From Nereocystis luetkeana (lineage: Eukaryota > Sar > Phaeophyceae > Laminariales > Laminariaceae): a DNA stretch of 64,000 nucleotides. The translations under genes were made by a program, and so were the position numbers. The DNA is taken from the NCBI GenBank assembly GCA_031213475.1, contig JARUPZ010000010.1, positions 6,736,776-6,800,775 of the forward strand. The letters run 5' to 3'. The notes under the pieces are model-generated. The model did no database searches, was not told where the DNA came from, and was given only the letters and a program-made list of their open reading frames with translations. Below, in pieces: positions 1-64,000 of this stretch; the first letter of the stretch is position 1; each line of letters starts with the position of its first letter.

Positions 1-702
1 GGTGATGCCGCACAATTTTGCCTATATACCTGTTATACTGAGCGCCAGAGGGTATCATGTACCTGGCAGCCGCGTGCGTGGGCATCAGTCGACTACGCCG
101 CATGACGATAGCACAACGAAGGCAGCAGTCACAGCCGCTGCAGCTGCCAAGTTGGTCCACTTGCAGACGATGAGGGTGGGTATGGCCGCAGGGCTAGCCG
201 AAGAGCCGGGGTTGGGTGGTTCGGGCATCGCAGGATATGACACAAATGACACACATGATTGTAGAGCGGCGAACGCCACCCCCCATCAAGCCCACGCGCA
301 CTTCCCTCCCACGATCTGACTATGATGACATCACCTGTCGGGTGAGACGCGCCCAACCTACCTCACCCTAGATCACCTTCCCCAAAGTCAAAGAGCTCGG
401 AGGCGTGCTGATCCGTCGTACACAAAGCTTCCTAGTTTTATAAGAACCAAAAACATTGGTTCGCTGGCATTTCGGTCTATTTTTTGAACCGACGTCCAAG
501 TTATCTCTCGAGGGAATAGCACTATCGGGCGGCGAAATAACATGCTACCAGGAAACGACATTAATTATTCGCATTCGCATTTCACGCTCGTACTCATTGG
601 TCGAAGGTAAGGCAAGGCAAGGCAAGGCAAGGCAAGGCAACACGGAAAAAACAGAAAAAAAACTTCATATATACGCAAGACAAGCAATAAAAAATGACTC
701 AC

Positions 703-841
703 GTGGTCTCGGTCACAGTCCGGTCGTAGAAACGACATGAGCTGCGTCCAGTCTTCCCTGCCGACGGTGCCTTCTGGCTGCTTCAGCAAGAGGTACGCTC
801 GGGTTAGGGCTAGCTTACGCTGCTCCTTCACCCAGTTGTAG
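703..841 (-). CDS. Gene B exon: S6-to-linker helix and first EF-hand-like unit
   Basis: The acceptor is TGTCAG and the donor CAC|GTGAGT, giving one base plus 46 codons. The exon encodes KEQRKLALTRAYLLL followed by a G-x-V turn and a W..LMSFLRPDCDRDH segment. It is about 80% identical to the gene A exon at 62211-62349, with the same length and phase. The next exon (gene A equivalent 61896-62027) was not found to its left, so gene B continues outside the window. Confidence 0.75.
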
Positions 842-3800
842 CTGACAGTATTGTCATGGTTTTGGGAAGGAAGGAGGGGGGGGCGGGGGCAAGGGATGGC
901 ACAGCAAAACCGAGCCAGACGAACAAAAACAGAGGGCAGCGAGAGGGTTATACGAGGGAGACGGGAAGAGAAACAGCAACAGAGAGTAAGCGAGAGTCAG
1001 AGAGAGCGAGAGAGGAAAATGAGATCGAGGGATAGTAGGTGGCATCCACGGATCGCCAAAGACAGAGACAGGGCCCAACACCTCTCGGCGCTCCGCACTT
1101 GGTGCTAGAGACGTTGTCTGCCTGGTCGGTGAAAACCAGGCGTACTCCGTGCCGGCTTTGCAGGGATGCGAGGGTCTATAGTCATACGACCACGGCCATG
1201 CATGACATGAGTACACTCCTCTTTCGTAGGTAGGAACGGTGCTCCGTGTCGAAAGGGGTGCGTGGTCAATGGTCAAATGACTAAGGTAAGCAACAAATAA
1301 GTACCCCCCCCCTTGGTCATACGACTACGGCCATGCATGATAATGAGTACATCCCCCCTCCCCCGTCTCGAAAGGGATGCGCGGTCAATGGTCAAATGAC
1401 TAAGGCAAGCAACAAATGAGTACGCCCCCCCTCCGCCCCTCCTCGACAACACGCCACAACTAAACCCCCTCTACTCCCCCCTAACCCCTCCACCCCCCCG
1501 CAAACCGAATGAAAAAAAACTTGCGATACCACAAAACCGCGTTAACCCTACCATTCACGCGCCGGGAAGATCACGATCGACAGTAGATCATCAACAGATA
1601 GATCATGATCTAGATACTTACCTGCCGTTATGAGATGTCGTGCAGGATCTGTATCTTACCAGTACAGATCTAACCCAGGAAGCATGCCCTTCATGCAGGT
1701 GATACGGCTCCCCAACCCACAGTACGGGGGCTACTGCACATCCTACAGACTACAGGTAACTAATTCAGCTGCCCTGAATAAAAGACCAAGATCATCAAGT
1801 GGAAATCGACGGTCTGTCCAATGTGTGCCATTCGTGGTGTGCAGCAAAATAAAAATCTAAACACAATTCTCCGAGCGATATGCCCCAAACAAAACGTGGG
1901 CTAAGTTCTAAGCCACGCTGCACAACCCATTTGGGACTCAGGTACACGACTCCGCTCAGAAATTCAAGGAGCTTTAAGACATTAATATGAAGACGAAGCG
2001 GTCCTTGTATTTACGCCCAGTGTGGTAGCTACCCAAAAACACACAACGCGCCGTAAAACATTCAGGGCTGTTATCACGCGTAGGGTCAATCTTCGCGAGT
2101 CAGATAGGGTCGGGTCGGGCCGGGTCGAGTAAGGGTGGCCCCACCCGGTCCGTGAAAGTTCAAACACCTCCCGATCCGACCCGACCAGACCCGACCCGAC
2201 CGAACCCGACCCGACCTGATCTGACCCTACCCGTGAGATGTGGAAAAGTTTTCGATCCAAACCGCGGGTCGGGTCGTGACCGTGAAGAGCCCTGGCACTA
2301 TCCACCGCCTGGGAAGAGCTGCCAGCACTACAAGTATCATCACGATAGACGGGTGTCGTACTATATGCAACATCTCTCCCTACGTTGAAACTTCGGACAC
2401 AAACCTTCCTCCCCAGCACCCGAGGCTGCTGCTACTTCGCGTGGAAGATGCTCTACACACGTGTTCGTCGCTTTTCTCTCAGACATTTTTTTCTCTAGAA
2501 ACTTGAAACTTCGGAAGGGCTTGATTCAGTGGGTGGGTGGACTCGCCTTTCTCTCGATTGGTACTGGAAGTTGCGGTTGGCCACGGCGGGCACTAGTGCG
2601 CCCATGAAGATGACCATGATCACCCCGTACGATAGCCCCAACACTTGAATCCCCTGCCATGATGAATGGGGGTCAAGCGGCCAGTGCAATGGGAGTCAAA
2701 ACGGGTTCCATTGGAGACAACTATAGCAGCTGTCAGATAGCGTGGCGGTATAAATAGTAGTGGTGGTTTCGTTGTTGGTATTGTTGGTCGGTGGTGGTTT
2801 GTAGTCGTAGTGATGGTGGTGGCGGTTGTTGGTGTTGTTGGTGTTGGTGTTGATGTTGATAGTGGTGATGATTAGTGGTGACGGTGTTAGTGATGTGGTG
2901 TTGGTATTACGGGGGGGGCATATTAAATAGGGCCTACGTTACACACAAAAAATTACATATTTAGCTCTTTTTACTAACAACATTTGGTCCTATTTACTAT
3001 GGTCCCCCATAATAGTGGTAGTGGTGGCCAGCGGTGGTGATGTTGGTGTTGGTGTTGGCTAGCTGTGACGATAGTGGTGTGATGGTGTTGGTGGTGATGT
3101 GGTGGTGGTGGGTAGTGGTGATGCGAAGGTGGTGGTGGTGGTGGTGGTTGGTGGTGGAGGTGGTGGTGGTAGCGGTGGCGATGGTATTTAGTGGTGGTGT
3201 TGGTGTTGGTAGCTAGTAGCAGTGCTGGCGTTGGTGGTATGGTTCGTGGTTTTGGTACTGGCGATCAATGGTGGCGGTGTTAGTGGGTCGTGATTGCGGT
3301 GAGGTTGGTGGTGAGGTTGGTGTTGTTGTCGTTGTCTTATGTTCGCGGTGTTGGCGTTGGCGTTGGTGGTATACGAGTTGGTGTTGAACCCCGCCTCCTT
3401 ATCCCTCCTCCCTCCCAATCACCTTCTTATCTCATCTCCCCTCCATCCGCCTTTTGCTCCTCCCCCCACCGTCGATGCCATTGGACGACTCGAGTGCCAA
3501 CATTCTCCAAAACCTCCCACTCGGTAAAAAATCTTCCGACGTCGCTAGAAACCAATCGAATGCTACAAAATCGTTCTTCGACACCCCTCGATCCCCCTGA
3601 AATCGCGACAATTGCGACGCAGGGCCATAGGCCGAAGAACTAAAGTCGTACAGTCGCAAATTAAAGCCCTCTTCGGAACGTCACATAGAAAAAAAAACAG
3701 AAAAAAAATCTATCACGTACGTATGGCGGACACAGCATCTGCCATCATAAACGTACAAAGCACATAGCCCCAGCTCCCGGGGACACGTACGGCGTGTATC

Positions 3801-6800
3801 CGAACTGCCACGTACAAGGAGCTGCATGTACCACACGCGCGCAGCATGGCGAGACGCGTGCTATGATAAGAGAAGTAACACGTTGGCCAAACAAAATCTG
3901 AATTCGGGGGCGGTTCCACTATTGAGGAACTACCGCACCGCAGACAGGGGTGGGTAGGACCGTTTTTTAGCGCTCCTTCTCTCTCAACAACGGACGTCAA
4001 GGGTGCTACGAATATCAAGTCGAACATCATACTTCCGGAAGGGCTCTCATCTTCACCAGATCTTTCACGAAAACAACTATTTTGCTCGGTATTAGTATCG
4101 GCAACCTTAACCTTCCCGTTCTGGAAAAATCGGAGCTCTGAAAGACGATCACACTCACCCTTGTCCCTTGTCCCCTGTGCCCGCTCAACGTTCTCTGCGG
4201 TAGTCATTAGTGATAGCCGAGGTGGCAAGCAAGCAAGCCAAACAACGGACTTGCAGTAGCTTTGTCAAATGCATACACACATACTGTAGTCAAAAAGAGG
4301 CCCGGCGTAGTTGTGCACCTGCTGAAGAAGAAAAAAACGCTCGTAAATTGGCGTTGTCGTTATATCAAGAGAAGCTGTTTTGTCCCAAAAAAAATAAACT
4401 ATAGCAGTGACAGGACTGTAATTTGTCAATGAAACGCATACACGTCTACGTTGTCACCATCGCGCCAGTCAGATACAACGACGCAGAACTCCACAAAAAC
4501 TACGGGACAACCAACTATAATACCCACTGCAGCCAACTCGATAGCGTAGTCGGCGACTTATTATTTATGGTCAGCAAACTAATTTGCCGTTTGTCTGGGT
4601 CGACTATACCTGGGTTCTGAAAGAGTTAAAAGACTTGCCTTTCGTCCACCGTATTTCTGCTCGGTGTCCAGCATGAAAGGTATCGACATGAACATCCTGA
4701 GGAACGTCAAAGCCGACGATCCCGGCTCATCGAAGAGAGGAAGACCGCCCAAGAAACTTGGGTCCTGCCTGTTTTGTTCAACGGGATATAAACGCACAAC
4801 GGGTAAAAAAAAAACGCTTGATCGCCGTCGGTTGGGATATTGTAGTACACGCTTCTTGCACCATAACTCCCAACGGCGGATACAGGATCTACTGCCTCGT
4901 GATCTGTTTGATGTTTGATCTACTCACTCTCAACGGTCATATACGCTTATCTCGATATCAACAGCCCTCTACTCTATCTCAACATCAACACCACTTTTTC
5001 CATGTCCACAGTCGCGCACTCGATGTCAGCAGCCATCTACTCAATATCACCAGTCATTTAATAAATCTCAACAGTCATCTACTCAACATCACCAGTTATC
5101 TAATCAATCTCAACAGTCATCTACTCAACATCACCAGTCATCTAATCAATCTCAACAGTCATCTACTCAGCAGCAGCATTGTTGTCGCTCACACATGATT
5201 GAGCGCATGTGTGCTAGTCATACCCTCGCCCGAGAAGTGCTCCTTTGCTCGAGGAAGACTACTACAAGAGCAGACTATGTTGATGTTGAGATGGAAAAGT
5301 TGATGTTCGGACATAGAGCACAAACTGGGTACAATCAATGACCTGCTCGAGATGCGCAACCTCCAGTCCTAGTTTTGAATTTTACGTCAGCGGTTGTCAT
5401 TTTGTACCACTCCGGCCGGAAATACATTACACCCATCATATACTAACATCAGAGTCCGAACGGGGACTATCCACAAACAGACTGGCACCTCTACTACCTA
5501 CTTACGGCCAGTAGCCCATAGGGTTGTGATCGGGCCGAGCGTACAACACTCACGAAGTCGGTCTTTGGGTGGGGGTATAGAGGCTCCTCTCAGCTGCGGA
5601 AGGAGTCTAAGAAAAAAATTGTGTACCCCTACCGTCTACCTGGTATATAGATATAGCACAGAGCATACGCCCACTGTCACCAAGCCGCGTGCGTCCCACC
5701 AAACACGATGCCCCTCTATCTCCACAAACCCCCAACAAAACCTAACGTTTCTTTACAGTAGTAGCTCCGCACACCTGGCCTAAATTTAGGTGCAACCCTC
5801 TATGTGCACCGCAGCGTGCGTCGCGAATGCGCTCTTGTGTGTTCGCTACTACAGCTGTGAGTCGGCACAACTTCTAGCAGCCAACTATTCACACTGCTAT
5901 TTGTCGGACTAGTATATAGTCGTTTTCTGGAGGTGCCGACAATCCGACTTAGTATTGGGTTCCACACTTGAAGGAAGGATTGTTGAACGCGTGATGTATG
6001 TATTGTAATTTCCAGGCGGGGTCCCCTCGGTCGAGGAGGCCTGATTTGGCTAGCCTCGCTCGCTAGGCACACGTCGGCAAGTCGTCTAGTCATGATTTGG
6101 TTCCGCCAGACAACTTACCGACTAAAGCCAGTTAGTTGGCTGGCGGCAGCTACCGATTAGTCATTAGTCGTGAAATCCTGCCGACAAGCAGCTCCAGTGG
6201 CTGATTGGCTTATGTTGTACTGCATGCACTCACGGTTCTCCTCGGAATACGACGTAGGCAAGGAAGGCGTAGAAGAAGCCCACGAACGACATCAGGAAAA
6301 ACACCGGAGTCATCCTGTAGGCAACAGCAACAGCAACAGCAACAGCAGAAACAGCAAAAATAGTAGCAGTATCAGCGAGAGCAGTAGCAACAGTACGTTA
6401 GCAACAGCAGCAGCCAAGGGAAAAAGGCGTCACCCACGAACGACATCAGCGAAAACATTAGAGTCATCCTGCAGCGAAAAACAATAGCAGCAACAACAGC
6501 CGTAAAAGCGGATGCGGCAGTAGTAGTCACATGAAAAAAGTATAGTACAACAGATCAACGGGAAATAAGGTACACTTGAAATACAACCTTGCCTTGCCAG
6601 GTACAAGTATACCAGGTACCTGGTATAGATTAAGGCGAGGCAAGGCAAAGCAGAGCGAAATAAAAAAGGAGAAACGCAGCAAACAGACGTCAAAATAATG
6701 AGAGAAAAGGGGGGGTACGAAGAGAGAAGAAAGAACGGGAAGAGCAAAGGGGGAGGGGGGGTCATGTACCTGGTATGGCCGTAGTCGTATTGGGGGGGGC

Positions 6801-9800
6801 GGAGGGGGTCATTGTCATGTATGGCCGTAGTCGTACCCTCAATGCCCGCACAGAGCAAGTGGGGTTTTCACCGGCCAGGCAGACATTGCTTGATCTGAGC
6901 GCGAGCCACCGAGAGGTATTTTGGGCGAATCGCATGGAGAGTGAAGGAGGGGGGGGGGGGGGGGGTGCTCTCTCTCTCTTCCCTTACCTAGGGAGCACCC
7001 TGATCATGCCGCCCACAAAGTGCTTAAGGTACGTCCGCCGGCTGATGAACAGGAAAGGCAGAGTTACGCGGCTCCACCTGAGACGAAAAAAAAAAGAAAC
7101 AGAAATAGATTCTTAAGTAATAAGAATAATAATAATAGTAATAACAACAACAACAACAATAACATCAACAACAACAACAACAACAACACAGAGTAAAAGT
7201 AACATCACCCCACCACGCAGAATTTTGCAAAGGTGAACAGCATACGGTATCGGCCCTCTCGCAAGCAGCCTGAAATGAGAAGCTAGGGCAACATCCCTAC
7301 TCTGCCCCGGGCGAGAAGGGGGCACCCAAAAGGCTTCTGACAAAATCCTTCATACACGGCCAGCGTCAAGGGTATAAATACTGTCATATTAAATGAAAAA
7401 AAAACACCTGGTAGGGCTTAGGGCCGGCCCGTCCGCCCCACGGACGGAGGGGGCATAATTTAGAACCAATATATCACATTCAAAAGTCTACCTGGTATAA
7501 CGTAGGCTCTGCTGCTTGCGGTGCTCTACATCGCTCTCGCACAAGGTGTGCTATTCCACACTAAATCCGAGGAAAACCTCTTCGAAGAATCGGTCGGACA
7601 TCCTAGATCAGTATAATCTACAGCCGTAGGCTATATTTCTTAAAGCCTGTTTTCTCACGAGGGCCGACAGTGCTGTAGAGCTACGTATCATTTTAGTCAT
7701 GCATGTCCAACGATAATCGAAATCGATACGATATACCGATTGCCGCATTTTCTACCTGTCCTACCGTGTACCGTGCCGTACCGTATACCGCATCGCATAC
7801 CGTATCGTATACCGTGCGGTTTTCCGTACGTGCTTACCTTTACTGTATCTTCGACAATACCGTTTACCGTATCGTTTACCGTACCGTTCACCGTACAGTT
7901 GAACCTATCTTGTACCGTGTACCCTACCGTTTTACCGTTTACAGTAGCGTTTACCGTATATTTGAGCGCACCGTCTACCGTATCGTACAAACTCCACCCT
8001 CGACATGTCGGCCTCTTTCATCGCCCGGGACGATTTCACCACAACGTTCAAAATACTAATGCATACCTGTGCCACGTGATCCGGAAGACGTAGTGCGCGA
8101 AGATGTTAGATATCAGCCCCAGCCCCAGGAGAAACACCATGCACGTCCGCGCCAGCTGCCACGGTGGTATCTTGGACGCGAAACGCCTCTCAGGTTTGGC
8201 GCTAGCACCGTTGCCCCCTCGTCGACCAGAAGCATCTATGCGCTCGCACGTGCTACTGTTATGTCCGGAGGGGGATGGGGGGGGGGGGATAGGGGGGCGG
8301 GGGGGAGGGGACAGGGGTAGGGGGCGGGGAGGGCAAGGGGAGGAGATGGGAGGGGGAGGGGGAGGTGAGGGGGTGGCCGCTACTATAGGAGTATAAAAAT
8401 GCAGGGAAGGCATGGATGTTACCTGGCATACCTCTAGAGCCTGCCATGGTACAAAAATGCATCCCCTAAGGGATGCGAGGGTCTATGGCCATAATGCTAC
8501 GGTCATGCATGACACTGAGTGCACCACTCTCAAACCACAGGTTGCTGCGAGCGTACTGTAAGAGTTTGATACAGCCAGGGAACGCCTTTTGAATACCCTG
8601 AGAGTTTGGTTGGTCTGGCTTGGTACTATATACCATAAAAAAACACATCACCCTCCCCCCCTCCCCCTCTTGTTATTCCTCATCTTACCTCGAGAACTCG
8701 ACCTGGTACAAAAACTATCCCCTGCCCCCCCCCCCCCCCCCCCCCCCCGCTCGTAGTCATGCCATATATTACCTCGAGAACCTGACTTGGTACAAAACAT
8801 ACATCCCCTGCCCCCCTCCCCTCCTTATACGCCACATCTTACCTCGAGAGCCAGACTTGGTAAAAAACGCATCCCCTAGCCCACCCCCTAAAACCATCAG
8901 CCGCTTCTATAGGATTTTTACACAGCGCCGAAGGCATGTTTTATATATAAAGAGCATTGCCTGGCACAAAACGCCTCTTACACCCCCCCCCAAAGCACCA
9001 GTGGGAATGATCGTATCACGTAGTGCTTATGGTAAGGGTAAGGCGCCCAAGAGGAAGTTACACAGTACTCCCCTTGCTGTCTCTGGAAGCGCCTACACCG
9101 GAAATTAAATCAACTCATTGAAGCTGCCATCCATATGCAAGTCCTCCTCAAACCTCAAAAGCGGTTCTTAGTAGGACGTAGCTCGCCCTTCATGCGACTC
9201 GCCGGACACCTTACGGTGCTTCGCGCTTGGTGCAAGCAATGTCTGCCTGGTCGGTGAAAACCCGACATGCTCCGTCCCGGCATTGTAGGGATGCGAGGGT
9301 CTATGGTCATACGACTACAGCCATGCATGAGATAGAGTACATATCTCCTATCGAGTACACCCCCCCCCCAAAAAAAAAGGCCGTACGACTAAGGCTATGC
9401 ACGATATCGAGTACCCCCGCCGCCCCCGCCCAACAAAAAAAACGGGTCTACTACAAGCCATGTTTTGGATACCTCCGAGGGCCTGACTTGGTTCAAAAGA
9501 TGCTGCATATTCCCTGTTCGCGTGCTTCGGCCCGCCATTGCAGGGATGCGAGGGTCGACGGTCATACGACTACGGCCATGCATGATACTGAGTACACATC
9601 CCCTCCTTTCTGTCATGCCATACATTACCTCGAGAGCCTGACTCGGTCCAAAAAAGGCATCCCCTCCCCCTCCCCCCGCCCGCCCCGGGATAGAGGTGTC
9701 TCTATTGATAGTTGGAGCAGGAACGGTGCACCGTCTCAGAAAGCTATGCGTGGTCAATGGTCAAATGACTAAGGCAAGCAACAAAGGAGCACGCCCCCCC

Positions 9801-12800
9801 CCACCCTTGGTTAAAAAACACGCCTCCTGACCCCCCCCCCCTCTCCCTTTCTCTCTCGCTCTCTCCTTGCCATCCGTTATCTTACCTCGAAAGCCTGACT
9901 TGATATAGGTCGTAGGAGTAGAAAAGGCACATCGCGCACTCCAGCCACATAGACCCCAGCTGGGTTGGTCGCCACCCTGATCGGGTATCGGTGCGGCGTG
10001 GGTGCGTGCGCGCGTATGTGGGGGAGGGTGTACTCGATATCATGCATGGGCGTAGTGGTGTGATCATACACCCTCGCATCCCCACAATGCCGGGACGGAG
10101 CACGTCGGGTTTTTGTCGACCAGGCAGACATTGACTGCTTGCACCAAGCGCGAGGCGCCTTTATGTGTTCGGCGAAGTCGCATGGAGGGTGAGCTGCATC
10201 CTACTGACTGCGTGGTAGAAGTGTACCCCGGCGAGTACCCGCCACAAACGGGTACCATATGACACTCGGATACTTGTGAAAGCGAAACCCGAACCCGTCG
10301 CGGGTAACCCGGATTTTCAGACGAAATCAGTCGTGTTCAACGAGTACTCGGGTAAAAACCCGGGTACTCGAACAACCCGTTTTCGTTTACGGTCATCGAG
10401 GGGTATTACAGGGCAGCCGGGGTAGGGGAGGCAAGTAGACAGCCTTCACACCTTCGACAGATCATCTACAGATCGTCTACAGATCGTTTACAGATCATCT
10501 ACAGATCATTCCCACTTCATGGCCTAGATATTTCAAGGGGAATATATTCCTGATCTGTGTGATCTAGCTCATGTTGCAGGGTGGGACCCGTATAATCTGC
10601 ATAGTCTAGCACGCGTTTACTGGGTTGGATCTGTACTACAACAGATCCTGCACAACCAATCACAACGGCAGCTGAGGACCTATACGATCTATCTGTAGAC
10701 AGATAGACCATGATCTGTCCCAGGTGTGAAAGCTCAGCGTCCTACGAATACTATTCACACGCACCAGTGCAGAAAAGGCACGTACTACACATTATTAGAC
10801 TTAGCAAGGGACCAGAGCATACAAAACGGCCGACCTATAGTATCTATTTATTGTGGTGTTGATGGTTCTCTCATTTCAATCACTGAGTTTTTTTTTCCGC
10901 CGGAAATTCGCCGGAAACATCTCTTCACAACAGGTGAGAGGAAGGAGGCTTTTAACCCTTTTAGGACCGCAGTCCCGTTGTGGGGACAAACTACTCGGAA
11001 TTTGACTAGTTTGTTCCCAAAACGGAACTGCTGTACTAAAAGGATCAAAAGGGCAAAAAGGACAAACAATCGACGACTACAACATTGGTTCTCGGCCACA
11101 TGTATAAAAACAGGGCTGCAGAGTTGGGAAAATGTCGAGGCATAAAAACGCAGCGCCTGATATACTGTAGAGTACATATCAGACGTGTTCTACGATAGAG
11201 GTAGCACACTTCCGCTATGTTTTTTCTGCATGACGGGGTTCCTTAACCCAAAATCGTCGTATTGCCAACCTTGTTCGGAAAATGACGTTTTTGTTTACTT
11301 GAGCCACGGTATTAGTCATCGGGATGCAATTTGGGTTTTTGCTGAAGTCAGTTTTCGGGTGAGGTATGGAGCTCCTTACGCGAGCAGCCTCAGCAAGTTT
11401 ATGGTGAACCTCTATCGTCGAATGCCTCATCATATAAAGTACCAAAGGGGCAGCACCACACGAGCATCGAATCATGCTTCTTTCTACGGCTTGGCCCAGC
11501 TCGGGCAAAATGGATTCTATGTAAGCATCAAAACCAACACTATCTGCACGGCTATCTCACAGCAGTATCTGCTGTAGTAGCTAGCTTATAGTAGCATAAC
11601 TATTTACAAAATGTGACGAATCGTCGTTTTTTAGCGTTCTTTAGGGATGAGGGTTAGCCAGGGGTTTTTGTTGTCTGAACTTCACGGCTACCTATTACGG
11701 GGGACCATAGTAAATAGGACCAAATATTGTTGGGAAAAATAGCGAAATACATAGGTTGTGTGTATACCGCAGGTCCTATTTATTATGATCCTGCGTGATA
11801 GTAGCTGGATGTGACCGAGTAGAGCCGTGCTACATATGCAATGTAACAGGGGTAGTGTAGCACCTTTTTGCCCTATGAGGCAACAATTGTGACTGACTAT
11901 TAGTATCTTCCTCAACTGAGGACCTTCCATGGCACCCGGTAAGGCATTGCCTTTACAAGGCATCAAGGCTTTTGAGGCATGCCTTATCGTTGGAATATCA
12001 TGTCTATTTCACAGTATTACTACACGAAGTAAGAAGTACCTGGCAGCCTTAGAGCTTAGAGCTCATGGGATTGGACATCGGGCTTGGCTTCCAATAGTTT
12101 GGTACATAATTTTGTTAAAATAAAAAAATAAAAACAGCTGTGAGATCGAGAATTTCGTCGAAACTCATCTTGGCAATATGTGTGTGGCACGATCAATCGC
12201 TTACGATCGCGCGTGCGACGCGTTTTCTATGGCCTCATGCAGGGTATACAGTCCACATACGAGGAAGACAAAATACGAAGCTGCAGAGTTCAAGGACTCA
12301 TACGAGGGTGTCACGCGCACCGCGGGTGTGTATGGACTCGTGCAGCACACACCCCGTACATGACAAAACACAAAATCTGCTCCACTAAGAAGCGGCAGAA
12401 TTCAGGGACTGAGCGTGTGTGTGTCTATATTCGGAAATTAACGTTCCGAGGTTGGGGGTACCTTGCCACCAGTAGACAAAGTTCCTCGCCTGAGGAATCC
12501 CAGAACGGTGCCAGGTACCAGGTGGGTGTTATCCCCACCGTAACACACGTCAGTTATAACCCTTTTAGGACTGCAGTCCCGTTTTGGGGGCAACCCAGTC
12601 AAATTCTGACTAGTTTTGTCCCCAAAAACGGGACTGACTGCAGTCCCATCAGTAGCAGGTTTTAACCGTTTCAGTCCTGCGCTGCGCAGAAACATATATT
12701 TGGCTCATAACTCCCGATTCTTAACTCCCGAGCGATTTATTTGTCCCGAAAAAACGGAAGCGCGGGTCAAAAAAAGGGGTCAAATTAAGCCGACCGACTG

Positions 12801-13700
12801 ACTCACTGCAACTATATCTCAAGAAGTAACAGAAGTCGAGCTACAGCAGTATGCAAAAGCGCCAGTCGGAAACCAAAGGCGCCGAACTCCGCACATCAGA
12901 ATGAGACCTATTTGAGAGGGACCATGGTAGTCAGGACCCATCATACACACAAAAACCTATACATTCTGGCATTTTTAATAGGCATGTTTGGTCGTCATTA
13001 CTATTTTCTGGCGTGGGACCATGGTAGTCAGGACCCATCATACACACAAAAACCTATACATTCTGGCATTTTTAATAGGCATGTTTGGTCGTCATTACTA
13101 TTTTCTGGCGTGACAGCCAACTTGATAACTTGATAGTCGATTGTTGATTTGTAGGCGTTTTTGTTTTTATGTATTTATCCTCCGGCGGACCGACTTAAAA
13201 AGGTAAACCTCACCGCACTTCCACATATGAAATCAACCTTGTACCAGGTGTCACACCAAGCTTGCAGACCCGATTTTCGAGGAAGTTTCCGATCTCACAG
13301 CTTGACTGTTTTTTTTTAGTTTCAGAATAAATACGTATCGTGTGCCAATGTAAACCCGCCACTCCCGTTGCTGCTGCTGCTACCCCGGGGAGTCATCTGC
13401 TCCGGGGTGGCGTGGGTTTGTTGTTGTTGTTGATGTTATCCTCACATTAACATGTGCCCAGAAGCCTCAATCTAAGTCGAGGAGTCCGTGGTCACACAAA
13501 GGTGCTGTATCCCTATCAATCGGAAGATCCGAAAAACCGTTAAAAGAAAAATCGAAATTCGGCTGGGAAGCAACGACGCTTCCGACCTAGAAACACACGG
13601 GACGAAAAAAGGCGCACACAAAATGAGACCAATGTGCAAACTGAACTACCTGGTAAACTTTAGGATCAGCCACCTCACAGCTCTCACAGAGTGACAGAGT

Positions 13701-13748
<48 letters not shown>

Positions 13749-16700
13749 TCTCACCTTCGCTAAGGGAATCGGGATCCTCGCTGTAGAGGATCTGCTGCAT
13801 CCCCATGCATGGGAGGCATCTTTGGATCTCGAGCATAGGCAGGATCAGGTGGAAGATCGTGCACACGTTCAGCATGTGGTTCCACCCCTTGTTTCGGACA
13901 AGCTGAGCCAAGATCGTGGGGTGTGGTGGGGTGGGGTGGGGTGGGGCGTGGGTACGGTGTTGTGGCTTGGGTTGGCCTGGTTTGGTCTGATTTAGTTCGG
14001 TTTGGTTCGGTTTGGTTTGGTCAACCTCTTCACACCTCGAACTGATCACGGACAGATCATCTACAGATAATTCCCACCACATGATCTAGATACTTAAGGG
14101 CACATGTGTTCCTGCTTTCTCATGTTGCCGCGATGGGGGCGTATAAAACCTGCATAATCTAGGACGTGTTCCCTGGGTAGGATCTGTACTTACGCAGATC
14201 CTTCACAGCATCTCTTAACGGCAGGTTAGGATCTGTAGATGATCTATCTGATATGTAGAATAGATCGCGATCTGGCCGACGCGTGAACCATATAGGTACT
14301 ATGCATTTGTAGGTACCCCGGTGAAATAATAACTACAAACAGCAGTCCCTTGTTATCACGCGTCTAGTGTGAGCGCACATTACAACTAGGTACAGGGGAA
14401 GACAGTAATCAACCAAATATGGCGTGTAGTTATACGGGGATAGGTGTTTTTTAGGTCATAGTGGCTTCTGATTCTTACAACAATAGCCTCCCCCGCCAAT
14501 CTCGTGTCCTACAACTCCTCGCACTGCAGTCCATCCTGAATAGATACGTAGTTCTGGCCAGAAAAATAGCACGCCCTACTGTAGTACAAGTGAAGTCGAA
14601 GTCGTGATCGTGTGTTTGTTTACGTTTGTCCTTGTTTCTATTTGAAGTCTCAAAAGGGGTATAGGCGAAAAGCAGCCCCTATCGACCCCGATTCCCCCCT
14701 ATATCCCAAAGGGGTGAAAACCGAAAAACAGCCCCTATCTCGACCCTTCTCTCCTCCTATCCCCAAGGGGTAAGAACAAAAAACAGCCCCTACCTCCCCC
14801 TACCCCCTTCCTATCCCCTAGGGGTAAGAACAAAAAATATCCCCTACCGACCCCAATCCCCAAGGGGTAAACACGACAAACAGTCCCTACCCCCCCCTAC
14901 CCCCTTCCTATCCCCAAGGGGTAAGAACTAAAAACAGCCCCCACCGACCCCTATCCCCAAGGGGTAAAAACGAAAAGCATTCCCTACGTATCCCCTCCCT
15001 ATCCCCGAAGGGGAAAAACGAAAAAAAGTCCCTATCCCACTCCTATCCCCAAGGGGTAAGAACAAAAAACAGCCCCCACCGACCCCTGTCCCCAAGGGGC
15101 AAAAACGAAAAACAGCCCTTATTCCACCTTATCCCCACGGGAGAAAAACGAAAAACAGTCCATGTCGACCCCCTATCCCGCCTCACCCTTAACGCCCCCA
15201 GGCACTTTTGGTCGAGGATGCACATTGGGCTCTCCCGCCCCGCGAGGGCATCCTTCACGTAGTACGCGGCCAGCTGTGCGCCATGCAGGAGAGAGGGAGG
15301 GAAGAGGGAGGGGGGGTGTAGAGCGAGCGGGTGGGGGCCTACGGGCAAGGCAAGAAATATTCTATTAGACTAACCTCTTTGGGGCTAAAAGAAAAAAGGG
15401 AAACCACCAGAACAACGCCAGTCCCGAACCAACGCCGTAACATTAACAACCCCTGCCCCCCCCCCCCCCCCCCCTCCCTCCCCCCTCCATCCCCCCCTGT
15501 ATATCATACAAAGGTTGTTGGCGTCGGCTGGCAACGACACCGTAAAACATGCGGCTCACTACGTGAGCTAGACGACCAAGGTACCACTTTTTTTTCCTTG
15601 GCGGTCGGTCACGGGCGATCGAGGTAGATCATAAGTAACGGGTAAAGAACCTCTACTCTGCACAAGGGGAATGATCGCATCACGTAGTGTTTTAGTGTTT
15701 ATGGTAAGGCACCCACGAGGCAGTTACATAGGGCCCCCATTTCTGTCGCCACACCGTAAAAAAAAAAAACTCATTGAAGCTGTCATCCATATGCGAGTCC
15801 GCCTCACAAGCGGTTCTGAGTTGGACGCAGCTCACCCTTCACGCGACTCGCCGGACACCTTACGGCGCTTCGCGCTTGATGCAAGCAGTCAACGTCTGCC
15901 TGGTCGGTGAAAACCCGACGTGCTCCATCCCGGCATTGCAGGGGTGCGAGGGTCTATGGTCATACGACTACGGCCATGCATGACATGAGTATAACCCCCC
16001 ATCGGGTACACCCCCCCCCCCCTCCCACCTACCTACCCACCCTCCCCCTTCACACCTCGTGCTTGTCGACGTCGCTAGAGACGTGGGGATCGATCTCCGG
16101 CAGAAGAGAGAGGTCTCTGTTAGGCACAACCCGCGGCGGAGACCCCGTCATCGGCTCCCTGTCGTTCACCACCCAAGACAAAAAACACCAACACACTCGC
16201 AAGGGTAAATAAAGCGCACTTGTAGCTTGACAAAACAAAACAAAAAAAAAACACTTGGTATTAAACAGGGTGTTTCACATATCGGGCGGACAGATGATCG
16301 CTTCCCGCTTCATGATCTATTACGGGGGGCCATATTGAATAGGACCTACGGTACACACAAAAGCCCATATATTTTGCAATTTTTACTACAGTAACAATAT
16401 TTGGTCCTATTTACTATGGTACCCCGAAAAAGACCTTTCAGAGAACCGGTGTTCCTGATTTGTATGATATGTATGATCTAGCCGTACAACCTGCACGATC
16501 TGTTGTAGGACACGTTCCCTGGGCTGGATCTGTACAGTACAGATCTTGCGCAACACCTCGAAACGGCAGGTTAGAAACTATTACGGGGGACCATAGTAAA
16601 TAGGACCTACGGTGGACACAAAAACCCATATATTAACATATTTTTACTAGCAATATTTGGTCCTATTTACTTAGGTCCCCGGTAGTAGTTTATCTAGATG

Positions 16701-17918
16701 ATCTACAGTAGAAAAAAGTTGAGTCGCTGTGAAAAAGTTCAAAGAGCGTCATACTGCGCCGTGGTTAAAGCCGTGCGCGCCTTCACCGTCGAGACTAAAA
16801 GCCGTTCTACGTCGAAATAGGCAAAAGCCGTTCAACGTCTTGACAAGACCTACAGCAAGTTTTTGAGCGTCGAAACAATCAAGCAACTCAGGGTCAAAAG
16901 AGTCAAGCCGTTCAGTGTATCTCTTTTGACCTTGAGTTGCCTGAAGGAGTCGGGGGCGTTGCCGAAACGGGACGGGGGGTGTACTCGATATCATGCACGA
17001 CCGTAGTCGTATGGCCATAGACCCTCGCGTCCCTACAATGCCGGCACGGAGCACGTCGGGTTTTCATCGACCAGGCAGAAGACATTGCTTGCATCAAACA
17101 CGTAGCGCCGTCAGGTGTTGGGCGAGTCGCATGAAGGGTGAGGTGCATCCAATATACTAAACACCGATTTTGAGGCGGATTTTCTTGCATATGGACGACA
17201 GCGTCAATGACATGATTTATTTTCTGGTGTGGCTAATTCCAGAGACAATAAATGGGTTTACCATGTAACGGCCTCGTCGGTGCCTCACTGTATACACAAT
17301 ACGTGATACGTACGAATGTCTTCCTTGTGCGGAGTTAAGGTTCTTACTGCACAAAAATGACCTAACTCGACCGCAGGCCGCGGTGACCGCAAAAAAAGGC
17401 ACCCTGGTCGTCTAGCTCACGCAGTGAGAGGCGTGTTTTGATGCGTCGTCGCCAACCGACGCCGAACCCAACCTGTATACCTATCTATCTATATACATAT
17501 CAGGTATATGATATAGGGGACGGGTGGGGTGGAATCGTCATTTGTTAAATACCGCTTCTCGTAATACTCGAACCACACGCGGGTCACACTAGAACTGGTG
17601 CTTTCCATAATGAATCCTATGCACTTACAAAGGGACAGCATCCTGTGAACCAGGAACGGGGGTGGGGTCAAGACCTACGGCGTCAACAGTAGAGGTCGAG
17701 GCATTATCGAAACGGAAGAGGGGACGGGGGGGGGGGTAAGCCATGCTTTCCGACCACCCTCAAAGGGACGGGCGGGACGGATAGAGGCCCAGCCCCGCGA
17801 TCCAAGCTCGCCGCGTCTCGCGACTGCTCTCACCCCGCCAAGAGCTTCCACCTCTCCGCCTTCCCCACCAAGTCTCGCCCGATCGCGGTGTTGATCTCCG
17901 CATTGCTCCACACAGAAT
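703..17918 (-). CDS. Gene B: first half of a two-repeat (TPC1-like) voltage-gated cation channel, 10 exons, 5' incomplete and continuing past the left edge
   Basis: Exons in transcription order: 17834-17918, 16056-16158, 15187-15273, 13755-13902, 8067-8217, 6988-7077, 6234-6314, 4639-4768, 2547-2653, 703-841. Every junction preserves the frame, giving 373 codons with no stop. The order is: cytoplasmic N-terminal segment, S1-like helix (NVCTIFHLILPML), hydrophobic helix (CMVFLLGLGLISNIF), S4/S4-S5 segment with spaced Arg/Lys (FISRRTYLKHF), S5 (VFFLMSFVGFFYAFLAYVVF), pore-loop exon, S6 (VIMVIFMGALVPAVANRNF), then an amphipathic KEQ helix entering an EF-hand-like linker. In plants TPC1 is a vacuolar cation channel with two six-helix repeats joined by an EF-hand linker; this layout matches, so the product is probably a membrane cation channel subunit. 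Exon 1 starts inside a codon, so upstream exons exist but were not found. TPC versus another two-repeat channel is inference. Confidence 0.72.
1068..1310 (+). repeat. SINE-like element, partial, followed by a LINE 3'-end module
   Basis: It contains the family signature GCCTGGTCGGTGAAAACC, then GGGATGCGAGGGTCTA and CGGCCATGCATGA, ending near GAGTACAC. The piece from about 1231 matches the last codons of the LINE at 26.2-27.3 kb (AACGGTGCTCCGT...GGTCAAATGACTAAGG) and runs into a C-rich tail. Confidence 0.6.
1565..1760 (+). repeat. MITE-3 copy (GATC-rich hairpin element)
   Basis: It has the family features: AGATCATCAACAGATAGATC on the left, an internal CAGTACAGATCTAACCCAGG block, and CCCAACC near the right end. 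Related copies lie near 10.4, 14.0, 16.3, 21.9 and 60.6 kb. Confidence 0.5.
2547..2653 (-). CDS. Gene B exon: S6 pore-lining helix of channel repeat I
   Basis: The acceptor is GGCAG|GGG and the donor GAAAG|GCGAGT, a GC-AG intron. The exon has 35 codons plus 2 bases, encoding GIQVLGLSYGVIMVIFMGAL and a charged cytoplasmic end (ANRNFQYQSRE). The phase joins exactly to the linker exon at 703-841. A broken relative lies at 62951-63010. Confidence 0.72.
2906..3015. mobile_element. MITE-1 copy
   Basis: Terminal inverted repeats ATTACGGGGG(G) and CCCCCATAAT enclose the family core, with AAATAGGGCC on the left arm and TTTGGTCCTATTTACTATGG on the right. The left arm has drifted. It carries no coding capacity. 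Confidence 0.7.
3713..4228 (-). CDS. Unrecognised open reading frame, 171 codons
   Basis: This is an open frame inside a gene B intron on the same strand. It has no low-complexity bias and includes a CLRCGS cysteine pair. I recognise no family, and there is no clear splice context or related copy. It could be chance or a decayed insertion; a real gene is possible but unsupported. Confidence 0.15.
   Translation of the reverse strand: MPPRLSLMTTAENVERAQGTRDKGECDRLSELRFFQNGKVKVADTNTEQNSCFRERSGEDESPSGSMMFDLIFVAPLTSVVEREGALKNGPTHPCLRCGSSSIVEPPPNSDFVWPTCYFSYHSTRLAMLRACGTCSSLYVAVRIHAVRVPGSWGYVLCTFMMADAVSAIRT
4639..4768 (-). CDS. Gene B exon: pore-loop segment of channel repeat I
   Basis: The acceptor is AAACAG and the donor CGAAAG|GCAAGT, a strong GC-AG type donor. 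One base plus 43 codons encode an extracellular turn and an amphipathic pore helix (SSALTFLRMFMSIPFML) followed by acidic DTEQKY. This is the expected position between S5 (6234-6314) and S6 (2547-2653). An alternative GT donor four codons earlier would break the phase with the S6 exon. Confidence 0.68.
4769..6233. other. Gene B intron: 42-bp CATCACCAGTCATCTAATCA-type tandem array and unique sequence
   Basis: About 4970-5165 is a degenerate array of units alternating ATCTACTCAACATCACCAGT and ATCTAATCAATCTCAACAGT. The rest (5170-6230) shows no recognisable feature. Confidence 0.45.
6234..6314 (-). CDS. Gene B exon: S5 helix of channel repeat I
   Basis: The acceptor CCTACAG|G and donor GAACC|GTGAGT give 26 full codons plus split codons at both ends. 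The exon encodes MTPVFFLMSFVGFFYAFLAY followed by VVFRGE, one long hydrophobic helix. A partial, decayed copy of this exon lies 110 bp away at 6427-6478. Confidence 0.75.
6427..6478 (-). pseudogene. Partial duplicate of the S5 exon
   Basis: About 50 bp resembles the acceptor side of exon 6234-6314 (CCCACGAACGACATCAG on the plus strand, then GAGTCATCCTG). It then diverges and a stop follows, so it is not usable as an exon. Confidence 0.5.
6988..7077 (-). CDS. Gene B exon: S4/S4-S5 segment of channel repeat I
   Basis: The acceptor CGTCTCAG|G and donor CCTAG|GTAAGG give 29 codons with split ends. The exon encodes WSRVTLPFLFISRRTYLKHF followed by VGGMIRVLP. Spaced Arg/Lys between hydrophobic residues and a conserved-looking M-I-R-V-L-P linker fit the voltage-sensor-to-S5 connection of this channel superfamily. 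Confidence 0.75.
7111..7210. repeat. AAT/AAC trinucleotide microsatellite
   Basis: About 7125-7190 is an AATAAT / AACAAC run just upstream (in transcription sense) of the 6988-7077 exon. Confidence 0.7.
7740..7990. repeat. TACCGT-based degenerate tandem array
   Basis: Dense repeats of TACCGT / GTTTACCGTA with variable 5-12 base spacing. Open frames on both strands here are products of the repeat and are not called genes. Confidence 0.75.
8067..8217 (-). CDS. Gene B exon: voltage-sensor helix of channel repeat I
   Basis: The acceptor GACGAG|GG and donor CACAG|GTATGC give 49 codons with split ends. A soluble start (GASAKPERRFASK) leads into LARTCMVFLLGLGLISNIF and AHYVFRITWH. The acceptor was chosen because it is the one that keeps phase with the exon at 13755-13902. 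Confidence 0.7.
8400..9900. repeat. Tandem ~75-bp units with C-rich tails, plus SINE-like pieces
   Basis: Units of the form TTACCTCGAGAACCTGACTT followed by GGTACAAAA and CATCCCCTG-Cn recur near 8685, 8768, 8840, 9625 and 9880. One is followed by 24 consecutive C (8725-8748). SINE-like fragments lie at 8470-8525, 9001-9370 and 9510-9600 (plus), and a LINE 3'-end module at about 9715-9797. Open frames across the region are repeat artefacts. Confidence 0.6.
9001..9370 (+). repeat. SINE-like element, 5' truncated
   Basis: It runs from GGAATGATCGTATCACGTAG through GTCTCTGGAAG, CATATGCAAGTCC and GCCTGGTCGGTGAAAACC to CATGCATGAGATAGAGTAC, then a C-rich stretch. Confidence 0.65.
10020..10215 (-). 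repeat. SINE-like element, 5' truncated
   Basis: A minus-strand copy, reading CGGGTTTTTGTCGACCAGGC and GCATGGGCGTAGT on the plus strand. A G-rich stretch marks its 3' end at about 10015. Confidence 0.6.
10435..10725. repeat. MITE-3 copy
   Basis: Repeated CAGATCATCTACAGATC on the left and TATCTGTAGACAGATAGACC on the right. Internal sequence (TGTGATCTAGCTCATGTTGC) resembles other family copies. Confidence 0.55.
10952..11050. mobile_element. MITE-2 copy
   Basis: A stem-loop of about 95 bp with CCTTTTAGGACCGCAGTCCC on one arm and GGAACTGCTGTACTAAAAGG on the other. The loop contains GGAATTTGACTAG. Confidence 0.7.
11185..11577 (+). CDS. Unrecognised open reading frame, 130 codons
   Basis: Starts ATG-TTC-TAC and ends TAG, with mixed composition and no repeat bias. 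It includes a CQPCSEND cysteine pair. It lies in a gene B intron on the opposite strand. I recognise no family, splice context or relative; it may be chance. Confidence 0.15.
   Translation: MFYDRGSTLPLCFFCMTGFLNPKSSYCQPCSENDVFVYLSHGISHRDAIWVFAEVSFRVRYGAPYASSLSKFMVNLYRRMPHHIKYQRGSTTRASNHASFYGLAQLGQNGFYVSIKTNTICTAISQQYLL
11694..11802. mobile_element. MITE-1 copy
   Basis: Starts ATTACGGGGGACCATAGTAA and carries the family arms in inverse order (ACCAAATATTGTT first). The right terminal repeat has drifted to CCTGCGTGAT. Confidence 0.7.
12557..12672. mobile_element. MITE-2 copy
   Basis: The left arm CCTTTTAGGACTGCAGTCCC pairs with GGGACTGACTGCAGTCCC; a following TTTTAACCGTTTCAG extends the right end. 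The right arm is partly duplicated. Confidence 0.6.
12919..13112. repeat. Tandem pair of ~97-bp MITE-1-related units
   Basis: Two essentially identical head-to-tail units. Each starts GGGACCATGGTAGTCAGGAC and contains ACACACAAAAACCTATACATT and TTTGGTCGTCATTACTATTT. Their near identity implies a recent duplication of an already diverged MITE-1 relative. Confidence 0.75.
13697..13745. repeat. CT dinucleotide microsatellite
   Basis: About 24 CT repeats immediately beyond the donor side of exon 13755-13902. Confidence 0.85.
13755..13902 (-). CDS. Gene B exon: S1 region of channel repeat I
   Basis: The acceptor GGCTCAG|CTT and donor GAAG|GTGAGA give 49 codons plus 1 base. The exon encodes NKGWNHMLNVCTIFHLILPM followed by a Cys-containing loop (RCLPCMGM) and an acidic end (SEDPDSLSE). 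Phase 0 entry joins 15187-15273. Confidence 0.75.
14045..14285. mobile_element. MITE-3 copy, nearly full length
   Basis: Terminal inverted repeats GGACAGATCATCTACAGAT and ATCTGTAGATGATC enclose about 240 bp, including TAGGACGTGTTCCCTGGGTA and an internal GATCTGTACTTACGCAGATC palindrome. Confidence 0.6.
14650..15165. repeat. Tandem array of ~55-60-bp units built on CCCCAAGGGGTAA
   Basis: At least eight degenerate units carry the palindromic core CCCCAAGGGG followed by TAAGAACAAAAAACAGCCCC. The array ends 20 bp before the donor of exon 15187-15273. Confidence 0.8.
15187..15273 (-). CDS. Gene B exon: N-terminal cytoplasmic helix before S1
   Basis: The acceptor GCACAG|CTG and donor AAGG|GTGAGG give exactly 29 codons in phase 0, encoding LAAYYVKDALAGRESP then MCILDQKCLGALR. 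An A-A-Y-x-x-D-A-L-A-G-R stretch before S1 fits the amphipathic helix preceding the first voltage sensor in TPC-type channels; that comparison is from family knowledge. Confidence 0.72.
15505..16020 (+). repeat. SINE-like element, near full length
   Basis: Starts near GTTGGCGTCGGCTGGCAACG, runs through GGAATGATCGCATCACGTAG, TGTCATCCATATGCGAGTCC and GCCTGGTCGGTGAAAACC to CGGCCATGCATGACATGAGT. It ends in a 12-C tract at 16011-16022. Confidence 0.7.
16056..16158 (-). CDS. Gene B exon: N-terminal cytoplasmic segment
   Basis: The acceptor GACAG|G and donor GAG|GTGTGA give one base plus 34 codons: a polar, proline-rich stretch (EPMTGSPPRVVPNRDLS) ending in acidic SSDVDKHE. Phases match both neighbouring exons. 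There is no membrane helix. Confidence 0.65.
16319..16427. mobile_element. MITE-1 copy inside MITE-3
   Basis: ATTACGGGGGGCCATATT on the left and TTGGTCCTATTTACTATGG on the right. The right terminus has drifted to TACCCCG. Confidence 0.7.
16580..16688. mobile_element. MITE-1 copy inside MITE-3
   Basis: ATTACGGGGGACCATAGTAA on the left and TTGGTCCTATTTACTTAGG on the right. Confidence 0.75.
16965..17510 (-). repeat. SINE-like element, near full length
   Basis: A minus-strand copy from the G-rich end (GGGGGGTGTACTCGATATCA) through CGGGTTTTCATCGACCAGGC and GGCGGATTTTCTTGCATATG to GTCGTCGCCAACCGACGCCG. It is interrupted by no other element. Confidence 0.7.
17834..17918 (-). CDS. Gene B exon: most upstream exon found
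   Basis: The acceptor GTGACAG|AT and donor GCGGG|GTGAGA give 27 codons with split ends. The exon encodes SVWSNAEINTAIGRDLVGKA then ERWKLLA, a soluble helical segment. It contains no ATG and begins within a codon, so at least one 5' exon is missing. The AC-repeat at 17941-17961 lies in the intron upstream. Confidence 0.65.
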
Positions 17919-18285
17919 CTGTCACAATAATGAAGAAGAAAAACACACACACACACACACAGAAAGACGGGTCTGTTAAAATAACGAAGAAGGAAAAACG
18001 AAAAACAAAGACGAACATCCCAGTCACAAACGTGCCAGTCGGATACAAAGAGCCAGAGCTCTGCAGGTTCCCGCGCGGAAGTGCGGTGACTATAAACTTG
18101 CCAACTGGTAGCTATTGATAGTCGGCTACTTGGTAGAGTCGGCCAACTCACAACCGTAAGAGACAAGAGTTAGCACTAGTCGTCATAGGCACGTCGATCC
18201 TTCCCTCTGTAGTATATTCAGCTTCATCAAGTCCCAACAGGGGACGCATGTCACCTTTTATGCCTGAAATGATGTCAGGATAGCA

Positions 18286-18430
18286 TAGTCGTCATCATCA
18301 CCACGATCCCCATCATCATCGTCATCATCATCGTCACCATCATCATCACCACCATCACCATCATCACCATCATCATTATCACCATGATCATCATCATCAC
18401 CATGATCATCATCATCAGTATCATCATTAT
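18286..18430. repeat. CAT trinucleotide microsatellite with CAC interruptions
   Basis: About 145 bp of CATCATCAC-type repeats. The Asp-rich frame on the minus strand is a product of this repeat. Confidence 0.9.
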
Positions 18431-18451
18431 CAACATCACGCATATATCACA

Positions 18452-19132
18452 TTGCAGCCGGGAAATAGTCTCGCCTCCTTACTCAAAAGACCGAAACGTT
18501 ATTTTTTTGTTTTGCCAAAAAATAACACAGCAGCAGCAGTGTGTCATACCGGTATGATTATGCAGCGGCGGGGATACCCTGCGCTCTACCACGTGTCTAC
18601 ATCACCTGCCTGCTTGCATCACTGGTGCATCCGCTTGTTTCTTTTTCAGGTTACAGTGGCAGAGGCTACATGGTATCGTGGCAATAATCCTTATGGGACT
18701 TCAATAAAGCAACAACAACACCAACAACAACAGCAGAAAATGCAAGAACAGCAAGAACGACAAAAACAACAGCAACAACAACACCGCAGCCTTCACGGCA
18801 TTAAGGAAATAGTATCTACAGGAGGATACCGTATGGAAAGCGGGGAACATTTTATTGTCTGGCTTCTATTAATAGTGCGGTCCACCGATTTTCAAACAAA
18901 ACAAAAAGCGCCTGATTTTTTCGACACAAGGTATATATGGACAGGGGCGGGGTCGGGGTTAGGGATAGTTTCACGAGAGTCCAATGTAGTATTTCGGGCA
19001 TTTTGCGAAATATCCCTTCCCATAACACTGGAACCACACGCGGGCCACACCAAATTTCCCGATTACTATACTTTATCCCCTACATACTGCTTCATGAGAG
19101 TGGTAACGGCGCATTCAAAAACAACCCAATAA
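18452..19132 (+). CDS. Unrecognised open reading frame with a glutamine tract, 226 codons
   Basis: An open frame including a CAG/CAA-rich block (about residues 88-110). The flanking residues do not match any family I know. The downstream part shades into the degenerate repeat units of 19.1-20 kb. It may be a fortuitous frame through repeat DNA; a real exon is possible because TTTTTCAG precedes 18651. Confidence 0.2.
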   Translation: MQPGNSLASLLKRPKRYFFVLPKNNTAAAVCHTGMIMQRRGYPALYHVSTSPACLHHWCIRLFLFQVTVAEATWYRGNNPYGTSIKQQQHQQQQQKMQEQQERQKQQQQQHRSLHGIKEIVSTGGYRMESGEHFIVWLLLIVRSTDFQTKQKAPDFFDTRYIWTGAGSGLGIVSRESNVVFRAFCEISLPITLEPHAGHTKFPDYYTLSPTYCFMRVVTAHSKTTQ

Positions 19133-19139
19133 CGCCACC

Positions 19140-20010
19140 ACCACCAACAAAACCAGCCACGTATCTCGACCCTCTGGGAAAGTTCTCGGATTGAAACTGG
19201 AATAAATCATTCTCGCGCTATACACATACCAACAATCTTTTTCAAGAACAACACCATCACCACCATCACCCCCGCCACCAAAATCCCGACGAGCCGTGGA
19301 TCCCGACCATCTGGTGAAGCTCTCGGACGGAAGGTTTGATAAAGAGTTTAGGCGCAATATCAACCAAAACTTGTTCAAGCAGGGACAAGTCGTAGTTGTT
19401 GATCTCACACTGCTGAACAAAACATCACCATCACCACCATCACCACCACCACCACCACCACCACCACCACCAAAAACAACACAAGCAATAACACCTAGGA
19501 GACATGTATCCCGAAACGAAGCTGGGTAAGAAGATTATGCGCAGTATTGATCAATTTTGTTGAGGCTATAGGATACGTCTCCTTGTTGCTGATGCTGTTC
19601 TCTCATCAACCCGTCGCTATAATTCAGCCCGTCGACACGGGACACAAGACAGGCCCCGATAGCTCCAGAGTGGATCCGTTATCACACTAACCCGTGGCCA
19701 TAATGTCACAGGACACAAGACACATGACGGGTTCCAATAACTCCGGAGTGACAGAATACCGATGCACTGCTGAACAACACACGTATCACCACCACCACCA
19801 CCAAAAACAACACGAACAAAAACAAACCGGGCCGTGCATCCCCACAACCTGGGGAAAATTCTCGGAATGGAAGCTGGAATGACAAGAGAATGCGCAAAAT
19901 CAAGCAGTTTGTTGAAGCTGGGACAAGCTTTGGGTTGTTGTTGTGGTTGCTGCCATTGTTCTCACACAAACCCAATCTACAGCGGCCACAAGACAGGCGC
20001 GAGCAACTTT
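19140..20010 (+). repeat. About four degenerate ~200-bp units separated by ACC-rich linkers
   Basis: Each unit has a CCC(G/A)ACC.TCTGG..AA stretch, GGAAGCTGGAAT-like and AAGAGAATGCGC-like blocks, then an ACAAGACA block, followed by CACCACCACC. Units begin near 19155, 19290, 19500 and 19830. They may derive from a decayed tandemly repeated exon. Confidence 0.4.
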
Positions 20011-20169
20011 GGGGCCGCTCTCACGCGAGCTCGGCGCCATATTCTAGTCCGTGGTGACAAGACACAAGCCAGGCAGGCTCCACTACATCCGCAGTGGAAT
20101 GCTTAATAGCAACTACTTAGTGTAATGCATAATAACAACTACTTTAATGAATTGGTTGCTAGCTGTATT

Positions 20170-20700
20170 CGGCGAGGGGGGGGTTGTACTCGATAGGAGA
20201 TATGTACTCGATATCATGCACGGCCGTAGTCGTATGACCATAGACCCTCGCATCCCTACAATGCCGGGACGGAGCATGTCGGGTTTTCACCGACCAGGCA
20301 GGCATTGCTTGCACCAAGCGCGAAACGCCGTGAGGTGCCTGGCGAGTCGCATGAAGGGTGAGCTGCATCCTACAAAGAACCACTTTTGAGGGGGACTTGC
20401 ATATAGATGACAGTTTCAATGAGTTGATTTAATTTCCGGTGTAGGCATTTCCAGAGACAGCAATGGGAATACTATGTGACTGCCTCTTGGGTGCCTTACC
20501 ATAAACACTACGTGATACGATTAATTCCCCCGTGCGGAGGAAAGGTTATTTACCTCGCACAAATGATCTAACTCGACGACAAGCTGTGGGCGACCGCCAA
20601 AAACAAACAAACAAAAAAGGTACCCTGGTTGTCTGGTGAGCACATGTTCTACAGGGCCGTAGCCAACCGACCCCAACCCAACCAAAAATGTAATAATAGG
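20170..20700 (-). repeat. SINE-like element, near full length
   Basis: A minus-strand copy from the G-rich end (GGGGGGGTTGTACTCGATAG), through CGGGTTTTCACCGACCAGGC and GATGACAGTTTCAATGAG to GCCGTAGCCAACCGACC. A G-rich tract (20700-20727) lies beyond it. Confidence 0.7.
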
Positions 20701-20969
20701 GGGGGGGGTCGGCAAGGGGGGGGGGGCAACTTGGGGGGTTGATTCGGCACAAAACAATTTCGGACTTCGGGGACGACAATTCGATACACTTCTGAAAAAA
20801 AAAAAAACGCCACCACTACAACCACAACCAACAACACCAACACTACCAACACCAACATCATCCCCATCACCAACATCGTCACCACCACCACCGCCAAAAA
20901 ATAACGATGGCAGCAAGTTCCTCGGTATCGCACCCGGTCGGGCGGGCAGCGTGCAACACCATGGACCAT

Positions 20970-21075
20970 ACAGTAGTAAATATGGTAGGACCCACGGTAC
21001 ACACAAAAACCTATATATTTCCCTCTTTTTACCAACAATATTTGGTCCTATTTACTATGGTCCCCCGTAATAATA
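20970..21075. mobile_element. MITE-1 copy, left end rearranged
   Basis: The right arm is intact (TTTGGTCCTATTTACTATGG then TCCCCCGTAATA); the left terminal repeat is replaced by ACAGTAGTAAATATGGTAGG. Confidence 0.65.
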
Positions 21076-21934
21076 ACACTCGGCGCCTTTGCATAGCACG
21101 CTCGGAGATGGCAAGGTCAAGTCTCTGACTCTGATGGGCGGCAAAACAGGCCGGAACCGTGACGGATAGAGCGCTCTGATTGAACTTCGCGGGTAGGTAT
21201 TAATACTACAGTAGTTGAGCGGCGAGAATACTCCAACATACTGATCTTAGTCTAGAGGAAAACAAAAACGCAAATTCGAGCCGAAAACCGCACCACGCAT
21301 CCGCAAATTACCGCACGCACCACACTGGAATAACATTCAGCCTGAGGACACCAGACCCCCCTTCCCCTAGAAAGAACGAACTCAATAAAAACACGTTCAA
21401 GGACACACCCAAGGTCTGTCACTCCGTTCGGGTGTACGTAGAGACACCCGAGGTACCGACCCACCTCGGTGTGTACTCCACACAACACAATCACAAGAGA
21501 GAAAAACCTGTCCAGGGCGTCCGTCCGCCCAACATTGGCGTCGTCAACTAATCGGCGATTTTAAAGCCAGCAAACCCAAAGGCCCACGAGGAGAAGCGAT
21601 GGGCGACCAAAAATGCCAAAATCGGGGGACAACATCGTCGCGTCCCCGTTTTCATGGACACGACCGCTCACTGTATATCATTGTGATGGGCATCGAACGA
21701 GAATCAAGTTCGACACGATGTTGGCAAAAGATTAATCTAGTTCATACGATTTCGGTGTGGATACGATACGTCGAAACTTCTCACACGTCAGGCTTACCAT
21801 AATATATAGATAACTTTACAATAGTTCCTAATCTGCCGCTATGAGACGTTGTGCAGTCCCACTCTGTCCCTAAATATAATGAACTTTTGGATAGTAATAT
21901 TCAATCAAAATGGTTTCTACATTTAGGGGCATCG

Positions 21935-22155
21935 TGGTAAACATTACCTGGTACCAGGTATGTACTTTTTGCATAGATCTAACCCAGGAAACATGTCCTA
22001 GATCATGCGGGTTATACGGCTCCCACCCGGCAACATGAGCTAGATCATACAGATCATACAGATCAGGAATATACCTATCTGCCCTGAAAGGTCTAGGCCA
22101 TGACGTGGAAATGATCTGTAGATGATCTGCACATGATCTGTCGGAGGTGTGACAC
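21935..22155. repeat. MITE-3 copy
   Basis: AGATCTAACCCAGGAAACATGTC on the left and GATCTGTAGATGATCTGCAC on the right, with CATGAGCTAGATCATACAGATC inside. Confidence 0.55.
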
Positions 22156-22749
22156 CGTTCGTTCAGAATCAGCACGCATATTACGGGAATCCCAGAGGCG
22201 TGGAGGACAAACTGATATATATCGAAACGATAACCATTACCCGCGATATATGGGTGCACGGACTTGTTTTCTGGGGGCCCTGACTCGAGGAGCTTTATAC
22301 TAATAGTGAACCAGTAGTACGTCACTCAAGCCCTAACTTTCACCAAATAAAGGGAAGTGCAACCCGATCGCCTACTATTAATTATACGAATAGAATACAC
22401 AAAACAGTTGTTGCTCGGCGTGGCATGCAAAACGCGTAATCTATCAGAGGCATTAAGCGCACAGACAAATCTTCAATGTTGCAAAAATGAAAGGCAGATC
22501 GATCTATGAAAAAACGCAAACAAACGAAATTAACTATATCCCCGAAAAGTGAACCTGTTGATAGAGGGCAGCCACCACGGCAACAATAGTTGATTCAAGA
22601 CAGAAAGAAGAGAGTTCACATTTTGTTTTACCTCTCTTCTATGGATCCCGATGGCCTTTTTTAACTGCTTTTCGCCCGTTGAAATTCTTGTTCTTCATGG
22701 AAAGATGCGTTCTTCGTTCTGCGAACGTCATGTTGCTCGTATCAAGGTA

Positions 22750-23305
22750 TCATTCAAAACGATCGTTCAACGATCGCATAAAGAGGGATCTTGGAAAACG
22801 ATCCTTCAACGATCGTGAAAAGGTATGGTTGAAAACCGATCGTTCAACGATCGGGAAAGGGATCGTTAAAAACGATTGTTCAACGATCGTAAAAAAGGGA
22901 TCGTTAAAAACGATTGTTCAACGATCGTAAAAAAGGGTTGTTCGAAACGACTGTTCCCGACCATACACAAGGATCGTTAAAAAGGATGCTTCAGCGATCG
23001 TAAGAAGGGATCGTTAGATACAATCGTTCAACAATCGCGAAAAAGGATCGTTCAACAATCGTTGAAAGTGTTTGCTCAACGATCGTAAAAAGGGATCGTT
23101 AAATATGATCGTCAACGATCGTAAAAAGGGATCGTTAAATATGATCGTCAACGATCGTAAAAAGGGATCGTTAGAAAGAATTGTTCAACGGTCGGGAAAA
23201 AAAGGATCGTTGAAAAAGATCGTCCAATGATGGGAAAAAAGGATCGTTAAAAAGGATCCTTCGACGATCGGAAGAAAGGATCGGTAAAAACGATCGTTCT
23301 TGTTC
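22750..23305. repeat. Tandem array of ~33-bp units containing the CGATCG / GATCGTT motif
   Basis: At least 14 degenerate units, each AACGATCGTTCAACGATCGT followed by AAAAAGG. Two adjacent units at about 23095-23165 are almost identical. The array is very rich in GATC. Confidence 0.85.
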
Positions 23306-23653
23306 GCCCGGCCCCACGCGCCCTGCGTGGTCTTGGGTCTCGCCTCCAGGTTTGACGGTATGACGGCAATACCGGAATCGTCACCGTCTCCAAAAGTGAA
23401 AAAACGAAATCATTACGTAGGGCTGCGAGTTCGCTGGGCTTGGCGGCTACCCGGTACGTACGTGTACGTACAATATAGTGATTAGTTGGGCGCCCAAGCA
23501 AGCCAAAGTACGGAGGAATACACAGCAGTGGAAAACAGAATCAAATATCGTGTGTAAACATACAGCCAGCACAGGCCCACAAATAAGAACAGAGCCTACA
23601 CGAACGATGGGAAATGAAGAGCGTGGCAGACGCCTTGAAGTCGTCAAAACTCC

Positions 23654-23749
23654 TAACCCTTTTAGTACCGCAGTCCCGTTTCGGGGACAAATTATTTAGA
23701 AACTGGCTGGTTTGTCCCCGAAACGGGACTTCAGTTTTGAAAGGGTTAA
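23654..23749. mobile_element. MITE-2 copy
   Basis: CTAACCCTTTTAGTACCGCA pairs with TTTTGAAAGGGTTAAC around CGGGGACAAATTATTTAGAA. Confidence 0.75.
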
Positions 23750-24189
23750 CTAAGCTACTGCTGTGCTGGCCGTTCTTGTCTTCTGCTGTGTTCCAGCAAT
23801 AGTCTTGGGGGCGCATTCACTCTTCAGCGAAGCGCGTCATCGAAGGACCTTGTATTGTGGCTCGATGGATATGGGTGTATGGGTGGGTGGATGCGGGTTG
23901 GGCGTGTGCTGGTTTGTGCCACCACCCACAACCACCACCCACCAAAAACAGTTCATTGGTGAGCGGTGCGCGTCCGCGCTAAAACCTTACCCTGGTATAA
24001 ATCATATTTCGGTCGGTGGACTACTGATAGCTCTCTGAGAAAGAATTGGAAAGGAGGTTTCGAGAACATGCGCCACCTACTAAATGACACGTAATTTTTC
24101 CCATCCGAAGCATGTGCGCCGGGACCCCTACTGTACGGGAGCCCGTGCACTCCTTATAGCAGTGCGTCGTTCACCACGTACAGCAGCAG

Positions 24190-24560
24190 TACACGCAAGA
24201 AAAATACCACAACAACACAGCTGTACGCCACCACATCACCAACAAAACCACAGCAGCAGCACCACCACCACCGCGGCCACCAGCCACCACGTGCCACAAG
24301 CTTCTGCTCCTCCTGCTGCTTGGCTGGTGGGGTGGCGGCGATGATGGTGGCGGTAGCAGGTATGAGCTGTGTGGGTGTGTCGTGGAATCGTGCCCTGGAT
24401 ATGATACTCTTCTGGTGCGACCATCGAGCAAGCCCCACCACCACCACCATCACCAGCTGCTGCAATTACCAACACCACCAAGACTGGGCATCATCTAGAT
24501 AGCTGGTGGTGGTAGTGGTAGCGCAAGTGGTGGAGGTGGTGTTGGTCTTTTTTGGTGGTG
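24190..24560. repeat. ACC/GGT-rich low-complexity stretch
   Basis: CACCACCACC-type runs on the left half and GGTGGTGGTG on the right half, so the region can fold on itself. Open frames on both strands here are compositional artefacts. Confidence 0.6.
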
Positions 24561-25401
24561 GCTGCTGGTTATGCTGGTAGTTCTCCGTCTTGTTGCTCGT
24601 TCTCGAGAGGCAGCGGGAAGAGCTTCGACCCTCCCAGGTGTCACTGACATTTGGCACTGGGAGCTCCAATTCGACCACCTACCACGACCAAGCTCAACGA
24701 ACTCAACGCGGACCAAGACGCAAACAGCGGAGGATGGTGCCCGCGAAAACACACGACCCCACGACCACGGTCGGTGTCGAAACCGGGGGTGCTTTGGACG
24801 CGCAAAGACAGGCTCAATCAACACACAAACGAACAGGAGAAGAAAGAACAATTCATCAAACAACCACACATTCTGAAGAAACGCTCTCAGAACGTTCTGT
24901 GCGCCTGCAAACCCCTAGATACGGAAAAAGAGGGAGAAACCTTCCCTCTGGTTCGTCATTTTAATAAGAACATTATCTTCACTTTCTTAGGGGCACTTTA
25001 GAAAGCTGGACTGAGAAAGTATACTCCGCGGCAAGTGCTACACTAAATCCTGCCAGGCATCCAACAACCAAAGCTCAAGGTTAAACTGGGATGGCTTCAC
25101 AATAAAATTGTACGAGGCTGGCTCAGATCATGTTTTTTCTTTTTGGCGGGCTCATACGTACGTCCTCAAGTACGTAGGGGGATACATGGTTGTTGGGTTC
25201 ATGGTAGGTTTTTAACACTAATAATTGCGCCCCTCGTAATAACGGACTTGGTTTTTTTCGTTACTAAAACAGACCACTCTGCAGACACTCTGTGGCCGGG
25301 AGAATGTTCCCCATTTATATTATTAATAGTATTGTTCACATCAGAGTCCAAACAGGGATTGTAATACCAGTCAGAGCCATTATATTACCGGGCAGAGGCG
25401 T

Positions 25402-25472
25402 CCCCGGTGGTTTGGTAGGTGGTCCGCGTGCCTATCAAGATCAATTTCGCGGGTTCAAGCCCCACCGAGTGC
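25402..25472 (+). ncRNA. tRNA-like sequence, probably a tRNA-derived element head
   Basis: It has an A-box-like TGGTTTGGTAGGTGG and a B-box-like GGTTCAAGCCC, 45 bases apart. I cannot pair a convincing 7-bp acceptor stem or a regular anticodon arm, so I do not call a functional tRNA. Confidence 0.35.
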
Positions 25473-25723
25473 ATGCTCGTGAGGGCTTTTTCTTGCATGA
25501 AAGAAATTGATTAGCGGAAAGCGCGAGAGCGTGAGTAAGCTACATTCGATGAAAATCGACGAGCAGTGGGAATGCTGAACCCTATGCGCGACAAGAGATA
25601 AAGGCATGTACCGGGGGGAAGAAGGGTAGACACCTGTGACCACGGCTTGTCCAGAAGGTCGTCGAGGGTAAAACCTCCTACGAGTTAGGCTGGAAAGTGA
25701 AAGTGATGATTTAAAAAAAAAAA

Positions 25724-25925
25724 AGTGATTACAATGCCGGTCAGAGTGAATATTTTGCCGGTCAGAGTGATTATAATGCCGATCAGAGTGCATATATTGC
25801 CAGTCAGAGTGATTATAATGCCGGTCAGAGTGAATATATTGCCGGTCAGAGAGATGACAGTGCCGGTCAGAGCGATTGTAATAATGCCGGTCAGAGCGAT
25901 TAGAATGCCGGTCAGAGCGGTACAC
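25724..25925. repeat. 21-bp tandem array (ATAATGCCGGTCAGAGTGAT)
   Basis: About ten units with small changes. Because 21 is divisible by three, both strands stay open and give seven-residue repeat frames, which are artefacts of the array. Confidence 0.9.
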
Positions 25926-26109
25926 GCCGAGCCACAACTAAAACGTGCCAGTCGGATGCAAACACAAAAAAAATCCGCATAAATTACCGCACGCAACTGT
26001 AACTGCTGCAATAGGTGCGTAGCCAACAAGAAACACGTCGGTGACTTCTAGTCACCCAACCAACGCACAACCCTGCAACTCACCTACCGCGTGAATAAAG
26101 TTCGAGATA

Positions 26110-27290
26110 AATCGTCATGTGACTACGGCCATGGATGATATCGAGTACCCCCTCCCCCACCCGCTATGGCAAAAGTAATAGGAAAGGGAAAAGCACACAC
26201 AGGCAAGATGGATGCGATCCTAACAGACTCGCACCTTGACACCAGGACTAAGAGATGTATCCTGATGAATGTGATAGTACCAAAGCTAGAATATGCAGGA
26301 GAAGTATGGGAAGGGAATGCGAAACTCGTAAAACAGTTGGAAACAGTACAGATGACACCAGCTAAAAAAATATCCTAAAATGCTCAAGTACGACTAGTAA
26401 TACAGTAATAAGAGCAGAACTGGGAATGCACCCACTCGAGACAAACAGGGATACGAAGAAGTTGAAAGGGCAATATAAAGTAAGGAACATGCCAAAAAGA
26501 GGTTGCTGGCCATAGTTGATAGAGCTGTATCGGAGAAAGAAACAAAAAGGGCGAGCTGGAATAAGGTGGGATAGCGTAGTTGAGAAAGTATGGAAGGATA
26601 TAGGGGGAAACCAAGAAGAGGTGATGCCCGCCGGGAAGTTTGGAAAGTACAAGGCAGAAGTAGAAGAAAGGATAGAAAGAAGGGAAAAGCTAGCGCTTCG
26701 AAACAAGATGGAATCGGAAAAACACCTAGAGATTTACGGGGGATTGAGGGAAGGAATAGGAATGAAAACGCATCTGCACGGCCCAATGGACTTCGCGAAA
26801 ACGCTGAAACTGCGCTTTCGTGTAGGTGGCCTGGATCTGCCAGAAAGAAGAAAGAGGCACCAGTAGCCAGGACGAGGAAGAAATAGATACACAAATGTGC
26901 CCGTGTGGCAAAGCAAAAGAGAGTAGAACTCACATAGTAGGAGAATGTGAAATATACAAAGAGGAACGGGATTTGTTAGAAGAGGAGATGAGGGAAATAG
27001 ACGAAAGTGACATGGAGGAGTTTGACACACTAGATAACAGCGAAAAAACGATCGCTATCCTAGGAGATAGATGGTGGCCACAGGCCGCCAAACAGGAAGG
27101 GGATAAGACTCATAATAGCAAAAAAAAATCCATAGGATGTAATATATGGAAACAACGGAATGAGCGCCCAATTGTTGGAGGTGGCTCTACTAGGAGTAGG
27201 AACGGTGCTCCGTCTCGAAAGGGATGCATGGTCAATGGTCAAATGACTAAGGCAAGCAACAAATGAGTACGACCCCCCCCCCCCCCCCTC
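26110..27290 (+). mobile_element. 5'-truncated non-LTR retrotransposon (LINE) remnant with C-rich tail
   Basis: The part from 26166 encodes the end of a reverse transcriptase (thumb/connection: KRCILMNVIVPKLEYAGEVW), then a basic region (GRAGIRWDSVVEKVWKDIGG) and a C-terminal knuckle CPCGKAKESRTHIVGECEIY (C-x-C...H...C), ending VNGQMTKASNK-stop at 27266. The coding frame is broken at least at 26378, 26510 (stop) and about 26860 (shift). After the stop comes GAGTACGA and 16 or more C. A SINE-like 3' fragment (GGCCATGGATGATATCGAGT) sits immediately 5'. RT catalytic motifs are absent, so it cannot move by itself. Confidence 0.75.
26166..27266 (+). pseudogene. LINE ORF2 C-terminal fragment, frameshifted
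   Basis: Three open pieces (26166-26378, 26516-26866, 26826-27266) together make a continuous LINE C-terminus, as judged from the typical order RT connection, basic helices, then CxC..H..C knuckle. Breaks: a frame change near 26370 in an A-run, a stop at about 26512, and a frame change near 26850. The function would have been retrotransposition; it is inactive here. Confidence 0.7.
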
Positions 27291-27501
27291 CCCTCGACGA
27301 ATTTTTACACCCTCCCAGACGATTTTTCAAGCTCGTTTATCGACAACCGGGAGAGTCCAAACGTGAAACGACGCGTCGAGGTCTTCCCAATGTCACCATT
27401 TTCGTTGTGTGCGCCCCCTATAACTAACATAACTAAGGCATGATTTGAAGAATGTCCGCTTGGAAATTCACATGCCAGGGTGGTGTGTGTTCTTTCGTAT
27501 C

Positions 27502-27597
27502 AACTCTTTTGGTACCGTAGTCCCGTTTTGGGGGCATTCCCATTCAAATTCCAAGTAGTTTGTCCCCATAACGGGACTGCGGTACTAAAAGGGTTGT
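27502..27597. mobile_element. MITE-2 copy
   Basis: AACTCTTTTGGTACCGTAGTCC pairs with GGGACTGCGGTACTAAAAGG, with CAAATTCCAAGTAG in the loop. Confidence 0.75.
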
Positions 27598-27619
27598 AAA
27601 TGGTGCCAGCATTGACACT

Positions 27620-27729
27620 ATTACGGGGGGCCATAGTTAATAGGACCTATGGTATACATAAAAACCTATATATTGGACCATTTTTACTGACAGTATTTGG
27701 TCCTATTAACTATGGTCCCCCGTAATAAT
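27620..27729. mobile_element. MITE-1 copy
   Basis: ATTACGGGGGGCCATAGTTA and TAACTATGGTCCCCCGTAAT are near-perfect terminal inverted repeats around ACATAAAAACCTATATATTG. Confidence 0.85.
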
Positions 27730-28099
27730 AGTTCACGGCTAAATATCGCACATGTAGTTTTTGGTTGTTGGCGGCATCGCTTCAAGCTTTTGCTTTCAGT
27801 GGTCTGGATTTTCTGTCGTTTCATCACGTTTTTGTTATGGACACTCACTCACGCTATCACACGGGTACACCTTCTCATATGGCAGAAGCAATATCAATAC
27901 CAGGTAAAACTACAACAGCAGTGGTAGTGGTCTACTGCAGTCAGTCAAGATGAGTGTATTATAGCAGTAACATTACATGCTGACTGCACACAACAAAAAA
28001 GTGCTGTATTTGGGTAGTAATGTGTGTGTTCTTCACATTGAACCGTTCTTTCTACCCGTCGACATTTTTTTTTTGCTCATCCCATTTATTATCTTCGCA

Positions 28100-28290
28100 C
28101 ATCTTCTTCTCTCTCTCCTTCCAACTCGTCACTCAGATCCGGGGTCACATAGCAGGCTCTTCCCGCTCCCTTCCCGCTACGGCACGTGCCTTCATTTTTA
28201 TCGCGAGAAGATTTCAGCATTTTCTTCCCTCGTCGACTCGCATCGAATTGTGCCTACCCACGCTGCAAGGCGCTCTCAACAATTGAATCC
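28100..28290 (+). repeat. Coding-like block also present inverted at 28.68-28.87 kb
   Basis: The stretch with CACTCAGATCCGGGGTCACA and TATCGCGAGAAGATTTCAGC resembles the reverse complement of 28680-28870. Both can be read as a segment with LSRED.....F.RRLASN. It may be a decayed exon or a member of a dispersed repeat. Confidence 0.35.
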
Positions 28291-28324
28291 TTTTTATTTT
28301 TATTTTTGCAAATAAAGTCAAATG

Positions 28325-28405
28325 TCCGACCCACCTGGGGCTCGAACCCAGGACTCAAACACAAGTAGAATTCGAGGTTAACCACTTGAACCACCGGGGC
28401 GACCG
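28325..28405 (-). ncRNA. tRNA-like sequence, probably a tRNA-derived element head
   Basis: On the minus strand CCCCGGTGGTTCAAGTGG (A-box-like) precedes CCTGGGTTCGAGCCCCAGG, a perfect T-arm-like hairpin containing the B box GGTTCGAGCCC. The acceptor stem does not pair well. The start resembles the tRNA-like sequence at 25402-25472. Confidence 0.4.
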
Positions 28406-29010
28406 GCTACCATCCAGCACAACCAGTGTCCGTGCCGTACAATAATATCTCTATACCCCTGGGTTAAAAGTTAAATTTACGAGATGACTTTGTCCAAGCC
28501 AACGGCGGCACAATACAACGAAAAGGACTTTTCCATATATACGACCCATCTAGCGGCGTTTGCACTCTTCCCCCTGTCGAAAAAAATACCAGTTAAGCTC
28601 GGAAATTCGTCCTACAGGGGTTTTTATCTGGTTTTTATCATGCGTGATATACGGTGGTACTGCTGTCTGTGGTATTGATATTAATAGTACATACGATAGG
28701 CCTATACGATACGAAGTATATACGTAATTCGACGCAAGTCGGCGATGGAATAAATGGTTAACGTCTTCTCGGGATAAAAAATGCAAGGCTCGTACCGTAC
28801 GTAGTGGGGGGGGAGGAGCGCCTGCTACTCGTATGTGGCCCCAGATCTGAGTTACGACTTCCATAGGTAACATGAGAAAAAACGGGCTAAGAAAATACAC
28901 GATTACAGCAATAGTAGTAGAGACGAGAAGAAAAGAAGGACGGAGAAAATAAACGCGGGAAGATAAAAAACAAAGAAAAAAAAAATGCCTGAACCCCACA
29001 CGGTATAGCG

Positions 29011-29430
29011 ATGTATTCTCTCTCTCTCTGTCTCGTACTATGTGACCACAGAGCTTGTACTAGTATCTCTATACAGTACAGTAGGATGAAGAATCAACAC
29101 GGACGATGGCTGCATGTCGATGTGTGTAATATAAATACAACACGCACATTGCGCACAGAACAAACGAGGTCCTGTGCATGGGTAACGATAGGTGTCTGTA
29201 CCTGATACTAGGTAAATGGAAGACCTGTACTATCAACACTGCCTGTAGACTCAACCACACCTGCTAAATATCATAAGTACACACACAATTAAAACAGGTA
29301 AGCGTTACCTGGTACATGTGAGTATGGTCTCTGTCTCGTAGTTTTTTTGGTGCCCACAGAGCTGGTACGTATCTCTCTAGGATTGAAGCATCAGCGCGGA
29401 CACTACGTGTGCTGGATGTCGAGGGGTAGA
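29011..29430 (+). repeat. Two copies of a ~115-bp dispersed repeat; a third at 31.64-31.79 kb
   Basis: Blocks at 29020-29125, 29310-29430 and 31640-31790 share CTGTCTCGTA, CACAGAGCT, GTATCTCT, GAAGAATCAGCACGGACAC-like and GCTG..TGTCGA segments. Confidence 0.5.
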
Positions 29431-29819
29431 ACTAACTGTTTAACGCGAACGTGAACACGCACATACAGTTCCCAGTCAGTACACAAAACGTACTTGGTGC
29501 GAACGCACGCCATACTGCGACAGTAGACTATATCCAGAGATCACGCTCTGGTGGAGATTTAATTGGGCTGCTGCCATTGCGAGCGAGCGGCGGAAATCCT
29601 GTCACAGCAGCGGCTGATGTTGCTGTGCTTCTCCCAAAATACAGGTACCCGTATAAAAGTACATGCGTAGTTGGCAGCTATTCTGGAGTAGTTCATTATT
29701 CACTACCAATATTTTAGTACAATAATCAAGAGCCTCCTTCCCTCCCTCCCTCCCTCCCCCTCTTCTTGCCTACCCCCCCTCCCCCCCTCCCTCCTCCCCC
29801 CCCTATGTATTATATACCA

Positions 29820-30330
29820 GGTATAGGTTGGGTTGGTGTCGGTTGGCAACGACAATGCAAAACATGCTGCCCACGACGTGAGCTGCTGTAGGCAACCAGG
29901 GTACCATTCAGTTTTCTACCAGGTATTTGTTTTTGGCGGTCGATCACAGCTGGTGATCGAGTCAAATCAGTTGTGCGGGTTGGAGAACGTCTCCTCCGCA
30001 CAAGGGGAATGATCGTATCACGTACCAGGTAGTGTTTATGGTAAGGCACCCGCGAGGCAGTCAAAGAGTAAACCCTTGGCTGTCTCTGCAGTGGCCACAT
30101 CAACACATTGAAGTGGTCATCCATATGCAAGTCCCCCTCACAAGTGGTTCTTAGTAGGATGCAGCTCACCCTTCATGCGACTCGCCGAATACCTCACGGC
30201 GCTTCGCGCTTGGTGCAAGCAATATCTGCCTGGTCGTGACAACCCGATGTGCTCCATCCCAGCATTGTAGGGATGCAAGGGTCTGTGGTCATACGACTAC
30301 GGCCATGCATGATATCGAGTGCCCCCCCCC
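29820..30330 (+). repeat. SINE-like element, near full length
   Basis: Starts GGTATAGGTTGGGTTGGTGT and GGTTGGCAACGACAATGC, runs through GGAATGATCGTATCACGTAC, TGGTCATCCATATGCAAGTC and GCTTGGTGCAAGCAATATCT to GGCCATGCATGATATCGAGT, then a C-rich stretch of about 150 bp. Confidence 0.75.
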
Positions 30331-30902
30331 ACGCCTTCCCTCCCTCCATCTTCCGTCCCTCCCGCCCCCCCTCCCACCCCCCTCCCTCCCTCCCACCCTC
30401 ACCGTACGAGGTCTTCTGCGGCTGGCGCGTAAGCTTACCCACCCTCCCCCCCCCGCCGCCGCCTCCACCGCCTCCTCCTCTCCCTCCTCCTCTCCCTCCT
30501 CCTAAGCCGCGGCCCGCACTCGACGCCCGTCCGTCTTCAGGCAATACGCCTCGTCCGCCCCTCACGGGCCTGCGTGGTAGTAGCTCTGCCCAACGCCATC
30601 ATTGCCCGTAAGAGACCATGGCAGCATAGCAGCAGTGACAAGAGACCGAGCAAAGCAAAGAAGGATCCAAGCCGACAAACAAGACGAGGAGGGGGAGAGG
30701 GGGGGGAGAAGGAGGAGGAGGAGGATCAGGAGGAAGAAGAAGAAGGAGATGGAAGAAGGGAGATACGACATATGAGAATGGTGCCGTTGTTGTTGAAAGC
30801 ACAGCAGTAAACCCTTCTTTCTACCACATGCTGAGATACTGCAGCGCTTTCTGGAAAAGCATCACGTTTGGAACTGCTGCACCCCCAAGTTTTGGGGGCA
30901 AA

Positions 30903-31013
30903 TTATTAGGGGGGGGCATAGTAAATAGGACCAAATATTGTTACCAAAAATAGGTGAATGTATAGGCTTTTGTGTGTACCGTAGGTCCTATTTACTATGA
31001 TCCACCGTAATAG
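30903..31013. mobile_element. MITE-1 copy
   Basis: GGGGGGGCATAGTAAATAGG on the left and TCCTATTTACTATGATCC then ACCGTAATA on the right, with arms in the inverse order. Confidence 0.75.
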
Positions 31014-31486
31014 TTGGAAACAGAGCTGGGTCACATTTTCAGTACGTACGTACTCCTGTAGTAGTCCGAGGGAAACCTAAACCTCAGTGTGGCGAAAAGG
31101 GATGGGGGAAATAAAACCCGGCTGCTGGACCCGGCGCTGCCTGTGGGTTGGGGGATGATGCGCTTGGTATCGGGAGTTATGATACTACAATAGTATATAG
31201 CTACAGTACTATGCACACTGCAAGGGCTTCTGCAGCAGCAATTTCTCAAGTACAACACGCTCGGTACAGCATGCTACGTACGTACCAGGTATGAAACAGG
31301 TAACAGGTAACGTACGCGTAAATCGTACGAAGTCGACGCTGCGGTCCTCTTTTGTTCTTGTCCGTTGCCGCCTTTGCTCAGAAGGAAGGCCAACTATTGT
31401 ACGAGTACTGCTGTACATAATGTAGTTTCGTATTAATTGCAGCTGCTGTATGCCAGGAAACACGACTATTTTGACCAATACCTGGT

Positions 31487-31594
31487 ATTACGGGGGGCCA
31501 TAGTTAACAGGACCAAATATTGTTCGTAAAAATAGTTAAACATATAGGTTTTTATGTATACCATAGGTCCTGTTAACTATGGTCCCCCGTAATA
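31487..31594. mobile_element. MITE-1 copy
   Basis: ATTACGGGGGGCCATAGTTA and TAACTATGGTCCCCCGTAAT are near-perfect terminal inverted repeats. Confidence 0.85.
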
Positions 31595-32148
31595 GTTGGA
31601 GGTTGGAAGTACTGGTAGAGATGGCAATGCGAATGTACTGCTGTAGTATCTCTGTGGCGTAGTTTTGTGACCGCAGAGCTTCTGCTTGTATCTCTTTAGC
31701 ATTGAAGAATCAGCACGGACACTGCTATGGTTGTGCCCGATGTCGACGGATAGAAAGAACGAAAGAACGGTTCAATGTGAAGAACACAACAACAAACATC
31801 ATGGGGGAGTAGAACAGAGGAGCGGCGCATGCTGGCGGGAGGGTACAGCATGATGCTGACAGCTGCTGCAGCAATCGCAAACGTTCGTGAAACTACAAAT
31901 ATCTGATTGATGAGCGCGCAATCGAGTGGGCGCTGCCCGACAGAAGTCGATCGATTACGGTACGACATACGACGATATACGGCATTACCACAGACAGACT
32001 CGTCACGTGTACTTATACCTACGGTACGGAGAATGGGAAATGGCGTCCTTTGCAGTTTGGGTGTCTCAGACAACAGCAGAGTTGGATATTTTCACATTTT
32101 GACGTCCCTTTGTTGGACGGGAAACTAAAGAGCCATTATTTTTCTTCT

Positions 32149-32950
32149 TCACTTGCTCCTATCAGAACTAAAAGGGCCCAGCGGCAGGACTGCACGAGTG
32201 CACGAGGGCGAACCTTCTCTCCACCGTAAGAGAGTGCAATTGGCGATGCACCGCACCACGGAGCGAGAAGCACTACAAGATGCCCTAGGATGCTGGAAGG
32301 TTTGCTGACTGCTGTTGACCTCTGGCACGTCAGAATGTGATACTGGGCCCAATTCAATGAACAAATTATCAAACAGGAAATATGACAGACCGGGGGCAAG
32401 ACTTCGTAAGAGAAACCATAGCTGTCCAACAATTTAGCCGGCGACCTCGACATCGACCAACTGGGCACCACGGCACACCAACGTACCCCCTTGAACTCGT
32501 CCCACTCACCGTCTTTCTCCATGTTCTCTTCAGTCAGTCTTGCGAAGCTGGAAAGAAAAGTGGTGCATCCAGCCGACACCCGAACCCATGAACGGCAATG
32601 ATAGCCCCATGAAAGTAACGCCTGAACATGAAGTAAAAAAACTCCTCTAGGAAGGTTTGGAACCTTTCGCCTCCCAGTTCTAGTACCGCCGCGCTACGCG
32701 CTACGTACATAATTCCTAAAACATGGCTCGCCACAGCCCATTGAAACCTCTCATTTTTCCACCGGCCGTGTCATCCACCCCCTCGGCGAGGGGTGGAATC
32801 TCAACAGGAGGTGCGAAGTCGAGCTATTGATATCCATGTATATTTCTCGTCAAGTATTGTCGCGGCGTTCAGCTCGTTCACACAGTTCAAAAGGTACGAC
32901 CTCCAGATGATGATCATGATCCCATCTATCCTCACGTCGCCAAGGATCGG
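32149..32950 (-). CDS. Candidate multi-exon gene of unknown function
   Basis: The clearest part is a 38-bp exon at 32510-32547 (acceptor TTTCTTTCCAG, donor GACG|GTGAGT), joined in phase to a terminal exon at 32149-32321 (acceptor GTGCCAG, stop TGA). Upstream open segments at about 32585-32710 (ELGGERFQTFLEEFFYFMF) and 32800-32940 (DGIMIIIWRSYLLNCVNELN) look coding, but their exact borders are uncertain. No family is recognised and the segments do not resemble the channel exons. It lies on the same strand as genes A and B; whether it belongs to gene B's 5' part is open. Confidence 0.3.
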
Positions 32951-33457
32951 TGACCACGCCTCCAAGGATCGGTGATCGATACCGACCTGACACAATGACC
33001 TTGCTCTCGCTTATTGACCTGTTTCTCCCTCTCGCTCTCTTTCTCTGACCCCCCCCTGCTCGATTGCGCCGTTGAATCTATAATATACTGCTGTACACTG
33101 CTGTTGTCAGGCACGCACCAGTTTTGCAATCCCCTTTACAGTTTATATGTTCCAGCACTAGCAGGGCCACCGCAACTCCAACAGGCGACTTTGAGCGAGG
33201 GTGCCTAAAGGGGTTGTACGCCAATCCGTATCATTTCGAGTATATCCCACACAGTGTACGAAAGTCAGGTAGGCAATACTGCTGCCGCCCCGCAGAAATA
33301 TCCCTCCTCCTCTCTCAGTTTCAAGTACAATAAGGCGAGATTGCTCATACGCTGGACACTGTAGGTAGTGGCTGCTGTACGTGCGCAATCTAATCACACC
33401 CTGGACGAAAGACTCACCAATGGGTCTGCCACTACTGCTGTTGTTGCTGATATTATT

Positions 33458-33567
33458 ATTACGGGGGACCGTAGTTAACAGGACCTATGGTGCACATAAA
33501 AACCTATATATTTAACAATTTTTACTAACAACATTTGGTCCTATTAACCATGGTCCCCCGTAATAGT
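33458..33567. mobile_element. MITE-1 copy
   Basis: ATTACGGGGGACCGTAGTTA and TAACCATGGTCCCCCGTAAT enclose the standard core. Confidence 0.85.
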
Positions 33568-34353
33568 ATGATCTCAGGTACATCCAAGAAAAGCGTCAAA
33601 TTTCTTTTTCAGGAAACACCTACTGTAAACTGGTATTTGTTTTGCTGGGTGAGAGCCCACTATAATAGTGTACAGCAGTACCACCCTACACCCCATGGGC
33701 TGGAGCGATCAAGTAACATAACATCCCAGAGTTGTTTGTGAGAGCTGGCTCGGGAATGTTACGTGTGAAGGTATTACCTACCAGGTACTACCTGGTAAGT
33801 TATAGGGGTAAAAGATCGATCGATTACCCCGCCCATGGTAATCCTTATGACACTCTCCCCCCCTCCGAACGGCGGGATTTTGGGGCGTCGGTACCGTATA
33901 CGGCCTTACGCTGACCTACCCGCTTCGTTTCAATAACTGGGTGTTGGAGCGACGTACCTAACGTACCTAAAACTTCGGCCCGTACCTAACGTACCTAACA
34001 CTTAGGCGAGGTACCTGGATCCGCACTTAGCGCACATATAAATTAAGTAAGGTATTGAGGTCGTCCCCAGCCTCCTACCCAAACCCGGGTATTCCGCCGA
34101 CGGGAATATACCCGATACCCGGGTAAGTATTTCAACAGTAGTAAACCTATTTATTATTATTCCTCTTGCCATCAGACAATGTGCAGCATGATCTTCAACA
34201 TGGATCACTCATAACTTTCCCGAAAGAAGAAAACCTCGGAAACAAAAGGAAACCCATGCACCAAGTCTACCTCCCTTCCGTGCCAACTTTCAGCTTGTCT
34301 ACTCTATTTGCTGTATTTGCTCCTTCCTTCTCATTACGTTCTATCCTTAAACC

Positions 34354-36227
34354 CTAAACTGCATCCAAGCTCCATCCCCACGCCATCGGTGTGGGTCTGT
34401 CGTCCCTCCCCCCCCTGTTCCTTCTTCCTTCTTGGCGGTCCCTAAGCTGAAGCTTGAACCTCGACACCCTCCTCGAAATGGCGACCTGAGTGGTCACCGA
34501 GACGATTTGGAGCAGGCGTTCCTTCACTACCCCCTTCCTTGCCATCGACCCACCATCCCTCCCCCCCACGACGCTAGCTGCCAGCTGGTCGATGAAGTTG
34601 CTGCCCTCTACCCCGAGGCGCCCAAAGCTTTCCACCGCTAAGGTGGCTAGTTTGCGGCTCCGCTCGTCGAAGGACACATGTCCCGGACGCGCGTAGTGTT
34701 GGCGCTTGCGCGCCTCGGAGGTAGAGGCAGCTGATCCATCATGATCAGCGCTGCCTCCTCGCAGGTGGACCTGCGCTTGCGGGTCTGCATGGGTGACGTC
34801 CAGCAGGATGGTCTTTTCCCTGTATTCCCTTTTAGGAGCGTCCCGAAGACCTCCTCTCCTGACAACGATGTCCATCCGCAGGTTCCGGTCTGCAGTGAAC
34901 GGTTCGCCGCTCTCCACTTGGTGAGGGATTCCCAGCCGCTTCAGCGTGCGGGAGATCGCGTGAACCAACGGTTGATGTTGGTTCACCTGTGCCCCTGCTC
35001 TGGGACAGATGCGTGCGTGGCGTGTGTCTATGTCGACTGCCTCGCAGCAGGGGCACCTCACTGCCACGTGCTCCTCGATGCCTATGAAGCGCCTTCCCAC
35101 GCCCACGAACTCCTCTGCTGGTATGACACGGAGCGAGTCTGTTGGCCTCGCCCGAAGGCAAGCAGTGGCTCCTGCTCCTTGTAGGCTCCTGCAGCGAGCT
35201 TTGGCGAAGGCCTTGGTCTCGCTCCCCCCCAGCGGGTCGCCTGGTCCAGGTGGGCGTGCAATCTCCGGTAGCCCCTCCAGCGAAGCTGTGTGTGCAGCGT
35301 GTCGACCCTGATTCACCAGCTTGCCCAACCTCTGTTGAGCCTTCCGGGAGTTGGTGGTTACGGCATCATGCGCCGCCAGCATGTCGGCTTCAGGGGGCCC
35401 TGGGACCAGGTCCCCCTCTGCACCCATGCTCCATTCCAGCCAGGATTCGGGGACGATGCCCTCCATCGCTTCTTTTGTCACGCCCCACGTGTCCCTGATC
35501 TCTCGCAGGCTGCCCCCGAGCTCAGCAATGATGCTCGAATGAGGGAGACCCCTCTTTACCCTGTCTCCTAGCGGGCCCGTGAGGTCTGCTATAACCTCCG
35601 GCAGGATGCCCACCCTACTCCCGATGGAGGCAGACATTCGCCTCGCTTCCGTCGACGGCAGCCCTAACCCTCCTGCTCCCGTCGAAAGGCGTGCTTGGGC
35701 TTGTTGGTAGGGTTTTAGAGTCAGTTGGCTGGCCGGGCACCCCTCCTGGAAAAACGACTGTGCGTCCGCCGCTCCCGGTAGCTCTAGGATATTTTCGTAG
35801 GCCCACTGAGCCCCGTTGTCGGTCCTTCGGCATGCTTCGAGTGACAGCCCCGGGTCCAGAGCCCTTTCGAGGTAGCCCGTCCGCTGCCCGACGGATTCGA
35901 CGGTGATGAGGGCCGCCGCTTGCTTGTCTGGCATGTTAGCGAGGCAGCGTGCAAGGCGGTCCGCGCCTCCGTCCCTCACTACCTCCATTGCTCGCCCCAG
36001 CACGTATTCATCCGAGCCGATCGGGACACCAACCACCGTCACCCCTCCTTCGTCTGCGATGCGGACGTCAACGCTCTCCAGGAGCGATATCTCCTCCGCC
36101 GTCGGGACGTGTCCTTTGGGTGGTAGTGCTACGGTCTTGGCGGGGTTGACCACAATGCCGATGTCGTCTAGCTCTCGCCGGAGGAAGGCAAAAGCTCTAA
36201 TCGTGTTGGCCGTGACCCCATAAGGCC
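34354..36227 (-). CDS. Retrotransposon C-terminal part: RT thumb, CCHC knuckle, restriction-like endonuclease
   Basis: The open frame continues the RT after a one-base shift (GVTANTIRAFAFLRRELDDI then IVVNPAKTVALPP) and stops at 34354. The zinc knuckle is C-x2-C-x8-H-x3-C (CPCCEAVDIDTRHARIC, about 35005-35055). The endonuclease core follows: RMDIVV, then ILLDVTHADP, then a basic EARKRQHYA segment, fitting a PD-(D/E)xK fold with D (about 34870), D (about 34800) and K. This domain would nick the target DNA for target-primed reverse transcription. The frame is also open to 36435, but that upstream part is a shadow of ORF2. Confidence 0.75.
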
Positions 36228-39020
36228 GAGAGATACATCGTCCATGTAGGCGAAGGCTTCCACTCCTTCTCCTTCGAACTCCTGTCGGAAACGCTTCAGC
36301 CCTGGTCTCAACGCCAGACAGAACATTGCTGGCCCCATGGGGTCCCCTTGCTGGACACCGCTGGAGCAGGCGATCGTCCTGGTCTCCCCTGAGTCCATCC
36401 GGAAATACACGTCGGCGGGTCTTGTGCCGTAGCACTTCGCCACAAACGGCGTGAGCGCTGGAACGCAGTTGGCCGCCTCTTCAAGCACCGCCGTCCGTTT
36501 AACCGTGTTGAAGGCGTTGGAGCAGTCCGTTAGGACGACCCAGTTGCCCGTCTCGTGTAACGTCCTAGCCCTCAGTCCCACATGCTCCACTCCTCCGGGT
36601 ACTGCGACCCCAAACTGCCTCACCTCTCGGTTGACCTCCTCCAACCGCGGCCGCCACTGTCGCATAGCCCCCGCGGTGATGAGCTGCCTCCATGTCATGC
36701 CCACGCAAACCGGCCGGCACTTTTCCCCCAAGGCAGTGAGGCTCGACTGCAAGAAGAGCTGCCAGAATTCTGGCGGGAACGCGTCCGGCTCGTCGACGAT
36801 TCTCCGCCAGAAGGCTGTCATGCCCTTTCCGAACTCTTCCCGCCCGATGTCGGTGTGGATGATGGATTGCAGGTGCGCAAAGCGTTGACCATCGTTTCCG
36901 GGGCCTGAAAAGGCACTGCGGGAGCTGATGACGTCGAAGAGCACCTCGGAGGCGTACTCATCGTCAGGGCGCCACGGAGGGGCGTTTCCGTCTTCCACCT
37001 CGGTGGCGGTCGCCAACACCGCCGCCGCCGCCGCCGCGGACACTGCGGCGCGATCTTCGGAGAGGAACTTGGCCACAAGTGTGCTCCACGTCGTTTCGTT
37101 TCCAGCTGATCGTGGCTCTGCTAGCAGGTTCCGAGCTGCCACTTTGACCCCTCCTGCGTGGCGACACGCCGACGACGCCCGCTCCAGCTTCGTCTCCTCC
37201 GAATCTTCTTGGGCGGCATCCCGTCGCCTCAGGTCCCCTCCCCTGGTGAATGCTATCAGCCATGGGAGCAGGAGTACTATATCCCCGCTCTCCACCAACG
37301 CGAACCTCTGTCGCCTCTTGATTCGGCCGTCCGGTGAGTGGAACAGGGCTGGTATGAGGTACCATAGCTTGATCGCCCGTAGGAGCGAGTTCGGCGTCGC
37401 CGACTCTCGGTTCGGCCTGTGCTCTCCCATAGCGTGGTTGAGGATGCCGAGCACGTGAATGCTAATGCGCGCGTGTGCGCCAGCCAACTGCGGTTGCACA
37501 GTTTTCCCGGTTGCGAAACGTTGGCCCAGGTCATCCAAGGAAACGGCATCAAGTGGTGGCCCTATACCCCAGCTGTTCTGGTCCCACCCGTACCAAAGCC
37601 CCCGGCTGCGGAGGTCCTCGTCACCTATGGTCCCCCCTCCCATCCTCGCTGCCCGATTACGAAGCCCCGGGTCCGCTTGGACCGCTGCCTGCAGTGCTTC
37701 ACGTCTTGGATGTTGTGCCCCGCAGTTGGTTGCTGGGCAGCGGAGAGGTGCCGGGGCTGCGCCTCTCGCAAGGGCCTCCACCACACAACGGGCGTGAAGC
37801 ACGTGGCGCCCTTGTCCACATGGAAAGCGTACCGCCCGGTGCCCTAGTTGTAGCGTTACACCGCAGACCCCGCACGCCACTTCCCCTGTGGTGTCGCCAA
37901 GGAAGGCCCTGGGGCGCGTCCCGTTCCCGGGTCTCCTCCCCGACGCCCTGGGAGATCCTCCGGTTGGACCCTCGTCGTTTGGCATCCCGGACCCCCTGTC
38001 TTCCATTGCGGCTCCTCTCCCTCCACTTATTTGGCCCGTCTCTCTCCCTTCTCTCCCCCCTCTCCCCCCCCCATTCCGCGGCCCTCCCGTTTCCGGTTCT
38101 CCTCTACCCTCACTATCTCTCTCCTCTCTGGTAGGTTCGCTCCTGGTACCCCCCCCCCCTCCCTCCGCTTCCCCCGCCTCCCTCCCTCCCTCCACCCCGC
38201 CCCCCCCCTGTCCCCTCGCTTCTCTCGCCCCCCCCCTCGCCCCCGCTCCTCCCTCCCACCCCCTGCCTGCTGGCGAAGGTGGCGCACTACCCCCTCCCCC
38301 CGCTCTCATCGCTTCCCCCGCTCCTCCCGCTCCCCTCGCTGCTCCCGTTCCCCCCGCTCCCTCCGCTCCCCCCTCTCCCCCCGCCCCCCCCACTCCCTCC
38401 ACTCCCTCCGCTCCCCTCGCTTCCCCCGCTCCCCCCGCTCCCTCCGTTCCCCCTTCCCCCCCCACCCCCCCCGATCCCTCTGTCCCCCCCGGTCCCCACG
38501 CTTCCCCTTCTCCCTCCGCTCCCCCCACTCCCTTCCCCCCTCTCCCCTCCCCCCTCCCGTTTACTGAAGAGGGTGGCGCACTACCCCCCCGCCTAGCGTT
38601 TCGCCCCGTACTCGCGTCGGCCCCTCTCCCTGCACTGCTTCCTCGTGGACCCCTCCCAGAACCTCTCGATCGGCCTCGTCTACCCCTTGCGATCGCTCCC
38701 CCCTCCCTGCCGTTGGTTGGCACTGTCGGTCCGGGGGTTGTCGACGCTGTCTCGGACCTTGTCCAGGGCGTTCTGGGTTTTTCTGCTGGCGTGGTATCCC
38801 GGCTTCCCTCGTTTTGGTGGCTCTCTGAGATACTCGGAGCTGCGCGTTCTTGCTCCAGCTGCCCTCTCCTCATCGGATCTCTGTCTAGCGCCGGCTCCAT
38901 TGCCCCCGGCGAGGGCGCCGCCTCCACCGGAAAGGGAGGGAGCGCGCTGCGTTCCGCCAGCGCGTTTTGAACGCCGAGAGTCCATCTCGTCAAGCGTTCC
39001 TCCCACTCAGCGTCGAGGCC
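36214..39020 (-). CDS. Retrotransposon ORF2: Gly-rich region, RING-like finger, reverse transcriptase
   Basis: Counting residues from 38993: a charged start; a low-complexity Gly/Ala/Glu/Arg block at 90-330; a RING-H2-like finger at 374-424 (C-x2-C-x14-C-x4-H-x2-H-x2-C-x15-C-x4-C); then reverse transcriptase from about 690. RT motif A is LTDCSNAFNTV (Asp 823), motif B QQGDPMGPAMF, motif C AYMDDVSLG (916-919). After LMG the frame runs out and coding continues in the frame of 34354-36227. No ATG starts the frame; it is open upstream into the end of ORF1, so the product may be part of one polyprotein. The C-rich plus strand makes long opposite-strand frames that are artefacts. Confidence 0.75.
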
Positions 39021-39022
39021 CG

Positions 39023-41119
39023 CTAAGTATTCTTGAACATGGGCCCAATGTAGAGCCCCCGGTTAGTTAATCGAAGCAGGACATCCTGCGATCGAATCCC
39101 GAGCGCGGCGAACCGCGTACGGTAGCGGCCGACGGCCACTTCCCATTCCCTCGAGCGTGGGGAATCAAGGTAGGCCGCTTGAGGCAGGCCCAGAGCATCG
39201 CTGAACAGGGAGCACAAGAGGGACGAAGAGGTTGGGCTCCTCCCGTGGGCACGTACCATGTGCTCGAATGAGCTGTATACGCCGGTTGTCAGGTAACTAG
39301 CCGGCCCCGGTCTTGGGGCGTCCCGTTGAAGGAGGTCGGCGAACTGTGTGGTGCTCCTTAACGTTGCCCATCTTCCCCCCGACTCCTCCATTGGTAAGCC
39401 ACTAGCAAGCTCCGCCGGGTGGGGGGGTCGTCTTCCCCCGCCCCCCTCGTGGCGGCATGCGACGCAGGACCTCGGGTCTGTATGCCCTCTCGCGAGGCGG
39501 TCTGCTCGTTCCAGCATGCAACTGGCGTGCACAAGCCCCCCGTGGGAGCACGGGACGGGTACTTGCCTGTGAATGCCCCTCGACGCCTCTGCCGAGTCTT
39601 CCAGAGCCTGTCCGCAGTACGTGCACTCTGCGTCTTCCTCCTCTCTCTCCCTCCCTTCTGCCTGTTGGGTCTGAGGTGGGTCCACGACGTCCTCATCCTG
39701 CGAAATCGCTGACCGCCACGATCTTTCCCGTTGTCTCCTTCTATGGGCGCCCATCACTGTAGCGCCGTCATAACGTAGGTGTAGCCTCGGCAGTATCTGG
39801 GTGAGACGAAACGCTCTCCGACGGAGCGGCCCGTTCCCTTCTGGGATGGCTACCCCGAACCGATCGTCTCCCCTTCCGGAGGCCCCCTGTACGTTCTCCT
39901 CGGCGCACTCCGTATGAGCGAGCCAACCTGCGAAAGAGAACCTGTTACGGTCTGTAACTTGCTCTCCACAGGCCCCGCACGGCGCTTCCACTTGTGCTTG
40001 CTGGGGGGCCGTGCCACGCCAATCTCCCCAGATATCCTCCTCCCCTCTCTCAGTTGCGCTCCTCGACAAATCTATCGTTCCAGTTGGGGTGGTGGACCCC
40101 CCGTTGAGGCGGAGCTCCGCAGCGTTGACCCTGGCACCTATGGCTCTCTCTTCCGCCGTATCCGCCGATCTACCGAGACCCCTGATCCGTTGGAGAAGAG
40201 GGTGAAGATCCACATCTTGGTGTACCGCATGTAGAGCCGGGTTCGGGCACGTGACCTGGTGTGTGATCGTACGTGTCGCGTTGGCCTTGGCTCGGGGAAT
40301 TGCATCTTCAACAAAGCCTAGGGCGCAACGGCGGTGCATCTCGCATGAGCAGGACACACGCACGAAGGCGATCTCCTCCACCAGTCCGTGGCAGATGCTG
40401 CATATCACTCGCCCTCCCCTACCGTTCCGTGTGGCCCTGGTGGATGACCCCCCTCCTCTCCTAACCGGCACCTCACGCCATGCGACCGCCATCGCCTCTG
40501 ACATGACCTCTTCGCTGTGCTGTCGGAGTGCTATTATGTCGGTTTCTTCGACTGTTGCGGTAGCTCTGCATGCCGGGCATCGTAGGTCGGTTGCCGCTCT
40601 GACGCGGAGGGCGGCATAGCAAGGCAGGTGGAGTCGGTGAGGGCAGCTGCCGAGATGGACCATTGGGGCCACCAATGCCTCGTAGCACACGCAGCAGTCT
40701 TCCGGGGGTTCCACTCGGGGATGCCCATTCTCTGCGGGTGGCGGCGGCGGCGGCGATTCTGGCGTCGACGCTGATCCCGAGCTCCCCCCCTCCCGCGCTC
40801 CTCCAGGCGTCGTCGGTGGCGTCCTTGGTAGCGGCGTCCGCGCCGGTCCGGTCGCTGGCTGCGATGACGTCACATTCGCCAGCACCGCTTCCGGTGTCAA
40901 GAGCGGCGTCCCTGTCGAAGGGGGTGCCCCTGTCGGCAACGACTGCCGTGGCTCTGTCACTGGTGACGGCAGGGGTGGCGTGTCAGCCTGTGATGCGGTC
41001 GGTGGTGGTCGCGGTGTCTCCGACGGTGACGGCGCGCGTATCGAGCTCGCTGGTGGAGGCCGCGGCTCTGCTTGGGACTGCCCCGTTGGCTGAGGCTGCC
41101 TTGGGCGCGGCTCGAACAC
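39023..41119 (-). CDS. Retrotransposon ORF1: multi-RING zinc-finger protein
   Basis: 698 codons from a GTG at 41119; the frame is open further upstream, so the true start is uncertain. Residues 1-135 are Pro/Ser/Thr-rich. Finger 1 (142-184) is a textbook RING-H2: C-x2-C-x13-C-x-H-x2-H-x2-C-x13-C-x2-C. Finger 2 (240-300) begins C-x2-C-x13-C-x-C-x2-H-x2-C and has an atypical last pair. Finger 3 (381-405) keeps only C-x2-C and H-x2-C. Finger 4 (499-555) is C-x2-C-x21-C-x-H-x4-H-x2-C-x17-C-x2-C. RING-H2 fingers typically recruit E2 ubiquitin-conjugating enzymes, so E3 activity is possible; nucleic-acid or protein binding only is the alternative. No RNA-recognition motif is seen. Confidence 0.7.
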   Translation of the reverse strand: MFEPRPRQPQPTGQSQAEPRPPPASSIRAPSPSETPRPPPTASQADTPPLPSPVTEPRQSLPTGAPPSTGTPLLTPEAVLANVTSSQPATGPARTPLPRTPPTTPGGAREGGSSGSASTPESPPPPPPAENGHPRVEPPEDCCVCYEALVAPMVHLGSCPHRLHLPCYAALRVRAATDLRCPACRATATVEETDIIALRQHSEEVMSEAMAVAWREVPVRRGGGSSTRATRNGRGGRVICSICHGLVEEIAFVRVSCSCEMHRRCALGFVEDAIPRAKANATRTITHQVTCPNPALHAVHQDVDLHPLLQRIRGLGRSADTAEERAIGARVNAAELRLNGGSTTPTGTIDLSRSATERGEEDIWGDWRGTAPQQAQVEAPCGACGEQVTDRNRFSFAGWLAHTECAEENVQGASGRGDDRFGVAIPEGNGPLRRRAFRLTQILPRLHLRYDGATVMGAHRRRQRERSWRSAISQDEDVVDPPQTQQAEGREREEEDAECTYCGQALEDSAEASRGIHRQVPVPCSHGGLVHASCMLERADRLARGHTDPRSCVACRHEGGGGRRPPHPAELASGLPMEESGGRWATLRSTTQFADLLQRDAPRPGPASYLTTGVYSSFEHMVRAHGRSPTSSSLLCSLFSDALGLPQAAYLDSPRSREWEVAVGRYRTRFAALGIRSQDVLLRLTNRGLYIGPMFKNT

Positions 41120-41336
41120 TTCCGGTTGTCGTGCTGTTGGAGATAGGGTTGGAGTCTCCTGCAGCGTCTGTGACGGCGGCTGCGGGGGCGTGGGAGGCCT
41201 TTCTTCAGAGGTGGGTTGCAGACGCGCTGGTGTAGGGGTCGGGGAGTGAGTCCCGGTCGTGGCTGGTGGCCTATCGTACCTTAAACTTAGATAATATATC
41301 GTGGTCCGTACCTAACGTACCTAACATTTAGGTAAG

Positions 41337-42172
41337 GGCCCATCTTAACTGGGACTTTTATTTTTTCAACTTGAGTTTTTTGTTTTTTTCTAATTTAGTT
41401 TGCATCTGATTGGCCGAAGAGTGAACGACCAAGCAGGCAAATTAGAAAATTTCAATTTGCGTGAAAGTCTGTAGGGACTTTTTTCGTGTGTTTTTTTTTA
41501 ATTTCTACCAGGTATTTGGAAATTTGGAGTTCCTCGGTCTTGACGTAGCATATTCATGGTGGGTCAACACCCTCGGTGGAGTCTGGGGCGATTCTTGGCC
41601 ACTTCGGTGACCACGATCGAGGCGATAAAACTCGAACCTCAACGAGAGGTGACCGGAGCAATAGCCGCGCCCACGCCCACACCATAGCACATCGTACCCC
41701 GGCGGTGGCGCCTCAAAAGTAATCATGGCGGCCGCAATCCCAATTTTTCGGCCTGCTAAATCGGCCAACAATCACGAAAACCGAGCAAACGAGCAAAAAA
41801 ACGGAGAATACGCCCGAGACCTCGATAGCTGCATCACCGCTGCTGTTCCGCACGTAGCGCTTGAGGGCTTCCTCCGCCCACCCAAGACACCCTGAGAGTT
41901 GTAGCTTCCTATCCTGCGCGACCAAAAAGAAAAAGAGGCTAGCGGCGGCGCGCACACGGCAGCGCAAACCTTCGCTCCCGTCTACGCGCGTCGTTATTTG
42001 TCGGCTGGGCGTTGTGCGACGCGGTGCGTTTTTTCCGAATTCTTTTTTGATTTTCAACTAGTGCGCTGTTCCCCGATAGCACACAAACACGTTTTTTTTT
42101 CGAATTCAAATTAAAATTCATTGAAATTGATTTTTTACTTCCATATAGCGTTCCCCGTTAAGATGGGCCCGA
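41337..42172. mobile_element. Non-autonomous element with GGGCCCATCTTAAC terminal inverted repeats
   Basis: The left end GGGCCCATCTTAACTGGG (41337-41354) is matched by CCCGTTAAGATGGGCCC (42156-42172) in inverse orientation. The interior has T-rich flanks and a GC-richer middle with no recognisable transposase. A target-site duplication is not evident. It abuts the 5' end of the retrotransposon. Confidence 0.5.
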
Positions 42173-45100
42173 AGGGAAATAATAAATCCAAAGTTAAACA
42201 GAACAGCGAATCCGCTGCACCATGGTCTCAGATCGAGCAGTTCATGGCATTCCTTTACTAGTTGTAGCACAATATTTCAATACCTGAAGGAAACAAGTCC
42301 AAATATATACCTGGTATATACGGGACAGTGACGTCAGAAAACAGACGATAGCTAGTAAATTATCGTGTAAATCGATGGTCCCTCCGCGAAAATGGGCGCC
42401 GTGGTCTATGGCCGAGCTGGCGGCGACCTCGCCGCCGGCCACGTGGTCAACGCGCCCAGAAACGGAACCAATTAGGCAAAATCTGAGGTACTCCACGCAT
42501 ATAAACGAGGACGCTATGTAGCGGCAGCACTGAGCATGAGACACAGGAGGAACAAGCTGGAACTATACGTAGCTCCACTGGAAACGCTATGGTCGACGTT
42601 CCCGAGGACCTTCAAAGCGGAAGTGGCTGAGAGGATAAGATAATATACATGGACATCGAACGGTACATGCGCAAGGCTAGGCGACCTTTCATCGATTGTT
42701 TGGCACTCAAATGGGAAAGTGCTGCGAGTGCTACGACAATAACGCGAGAGACACGAGGCCATGACACTGCAAGAACTGGAATGCGAGCGCAGCAGTGAAC
42801 AGGCCCTACAGTAACAGTAAACTGCGTATCCCAGCATACTGGGCAGTACCAGTATACTCTCACGTTCGCAGTACTCGCAGCATCTAACATGAAGCATACA
42901 ATACCTGGTGCTGAGTACAAGGGGTCTTCGTCGCGGCAACTTCGCACACTTTCGCACACGCCCGTAATGGTGGAGGATGGAGGCAAATCGAGGCCCCAAG
43001 TGCGACAGTACTGCCAAGGTGTGCATTAAGAATCCTACAGTAAGATTTCGTCGTCGCTTTTTGAATGAGGCCTCTCTGCTACAGCATGCGATCACACCCA
43101 TGATACTTTTTGTCCCTTGTTCCCTTTCTTCAATACCGTAGTATAGTAGCCTCTGATTAACCTTTCCGCGAATTGTTTGTGGTCATTACGATACCCAAAC
43201 TTTTATCTTGGATCTCTATTAATAGTAGGTCCGGCGTCAGCCGGCTCGTGAGAATGCTATCATGAACGTGCAAACGGTTCGGACAGCGGTAGGTCGTCCG
43301 TTCGATGAACGCCGTTTCGCGATAACGTTCCACTCCCGCCGCTGCCGGGCGCTGTTTCCCCTACGCGTACCTATCTGCGTGCAATGGTTGCGAACTTCTA
43401 CCCCACATACTCCACAAGAACGTCCATGGCCGTACGGTCCATGTTTTGACATCGTGCACCGCTTATCCTCCGTGCCAGCCGCGCCCGCCGATGGGCCTGG
43501 AGGTTGGTGATAATCTGCGCCGGCGTCAACGTCAGTTCCCCCTTTTAGAAGGCTCGGGAACAGGGACCCTGACCCCTCGGCGAGTGGACATTGAATGGAT
43601 TCCGGCGCCAGTTGATAGTCGACCACGGGTACTACTGCGTAAATATCGCCGCAAAAATCGAGGTTCTTCCTCGCCACAACCGCTTGGGAGGAACTCCGCA
43701 ACGTCTTCCCGAATAGAAAATTGTACTGAACACATCGACTTCCGCTATCTGCAACACCTGGGACCCAACTGCTAACTACAGCTCGAAAGCCCGCTTCGTT
43801 CTGTGAAGAACCACGGGAAACATGGTCACGTCTCTCCCCGAATCATCGTGATGCGCGTAGCTGTTGTAAACAGCGTCCGTGCGCGTCGGCGCATGTCCTG
43901 CACTAGATCAGACACCTGAATTGCCACCAACATGGGTGCTTGCTTCACCCCCGCCCCTACAGTACTCGTCGTTGCTCCCCCCTCACAAACGCTAAATAGC
44001 CCGGCACCACGAGACTCGCTACAGGGTTACCCCTTTTCTCGACGCAATCCCAGTCGTCCAGCTTCCCGAGCTGTTCCAGCATAGCGCGCTTCATCGATGC
44101 GTGCCCGTTGTCTAGGGGTGATATGGCATACCGCTTCTAGCAGTGCCCGCCGGGCCGGCACCGTGTGCCGCTTAAGCTTTATTTTTCCCAATCCGCCGAA
44201 GGATAATAATTGAAAAAAAAAAAAAATACTGTGCGGCCCCACATCTGGACAGCTAGCGATATGCACCAGCTGCGTGCCGTTACTGTGTGGGTCTGGCCAA
44301 CATAAAACATTCAAATACAGCTACGCCGGCCGCGGTCTGCCGACCAGCCCTTTAGTTATTCGTCCGCGCCCGAACAACCGGTCAAAGTTAGATCTTCCGT
44401 TGGTTGCCGGTCGTGCCTGCTAGCGTTTTCCCGTGCTTGTTAGTTACACCGGTATACGCTCAGGAAAGTGCAAGTGTGGGACCACTAGGTCGTAGTGCAA
44501 CATCTCAAGGAAATCATTCTAAAGGAACTCAGAAAAACGACGACTGAATGGAAGTTTTTCCGAGCTCGTAGTCCTACATACCTGGGAGTAGTTCAGGAAA
44601 ATGGAGCTCTCTCAGCGGCCGATGGTCATTGTACGTATGGCTATATATAGCCCTGTACTCGCAGTATCAAACGTCAAAAATACTCAGAATACGGACCAGG
44701 TTTTGCAGCAGCCCAGTACTCGCAGTATCAAACCTCAAAGATACAAAGTATACGTAAGAACTCGTAGTGTATAACCCCGAAAAATGGCAAGAACACGGGG
44801 CTTCGCCGTGAAGGGCTGACGCACGCCTCGGGCTCCGCGGATGCCCGTCATCGTCGAAAATGTATGCAAGTCGAGGCTGAGAATGCGACATTACTGCCGT
44901 GGGCTTCACGAAGAAAGCTCCGTGGTTGTCCCACAGGTTGAACAGAGAAATAACGATAACACCCTATATACCCTGCATCGTACACCCTACATACCCTGCT
45001 TCACCAGGTAATTATTAATAGGCTGAAAGCACCATGGAGCTCCGTACCCACCCAGCTTTACGCACAGGACGCAGAGCTGCGTGTGTTTTCGCCCCGTGTG

Positions 45101-45989
45101 CCTCTTCTCTTTGCCACTCGACCTCTGTTCGTTTGTGGGAGGGGGCGTCTCGCCGCCATAGTACGCAACAGCAGCAACAGTCTCAGCCCAACATCTTTGC
45201 CATGACCATCATCGTCGTAGGGCTTGGCCAAGCGCTGCATTATCTCTCTTTCCCAAGCCTCCCAACTCGTCGGGGCAGATTATAATTATGTCGACCGGCC
45301 ACCGAATCCATCAACTGCACCTATATGCATATTCCCCTGTGTAGCACTACGAAGTGCAATATCGAAAAAAAACGTGTCCAAAGATACGCAGGTCAACGAT
45401 GCCACAAGTAGGTACGTGCAACATATCAAAACCGTAGATCGAACTCGCTGCACTTTCGCCTCAACATCCAGCTCGTTGCAATACTTGATTGCAGCGTCTA
45501 CTGAAACGCACAAATGGACGCAGGACAGCAACGTAAATCCTGCTGGTGATAGCGCAAGAGAGTGGACTGGAGTGCTATGTAAAGGAAACAACTCCAGAGA
45601 TACGTATGAAAAACGACGACAAAAATAATGTGTAGTTGAGTAAAAGTGAGCTCTCTCAGCGACCGATGGATTTGTAGTTATGTCTACAGACCAGTACTCG
45701 CAGTATGATACCCCGAAAGATGCAATATATAGCCTACTGTAGTACTTGCATAATCAAACCCCGATATGCACTATGCATATCGCTCAGTATCTCCAATATC
45801 GAGCTCCAAATAAACCATATTGGTACTAGCTAAGACTGCTACGACCTTTGGTGTCTGCCTGATACATATCCCGTTAAACCGTGACAAAAAAAAAACACGG
45901 ATCCGGGAGTTGCAACAAACTTCGCTCCAACTGTGTTTGGTTCGAATATCTGTGAAAATCTTCAAGAAGACGAGATCATTCCTAAAAGT
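42173..45989. other. Region downstream of gene A: no confirmed gene, dispersed short repeats
   Basis: Similar segments near 42850-43050, 44640-44900 and 45680-45750 share GTACTCGCAGTATCAAAC and a GCAAGTCGAGGC...ATGCGACA.TACTGCC block, which reads as (K)SR...R.YC.G in one frame. Unassigned frames of 195 codons (42514-43101, minus) and 154 codons (43237-43701, minus, with CGVCGVEVRNHC) match nothing I recognise. A decayed transposon is possible. Confidence 0.3.
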
Positions 45990-46118
45990 CTAGCTGCTCT
46001 CCGCGATGGATTCCATGCCCATGATCGCGTTGGCCGACCCTTGGCGCGGTGGGGCGGACGCCGGGGGAGCAAACTTCCCGGTCGTGGTCTTGTCGACTCC
46101 GAAGGCCCGGCGCGCACC
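45990..46118 (-). CDS. Gene A last exon with stop codon
   Basis: The acceptor CGGCACGCAG|GGT is in phase 0. It has 42 codons (ARRAFGVDKTTTGKFAPPA... ending IMGMESIAESS) and a TAG at 45990-45992. The segment is polar and proline-rich, typical of a channel C-terminus. Confidence 0.65.
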   Translation of the reverse strand, partial: GARRAFGVDKTTTGKFAPPASAPPRQGSANAIMGMESIAESS

Positions 46119-49100
46119 CTGCGTGCCGCACGGAGGGGGTCGGACGTGCGAGATTCGTTCGTTCATTAAAAAACAAAAAAAGTCAGATAGGGCACGCCTT
46201 ACTCTCGACAAGAACTCGCGCCGGTGGTAGAACAGTAACTGCCGTCAACTGTGTGTGCTGGTGAGACGCTTGGATAAACCTTCTGGGACTGCGAGCTGGA
46301 GACAAAACCATCGATAACTTTGGCTGTTGTCAGCCGTCTATGCACGAGCAGCGCAAGAGGCTGGCCGGACGGGTGGGATCATGTTGCGCCCGTGCCATGC
46401 CTTATGTAGGACTCCTTGCGGTGTCACTCGGACACTATGTTGTAGAATATCGCCCCCCCAATCACGCAGTAGCCGTTGCCATAGTCCCCATATTTTTTCA
46501 CGATCAATGTACTCCTCTTGACTCCCAAGAGGGTTGTAGCCCTTTTACGTACGAACGCAACCCATACCCTACCATACCACCATACCATACCATACCATGT
46601 CATGTCATACCTTACCAACACCTGCAATCTCATTTTGGGGACCAATATGGTTGGAATTAGAGTGTACCTACGAGAGCAAGGGATGAACAAAACTAAACAA
46701 AAAAAGGCGGAGATAATCGGTCGGGCCGCGCGAGGAACTCCCTCCAGCTTCAGGTTTTCATATAGATCATACTGGTGTACAGCACCTCTGGCTCCACCCA
46801 GCTCGAAAGTAAGACACGCCCTATCCCCTACAATGTAGGCGGCCGAGGAACCTACCAACCCCCTTTCGCTCGAAATTAGCACGGGGGAATATATTAATAG
46901 TAATCAGAACCACGTATGGTGCGTGAACATATGGGGATAGAGGGTTAAATCTGCGGATTACTACCAGGTATGTATTACTATGTAGTACTACCCCCCCCCC
47001 CAATCGTAGTCGACGGACAGGGAGGGGGGTGACAGTACGAGGAGGAGCACCAAGGGTGGGGAGGAGGAAAAAAACGAAGGTTACAAGAGGAGGAGTAAAC
47101 AGGGTGAGGGGTGTACTCATGCCATGCATGGCCGGCGGTGCATGACCGTAGACCCCCGCATCCCTACAATGCCGGGACGGAGCATGTGGGGTTTCCACCG
47201 ACCAGGCAGATATTGACTGCTTGCACCAAGCGCGAAGCTGAAACGTCAGGTGTTCGGCGAGTCGCATGAAAGGTCGGGAGGAGGAAAACATTAAAGGCAA
47301 CAGGAGCAGGAGCAGGAGTAGAAAGGATGGGGAGACGGAAATTGAGTACACGTCAGCCCTACAGTAGCTGTCGCGTGGAACGCAAGGGGTTCTTGCAGAA
47401 ATGGTTGTAGAGACTCACCTTCCTCGACGACAGTTGCTGGGGGGACCCTTGCTGCTCGTGGCGCCGCTCCGTGTTAGTCATGTTCTTATCCATCTGCAAG
47501 CTGTCCACCAGCCCGCGCAGGCTGTATCGACCGACCGAATGACCGAACGACGCGGGCGACATGAGCGCCATATTATAGACAAGAAATTACAAGCATAACT
47601 ACCAACACAAACAAACACAACATAAGCAAGCCGCAAGCACAAAGAAGCACAGGCATGCACAACAAACACAAGTGCAATCAGGCACAAATGCGCACGAACA
47701 CAAAAACAAAGAAGCACAGGCAGACGCAAAGACGCTAGCACAAGCAAGCAGCCGCAAAAAGACCCAACCGCAAACACATCGATGCAGGAAGACGTAAAAA
47801 AAGACGACGCAGGTAGTTGCAATACATCGGTACCCAACAACAGCAGACACACATATATACCCAGACGTAGACGAAGGTAGATACAAACGGGCGCATGCAT
47901 CGGCATACCACGGCACGGACGGCGCGACGAGAAAACAAACAATATGAAGAGGGCCACGAAGGGTTTAGGCTGGGGATTGGTTGTTGGATGTTGACTGATC
48001 GCGCAAGGAGATCGAAAAGCGTAAATGAAACGGAACGATGATAGATACCAACAGACACACGAGGGGAAAAAGTAAAGAAAAGCATACTGAACCAAGCCAA
48101 ACTACAAGAACAACCAAACGAACACACAAAAATCGAACACAAAGGTAAAATCGATGAAAACGCCTTCGTTGGGGCTTCCAATTACATGTATTGTAATCAC
48201 CTGGAGACTTCGTTTTCGAGGCGAGCGATAGTCTCCTGCATGGTAGACGCCCCTACCCCCCCCGCGTCATCCTTCGCCTGTTCCGCCCCCCAAAAGGCTT
48301 GCGAAATCGATCGCGAGTCGGATGTGATGACAACCTGGGGCGCAAGCGGGACCAAGCCACGACATAATTAAAACGGCAATCACTACCAGAGACATTCCAC
48401 ATTTGAAGAACGTTCCACATTTAGCAAAAATTCCCAGAACAGTCCACATTCAGCGAATATTCCTGGGGCGTTCCACCTTTAGGGAAAATTCCCAGAACAA
48501 CATCCCACATTCATTAAGTTGATATTGTCAACAACATCCCACATTTAGCTCGAAATAGCCGAGTCTACTGCCGAGTCCTTTTAACATCGTGTTTGGATGA
48601 GGCTGCCGGGGGTCGGGCTGTCTCCTACAGAGAGATTTGCGGGCTAGGAAGCACTTCCTGGTGGGATCATTGGACGGGCGTACACCCAACCCACGCCCTA
48701 ACCACGACCTTCAATTCCCTAACCCGAACCCGGAGACAAACCTGTTAAAACTGACCAGCCAGAAACGCAGCTGTGCCGCTTTATTTGGGTCGAGCAAAAC
48801 TAAATCCGAGTTGCGGGCCACGATCCAGAAGTGCGCACCATGATTAGTATACCTGATCAATAAGACGGAGTAGGCACTGCCGGGAAAATTCCGTTCGGTC
48901 ACTTCGCTATATGTGCTGCTACTGCCTCACCGGTTCACTGCTGTCCTCTTCGTCGGACGAAACGTCATCGCGTCCCTCGTTGAGAAACGCCAGGTATAGC
49001 GAATATTCCCAAAATCAGTCCGAGATCAGGAAATATCCTCAAGAACACTCCCCACTCTTGAGAATATTCCCAGATAATTCCACATTTTTAATTAACATTT

Positions 49101-52100
49101 CAGCTTGAAAGAGTCAGTTATTCTACCGCCTCACCGGCTGGTGGTCGTCGTCTTCGTCAGGGTCATCGTCGCCATCGCTTCCCTCGTTGTCGTGGGCCTC
49201 CAGTTCCTTTTCCCCGATGTCAGATATAGCGGAATACCCGAAACCGCTGTTCAAACTCCCCCTTCGCGACCTGATTTTTTCGGATGGGATGGGATGGGAG
49301 GGGATGAGATGGGAGGGGATGGGGATGGTTGATAGGATGGTTGATGGGATGGTTGACGCGACGACAGGGATATCATTTGTTTTCGCAAAAAAACGTTTTC
49401 TGGCCAAGCACCGTGGCGCTCCTTTACTCAAGAACACTGCCTAATATGGTCAGAATACCATTGTTTGTTACAGTAGTGTTTTGACATGCTATTCGTTGTA
49501 TACCTACGCCATCGGGTTGACGCACACTCACGTTTCATCAAGAGCCTATTTTGGGGGTGGGGTGTAGAGGGCCTATGCTATATTCAAGTGAGGATCCCCT
49601 AGTGTGGCTTTTGTCGGGATCGGATGGTTGGCTAGTGCGATGGAATGGTTGAAGGGATGGAACGGTTGAGGGAATACTGAGGGATCACGGGTAGGGATGG
49701 TTGGGTGGAACGATTGGCGGGGTGACATGGAACTAGCGTTGCGGGCGGGGGTTGGTGGGGAGGGATGGGAAGGGGTGGCTATATGAGAAGGGGTGGTGGG
49801 ATGGGATGGAATGGTTGGTAAGATGGGATGATTTGTGATCGTTTGATGGCAACCAACACCCCGCCGAGCCGAGCCGAGCCGTGCCCAACCCAAACCAACC
49901 CGACCAAAAACAGACGAAACCCAACCCAACCCAACCTAAAACGGGTTTTGTGTGCCGTTTCTCGTTTGTATTCCATCACCTGCCACCGCTGTCTTGCGAA
50001 CTAACGCTCCCGCGCCTTGGAGAAACCTTGCTCGTCCCTTCGTCCTCTTTACTACCGCCAACTTGCGATGTTACCTTCCAAACAGTCATGGAACAGTGCA
50101 GGAGGTATTTCTTAGCATTTTGTGTCAGGTTCCAAACGTGGCCGGTTCGATAATACGTAGACGTAAAAAAAAATCGTTGCTTTGTCACACAAGAAATGCA
50201 GGTGAACTTAACTGATTATACGTCGAAATTGTTCAAACCAAATCAAAACGATACCAAGTATAGTCCAGACCTGAGCGCACCGTTGAGAACAGACACATCT
50301 GGGCGATTCACACACTGTCGAAACCTGAGAGAGAACCTCAAACTATTGAGCGAACCACAAAAACACAAACTCCAACCCACAGAGGCAAAAGCTTGCCGTC
50401 ATAAACATCACACATACGAAAGACCGGGGCGAGTGACACCGACTTTGTGAGTATGATGATATATTAAGAACACACCCGAGCGACAAACAAATCCTCTGGG
50501 CTATACTAGGCTGGGCGGAAAAGTAAAGACCGCTGTGATATCAATTTGAAGACCAAACGGCCCTTGCATTTCCAGCCACAGCAAGGGTGCTGATACGTAT
50601 CCAGGTATTTTACTTCGTGCATACCACCCTGTACATACCAGGTGTATATAGAACTACATACTTAGATCACAACCCCTGAGCGTGCTCGGTTGGTGCATCC
50701 CTGGCCTCTCAGAGCTCCCACTTCCAAACCGCCTCCTTTCATTACTTGCCGGACCTTTCCAGCAGTTCTTTGTTTTCTCGGCCATTTCTTCCTTTTTTCT
50801 TCTTTCGTTTCGTGTTCGTGCGTGTTCTCCGAGCACGGCATCGCGGGAGGACCCGGCACCGTCGCGGGTGTCAGCGGGTGCTGGCGGGTAGAGGGGGGGT
50901 TGCAAGGAGCGCGGTCGCCGCTTTCGTGCCTAGGCGTCGCGTGTGCCTCGAGACACGAGGGATGCATGAACGGGCTTTGTCTGGCTTTGATTTATGATTG
51001 TTGATAGAGTATGTACGATTTTATAAAGGTCGTTCGGGAGGGCAAGATACTATTCAAGCGGTGCTTATTTTGGCGACCACGCTGAAGTTGAAAGAGGTAG
51101 GTGTGCAGTTTGAACACCAACGTTATCGAGCTGGCGAACGACGGCCACGGTGAGCACCGGGCTTCACGCGGGGCGGGCGACGGGGCTGATTGTGGCAGAG
51201 AGTGATATAAGCTTTACCGGGACCGAATCGGTAGCGAGGTGGTCGCGAGCGGGGCGGGCGGCGTACGAGGCTGAGAGAGAAGCTCTTCTGTGCGATATTT
51301 TTCTCCCCTTATTTTCGACCGGGTGCAAGGTGCTCCAATCAGGCAGCTTTTCATTACTACTTGCCGGACCTTTCCAGCAGTTCTTGGTTTTCTCCATTTC
51401 TCTTGGCACGTCCTTTCTTCCTTTTTTCGTCTTTCGTTTCGTGTGCGTGCGTGTACTCCGAGTACGGCATCGCGGGAGAGCCCGGCGCCGTCGCGGGTGT
51501 CAGCGGGTGCTGGCGGGTAGAGGGGAGGTTGCAAGGAGCGCGGTCGCCGCTTTCGTGCCTAGGCGTCGCGTGTGCCTCGAGACACGAGGGATGCATGAAC
51601 GGGCTTTGTCTGGCTTCGATTTATGATTGTTGATAGAGTATGTACGAGTTTATAAAGGTCGTTCAGGAGGGCAAGATAATATTCAAGCGGTGCTTATTTT
51701 GGCGACCACGCTGAAGTTGAAAGAAGGAGGTGTGCAGTTTGAACACCAACGTTATCGAGCTGGCGAACGACCGCCACGGTGAGCACCGGGCTTCACGCGA
51801 GGCGGGCGACGGGGTTGATTGTGGCAGAGAGTGATGAAAGCTTTACCCGGACCGAATCGGTAGCGAGGTGATCGCGAGAGGGGCAGACGGCGTACGAGGC
51901 TGAGAGAGAAGCTCTTCTGTGCGATATTTTTCTCCCCTTCTTTTTGACCGGGTGCAAGGTGTTCCAATCAGGCAGAAAATTATTACACGAGAGGGGACGG
52001 GGATTTTTTTCCCTTTTCGAGTTTTCGGTTTCATTTTCATTTTTTTTGCTGCTGTGCCGTGCTGTGCTTCCGCCTTCTTCCTACATACGAGTACAGACAT

Positions 52101-55100
52101 AAGCGCATATCGAAAGAAGAAAATAAGTACAGACAGCAATATCCTACCTGGGGTATGTACGTACGTACGACATCCGCGGCGCGAAGCGCATATATGTATG
52201 GCATTCGAGCTGGCGTCGGAGCTGTTTGTTCCTGAAGCATGGCGGCGGGACTCTTGGCATTATCAAGTCACCGGTTTGCAATTACGACCTAAACTCAATC
52301 GTGGACCTCTGTCACTTCGCAAAATTTGATGTACTTTTTTCCTTCCAGAGCGAGCGTAGCGGGCGGCGTAGGCCGCCCGCGGAGCGAAGCGCCTTGTATA
52401 TATTAGTAGTATAAAACAAGCACACTTGTGCAAAACTAATTGAATGGGATTTTGTGTAAAATTGGGGCCAAACACAACCGCCCCCCCCCCCCCCCCCCCC
52501 CCCGGCCTTTACGCGATAAAAGTCACCTTCGACCACAAGCTACCACCACCGCCGGCACAGTCACTGGTAGAAGCCGTGAGCAAAGGCGGCGGGGGGGGGG
52601 GCTCACACTCCGGTATCTGCGCGGCCATGTAGCTCTGGACGATGAACCCGAGCATAACTGGCATAACGAAGTAGAATGCTAGCCCCTGCCACCCGCAATC
52701 GGTATCAGAGAGGGGGGGAAAGGAGGGAAGGGGGGGGGGGGGGGTGGATAGAGGGAGGGAGGGCAGGAAGGAGGGAGGGAGGGCGGGACGGGAGGAAGGA
52801 GGGAGGGGGGCAGGGGGGAGGTGGAGGGAGGGTGAGGTGGTGGGGGTGAGTCGCGTATGCAGGAAAAGCCATGAGTCCGACGCGAAAGCTGCGCTGTCGC
52901 CATTATGTATCGCGAATTTTACATTGCGACCGCATGGTGTAACCCGAATAGAACGATTGCATAAGATACATTAGCCGAAAATTCTCGACCGGGCTTCACC
53001 TTGAAGGAGTAGAAGAAGACCACCGCAACGAAACGGTTCCCCACGACGCCGGCGGCATCACTGAAGATCGTCCAGCAGCCAAGCATGATGACATCTGTCA
53101 TCGAGGCGAACGACTCGAGCAAGGATCTGAACGAGATCACATCGCTGTAGAACATCCACCTGGCACCAAAAATCAGCATCCAAACCCAAGACCCGGAGTC
53201 AAAATCGGTCTTGTATGTCAATTTTGGCATCGAAATCAGCATGGACATCCAAATCGAAATGGGAACCAATCATCCATCCAAAACAGGCATCCAAAATCAA
53301 CACTGAATTCCGTTTGGCATCGGAATTCTAACCAACATCGAAACCAACCATTGATAGCTTCAAAATCGACATCGAATTCACAGCCGACTACTCCCTACTC
53401 ACGAATATTATATATCTGGCACACACTATCACGGGGGACCATAGCAAACGGGACCAAATGTTGTTAATAATAGTAAAAATAGGTAAATACACACCTGGTA
53501 GTTTTTGTGTGTACCATAGGTTCTATTTACTATGGCCTCCCGTGATAGTATCAAAGAGTATATAGGGTGGCGAGTAATATTTTCAGTGTTTCCACTCCCG
53601 TTGCGTGTGCCCCCTTCGTTTGGGGATAAGTCGGCTCGGACATGCAGCGCACGGGTGCCTTTTCTTGGGTGTTGTAATTCCGGGAAGCGCGGGGACGCGG
53701 TTTACTATATACACCATGGTTGGGCTATGATAGATACGAGATGACAGTGATATTTGATCTCACAGCTGATGTTTTTTTTTTTTTTTTTTTTTCGTTTTTA
53801 CAAGGTCAAATACTATCCTCATGCAGGACGTACTTGAAAATGTAGTTTACTTCGAAGGTATAAACTAATTTTAGAGAAAGTCATGCGGTACTAATCCGAG
53901 ATATACTCTACAATAGTTTCTACGTTTGTACATACGAGGCACACGATATATATTTACTTAACCCTTTTAGTACCGCAGTCCCGTTTTGGGGACACATCAC
54001 TTGCAATTAGACTGGTTTGTCCTCAAATCGGGACTGCGTTACTAAAGGGGGCAAGAACAAAAAAACAACAACTTTTTGATCGAGCAAAAACTAAAAAACA
54101 AGGGACCAAAACAAAATGGGGAAAAACTAGTCACCCACTACCCGTCCAGTACCCACTTCTGCATCATGGAGTCGTCCTTCACGCCGTCCAAGGGCTGAAT
54201 GCCCAGGGGCGTGTCACAGTAAAGGGCGAAAGCCACCACGGAGTAGGAGTACGTCACCGAGAAGAGAACGAACGACGCCCGAAACACCGAGGGGAACACG
54301 TACTCCAACCTCGTCGCGACCTCTGTTACACACGCGCACGGACACACGCATATCAAGGCGGTGGACACACAAAGGCAGACAGGTGAAGGCGCCGCACGGG
54401 GCGGGGCGGGGGGCAGGGGGGGGGTCGGGGGGAGGCTTGAGGAGCGAATCGACGGCACGGCTGTTTGAACACGACACCAGCAGTCGCAATTTCTTGAGGA
54501 CCGACACCGGTGACAATAATTATTGTATACGACGACACCGGAGTCGGAAGTTCGTGCGAACGCACCGGTGTCGGAGCATCGTACTCACGCGCGGGTGTCT
54601 CGCGTTGTTTTTTTCGATGACTCGCATGGCCATGCCAAGACGGTGCGCACGCAAAGGAGGACACGCGAAGTTGCCACGGGGGCGGGCGGGGGGGGGGGAG
54701 CGAGAAGCGAAAGTTCGGTACGGCCATATACGGCACCAAATACGATACCTGTGCCGTAATTTACTAAGTACGAAACCAGTGTCGAAATTTCTCAGAAACG
54801 ACACGCATGGAGGACATGCCAGGTCGACGCGCGCGTGCGGGGGGGGTGTACTCGATATCATGCTTGGCCGTAGTCGTATGGTCATAGACCCTCGCATCTC
54901 TACAATGCCGGGACGGAGCACGTCGAGTCTTCATCGACCAGGCAGACTTTGCTTGCACCTGGCGCGAAGCGCCGTGAGGCGTTCGGCGAGTCGCATGAAG
55001 GGTAAGCTGCATCCTGTTGATCCTAAGAACCGTTTGTGAGGCGGACTTGCATATGGACGACAGCCTTAACCCCTTTAGAACCGCAGTCCCGTTTTGGGGA

Positions 55101-57559
55101 CAAACTGCTTGAAATTTGAGTGGTTTGTCCCCAAAACGGGACTGCGGTTCTAAAACGGTGAATGAGGTCATTTATTTTCCGGTGTGGCCACTTCCAGAAA
55201 CAGTAGTCGGGGTACCATGTAACTGCCTCGTGAGTACCTTACCATCAACACTACGTGATACGATCAATTCCCGTGTGCAGAGCAAAGGTTCTCCACCCCG
55301 CACACATGATATAATTCGATCGCCAGCTCTGACCGACCGCTAACGAAACAAAAACGGTACCCTGGTTGTCTAGCTCACGGAGTGACCGGCATGCTTTACA
55401 GTGTCGTTGCCAACCGACGCCAGCCAAACCTATATATTATATATAGGGGGGGGGTAGGCGGGGGGGGGGGGATTAGGGGGGGAAGCAGCGAATCAACGGT
55501 ACGGCGGCTAAACGGCTACGAATCGTATCTTCTTGTGTGCGGCGCAGCACGGCACACCAACACACACCACTACATGTCCAAGGGTGCATTATTAATAGTA
55601 CGGCTTACGTATACTCTGGGGTACCCCGGTACACACCCAAGTATGACCAAAACAACCAGGTTTCGTACCCGGGTGGGTACCGGGGTACCCCTAGATATAC
55701 CCGAGTACCCCCAGATATACCCGGGTAATACCCGGGTACCCCTTGAGAAAGCCCGGTAGACACGCGGGGCACCCCCAGAGTATATGGCCCATTAAACCCT
55801 TTTAGGGCTGCAGTCCCGTTTCGGGGACAGGTTACCTAGAACTTGACTGTTTTGTCCCCAAAAACGGGACTGCGGTTTTCAAAGGGTTAAAACACGCCCC
55901 CCCTCCTCCCCTGCAACTCCCTCAACTCAACCCACTGAAGGGTGGTGGGCTCAAGCCTGTATTGAGCATCCCCCCTTGTAAGACGCCTCTTCCCACGCCA
56001 AGCCACCTGCTACTCCCCCGACTCAACCCACCCGCGGTTGTGGGCCCAATCCTGTGCAGAACGTGCCAGAGAACGCAGAGGCGCGAGGCCTGGAGGACGA
56101 TGTACACGCTGTGCCACTCCTGTCCCGGAAACCACAGCCCGATGTGATACGCCACGCCAACTAGGTTGAGCGATAGGCCGACCGCATGCCTGGCACAAGG
56201 AAGGGGAAGATGGAATGATTGAAAGGAGATGAGGGGGGGGGGGGGGGGGGGGGGACAACCTACCAACATAATCAGCCAATCAGCAGCAATCAAACAACAT
56301 GATCAACCGATCAACAGCAGCACACCAATCAACGAAAAACAACCAATCAGAAAGAGACGGCAGCAGCAGCAGCGAGCAACTGATCAACCAAAGAACCAGT
56401 CACCAGGGCCGCAGAAGCAACACCAACCAATCGACCGATTGACGGCAGAAGCAACAAACAACAATCAATCGATGAATCATATCAGTAGCAACAGCAGCAG
56501 CAAGCTATTAACAGAAGCCGCTTGAGCAACAGCAACCGATCAGTCGATCAACAGAGGCGGTCACCTTCAAACCCTCTATAGAAGCATCGGCAACAACCAA
56601 CCAGCCCATCGGCTAATCAGCAGCAGCAGTACATAAAAAAACCAATCAGCAGCAGTAACCAGTCCACCAGTCGGTAGAGGCTGCAACGAGAATCAATCAA
56701 ACAATCAACGGAAGCGGCCACCTCCGGTGCTTCACGTGCGCCATCTGTCCCGCCGCGGCCATCCCCACAGACGGAAACGAGTAAAAGTTTATAAGTATAC
56801 TCCTGCCCATCAAACCAATCAACCAATCAACAGAGGCCGCAGGAGTAACATCAACCAATCCAACTAACCTGCAGGGAAAACACCAACCAATCAACGCAGG
56901 CGGTCACCTCCATTGTTTGATGTACGCCACCGGTCCCGCCGCGGCCATCCTCACAGCAGAGAACGCGCAGAAGTATGCAATAAGGCCCTTGCCCAGCGTG
57001 TAAGCCCAGTCCGGCCTGTCCTCCGGACTATCCCCCTCTTTAACAATTTGGTACTCTTCGAAATAGCGAGGGAGAGGAAGGGGCAGGGGGGGGGGTGTGT
57101 GCCCATGTCATGCATGGCCGTAGTCGTGTGACCATAGCGGGGGGGGGAGAGGGGGGAGGGGGTGGAAGGGAGGGGGGGGGGGGCTTGAGTGAGGGAAGGA
57201 GATGAGAGGGGGCTACTAAGGATAGGCGAATGTAGTTCCAACAGGTCGTTACCATTATAGTATGAGACTTGGTGGTGAAGGTGATGGTGCAAACTGGCCG
57301 TGCTCTATCACATTTCAGCAGGCAGCGCTTGAAGATGGTGTACAGGTGTTGATAGTATGGATGCGAGCTTGCCTGCCCCGGGGGGTGGCGAACACGAGAG
57401 GAAACTAACGTCACATATCGATAGGAGAGGTGTACTCGATCTCGTGCATGGCCGTAGTCGTATGACCATAGACCCTCGCATCACTACAATGCCGGGACGG
57501 AGCATGTCGGGTTTTCACCGACCAGGCAGACATTGCTTGCACCAAGCGCGAAGCGCCGT

Positions 57560-57591
<32 letters not shown>

Positions 57592-60500
57592 TCTTATAAC
57601 TAACATGGGATAGTATTCGCAGTTGTAAAAATATTAAAAAAACTACACCCTACAAGGAAACGCCATCCAAGCCTTTTTCACCTTGAAGCAGCACCGACAG
57701 GTTGAACAAGAGTTCGCTGAACGGGAAGCTCATGCCAGGCAGGCACCATGCCAATGCCTCTGGATTTCCGTGTTTCATATGGGTTCAAGGGAGCAGAGCA
57801 GAACCCAAGCAGAGGAAAATGGAGGAGAGGAGATGAAAGGAAAGGATAAGCACAGCATCGCATAGCAGACGCAGAGAAGCAAAGGGGAGGACAGCAGAAG
57901 CAGAGAGGAGCAGAACAAGCGGCACAGCAGAAGGAGAGCATCGAGGAGCAGATAACAGCAGAGCATAACAGAGAACAAACAGAGCAGAGGCAGAAGAGAG
58001 GAGAAGCAAATCAGAGGCCGAGCACAAGTAGAGCAGAGACAGGGCAAGAACAGAGCAGGGGAAAACAAGGTAAACAACAGCAGAGCGGAGCGGAGTAGAG
58101 CAGAAACAAAGCAGAAGCAGGTTGCAGCAGAGAAGCAGGTAAACACAAAGCAGCGCATAGTAACGCACAGCAGTAGTACCGCGCGAGAGCGGGCCCGGGG
58201 ACAAGTCAGAGAGGGGAAACCTGCTGAAACAGTAAAAAATAGGCGCTGAGAAAACAAGCTAGGGGAAGACAAAACAAAAAAAAGGTCAGCAAGGGTACAC
58301 AGATTGTAATCCTCTTGGCACTCCAGAGGGACGAAACAAACAAACTAAATAAAATGGCGAATACAATATGACGATTTCAGCATCGCCCACACGAATCAAC
58401 GCGAGATCTGCCACCCGGTTCGGGGATGGTTCTTTTCAAGGTCGGGTCCCCACAATGCAAGGAGTTGATCCGCACTAGCGTAGCACGAATTGTCGCGACT
58501 GTTCATACGCAACACGCCCGCACCACTGCTATGACGAAACAAGACAGACATAATTTTTCATTCGGCGCGTTGCTGCGGTAGGGCATACATACATACGCCT
58601 TTCAGCACTTTCTTTTGGCCATTTGTTTTCGTCACTGGGACTGATGGCGCTTCTCAACTGAGAACCTGCCCAACAAGGTATTATACCAGGTACAAACCTT
58701 ATCGGGTTTTTTCTACACTAGATTTCATTGTAGACCTAGGAACTTAAGAACAGCCGTAGGTAGGATTGAATGCTCACCGGGGTCAGCGTACAAAGTTTCT
58801 TGGCCCTTGTATGAATAGGACTGCACAGTCAGCCCAGTTTTGGGTAGAACCTACGAGTACTTATACTTTGAGTGATTTGTCCCCAAAACGGGACTGCACT
58901 CCTGTCCTAAAAGGGTTAAAGGCCGTTTTTCACGACACAGTGGAAACTTGCCAAAATAGCAAGATTTCGGAAATTTGGATTTTCAAGTCTTGCTAAAAAC
59001 TTGCCAAATGAAATAACAAGTCCAAATTTCCAAAAACTTGCCAACGAAGGGCTTGGGGAATATCCATGAAAAAAACTTGTAAAAAAACTTGCTAAATTGG
59101 CAAATCCAAGTTTCCAAAAACTCGTTATTTTAGAAAGTTTTTTGCCCAATACGTATCGTTGAAAACGACCTTAAGGCCGTACTTTGGGTGTGAGAGATGT
59201 GGACCCCATTGAGGAAAGAAAAGGGGCCTTCGAAAAACAATCCCGGTGAGGTGACACTCCTACGAAAGCATGCAACATTTCATTTTCACCACCTGTACAT
59301 CGGGTCCCGGAAAAAAGGTATACAGCCCTCCAAGAAAACATTTACCTAATAGGACGTACAATACTGGCATCGAGCATACACGGCGAAAAACAGGAGTGTA
59401 CTCAAATGACTGTGGGACTGGTAACAGGCCATGGCAACACAGAAATCGAAAAACCCCACCGTACGTGGGGGCTTCAATCCAGACAAGGCGCACGGGAAAC
59501 ACGAATCTTGACGGAGAGTGACGGATTTGTGCCAGAGGGTGCGAGACAATATGTTTTGTTTGTTTGTTTGTTTGTTTGTTTTTGGGGGGGGAGGGAGGGT
59601 TGCATGATTATTGTCTCAAAAACGTGACTGTCGCAGCTCCGGATAGTATGTTCACAGCCTCAAAAGCGTGACTGCTGTAGCCCCTGGCGGTAAGTAAGTG
59701 CCTAGACCTCTTCTCGTGTAAAAGTACGAGCGTACGACGGAGAAGATGTATCAAGACCTGACGAGCAAAAGGCACTGCCGTAGCTGTCAGGCTGTCGGTT
59801 AGCGCTGTCGTCTTTCCAAAACAAGCGACCTCGTCGGTCAATGGTGCACCACAATAGCTGAGGTCGATCTCCGTATCAAAAACCTGAATGAGCCGCCTCA
59901 AACGCACCACAATAACTTCAAGGCGTCTTGTTTCGAGAGCGAGTTGTCGCTGTGTCCCTCGTGTGTCTTGAGCGCACGTCAAGTTGGACACACCCGAGAG
60001 AGGTATCTACTACCTATACCCGAGAGAGGTATCTACTCCCTATATACATGGGGTTGTGTTCCCTCTCGTGAAACTCTTAGGAGGCATCAACGAAACTATA
60101 TTATATGGGACCGCCTCGGAATCAGGTCAGGTCAACGCACTCAAGCAACCCCGAGGTATAAAGCAGAGAGCAGCCCGCTCGGGTGTTAGCAACGGGGGCG
60201 GCGGGTTGAATTGAGACGCACGACGTCGTACGCACTTCATGTGTGCAAGTTCGGGGAGCTCAAACCACATTCTTACCATTCCGCCGGAGGACAAAAATAT
60301 ATACCTGGTACCAGGTACCAGGCATATTGTTGAAAACAATCACCGCCACCACTACTGTACCATCAGCAACACCTTGGGCGGCTGACTCACTTCGAATGCG
60401 CACTCTTATCCGCATCCACCGGCTGGGGGGTTGCACAGGGGGGCGCACGGGGGATCGGGCTCGCCCGCTGCTCGATGACAAGTCCCTCTCATCCCTGTTC

Positions 60501-61759
60501 TTGTGCGCCTTCCCCCAGAAAGACCACACGGACAGGGCAGGACAGGACAGTGCACTTTAGGACAGGGCATGACAGGATAGGAAAAAGTTACACACCCTCG
60601 AGACACAAGACAGTCGATTTCCGCTTCACGATCTAGTTCTATTTTCACGGCAGATGATCTGTCTGACCTGTCTGATATGTCTGTATCAAACAGCTAGACG
60701 TTGCCGGGTGGGAACCGTATGATCTGCAGGATCTAGTACTCAATCCCTGGATTGGACCTGTTTTGTACTATAGAATCCTGCCCAGCATGCCCATTGCGGC
60801 AGGTCAAGATCTATTATACCATCTCGAATATCTACATCGTGATCTGCTCGAGGAAGTGTGCACGATAAGGAACGCTTCGGCACGATAATGGGAAACCCCT
60901 TTCGTCGGCTCTTTCGCCGACTACACAATGAAGGGCAGAGTCAGAATTGATTGCCATCAGCTTTGTAGGCAAGGGAGTGAGCGACCTACTTATCCAACTC
61001 CCTGAAAGAGTCGACGCCTCCTTCACCACATGTCTGTTCGTCCTATATAATATTCATATTGAAACTGTATGTTTTCATGGGTTCAACCGACCTGTGAAGT
61101 GTTGCACTGCGGTGCTGAAACTCAAAAACAAGCTTGTCGGTGGGGATAGGGTGGGGAGGGCCTCATGCCTACTGGTAGGGTTATGCTATTACGGGGGACC
61201 ATACTAAATAGGACCTAATATTGTTAGTAAAAACACGGAAATATATAGGTTGTTGTATGTACCGTAGGTCCTATTTACTATGGCCCCCCGCAATAGTGGG
61301 TGAGCTCTCGCGAGTCCCACACTACCCGAGAGAGATGACTCTCCCTCAATGCCTATCTCCACAGCACCTGCCCCTCTCGGGGGTCAGGTCGGGTCGGGTC
61401 AACGGGCCCAAGCGCCAGTGGCAACAGCAGCCTGTGCTGATGTTGCAACGGGAGCTATAGGTTAAATTGGCACACGGCACGAAATCAGGACGTGGAAGTG
61501 TGGTGAGCTCATGCTTTATTTTTACCAATCCGTCGGAGGATTAAAAAAACAAATTGTGGGTCTGGATAAAATCTTCCAACACCGCAGCAGCAGGCCGCCG
61601 TTCTACCCAAAACAGCTGCAGCCCTATCCAGCATGTACTACATACTGTTACGTAACTCCTGCGCCCGCGTGACACAGCGGAGCTCTTATTTACTGCAGCG
61701 ATGTACTGTAGTATTTGCAACATTCATAGTATGTAGTAGAGCGATTGAATAGGTAGTAG

Positions 61760-61830
<71 letters not shown>

Positions 61831-62349
61831 CTACAGTACTACTACTGTAGCAGCCGCAGTAGCAGCAGCAGCAGTAGCAGAAATGTTGATAGTACCTGCG
61901 AAAACTTTGCCCTGCCCAAGGCGCACAGCATGAAGAAGCCCTCCTTCGACACCTTCTCTGTATCTCCGCCACCGCCGCCAGGCGCGCGGGTCGCTTTGTT
62001 GGCCGCATCGAAGAGCGCCGAGGTCTGCTCGGCAGAAAACACCGCACGAAATGGCACGTCAAGACAAGGCAAGGATATGGTAGGGTTAAGGTAGGGTAGG
62101 GTAGGGTAGAGCAGGGCATGACAACCGTAATGTGAGGAAGGGCAAGGCCAGGCAACACCAAGGCACAAAAAATACTTCATACGACAAAACAAGCAACGTA
62201 GACGACTCACGTGGTCTGGGTCACAGTCCGGCCGTAGAAACGACATGAGCTGCGCCCAGTCGTCCCTGCTAACGGTGCCCCCTCGCTGCTCCAACAAGAG
62301 GTACGCTCTGGTCAGGGCCAGCTTACGCTGCTCCTTCACCCAGGTGTAG
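45990..62349 (-). CDS. Gene A: second half of a two-repeat (TPC1-like) voltage-gated cation channel, 13 exons, complete 3' end
   Basis: Exons in order: 62211-62349, 61896-62027, 56908-57053, 56032-56189, 54142-54322, 53000-53159, 52607-52685, 49980-50061, 49135-49270, 48931-48975, 48201-48334, 47419-47521, 45990-46118. All junction phases agree, giving 540 codons and a TAG. The order is: EF-hand-like linker, repeat II voltage-sensor helices, S5 (FVLFSVTYSYSVVAFALY), pore exon, S6 (FYFVMPVMLGFIVQSYMAAQ), then a tail with two RRGS sites, an acidic block, a coiled coil (ETIARLENEVSSLRGLVDSL) and a polar end. TPC1-type channels join two six-helix repeats by EF hands and sit in vacuolar or lysosomal membranes; localisation here is not shown. 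Repeat I is not in the window; its S6 remnant at 62951-63010 is broken, so this copy may be a truncated gene or pseudogene. Confidence 0.72.
47103..47275 (-). repeat. SINE-like element, 5' truncated, in a gene A intron
   Basis: GGTGTACTCATGCCATGCAT through GGGGTTTCCACCGACCAGGC to GGCGAGTCGCATGAAAGG on the plus strand. Confidence 0.65.
47419..47521 (-). CDS. Gene A exon: second half of the coiled coil
   Basis: The acceptor CGATACAG|C and donor GGAAG|GTGAGT give one base plus 34 codons: LRGLVDSLQMDKNMTNTERR then HEQQGSPQQLSSRK. With the preceding exon it makes a continuous heptad pattern. An ATG at 47571 upstream is in frame with it and could be misread as a gene start. Confidence 0.68.
47580..48200. 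other. Gene A intron: CA/A-rich low-complexity sequence
   Basis: AACACAAGC-type sequence without repeats of fixed length. Long minus-strand frames here (Cys/Leu/Phe-rich) are compositional artefacts. Confidence 0.5.
48201..48334 (-). CDS. Gene A exon: start of the C-terminal coiled coil
   Basis: The acceptor GCCCCAG|GTT and donor CCAG|GTGATT give 44 codons plus 2 bases: VVITSDSRSISQAFWGAEQA then KDD and a helical TMQETIARLENEV. Confidence 0.68.
48390..48560. repeat. Degenerate CATTCCACATTTAG / AAAATTCCCAGAACA array
   Basis: Five or six units of about 35 bp. A related, shorter run lies at 49000-49095. Confidence 0.7.
48931..48975 (-). CDS. Gene A exon: second acidic mini-exon (possibly alternative)
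   Basis: 15 codons (GRDDVSSDEEDSSEP) in phase 0 on both sides, with donor CCG|GTGAGGC. It resembles the end of exon 49135-49270, which has the same donor sequence. Because it is phase 0 on both sides, it can be included or skipped without changing the frame. The acceptor AACGAG is weak. Confidence 0.45.
49135..49270 (-). CDS. Gene A exon: basic/serine then acidic tail
   Basis: The acceptor AAAATCAG|G and donor CAGCCG|GTGAGG give one base plus 45 codons: RRGSLNSGFGYSAISDIGEK, then a run of Asp/Glu ending DHQP. The phase fits the exon at 49980-50061. Confidence 0.6.
49270..49979. repeat. GGGATGGTTGAT / GGGATGGGAT low-complexity arrays
   Basis: About 49283-49360 and 49615-49850 are built from GGATGG-type units; 49860-49945 is CCCAACC/GAGCC rich. 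They lie in a gene A intron. Confidence 0.6.
49980..50061 (-). CDS. Gene A exon: serine-rich cytoplasmic tail after S6
   Basis: 26 codons with split ends: GGSKEDEGTSKVSPRRGSVS then SQDSGG. The acceptor CGCAAG was chosen because it restores phase with the S6 exon; GGAAG 11 bases upstream would not. Confidence 0.55.
50735..51975. repeat. 629-bp direct tandem duplication
   Basis: Two units (about 50735-51346 and 51364-51975), about 95% identical. They share TACTTGCCGGACCTTTCCAG, GTGTCAGCGGGTGCTGGCGG, GGGCTTTGTCTGGCTT and GAACACCAACGTTATCGAGC. Two of the shared landmarks are 629 bp apart. The duplication lies in a gene A intron. No frame within it is convincing, though MYDFIKVVREGKILFKRCLF (51010-51069, plus) is conserved in both units. 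Confidence 0.8.
52481..52503. repeat. 23-base poly-C tract
   Basis: Uninterrupted C run 104 bp beyond the donor of the S6 exon at 52607-52685. Confidence 0.85.
52607..52685 (-). CDS. Gene A exon: S6 helix of channel repeat II
   Basis: The acceptor GGTGGCAG|GGG and donor GGAGT|GTGAGC give 26 codons plus 1 base: GLAFYFVMPVMLGFIVQSYM then AAQIPE. The GGG acceptor keeps phase 0 with the pore exon. Confidence 0.7.
52725..52845. repeat. GGGA/GGGAGGAA-rich purine stretch
   Basis: GGGAGGGAGGGCGGGA-type sequence next to the acceptor of the S6 exon; poly-C/T on the transcribed strand, serving as the polypyrimidine tract. Confidence 0.6.
53000..53159 (-). CDS. Gene A exon: pore region of channel repeat II
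   Basis: The acceptor GGTGCCAG|G and donor TTCAAG|GTGAAG give one base plus 53 codons. The pore helix is VISFRSLLESFASMTDVIML, followed by GCWTIFSDAAG and a hydrophobic NRFVAVVFFYSF entering S6. The F.S...SF..MT order fits the pore loop of TPC-type repeats. Confidence 0.72.
53428..53547. mobile_element. MITE-1 copy, slightly expanded
   Basis: ATCACGGGGGACCATAGCAA on the left and CTATTTACTATGGCC then TCCCGTGATA on the right, with ACACACCTGGTAG inserted in one arm. Confidence 0.75.
53959..54052. mobile_element. MITE-2 copy
   Basis: TTAACCCTTTTAGTACCGCA pairs with TGCGTTACTAAAGGG around CACTTGCAATTAGACTGG. Confidence 0.75.
54142..54322 (-). CDS. Gene A exon: S4-S5 linker and S5 of channel repeat II
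   Basis: The acceptor TGTAACAG|AG and donor GACGG|GTAGTG give 59 codons with split ends: ATRLEYVFPSVFRASFVLFS, then VTYSYSVVAFALYCDTP and an acidic turret. The donor is non-consensus but is the one that fits the phase of exon 53000-53159. Confidence 0.7.
54842..55445 (-). repeat. SINE-like element, full length, with a MITE-2 inserted
   Basis: A minus-strand copy from the G-tract (GGGGGGGTGTACTCGATATC) to GTCGTTGCCAACCGACGCCA. It is split by MITE-2 at 55066-55160, exactly where other copies read GACAGCNTCAATGA. Confidence 0.8.
55066..55160. mobile_element. MITE-2 copy inside the SINE-like element
   Basis: TTAACCCCTTTAGAACCGCA pairs with TGCGGTTCTAAAACGG; the stem halves are almost perfect complements (CAGTCCCGTTTTGGGGACAA / TTGTCCCCAAAACGGGACTG). 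Confidence 0.85.
55620..55770. repeat. TACCCGGGTA / GGGGTACC-rich palindromic array
   Basis: Short repeats of GGGTACCCC, CCCGAGTACCCCCAGATATA and similar, many of them palindromic. Confidence 0.65.
55793..55890. mobile_element. MITE-2 copy
   Basis: TTAAACCCTTTTAGGGCTGC pairs with GCGGTTTTCAAAGGGTTAA. Confidence 0.8.
56032..56189 (-). CDS. Gene A exon: voltage-sensor helices (S3-S4 region) of channel repeat II
   Basis: The acceptor GTGCCAG|G and donor CGCGG|GTGGGT give 52 codons with split ends: HAVGLSLNLVGVAYHIGLWF, then PGQEW and VYIVLQASRLCVLWHVLHRI. The S4-like helix has only two arginines and two histidines, so this sensor is weakly charged. Confidence 0.72.
56233..56254. repeat. 22-base poly-G tract
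   Basis: Uninterrupted G run just upstream of the acceptor of exon 56032-56189 (poly-C in the transcript). Confidence 0.85.
56713..56777 (-). pseudogene. Partial duplicate of exon 56908-57053 (donor side)
   Basis: GCGGCCACCTCCGGTGCTTC and GTCCCGCCGCGGCCATCC resemble 56900-56952. Together with CAACCAATCAAC-rich flanks and a weaker match at about 56545-56575, this shows local tandem duplication of the exon end. Confidence 0.5.
56908..57053 (-). CDS. Gene A exon: entry to channel repeat II (S1-like helix)
   Basis: The acceptor CGAAGAG|TAC and donor GGAG|GTGACC give 48 codons plus 2 bases: an acidic start (VKEGDSPEDRPDW), then YTLGKGLIAYFCAFSAVRMA and a short AGPVAYIKQW. The acceptor was chosen for phase 0 with exon 61896-62027; AAG two bases upstream would break the frame. 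An undetected exon between the two cannot be excluded. Confidence 0.65.
57424..57590 (-). repeat. SINE-like element, truncated, abutting a 29-base poly-G tract
   Basis: GGTGTACTCGATCTCGTGCA through CGGGTTTTCACCGACCAGGC to GCGCGAAGCGCCGTGAGG. 57562-57590 is 29 uninterrupted G. Confidence 0.7.
57680..58280. other. Gene A intron: AGCAGAG/GAGCAGA purine-rich sequence
   Basis: Low-complexity purine-rich sequence. Minus-strand Leu/Cys/Ser/Phe-rich frames here are compositional artefacts. Confidence 0.55.
58813..58919. mobile_element. MITE-2 copy, decayed left arm
   Basis: The right arm TTTGTCCCCAAAACGGGACT and CCTAAAAGGGTTAAA are intact; the left arm is AGGACTGCACAGTCAGCCCA. Confidence 0.6.
59608..59991 (-). 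CDS. Unrecognised open reading frame, 127 codons
   Basis: A well-balanced composition (RLRRLIQVFDTEIDLSYCGA, VLIHLLRRTLVLLHEKRSRH) in the large gene A intron, same strand. No splice sites keep it in phase with neighbouring exons and I recognise no family. A decayed insertion is the likeliest source. Confidence 0.2.
   Translation of the reverse strand: MSNLTCAQDTRGTQRQLALETRRLEVIVVRLRRLIQVFDTEIDLSYCGAPLTDEVACFGKTTALTDSLTATAVPFARQVLIHLLRRTLVLLHEKRSRHLLTARGYSSHAFEAVNILSGAATVTFLRQ
60600..60855. repeat. MITE-3 copy
   Basis: TTCACGATCTAG and GATGATCTGTCTGACCTGTC on the left; CATTGCGGCAGGTCAAGATC and GTGATCTGCTCGAGG on the right. Confidence 0.5.
61188..61297. mobile_element. MITE-1 copy
   Basis: ATTACGGGGGACCATACTAA and TTTACTATGGCCCCCCGCAA around a core in inverse orientation. 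Confidence 0.8.
61757..61830. repeat. AGT trinucleotide microsatellite
   Basis: About 24 AGT repeats, followed by AGCAGC, just beyond the donor of exon 61896-62027. Confidence 0.9.
61896..62027 (-). CDS. Gene A exon: second EF-hand-like unit of the inter-repeat linker
   Basis: The acceptor GCCGAG|CAG and donor TCGCAG|GTACTA give exactly 44 codons: QTSALFDAANKATRA, a Gly-rich insert, DTEKVSKEGFFMLCALGRAK. The ALFDAANK...V..EGF pattern is EF-hand-like but the Ca-binding loop is interrupted by five glycines, so calcium binding is doubtful. Confidence 0.65.
62211..62349 (-). CDS. Gene A exon: linker helix and first EF-hand-like unit
   Basis: The acceptor AAACAG|C and donor CAC|GTGAGT give one base plus 46 codons: WVKEQRKLALTRAYLLLEQR, then G-x-V and DDWAQLMSFLRPDCDPDH. 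Same phase and length as the gene B exon at 703-841. It is the first gene A exon with intact splice sites in the window. Confidence 0.75.
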
Positions 62350-62610
62350 CTGTTTTTTTGTCGCCGTGGTTTTGGCAAGGACGGAGGGGAGAAGGGAAAG
62401 GAAGGGAAGGGGGTGGACGGGAGGGAGTGAGTGATGGCACACAGAAACATGAGAGGGAGAAGAGAGGCAGCAACGAGAGAGCTATACGACCAGAGACGGA
62501 CAGAGAAAGAGCAAAAGAAAAAGAGTCAATAGAGAGCGACAGCGGAAAACAAAGAGATCGGTAGGCAGCCGGTGGTATCCACGGATCGGCAGAAAACAGA
62601 GACAAGCCAT
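62350..62610. other. Intron segment duplicated in gene B
   Basis: Purine-rich sequence similar to 842-1080, sharing GTGGTTTTGG(C/G)AAGGA, AGCTATACGA-like blocks and ATCCACGGATCG. Conservation of intron as well as exon points to duplication of a genomic block. Confidence 0.65.
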
Positions 62611-62950
62611 GCTATATTGTATGTACACCCAGGTAGGCGATACTCATGTTCAGACTGCTGTAGACGTGCTCAAGGCGAAACGTTCCGCGCAAGACGAAAC
62701 GTTTCCGCACAGGAACCGGAAAAAACAAATCATCAACACAACAATACGTCAACATGAGCCCCCCCGCCGCTCCCTCCTAACCTCCCCCCCCCCCCCCCCA
62801 CCGCTCCCTCACTTACCCCTCATCCCTTCCCTCTGCCGCGAGCCACGTTGAAATTTCACCACTGCCCAAAATGATCCCACACAAATTCCACGTTATTTGT
62901 GTATAAAAAGTGGGTGCACATCCGACACACACAAAGGGGTTGAACACAAG

Positions 62951-63010
62951 GGTGGGTGGGTGGACTCGTCTGTCTAGAATGGTACTGGAGCTTGCGGTTG
63001 GCCACAGCGA
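62951..63010 (-). pseudogene. Remnant of a channel repeat I S6 exon
   Basis: It matches the donor half of gene B exon 2547-2653 (VANRKLQYHSR versus VANRNFQYQSR) and its downstream intron (GGACTCG, GGGTGGGTGG). The donor dinucleotide is AC instead of GC, and the upstream hydrophobic half is missing; a SINE-like element begins at about 63036. Confidence 0.6.
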
Positions 63011-63035
63011 AAGACAAATCGTCATTACCCCCCGC

Positions 63036-63340
63036 CCCGAGCCTCACAAGCGGTTCTTAGTAGGATGTAGCCCACCCTTCATGCGACTGGACCGACACCT
63101 CATGGCCCTTCGCGCTGGGTGCAAGCAACGCTTCTGCCTGGTCGGTGGAAACCCGACGTGCTCCGTCCCGGCCTTGTAGGAATGCGGAGGGTCTGTGACC
63201 ATACGACTACAGCCATGCGTGGCATGAGTGCACCCCCCTAGCCCCCTCATCGTTGCTCGGTCTCGAAAGGGATGCGTGGTCAATGGTCAAATTACTAAAG
63301 CAGGTAACAAATGAGCCCCCCCCCCCCCCCCCCCCCCCCA
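63036..63340 (+). repeat. SINE-like element plus LINE 3'-end module with 24-base poly-C
   Basis: GCCTCACAAGCGGTTCTTAG through GCCTGGTCGGTGGAAACCCG to CAGCCATGCGTGGCATGAGT, then GGTCTCGAAAGGGATGCGTG and GGTCAATGGTCAAATTACT. 63316-63339 is uninterrupted C. Confidence 0.7.
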
Positions 63341-64000
63341 CCGCCGCCCCCCACCGCAAACCGAGTGAGCAAAGGCCACGAGCTGGTTCAAGCTGAACGC
63401 CCCAAATAATATCCGCCACGAAATGCCGCTGGCAATATCTACTCGAATGCGACAAATTTGGTACAGCTATCATACTGGCCGCCATGAAAAGCGGAAGAGG
63501 ATGGCATAGCAAATTCTTGAGTCGGGGTCCTATTTAATAGGGCCGTGGCGCTAATGACGAAAATAAAAACGCGAGCTCTCCAAAAGGCCAGCAACAGCCA
63601 GGTGTTTCCGTAGTATAAGAAACGATTTTTGTTTCATTTTGTTTTTCGGAACGAGCCCGTTCCAGGTATTCCGAGGCATATCTGTAAAACGGTTCCGCGC
63701 CAACTGTTCGAAGATCTGACCGCCTAGGGTCAGCATTGAGTCTCATTTAATGCCAGCAGTTGGTCCTATACTGCAAAAAAATTACGAGGCAACGCCGTAC
63801 ACTTCGCACTTTTACCCCACGAAGGCCCAAATCTCCCGCCGTTTTGTAGAGAGATATCCTGATTTTTTGCACACGTGCTCGGTAAAAAGCCCCTTTCCAC
63901 CCGTTAACGAAGGGTATTTTTTTGTTGCTTTTTCGCCAGGGACTTGTGATTCCTTATGGCTCAAATATCGGGGGAAAACTCTCTCTATATATATATATAT
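63341..64000. other. Right end of window: no feature recognised
   Basis: A GGTCCTATTTAATAGGGCC palindrome at about 63526-63544 may be a MITE-1 scrap. The window ends in a short TA repeat (63987-64000). No exon of the upstream part of gene A is evident. Confidence 0.3.

Follow-up and report, generated by a model that had tools for sequence, protein, structure and literature searches.

The best explanation for the 64,000-nucleotide stretch of Nereocystis luetkeana DNA analysed here (the window) is, in our judgement and with slightly better than even confidence, that it carries a copy of a giant R2-like non-LTR retrotransposon with a single ORF, and that this copy is dead and truncated at its 5' end. 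In this explanation the protein of the element includes a RING-H2 finger, F1, which may recruit E2~ubiquitin; the latter function is the less certain part. The features on which the argument is built are as follows.

34151-41270, minus strand: 5'-truncated LINE copy, the homology block that it shares with copies elsewhere in the genome; it ends with a short tract of AAT/TAA
39023-41311, minus strand: frame named ORF1 in the first-pass annotation, 762 codons from stop to stop
40568-40696, minus strand: F1, RING-H2 finger (C206, C209, C223, H225, H228, C231, C245, C248)
40229-40402, minus strand: F2, eight-ligand C4-H-C-C-H site (C304, C307, C321, C323, H326, C329, C355, H361)
39905-39979, minus strand: F3, four-ligand half finger (C445, C448, H466, C469)
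39455-39625, minus strand: F4, expanded eight-ligand site (C563, C566, C588, H590, H595, C598, C616, C619)
39041-39437, minus strand: CTD, conserved domain C-terminal of F4, delimited by alignment and extending to about 38930 in the other frame
36168-39062, minus strand: frame named ORF2, with a Gly/Arg-rich linker, F5, a pre-RT region and the reverse transcriptase (RT) with YMDD
37722-37874, minus strand: F5, RING-like finger before the RT (C397, C400, C415, H420, H423, C426, C442, C447 of the 36168-39062 frame)
36228-36563, minus strand: RT core, PF00078 (RVT_1), located with Pfam
34354-36480, minus strand: third frame, with the rest of the RT, the thumb, a Cys/His knuckle (35005-35055) and a restriction-like endonuclease-like region

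The coordinates and ligand patterns that the first-pass annotation had given for the five fingers, including the atypical F2 and the four-ligand F3, proved to be exact.

The genome of this alga (465 Mb, 1987 contigs) was searched for copies of the element, and twenty copies were taken in with their surroundings, at about 10 kb per locus. In blastn comparison with these 20 copies, the window copy matched most members of its own subfamily (A) at about 94-98% identity. A second subfamily (B), represented by locus L027, was 56% identical over the ORF1 query. The two subfamilies share one layout, that is, a Pro/Gly/Arg-rich N-terminal part, the zinc sites, the RT and a C-terminal endonuclease-like region. 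The zinc sites of the element are five (F1-F5), and those of subfamily B are six, F4 and the domain that follows it being duplicated there.

The ligands of F1 are spaced as C-x2-C-x13-C-x-H-x2-H-x2-C-x13-C-x2-C, which is the order and spacing of a RING, and all eight are conserved in subfamily B. Among the real frames, F1 alone fitted the regular expressions used, while F4 and F5 did not, and none of 2000 shuffled versions of the ORF1 frame contained the RING pattern. When F1 was scanned with Pfam as an isolated segment, zf-RING_2 matched with E values of 7.2e-5 (window) and 3.6e-5 (L027), and further RING-type models matched too; the Pfam scores of F1, like those of F5, lie under the curated gathering cut-offs. 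The zf-RING_2 match was weaker in long pieces (8e-4 in the window frame and 0.016 in the finger region of locus L019), and Pfam gave no RING match for a 1208-aa L027 piece containing F1. With the whole window frame as the phmmer query, the best E value was only 0.08, for DTX2. Ten shuffles that kept Cys and His in place (seven of F1 and three of F5) yielded one weak RING match (E 0.036). A six-row F1 profile run against the PDB found eight different sequences at E<=0.1, each of which contains a RING (DTX2, DTX1, AMFR and NSE1, the last of which we take to be a RING protein), and the best match, at 6.7e-5, was in two pieces. AlphaFold2, run on F1-F4 with a shallow alignment, gave a pLDDT of 36 and no usable fold. 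By sequence, F1 reads as a RING-H2 finger.

The residues V208, L235 and P246 of F1 were found in 12/12 other aligned rows and R249 in 11/12; these rows comprise 8 near-identical copies of subfamily A, 2 of subfamily B and 2 of a third group. We take the four residues to lie at the usual E2/ubiquitin contact positions of RINGs, and we assign to RING positions the Pro after Cys7 and, as the linchpin, the Arg after the last Cys (Cys8). F1 therefore retains the hydrophobic E2-contact residues, the Pro and the linchpin Arg. Passages of PMC8586995 describe a hydrophobic patch through which E3-type RINGs contact the E2, a linchpin arginine conserved in RING E3s, and an RBR ligase RING1 that has no linchpin arginine and is unable to promote transfer alone. 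With these positions kept, F1 can credibly be seen as an E3 module, and ligase activity of F1 is plausible.

The strength of selection was estimated by comparing L019 with L027. The dN/dS value of F1 was 0.073 with a dS of 1.25, the lowest of 13 regions. It was followed by the endonuclease region (0.112), F2 (0.128), the RT (0.131), the pre-RT region (0.156), the CTD (0.17), the F3-F4 interval (0.23), the thumb (0.24), F3 (0.30), F4 (0.32) and F5 (0.35), and the two linkers gave 0.31 and 0.43; all these values are rough, F1 having 50 codons only and synonymous sites being near saturation. F1 is thus under strong purifying selection. Judged by identity alone, the stretch of F1 was outscored by 78 of the 2378 overlapping windows of 50 residues.

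The first-pass annotation had named relatives lacking the finger ligands as one refutation of its reading, and in a distant subfamily the ligands are kept. The ligands of F1-F4 were identical between the window and L027 at 28/28 positions, against 105/152 for the other finger positions (Fisher p 1.1e-4), and those of F5 were 8/8 in 5 rows. Single ligands were lost in single copies, for example by a change of His to Gln in F1 of locus L017, and L019, which is one of two uninterrupted copies, lacks the first ligand Cys in F4 and in F5, as expected of decaying copies. In 20 more divergent F1 copies, ligands were kept in 106/152 cells and other residues in 426/690, which is no significant excess; we read these copies as dead relics, and they lend no support to ligand conservation.

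The other fingers of the ORF1 frame gave a different result. The annotation had counted four RING-like fingers there, of which F1 stood as a RING-H2 by HMM and PDB matches, and F2, F3 and F4 were not established as RINGs, since no RING model of Pfam matched any of them as isolated segments. F2, whose ligands are conserved in subfamily B, had no Pfam match of any kind. Its profile gave 5 PDB hits at E<=5, among them KMT2D segments (E 0.04), which are presumably PHD-type, and NSE1 (0.65), so that F2 may be called RING/PHD-like, its class being unproven. The ligands of F3 are conserved in subfamily B and in the L029 and L030 pieces. Neither F2 nor F3 fits the RING ligand order and spacing. In F4 all 8 ligands are invariant in 6 aligned sequences and their order is RING-like; the spacing is looser, Val stands in place of the Pro, and the Arg is present in subfamily A only. 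The F4 profile found zero matches in the PDB. No PHD match was obtained with Pfam for the window fingers, and RAG2_PHD matched the duplicated F4 of L027 at E 0.06.

The fifth finger, which had been placed in ORF2, fared better. Isolated F5 matched zf-RING_16 at E 5e-5 (window) and zf-RING_2 at E 7e-4 (L027, subfamily B), both below the Pfam cut-off, and 8 of the 9 weak PDB matches of its profile at E<=1 were RING proteins (best E 0.03). Its eight ligands are invariant in 5 aligned rows, in RING order with looser spacing, and we regard F5 as RING-like on this sequence evidence. When profiles were compared with hhalign, the F4-F5 pair was similar (E 5e-5) and scored above 80/80 shuffles. The pairs F1-F5, F1-F4, F1-F2, F2-F5 and F2-F4 did not rise above their own shuffles, F1-F5 scoring 18.1 against shuffle maxima of 21.0 and 19.0. 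Four F3 pairs were scored without shuffle control, the best being F2-F3 (E 0.0013).

The module formed by F4 and the CTD is present twice in L027 and in locus L028 (subfamily B), and at least 151 matching stretches, several as adjacent pairs, were found in the genome of the alga. AlphaFold2 on this module with a shallow alignment gave a pLDDT of 43. For F2-F5 and the CTD, a role as binding modules is the better reading.

The same reading could be extended to every finger. That is, F1 too may be only a structural or a nucleic-acid- or chromatin-binding zinc module, and the fingers may position the protein on its target DNA or its own RNA with no ubiquitin involved. RING folds also act as plain binding modules, and R2 carries zinc finger and Myb motifs at the position corresponding to the fingers. 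This alternative is a possible one to which we give somewhat less than an even chance. In its favor are the failure of F2-F4 to match RING models and the KMT2D segments among the weak matches of F2, and PHD fingers are described in CR1/L2 LINEs (PMC4120745). Against it, F1 matches the RINGs of E3 ligases best, and a structural finger would not need the hydrophobic, Pro and linchpin-Arg positions that F1 keeps.

We return to the explanation of an R2-like element with a RING-H2 finger, for which we propose the following mechanism. The protein of the element would bind its own RNA and insert by target-primed reverse transcription, which fits the 5' truncation and the TAA-tailed 3' ends. Less certainly, F1 would recruit host E2~ubiquitin and ubiquitinate a partner to which the CTD or the other fingers bind. 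This partner could be a silencing or chromatin protein present at the target, or else the RNP of the element itself, and the remaining fingers would serve as binding modules. The first-pass annotation had suggested a ligase acting on host silencing, and such an action is conceivable. A bolder version, in which the retrotransposon brings its own ubiquitin ligase and RT in one polypeptide, F1 ubiquitinates host silencing or chromatin factors or the own RNP at the insertion site, and F2-F5 with the CTD, a module of which is duplicated in one subfamily, are substrate-recognition units in an arms race, seems to us rather unlikely.

LINE proteins with PHD fingers and esterases (PMC4120745) and with Ulp1-like proteases (PMC4640811) are already known. 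At the level of titles and abstracts, the literature searched described no LINE with RING fingers, and the "ring finger" of PMC5678591 was rejected as a precedent, as the term refers there to the 'ring finger' of the RT. Within that literature, a RING-H2 constrained at least as strongly as the RT would be the first sign of a LINE coupling retrotransposition to ubiquitin transfer. It would mean that nature has fused a ligase-like module to an R2-like integration enzyme, and it would offer a directly testable handle on how brown-algal transposons handle host silencing.

That the fingers accompany an RT-bearing R2-like element, as had been claimed, was borne out. RVT_1 matched the ORF2 frame of the window with an E value of 8e-11 (4.5e-11 in another scan), and a four-row RT profile retrieved two PDB sequences at E<=0.01, both of them R2 retrotransposon proteins (6e-4 and 8e-4). 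We call the RT R2-like on these profile matches. No AP endonuclease domain was found in the Pfam scans of the pieces scanned. The C-terminal region has knuckle-like Cys/His and acidic residues that are mostly conserved, the first knuckle Cys being Tyr in L027; we take such a cluster to be the motif of the R2-type restriction-like endonuclease. Its profile gave no endonuclease match in the PDB, and the region is presumably a restriction-like endonuclease.

The copies end 3' in TAA tracts. The 70 bp beyond the TAA tracts of 10 copies, compared by eye, showed no common sequence that would point to site-specific insertion (that of L019 is still TAA repeat), and only short possible target duplications were seen, ATAG for the window copy and ATGTG for L018. 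According to PMC4640811, most RLE clades are mostly target-specific, and HERO has many members that are not. In L019 (about position 655, oriented), in L018 (about 1568, oriented) and at the 3' end of L014, copies or 3'-end pieces lie head-to-tail on the TAA tail of another copy, a possible sign that TAA microsatellites or the element's own tails are preferred.

With the R2-group RLE LINEs (R2, R4, NeSL/Utopia, HERO and CRE), the element shares a single ORF, an R2-like RT, zinc sites N-terminal of the RT, a Cys/His knuckle, an endonuclease-like C-terminus and 5' truncation. It differs from them in its size (12.4 kb, with an inferred protein of about 3.3 kaa), in having RING-type fingers where the others have C2H2 or Myb domains, in the duplication of F4 and the CTD in one subfamily, and in that no fixed target was seen. 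We would class it among the R2-like LINEs, as a new variant. The LINEs listed in the Ectocarpus survey are likewise from a brown alga and consist of two LINE/CRE families, that is, of the CRE clade; its main text, on which the comparison is based, mentions neither RING nor ubiquitin nor OTU, and the same family could be concerned (PMC12477816). The CR1/L2 proteins, as described in PMC4120745, also have a RING/PHD-type zinc finger, but it is a PHD and not a RING, and they have an AP endonuclease and often a separate ORF1; the combination of AP endonuclease and PHD finger was not found with Pfam in the scanned pieces of the algal element. F1 resembles the RING-H2 E3 ligases DTX1/2 and AMFR in sequence, in its eight ligands and in its E2/ubiquitin contact positions, and differs from them in being embedded in a retrotransposon polyprotein.

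RING proteins are common in eukaryotes, and a LINE insertion might have picked up a host RING gene or read through it. We consider this very improbable. The finger region has at least 61 matching stretches for the ORF1 frame in the genome of the alga; 18 of these have no internal stop, and some are identical pieces on small contigs. Moreover, the fingers occupy equivalent positions in two subfamilies whose F1 dS is about 1.25, and no host-only relative of F1 was recognised among the 150 matches listed, match contexts apart. Identical match scores recurred on several small contigs (C449, C1300, C1519, C1661 and C1850; C1047 and C1); these are probably duplicates or haplotigs in the assembly, by which the copy counts are inflated. 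Relatives outside this genome were not confirmed among viral contigs searched with one RT and with an RT alignment, among genome contigs, or among phages searched by protein and by 10-kb flanking DNA.

Even less credible is a real two-ORF element in which ORF1 is a separate accessory RING protein, as the first-pass annotation had it. The two frames are indeed separate in the window copy, with a short overlap. However, the homology begins abruptly at 41270 and ends at 34151, while other copies among the 20 loci continue upstream; the window copy is thus 5'-truncated. The first 14 or so codons of the ORF1 frame are flank, its first Met is residue 217, inside F1, and comparison with other copies indicates that the frame begins about 1025 codons into that of the element. 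The frame of the window copy is broken near 39.04 kb, between ORF1 and ORF2, and again near 36.2 kb. In contrast, the stretches that correspond to ORF1, to ORF2 and to the third frame form one open frame of 2485 aa in L019 (contig C7) and of 2954 aa in L027 (contig C23), the protein across the ORF1/ORF2 junction (HVQEYLAGLDAEWEERLTRWTLGVQ) being identical in the two. The third frame is also continuous with the RT in both copies (dN/dS 0.11). Unless both copies are fusions, they refute the two-ORF reading. Thus, as in R2-group LINEs, there is a single ORF, of which ORF1 is an internal part, broken in the window copy.

As for the whole element, the two subfamily A copies with fetched 5' ends have about 2.2 kb in common, after which a frame starts with Met. 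One of them measures about 12.4 kb to the last stop, which leaves space for about 3337 codons. The 3' part of one of these two copies is interrupted by an assembly gap. Because no fetched copy was open throughout, the total of about 3.3 kaa for the full protein is an inferred one. The common 5' region (L031 with L016, L032 with L014) begins with GCGAGCAAGC and contains direct repeats of 70 bp as well as a long tract of GA. Pfam had no match for the N-terminal parts L031:2932-3999, L016:3-2552 and L027:1020-2555. In subfamily B the N-terminal part (L034:1701-2933) contains four tandem repeats (LSFCPLPAGRGR.RTLPAWMQPRI...), and subfamily A has two weaker ones.

A chance spacing of Cys and His in a low-complexity frame, which the Gly/Pro/Arg-rich linkers around the fingers might suggest, was rejected for F1 and F5 and is the least probable reading of all, given the 0/2000 shuffles, the low dN/dS values, and RING HMM and PDB matches well beyond those of shuffles that kept Cys and His.

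Several repeats were also observed. The same TTAGGTACG-type repeat lies on both sides of the LINE copy (33953-34003 and 41307-41357, 7354 bp apart) and is perhaps an older repeat tract neighbouring the insertion or split by it. A short palindromic repeat of about 110-125 bp, with arms TATTACGGGGGACC.../GGTCC...CCCCCGTAATA, occupies 33449-33573; similar stretches at 30904-31012, 31486-31594, 11692-11803 and 27617-27730 make it a possibly MITE-like family. EsV-1-7 repeats, a domain that has proliferated in brown algae according to PMC12477816 and by which we take the host to be one of these algae, were found above the Pfam cut-off at least 150 times in the genome of this alga and 0 times in 14 control genomes.
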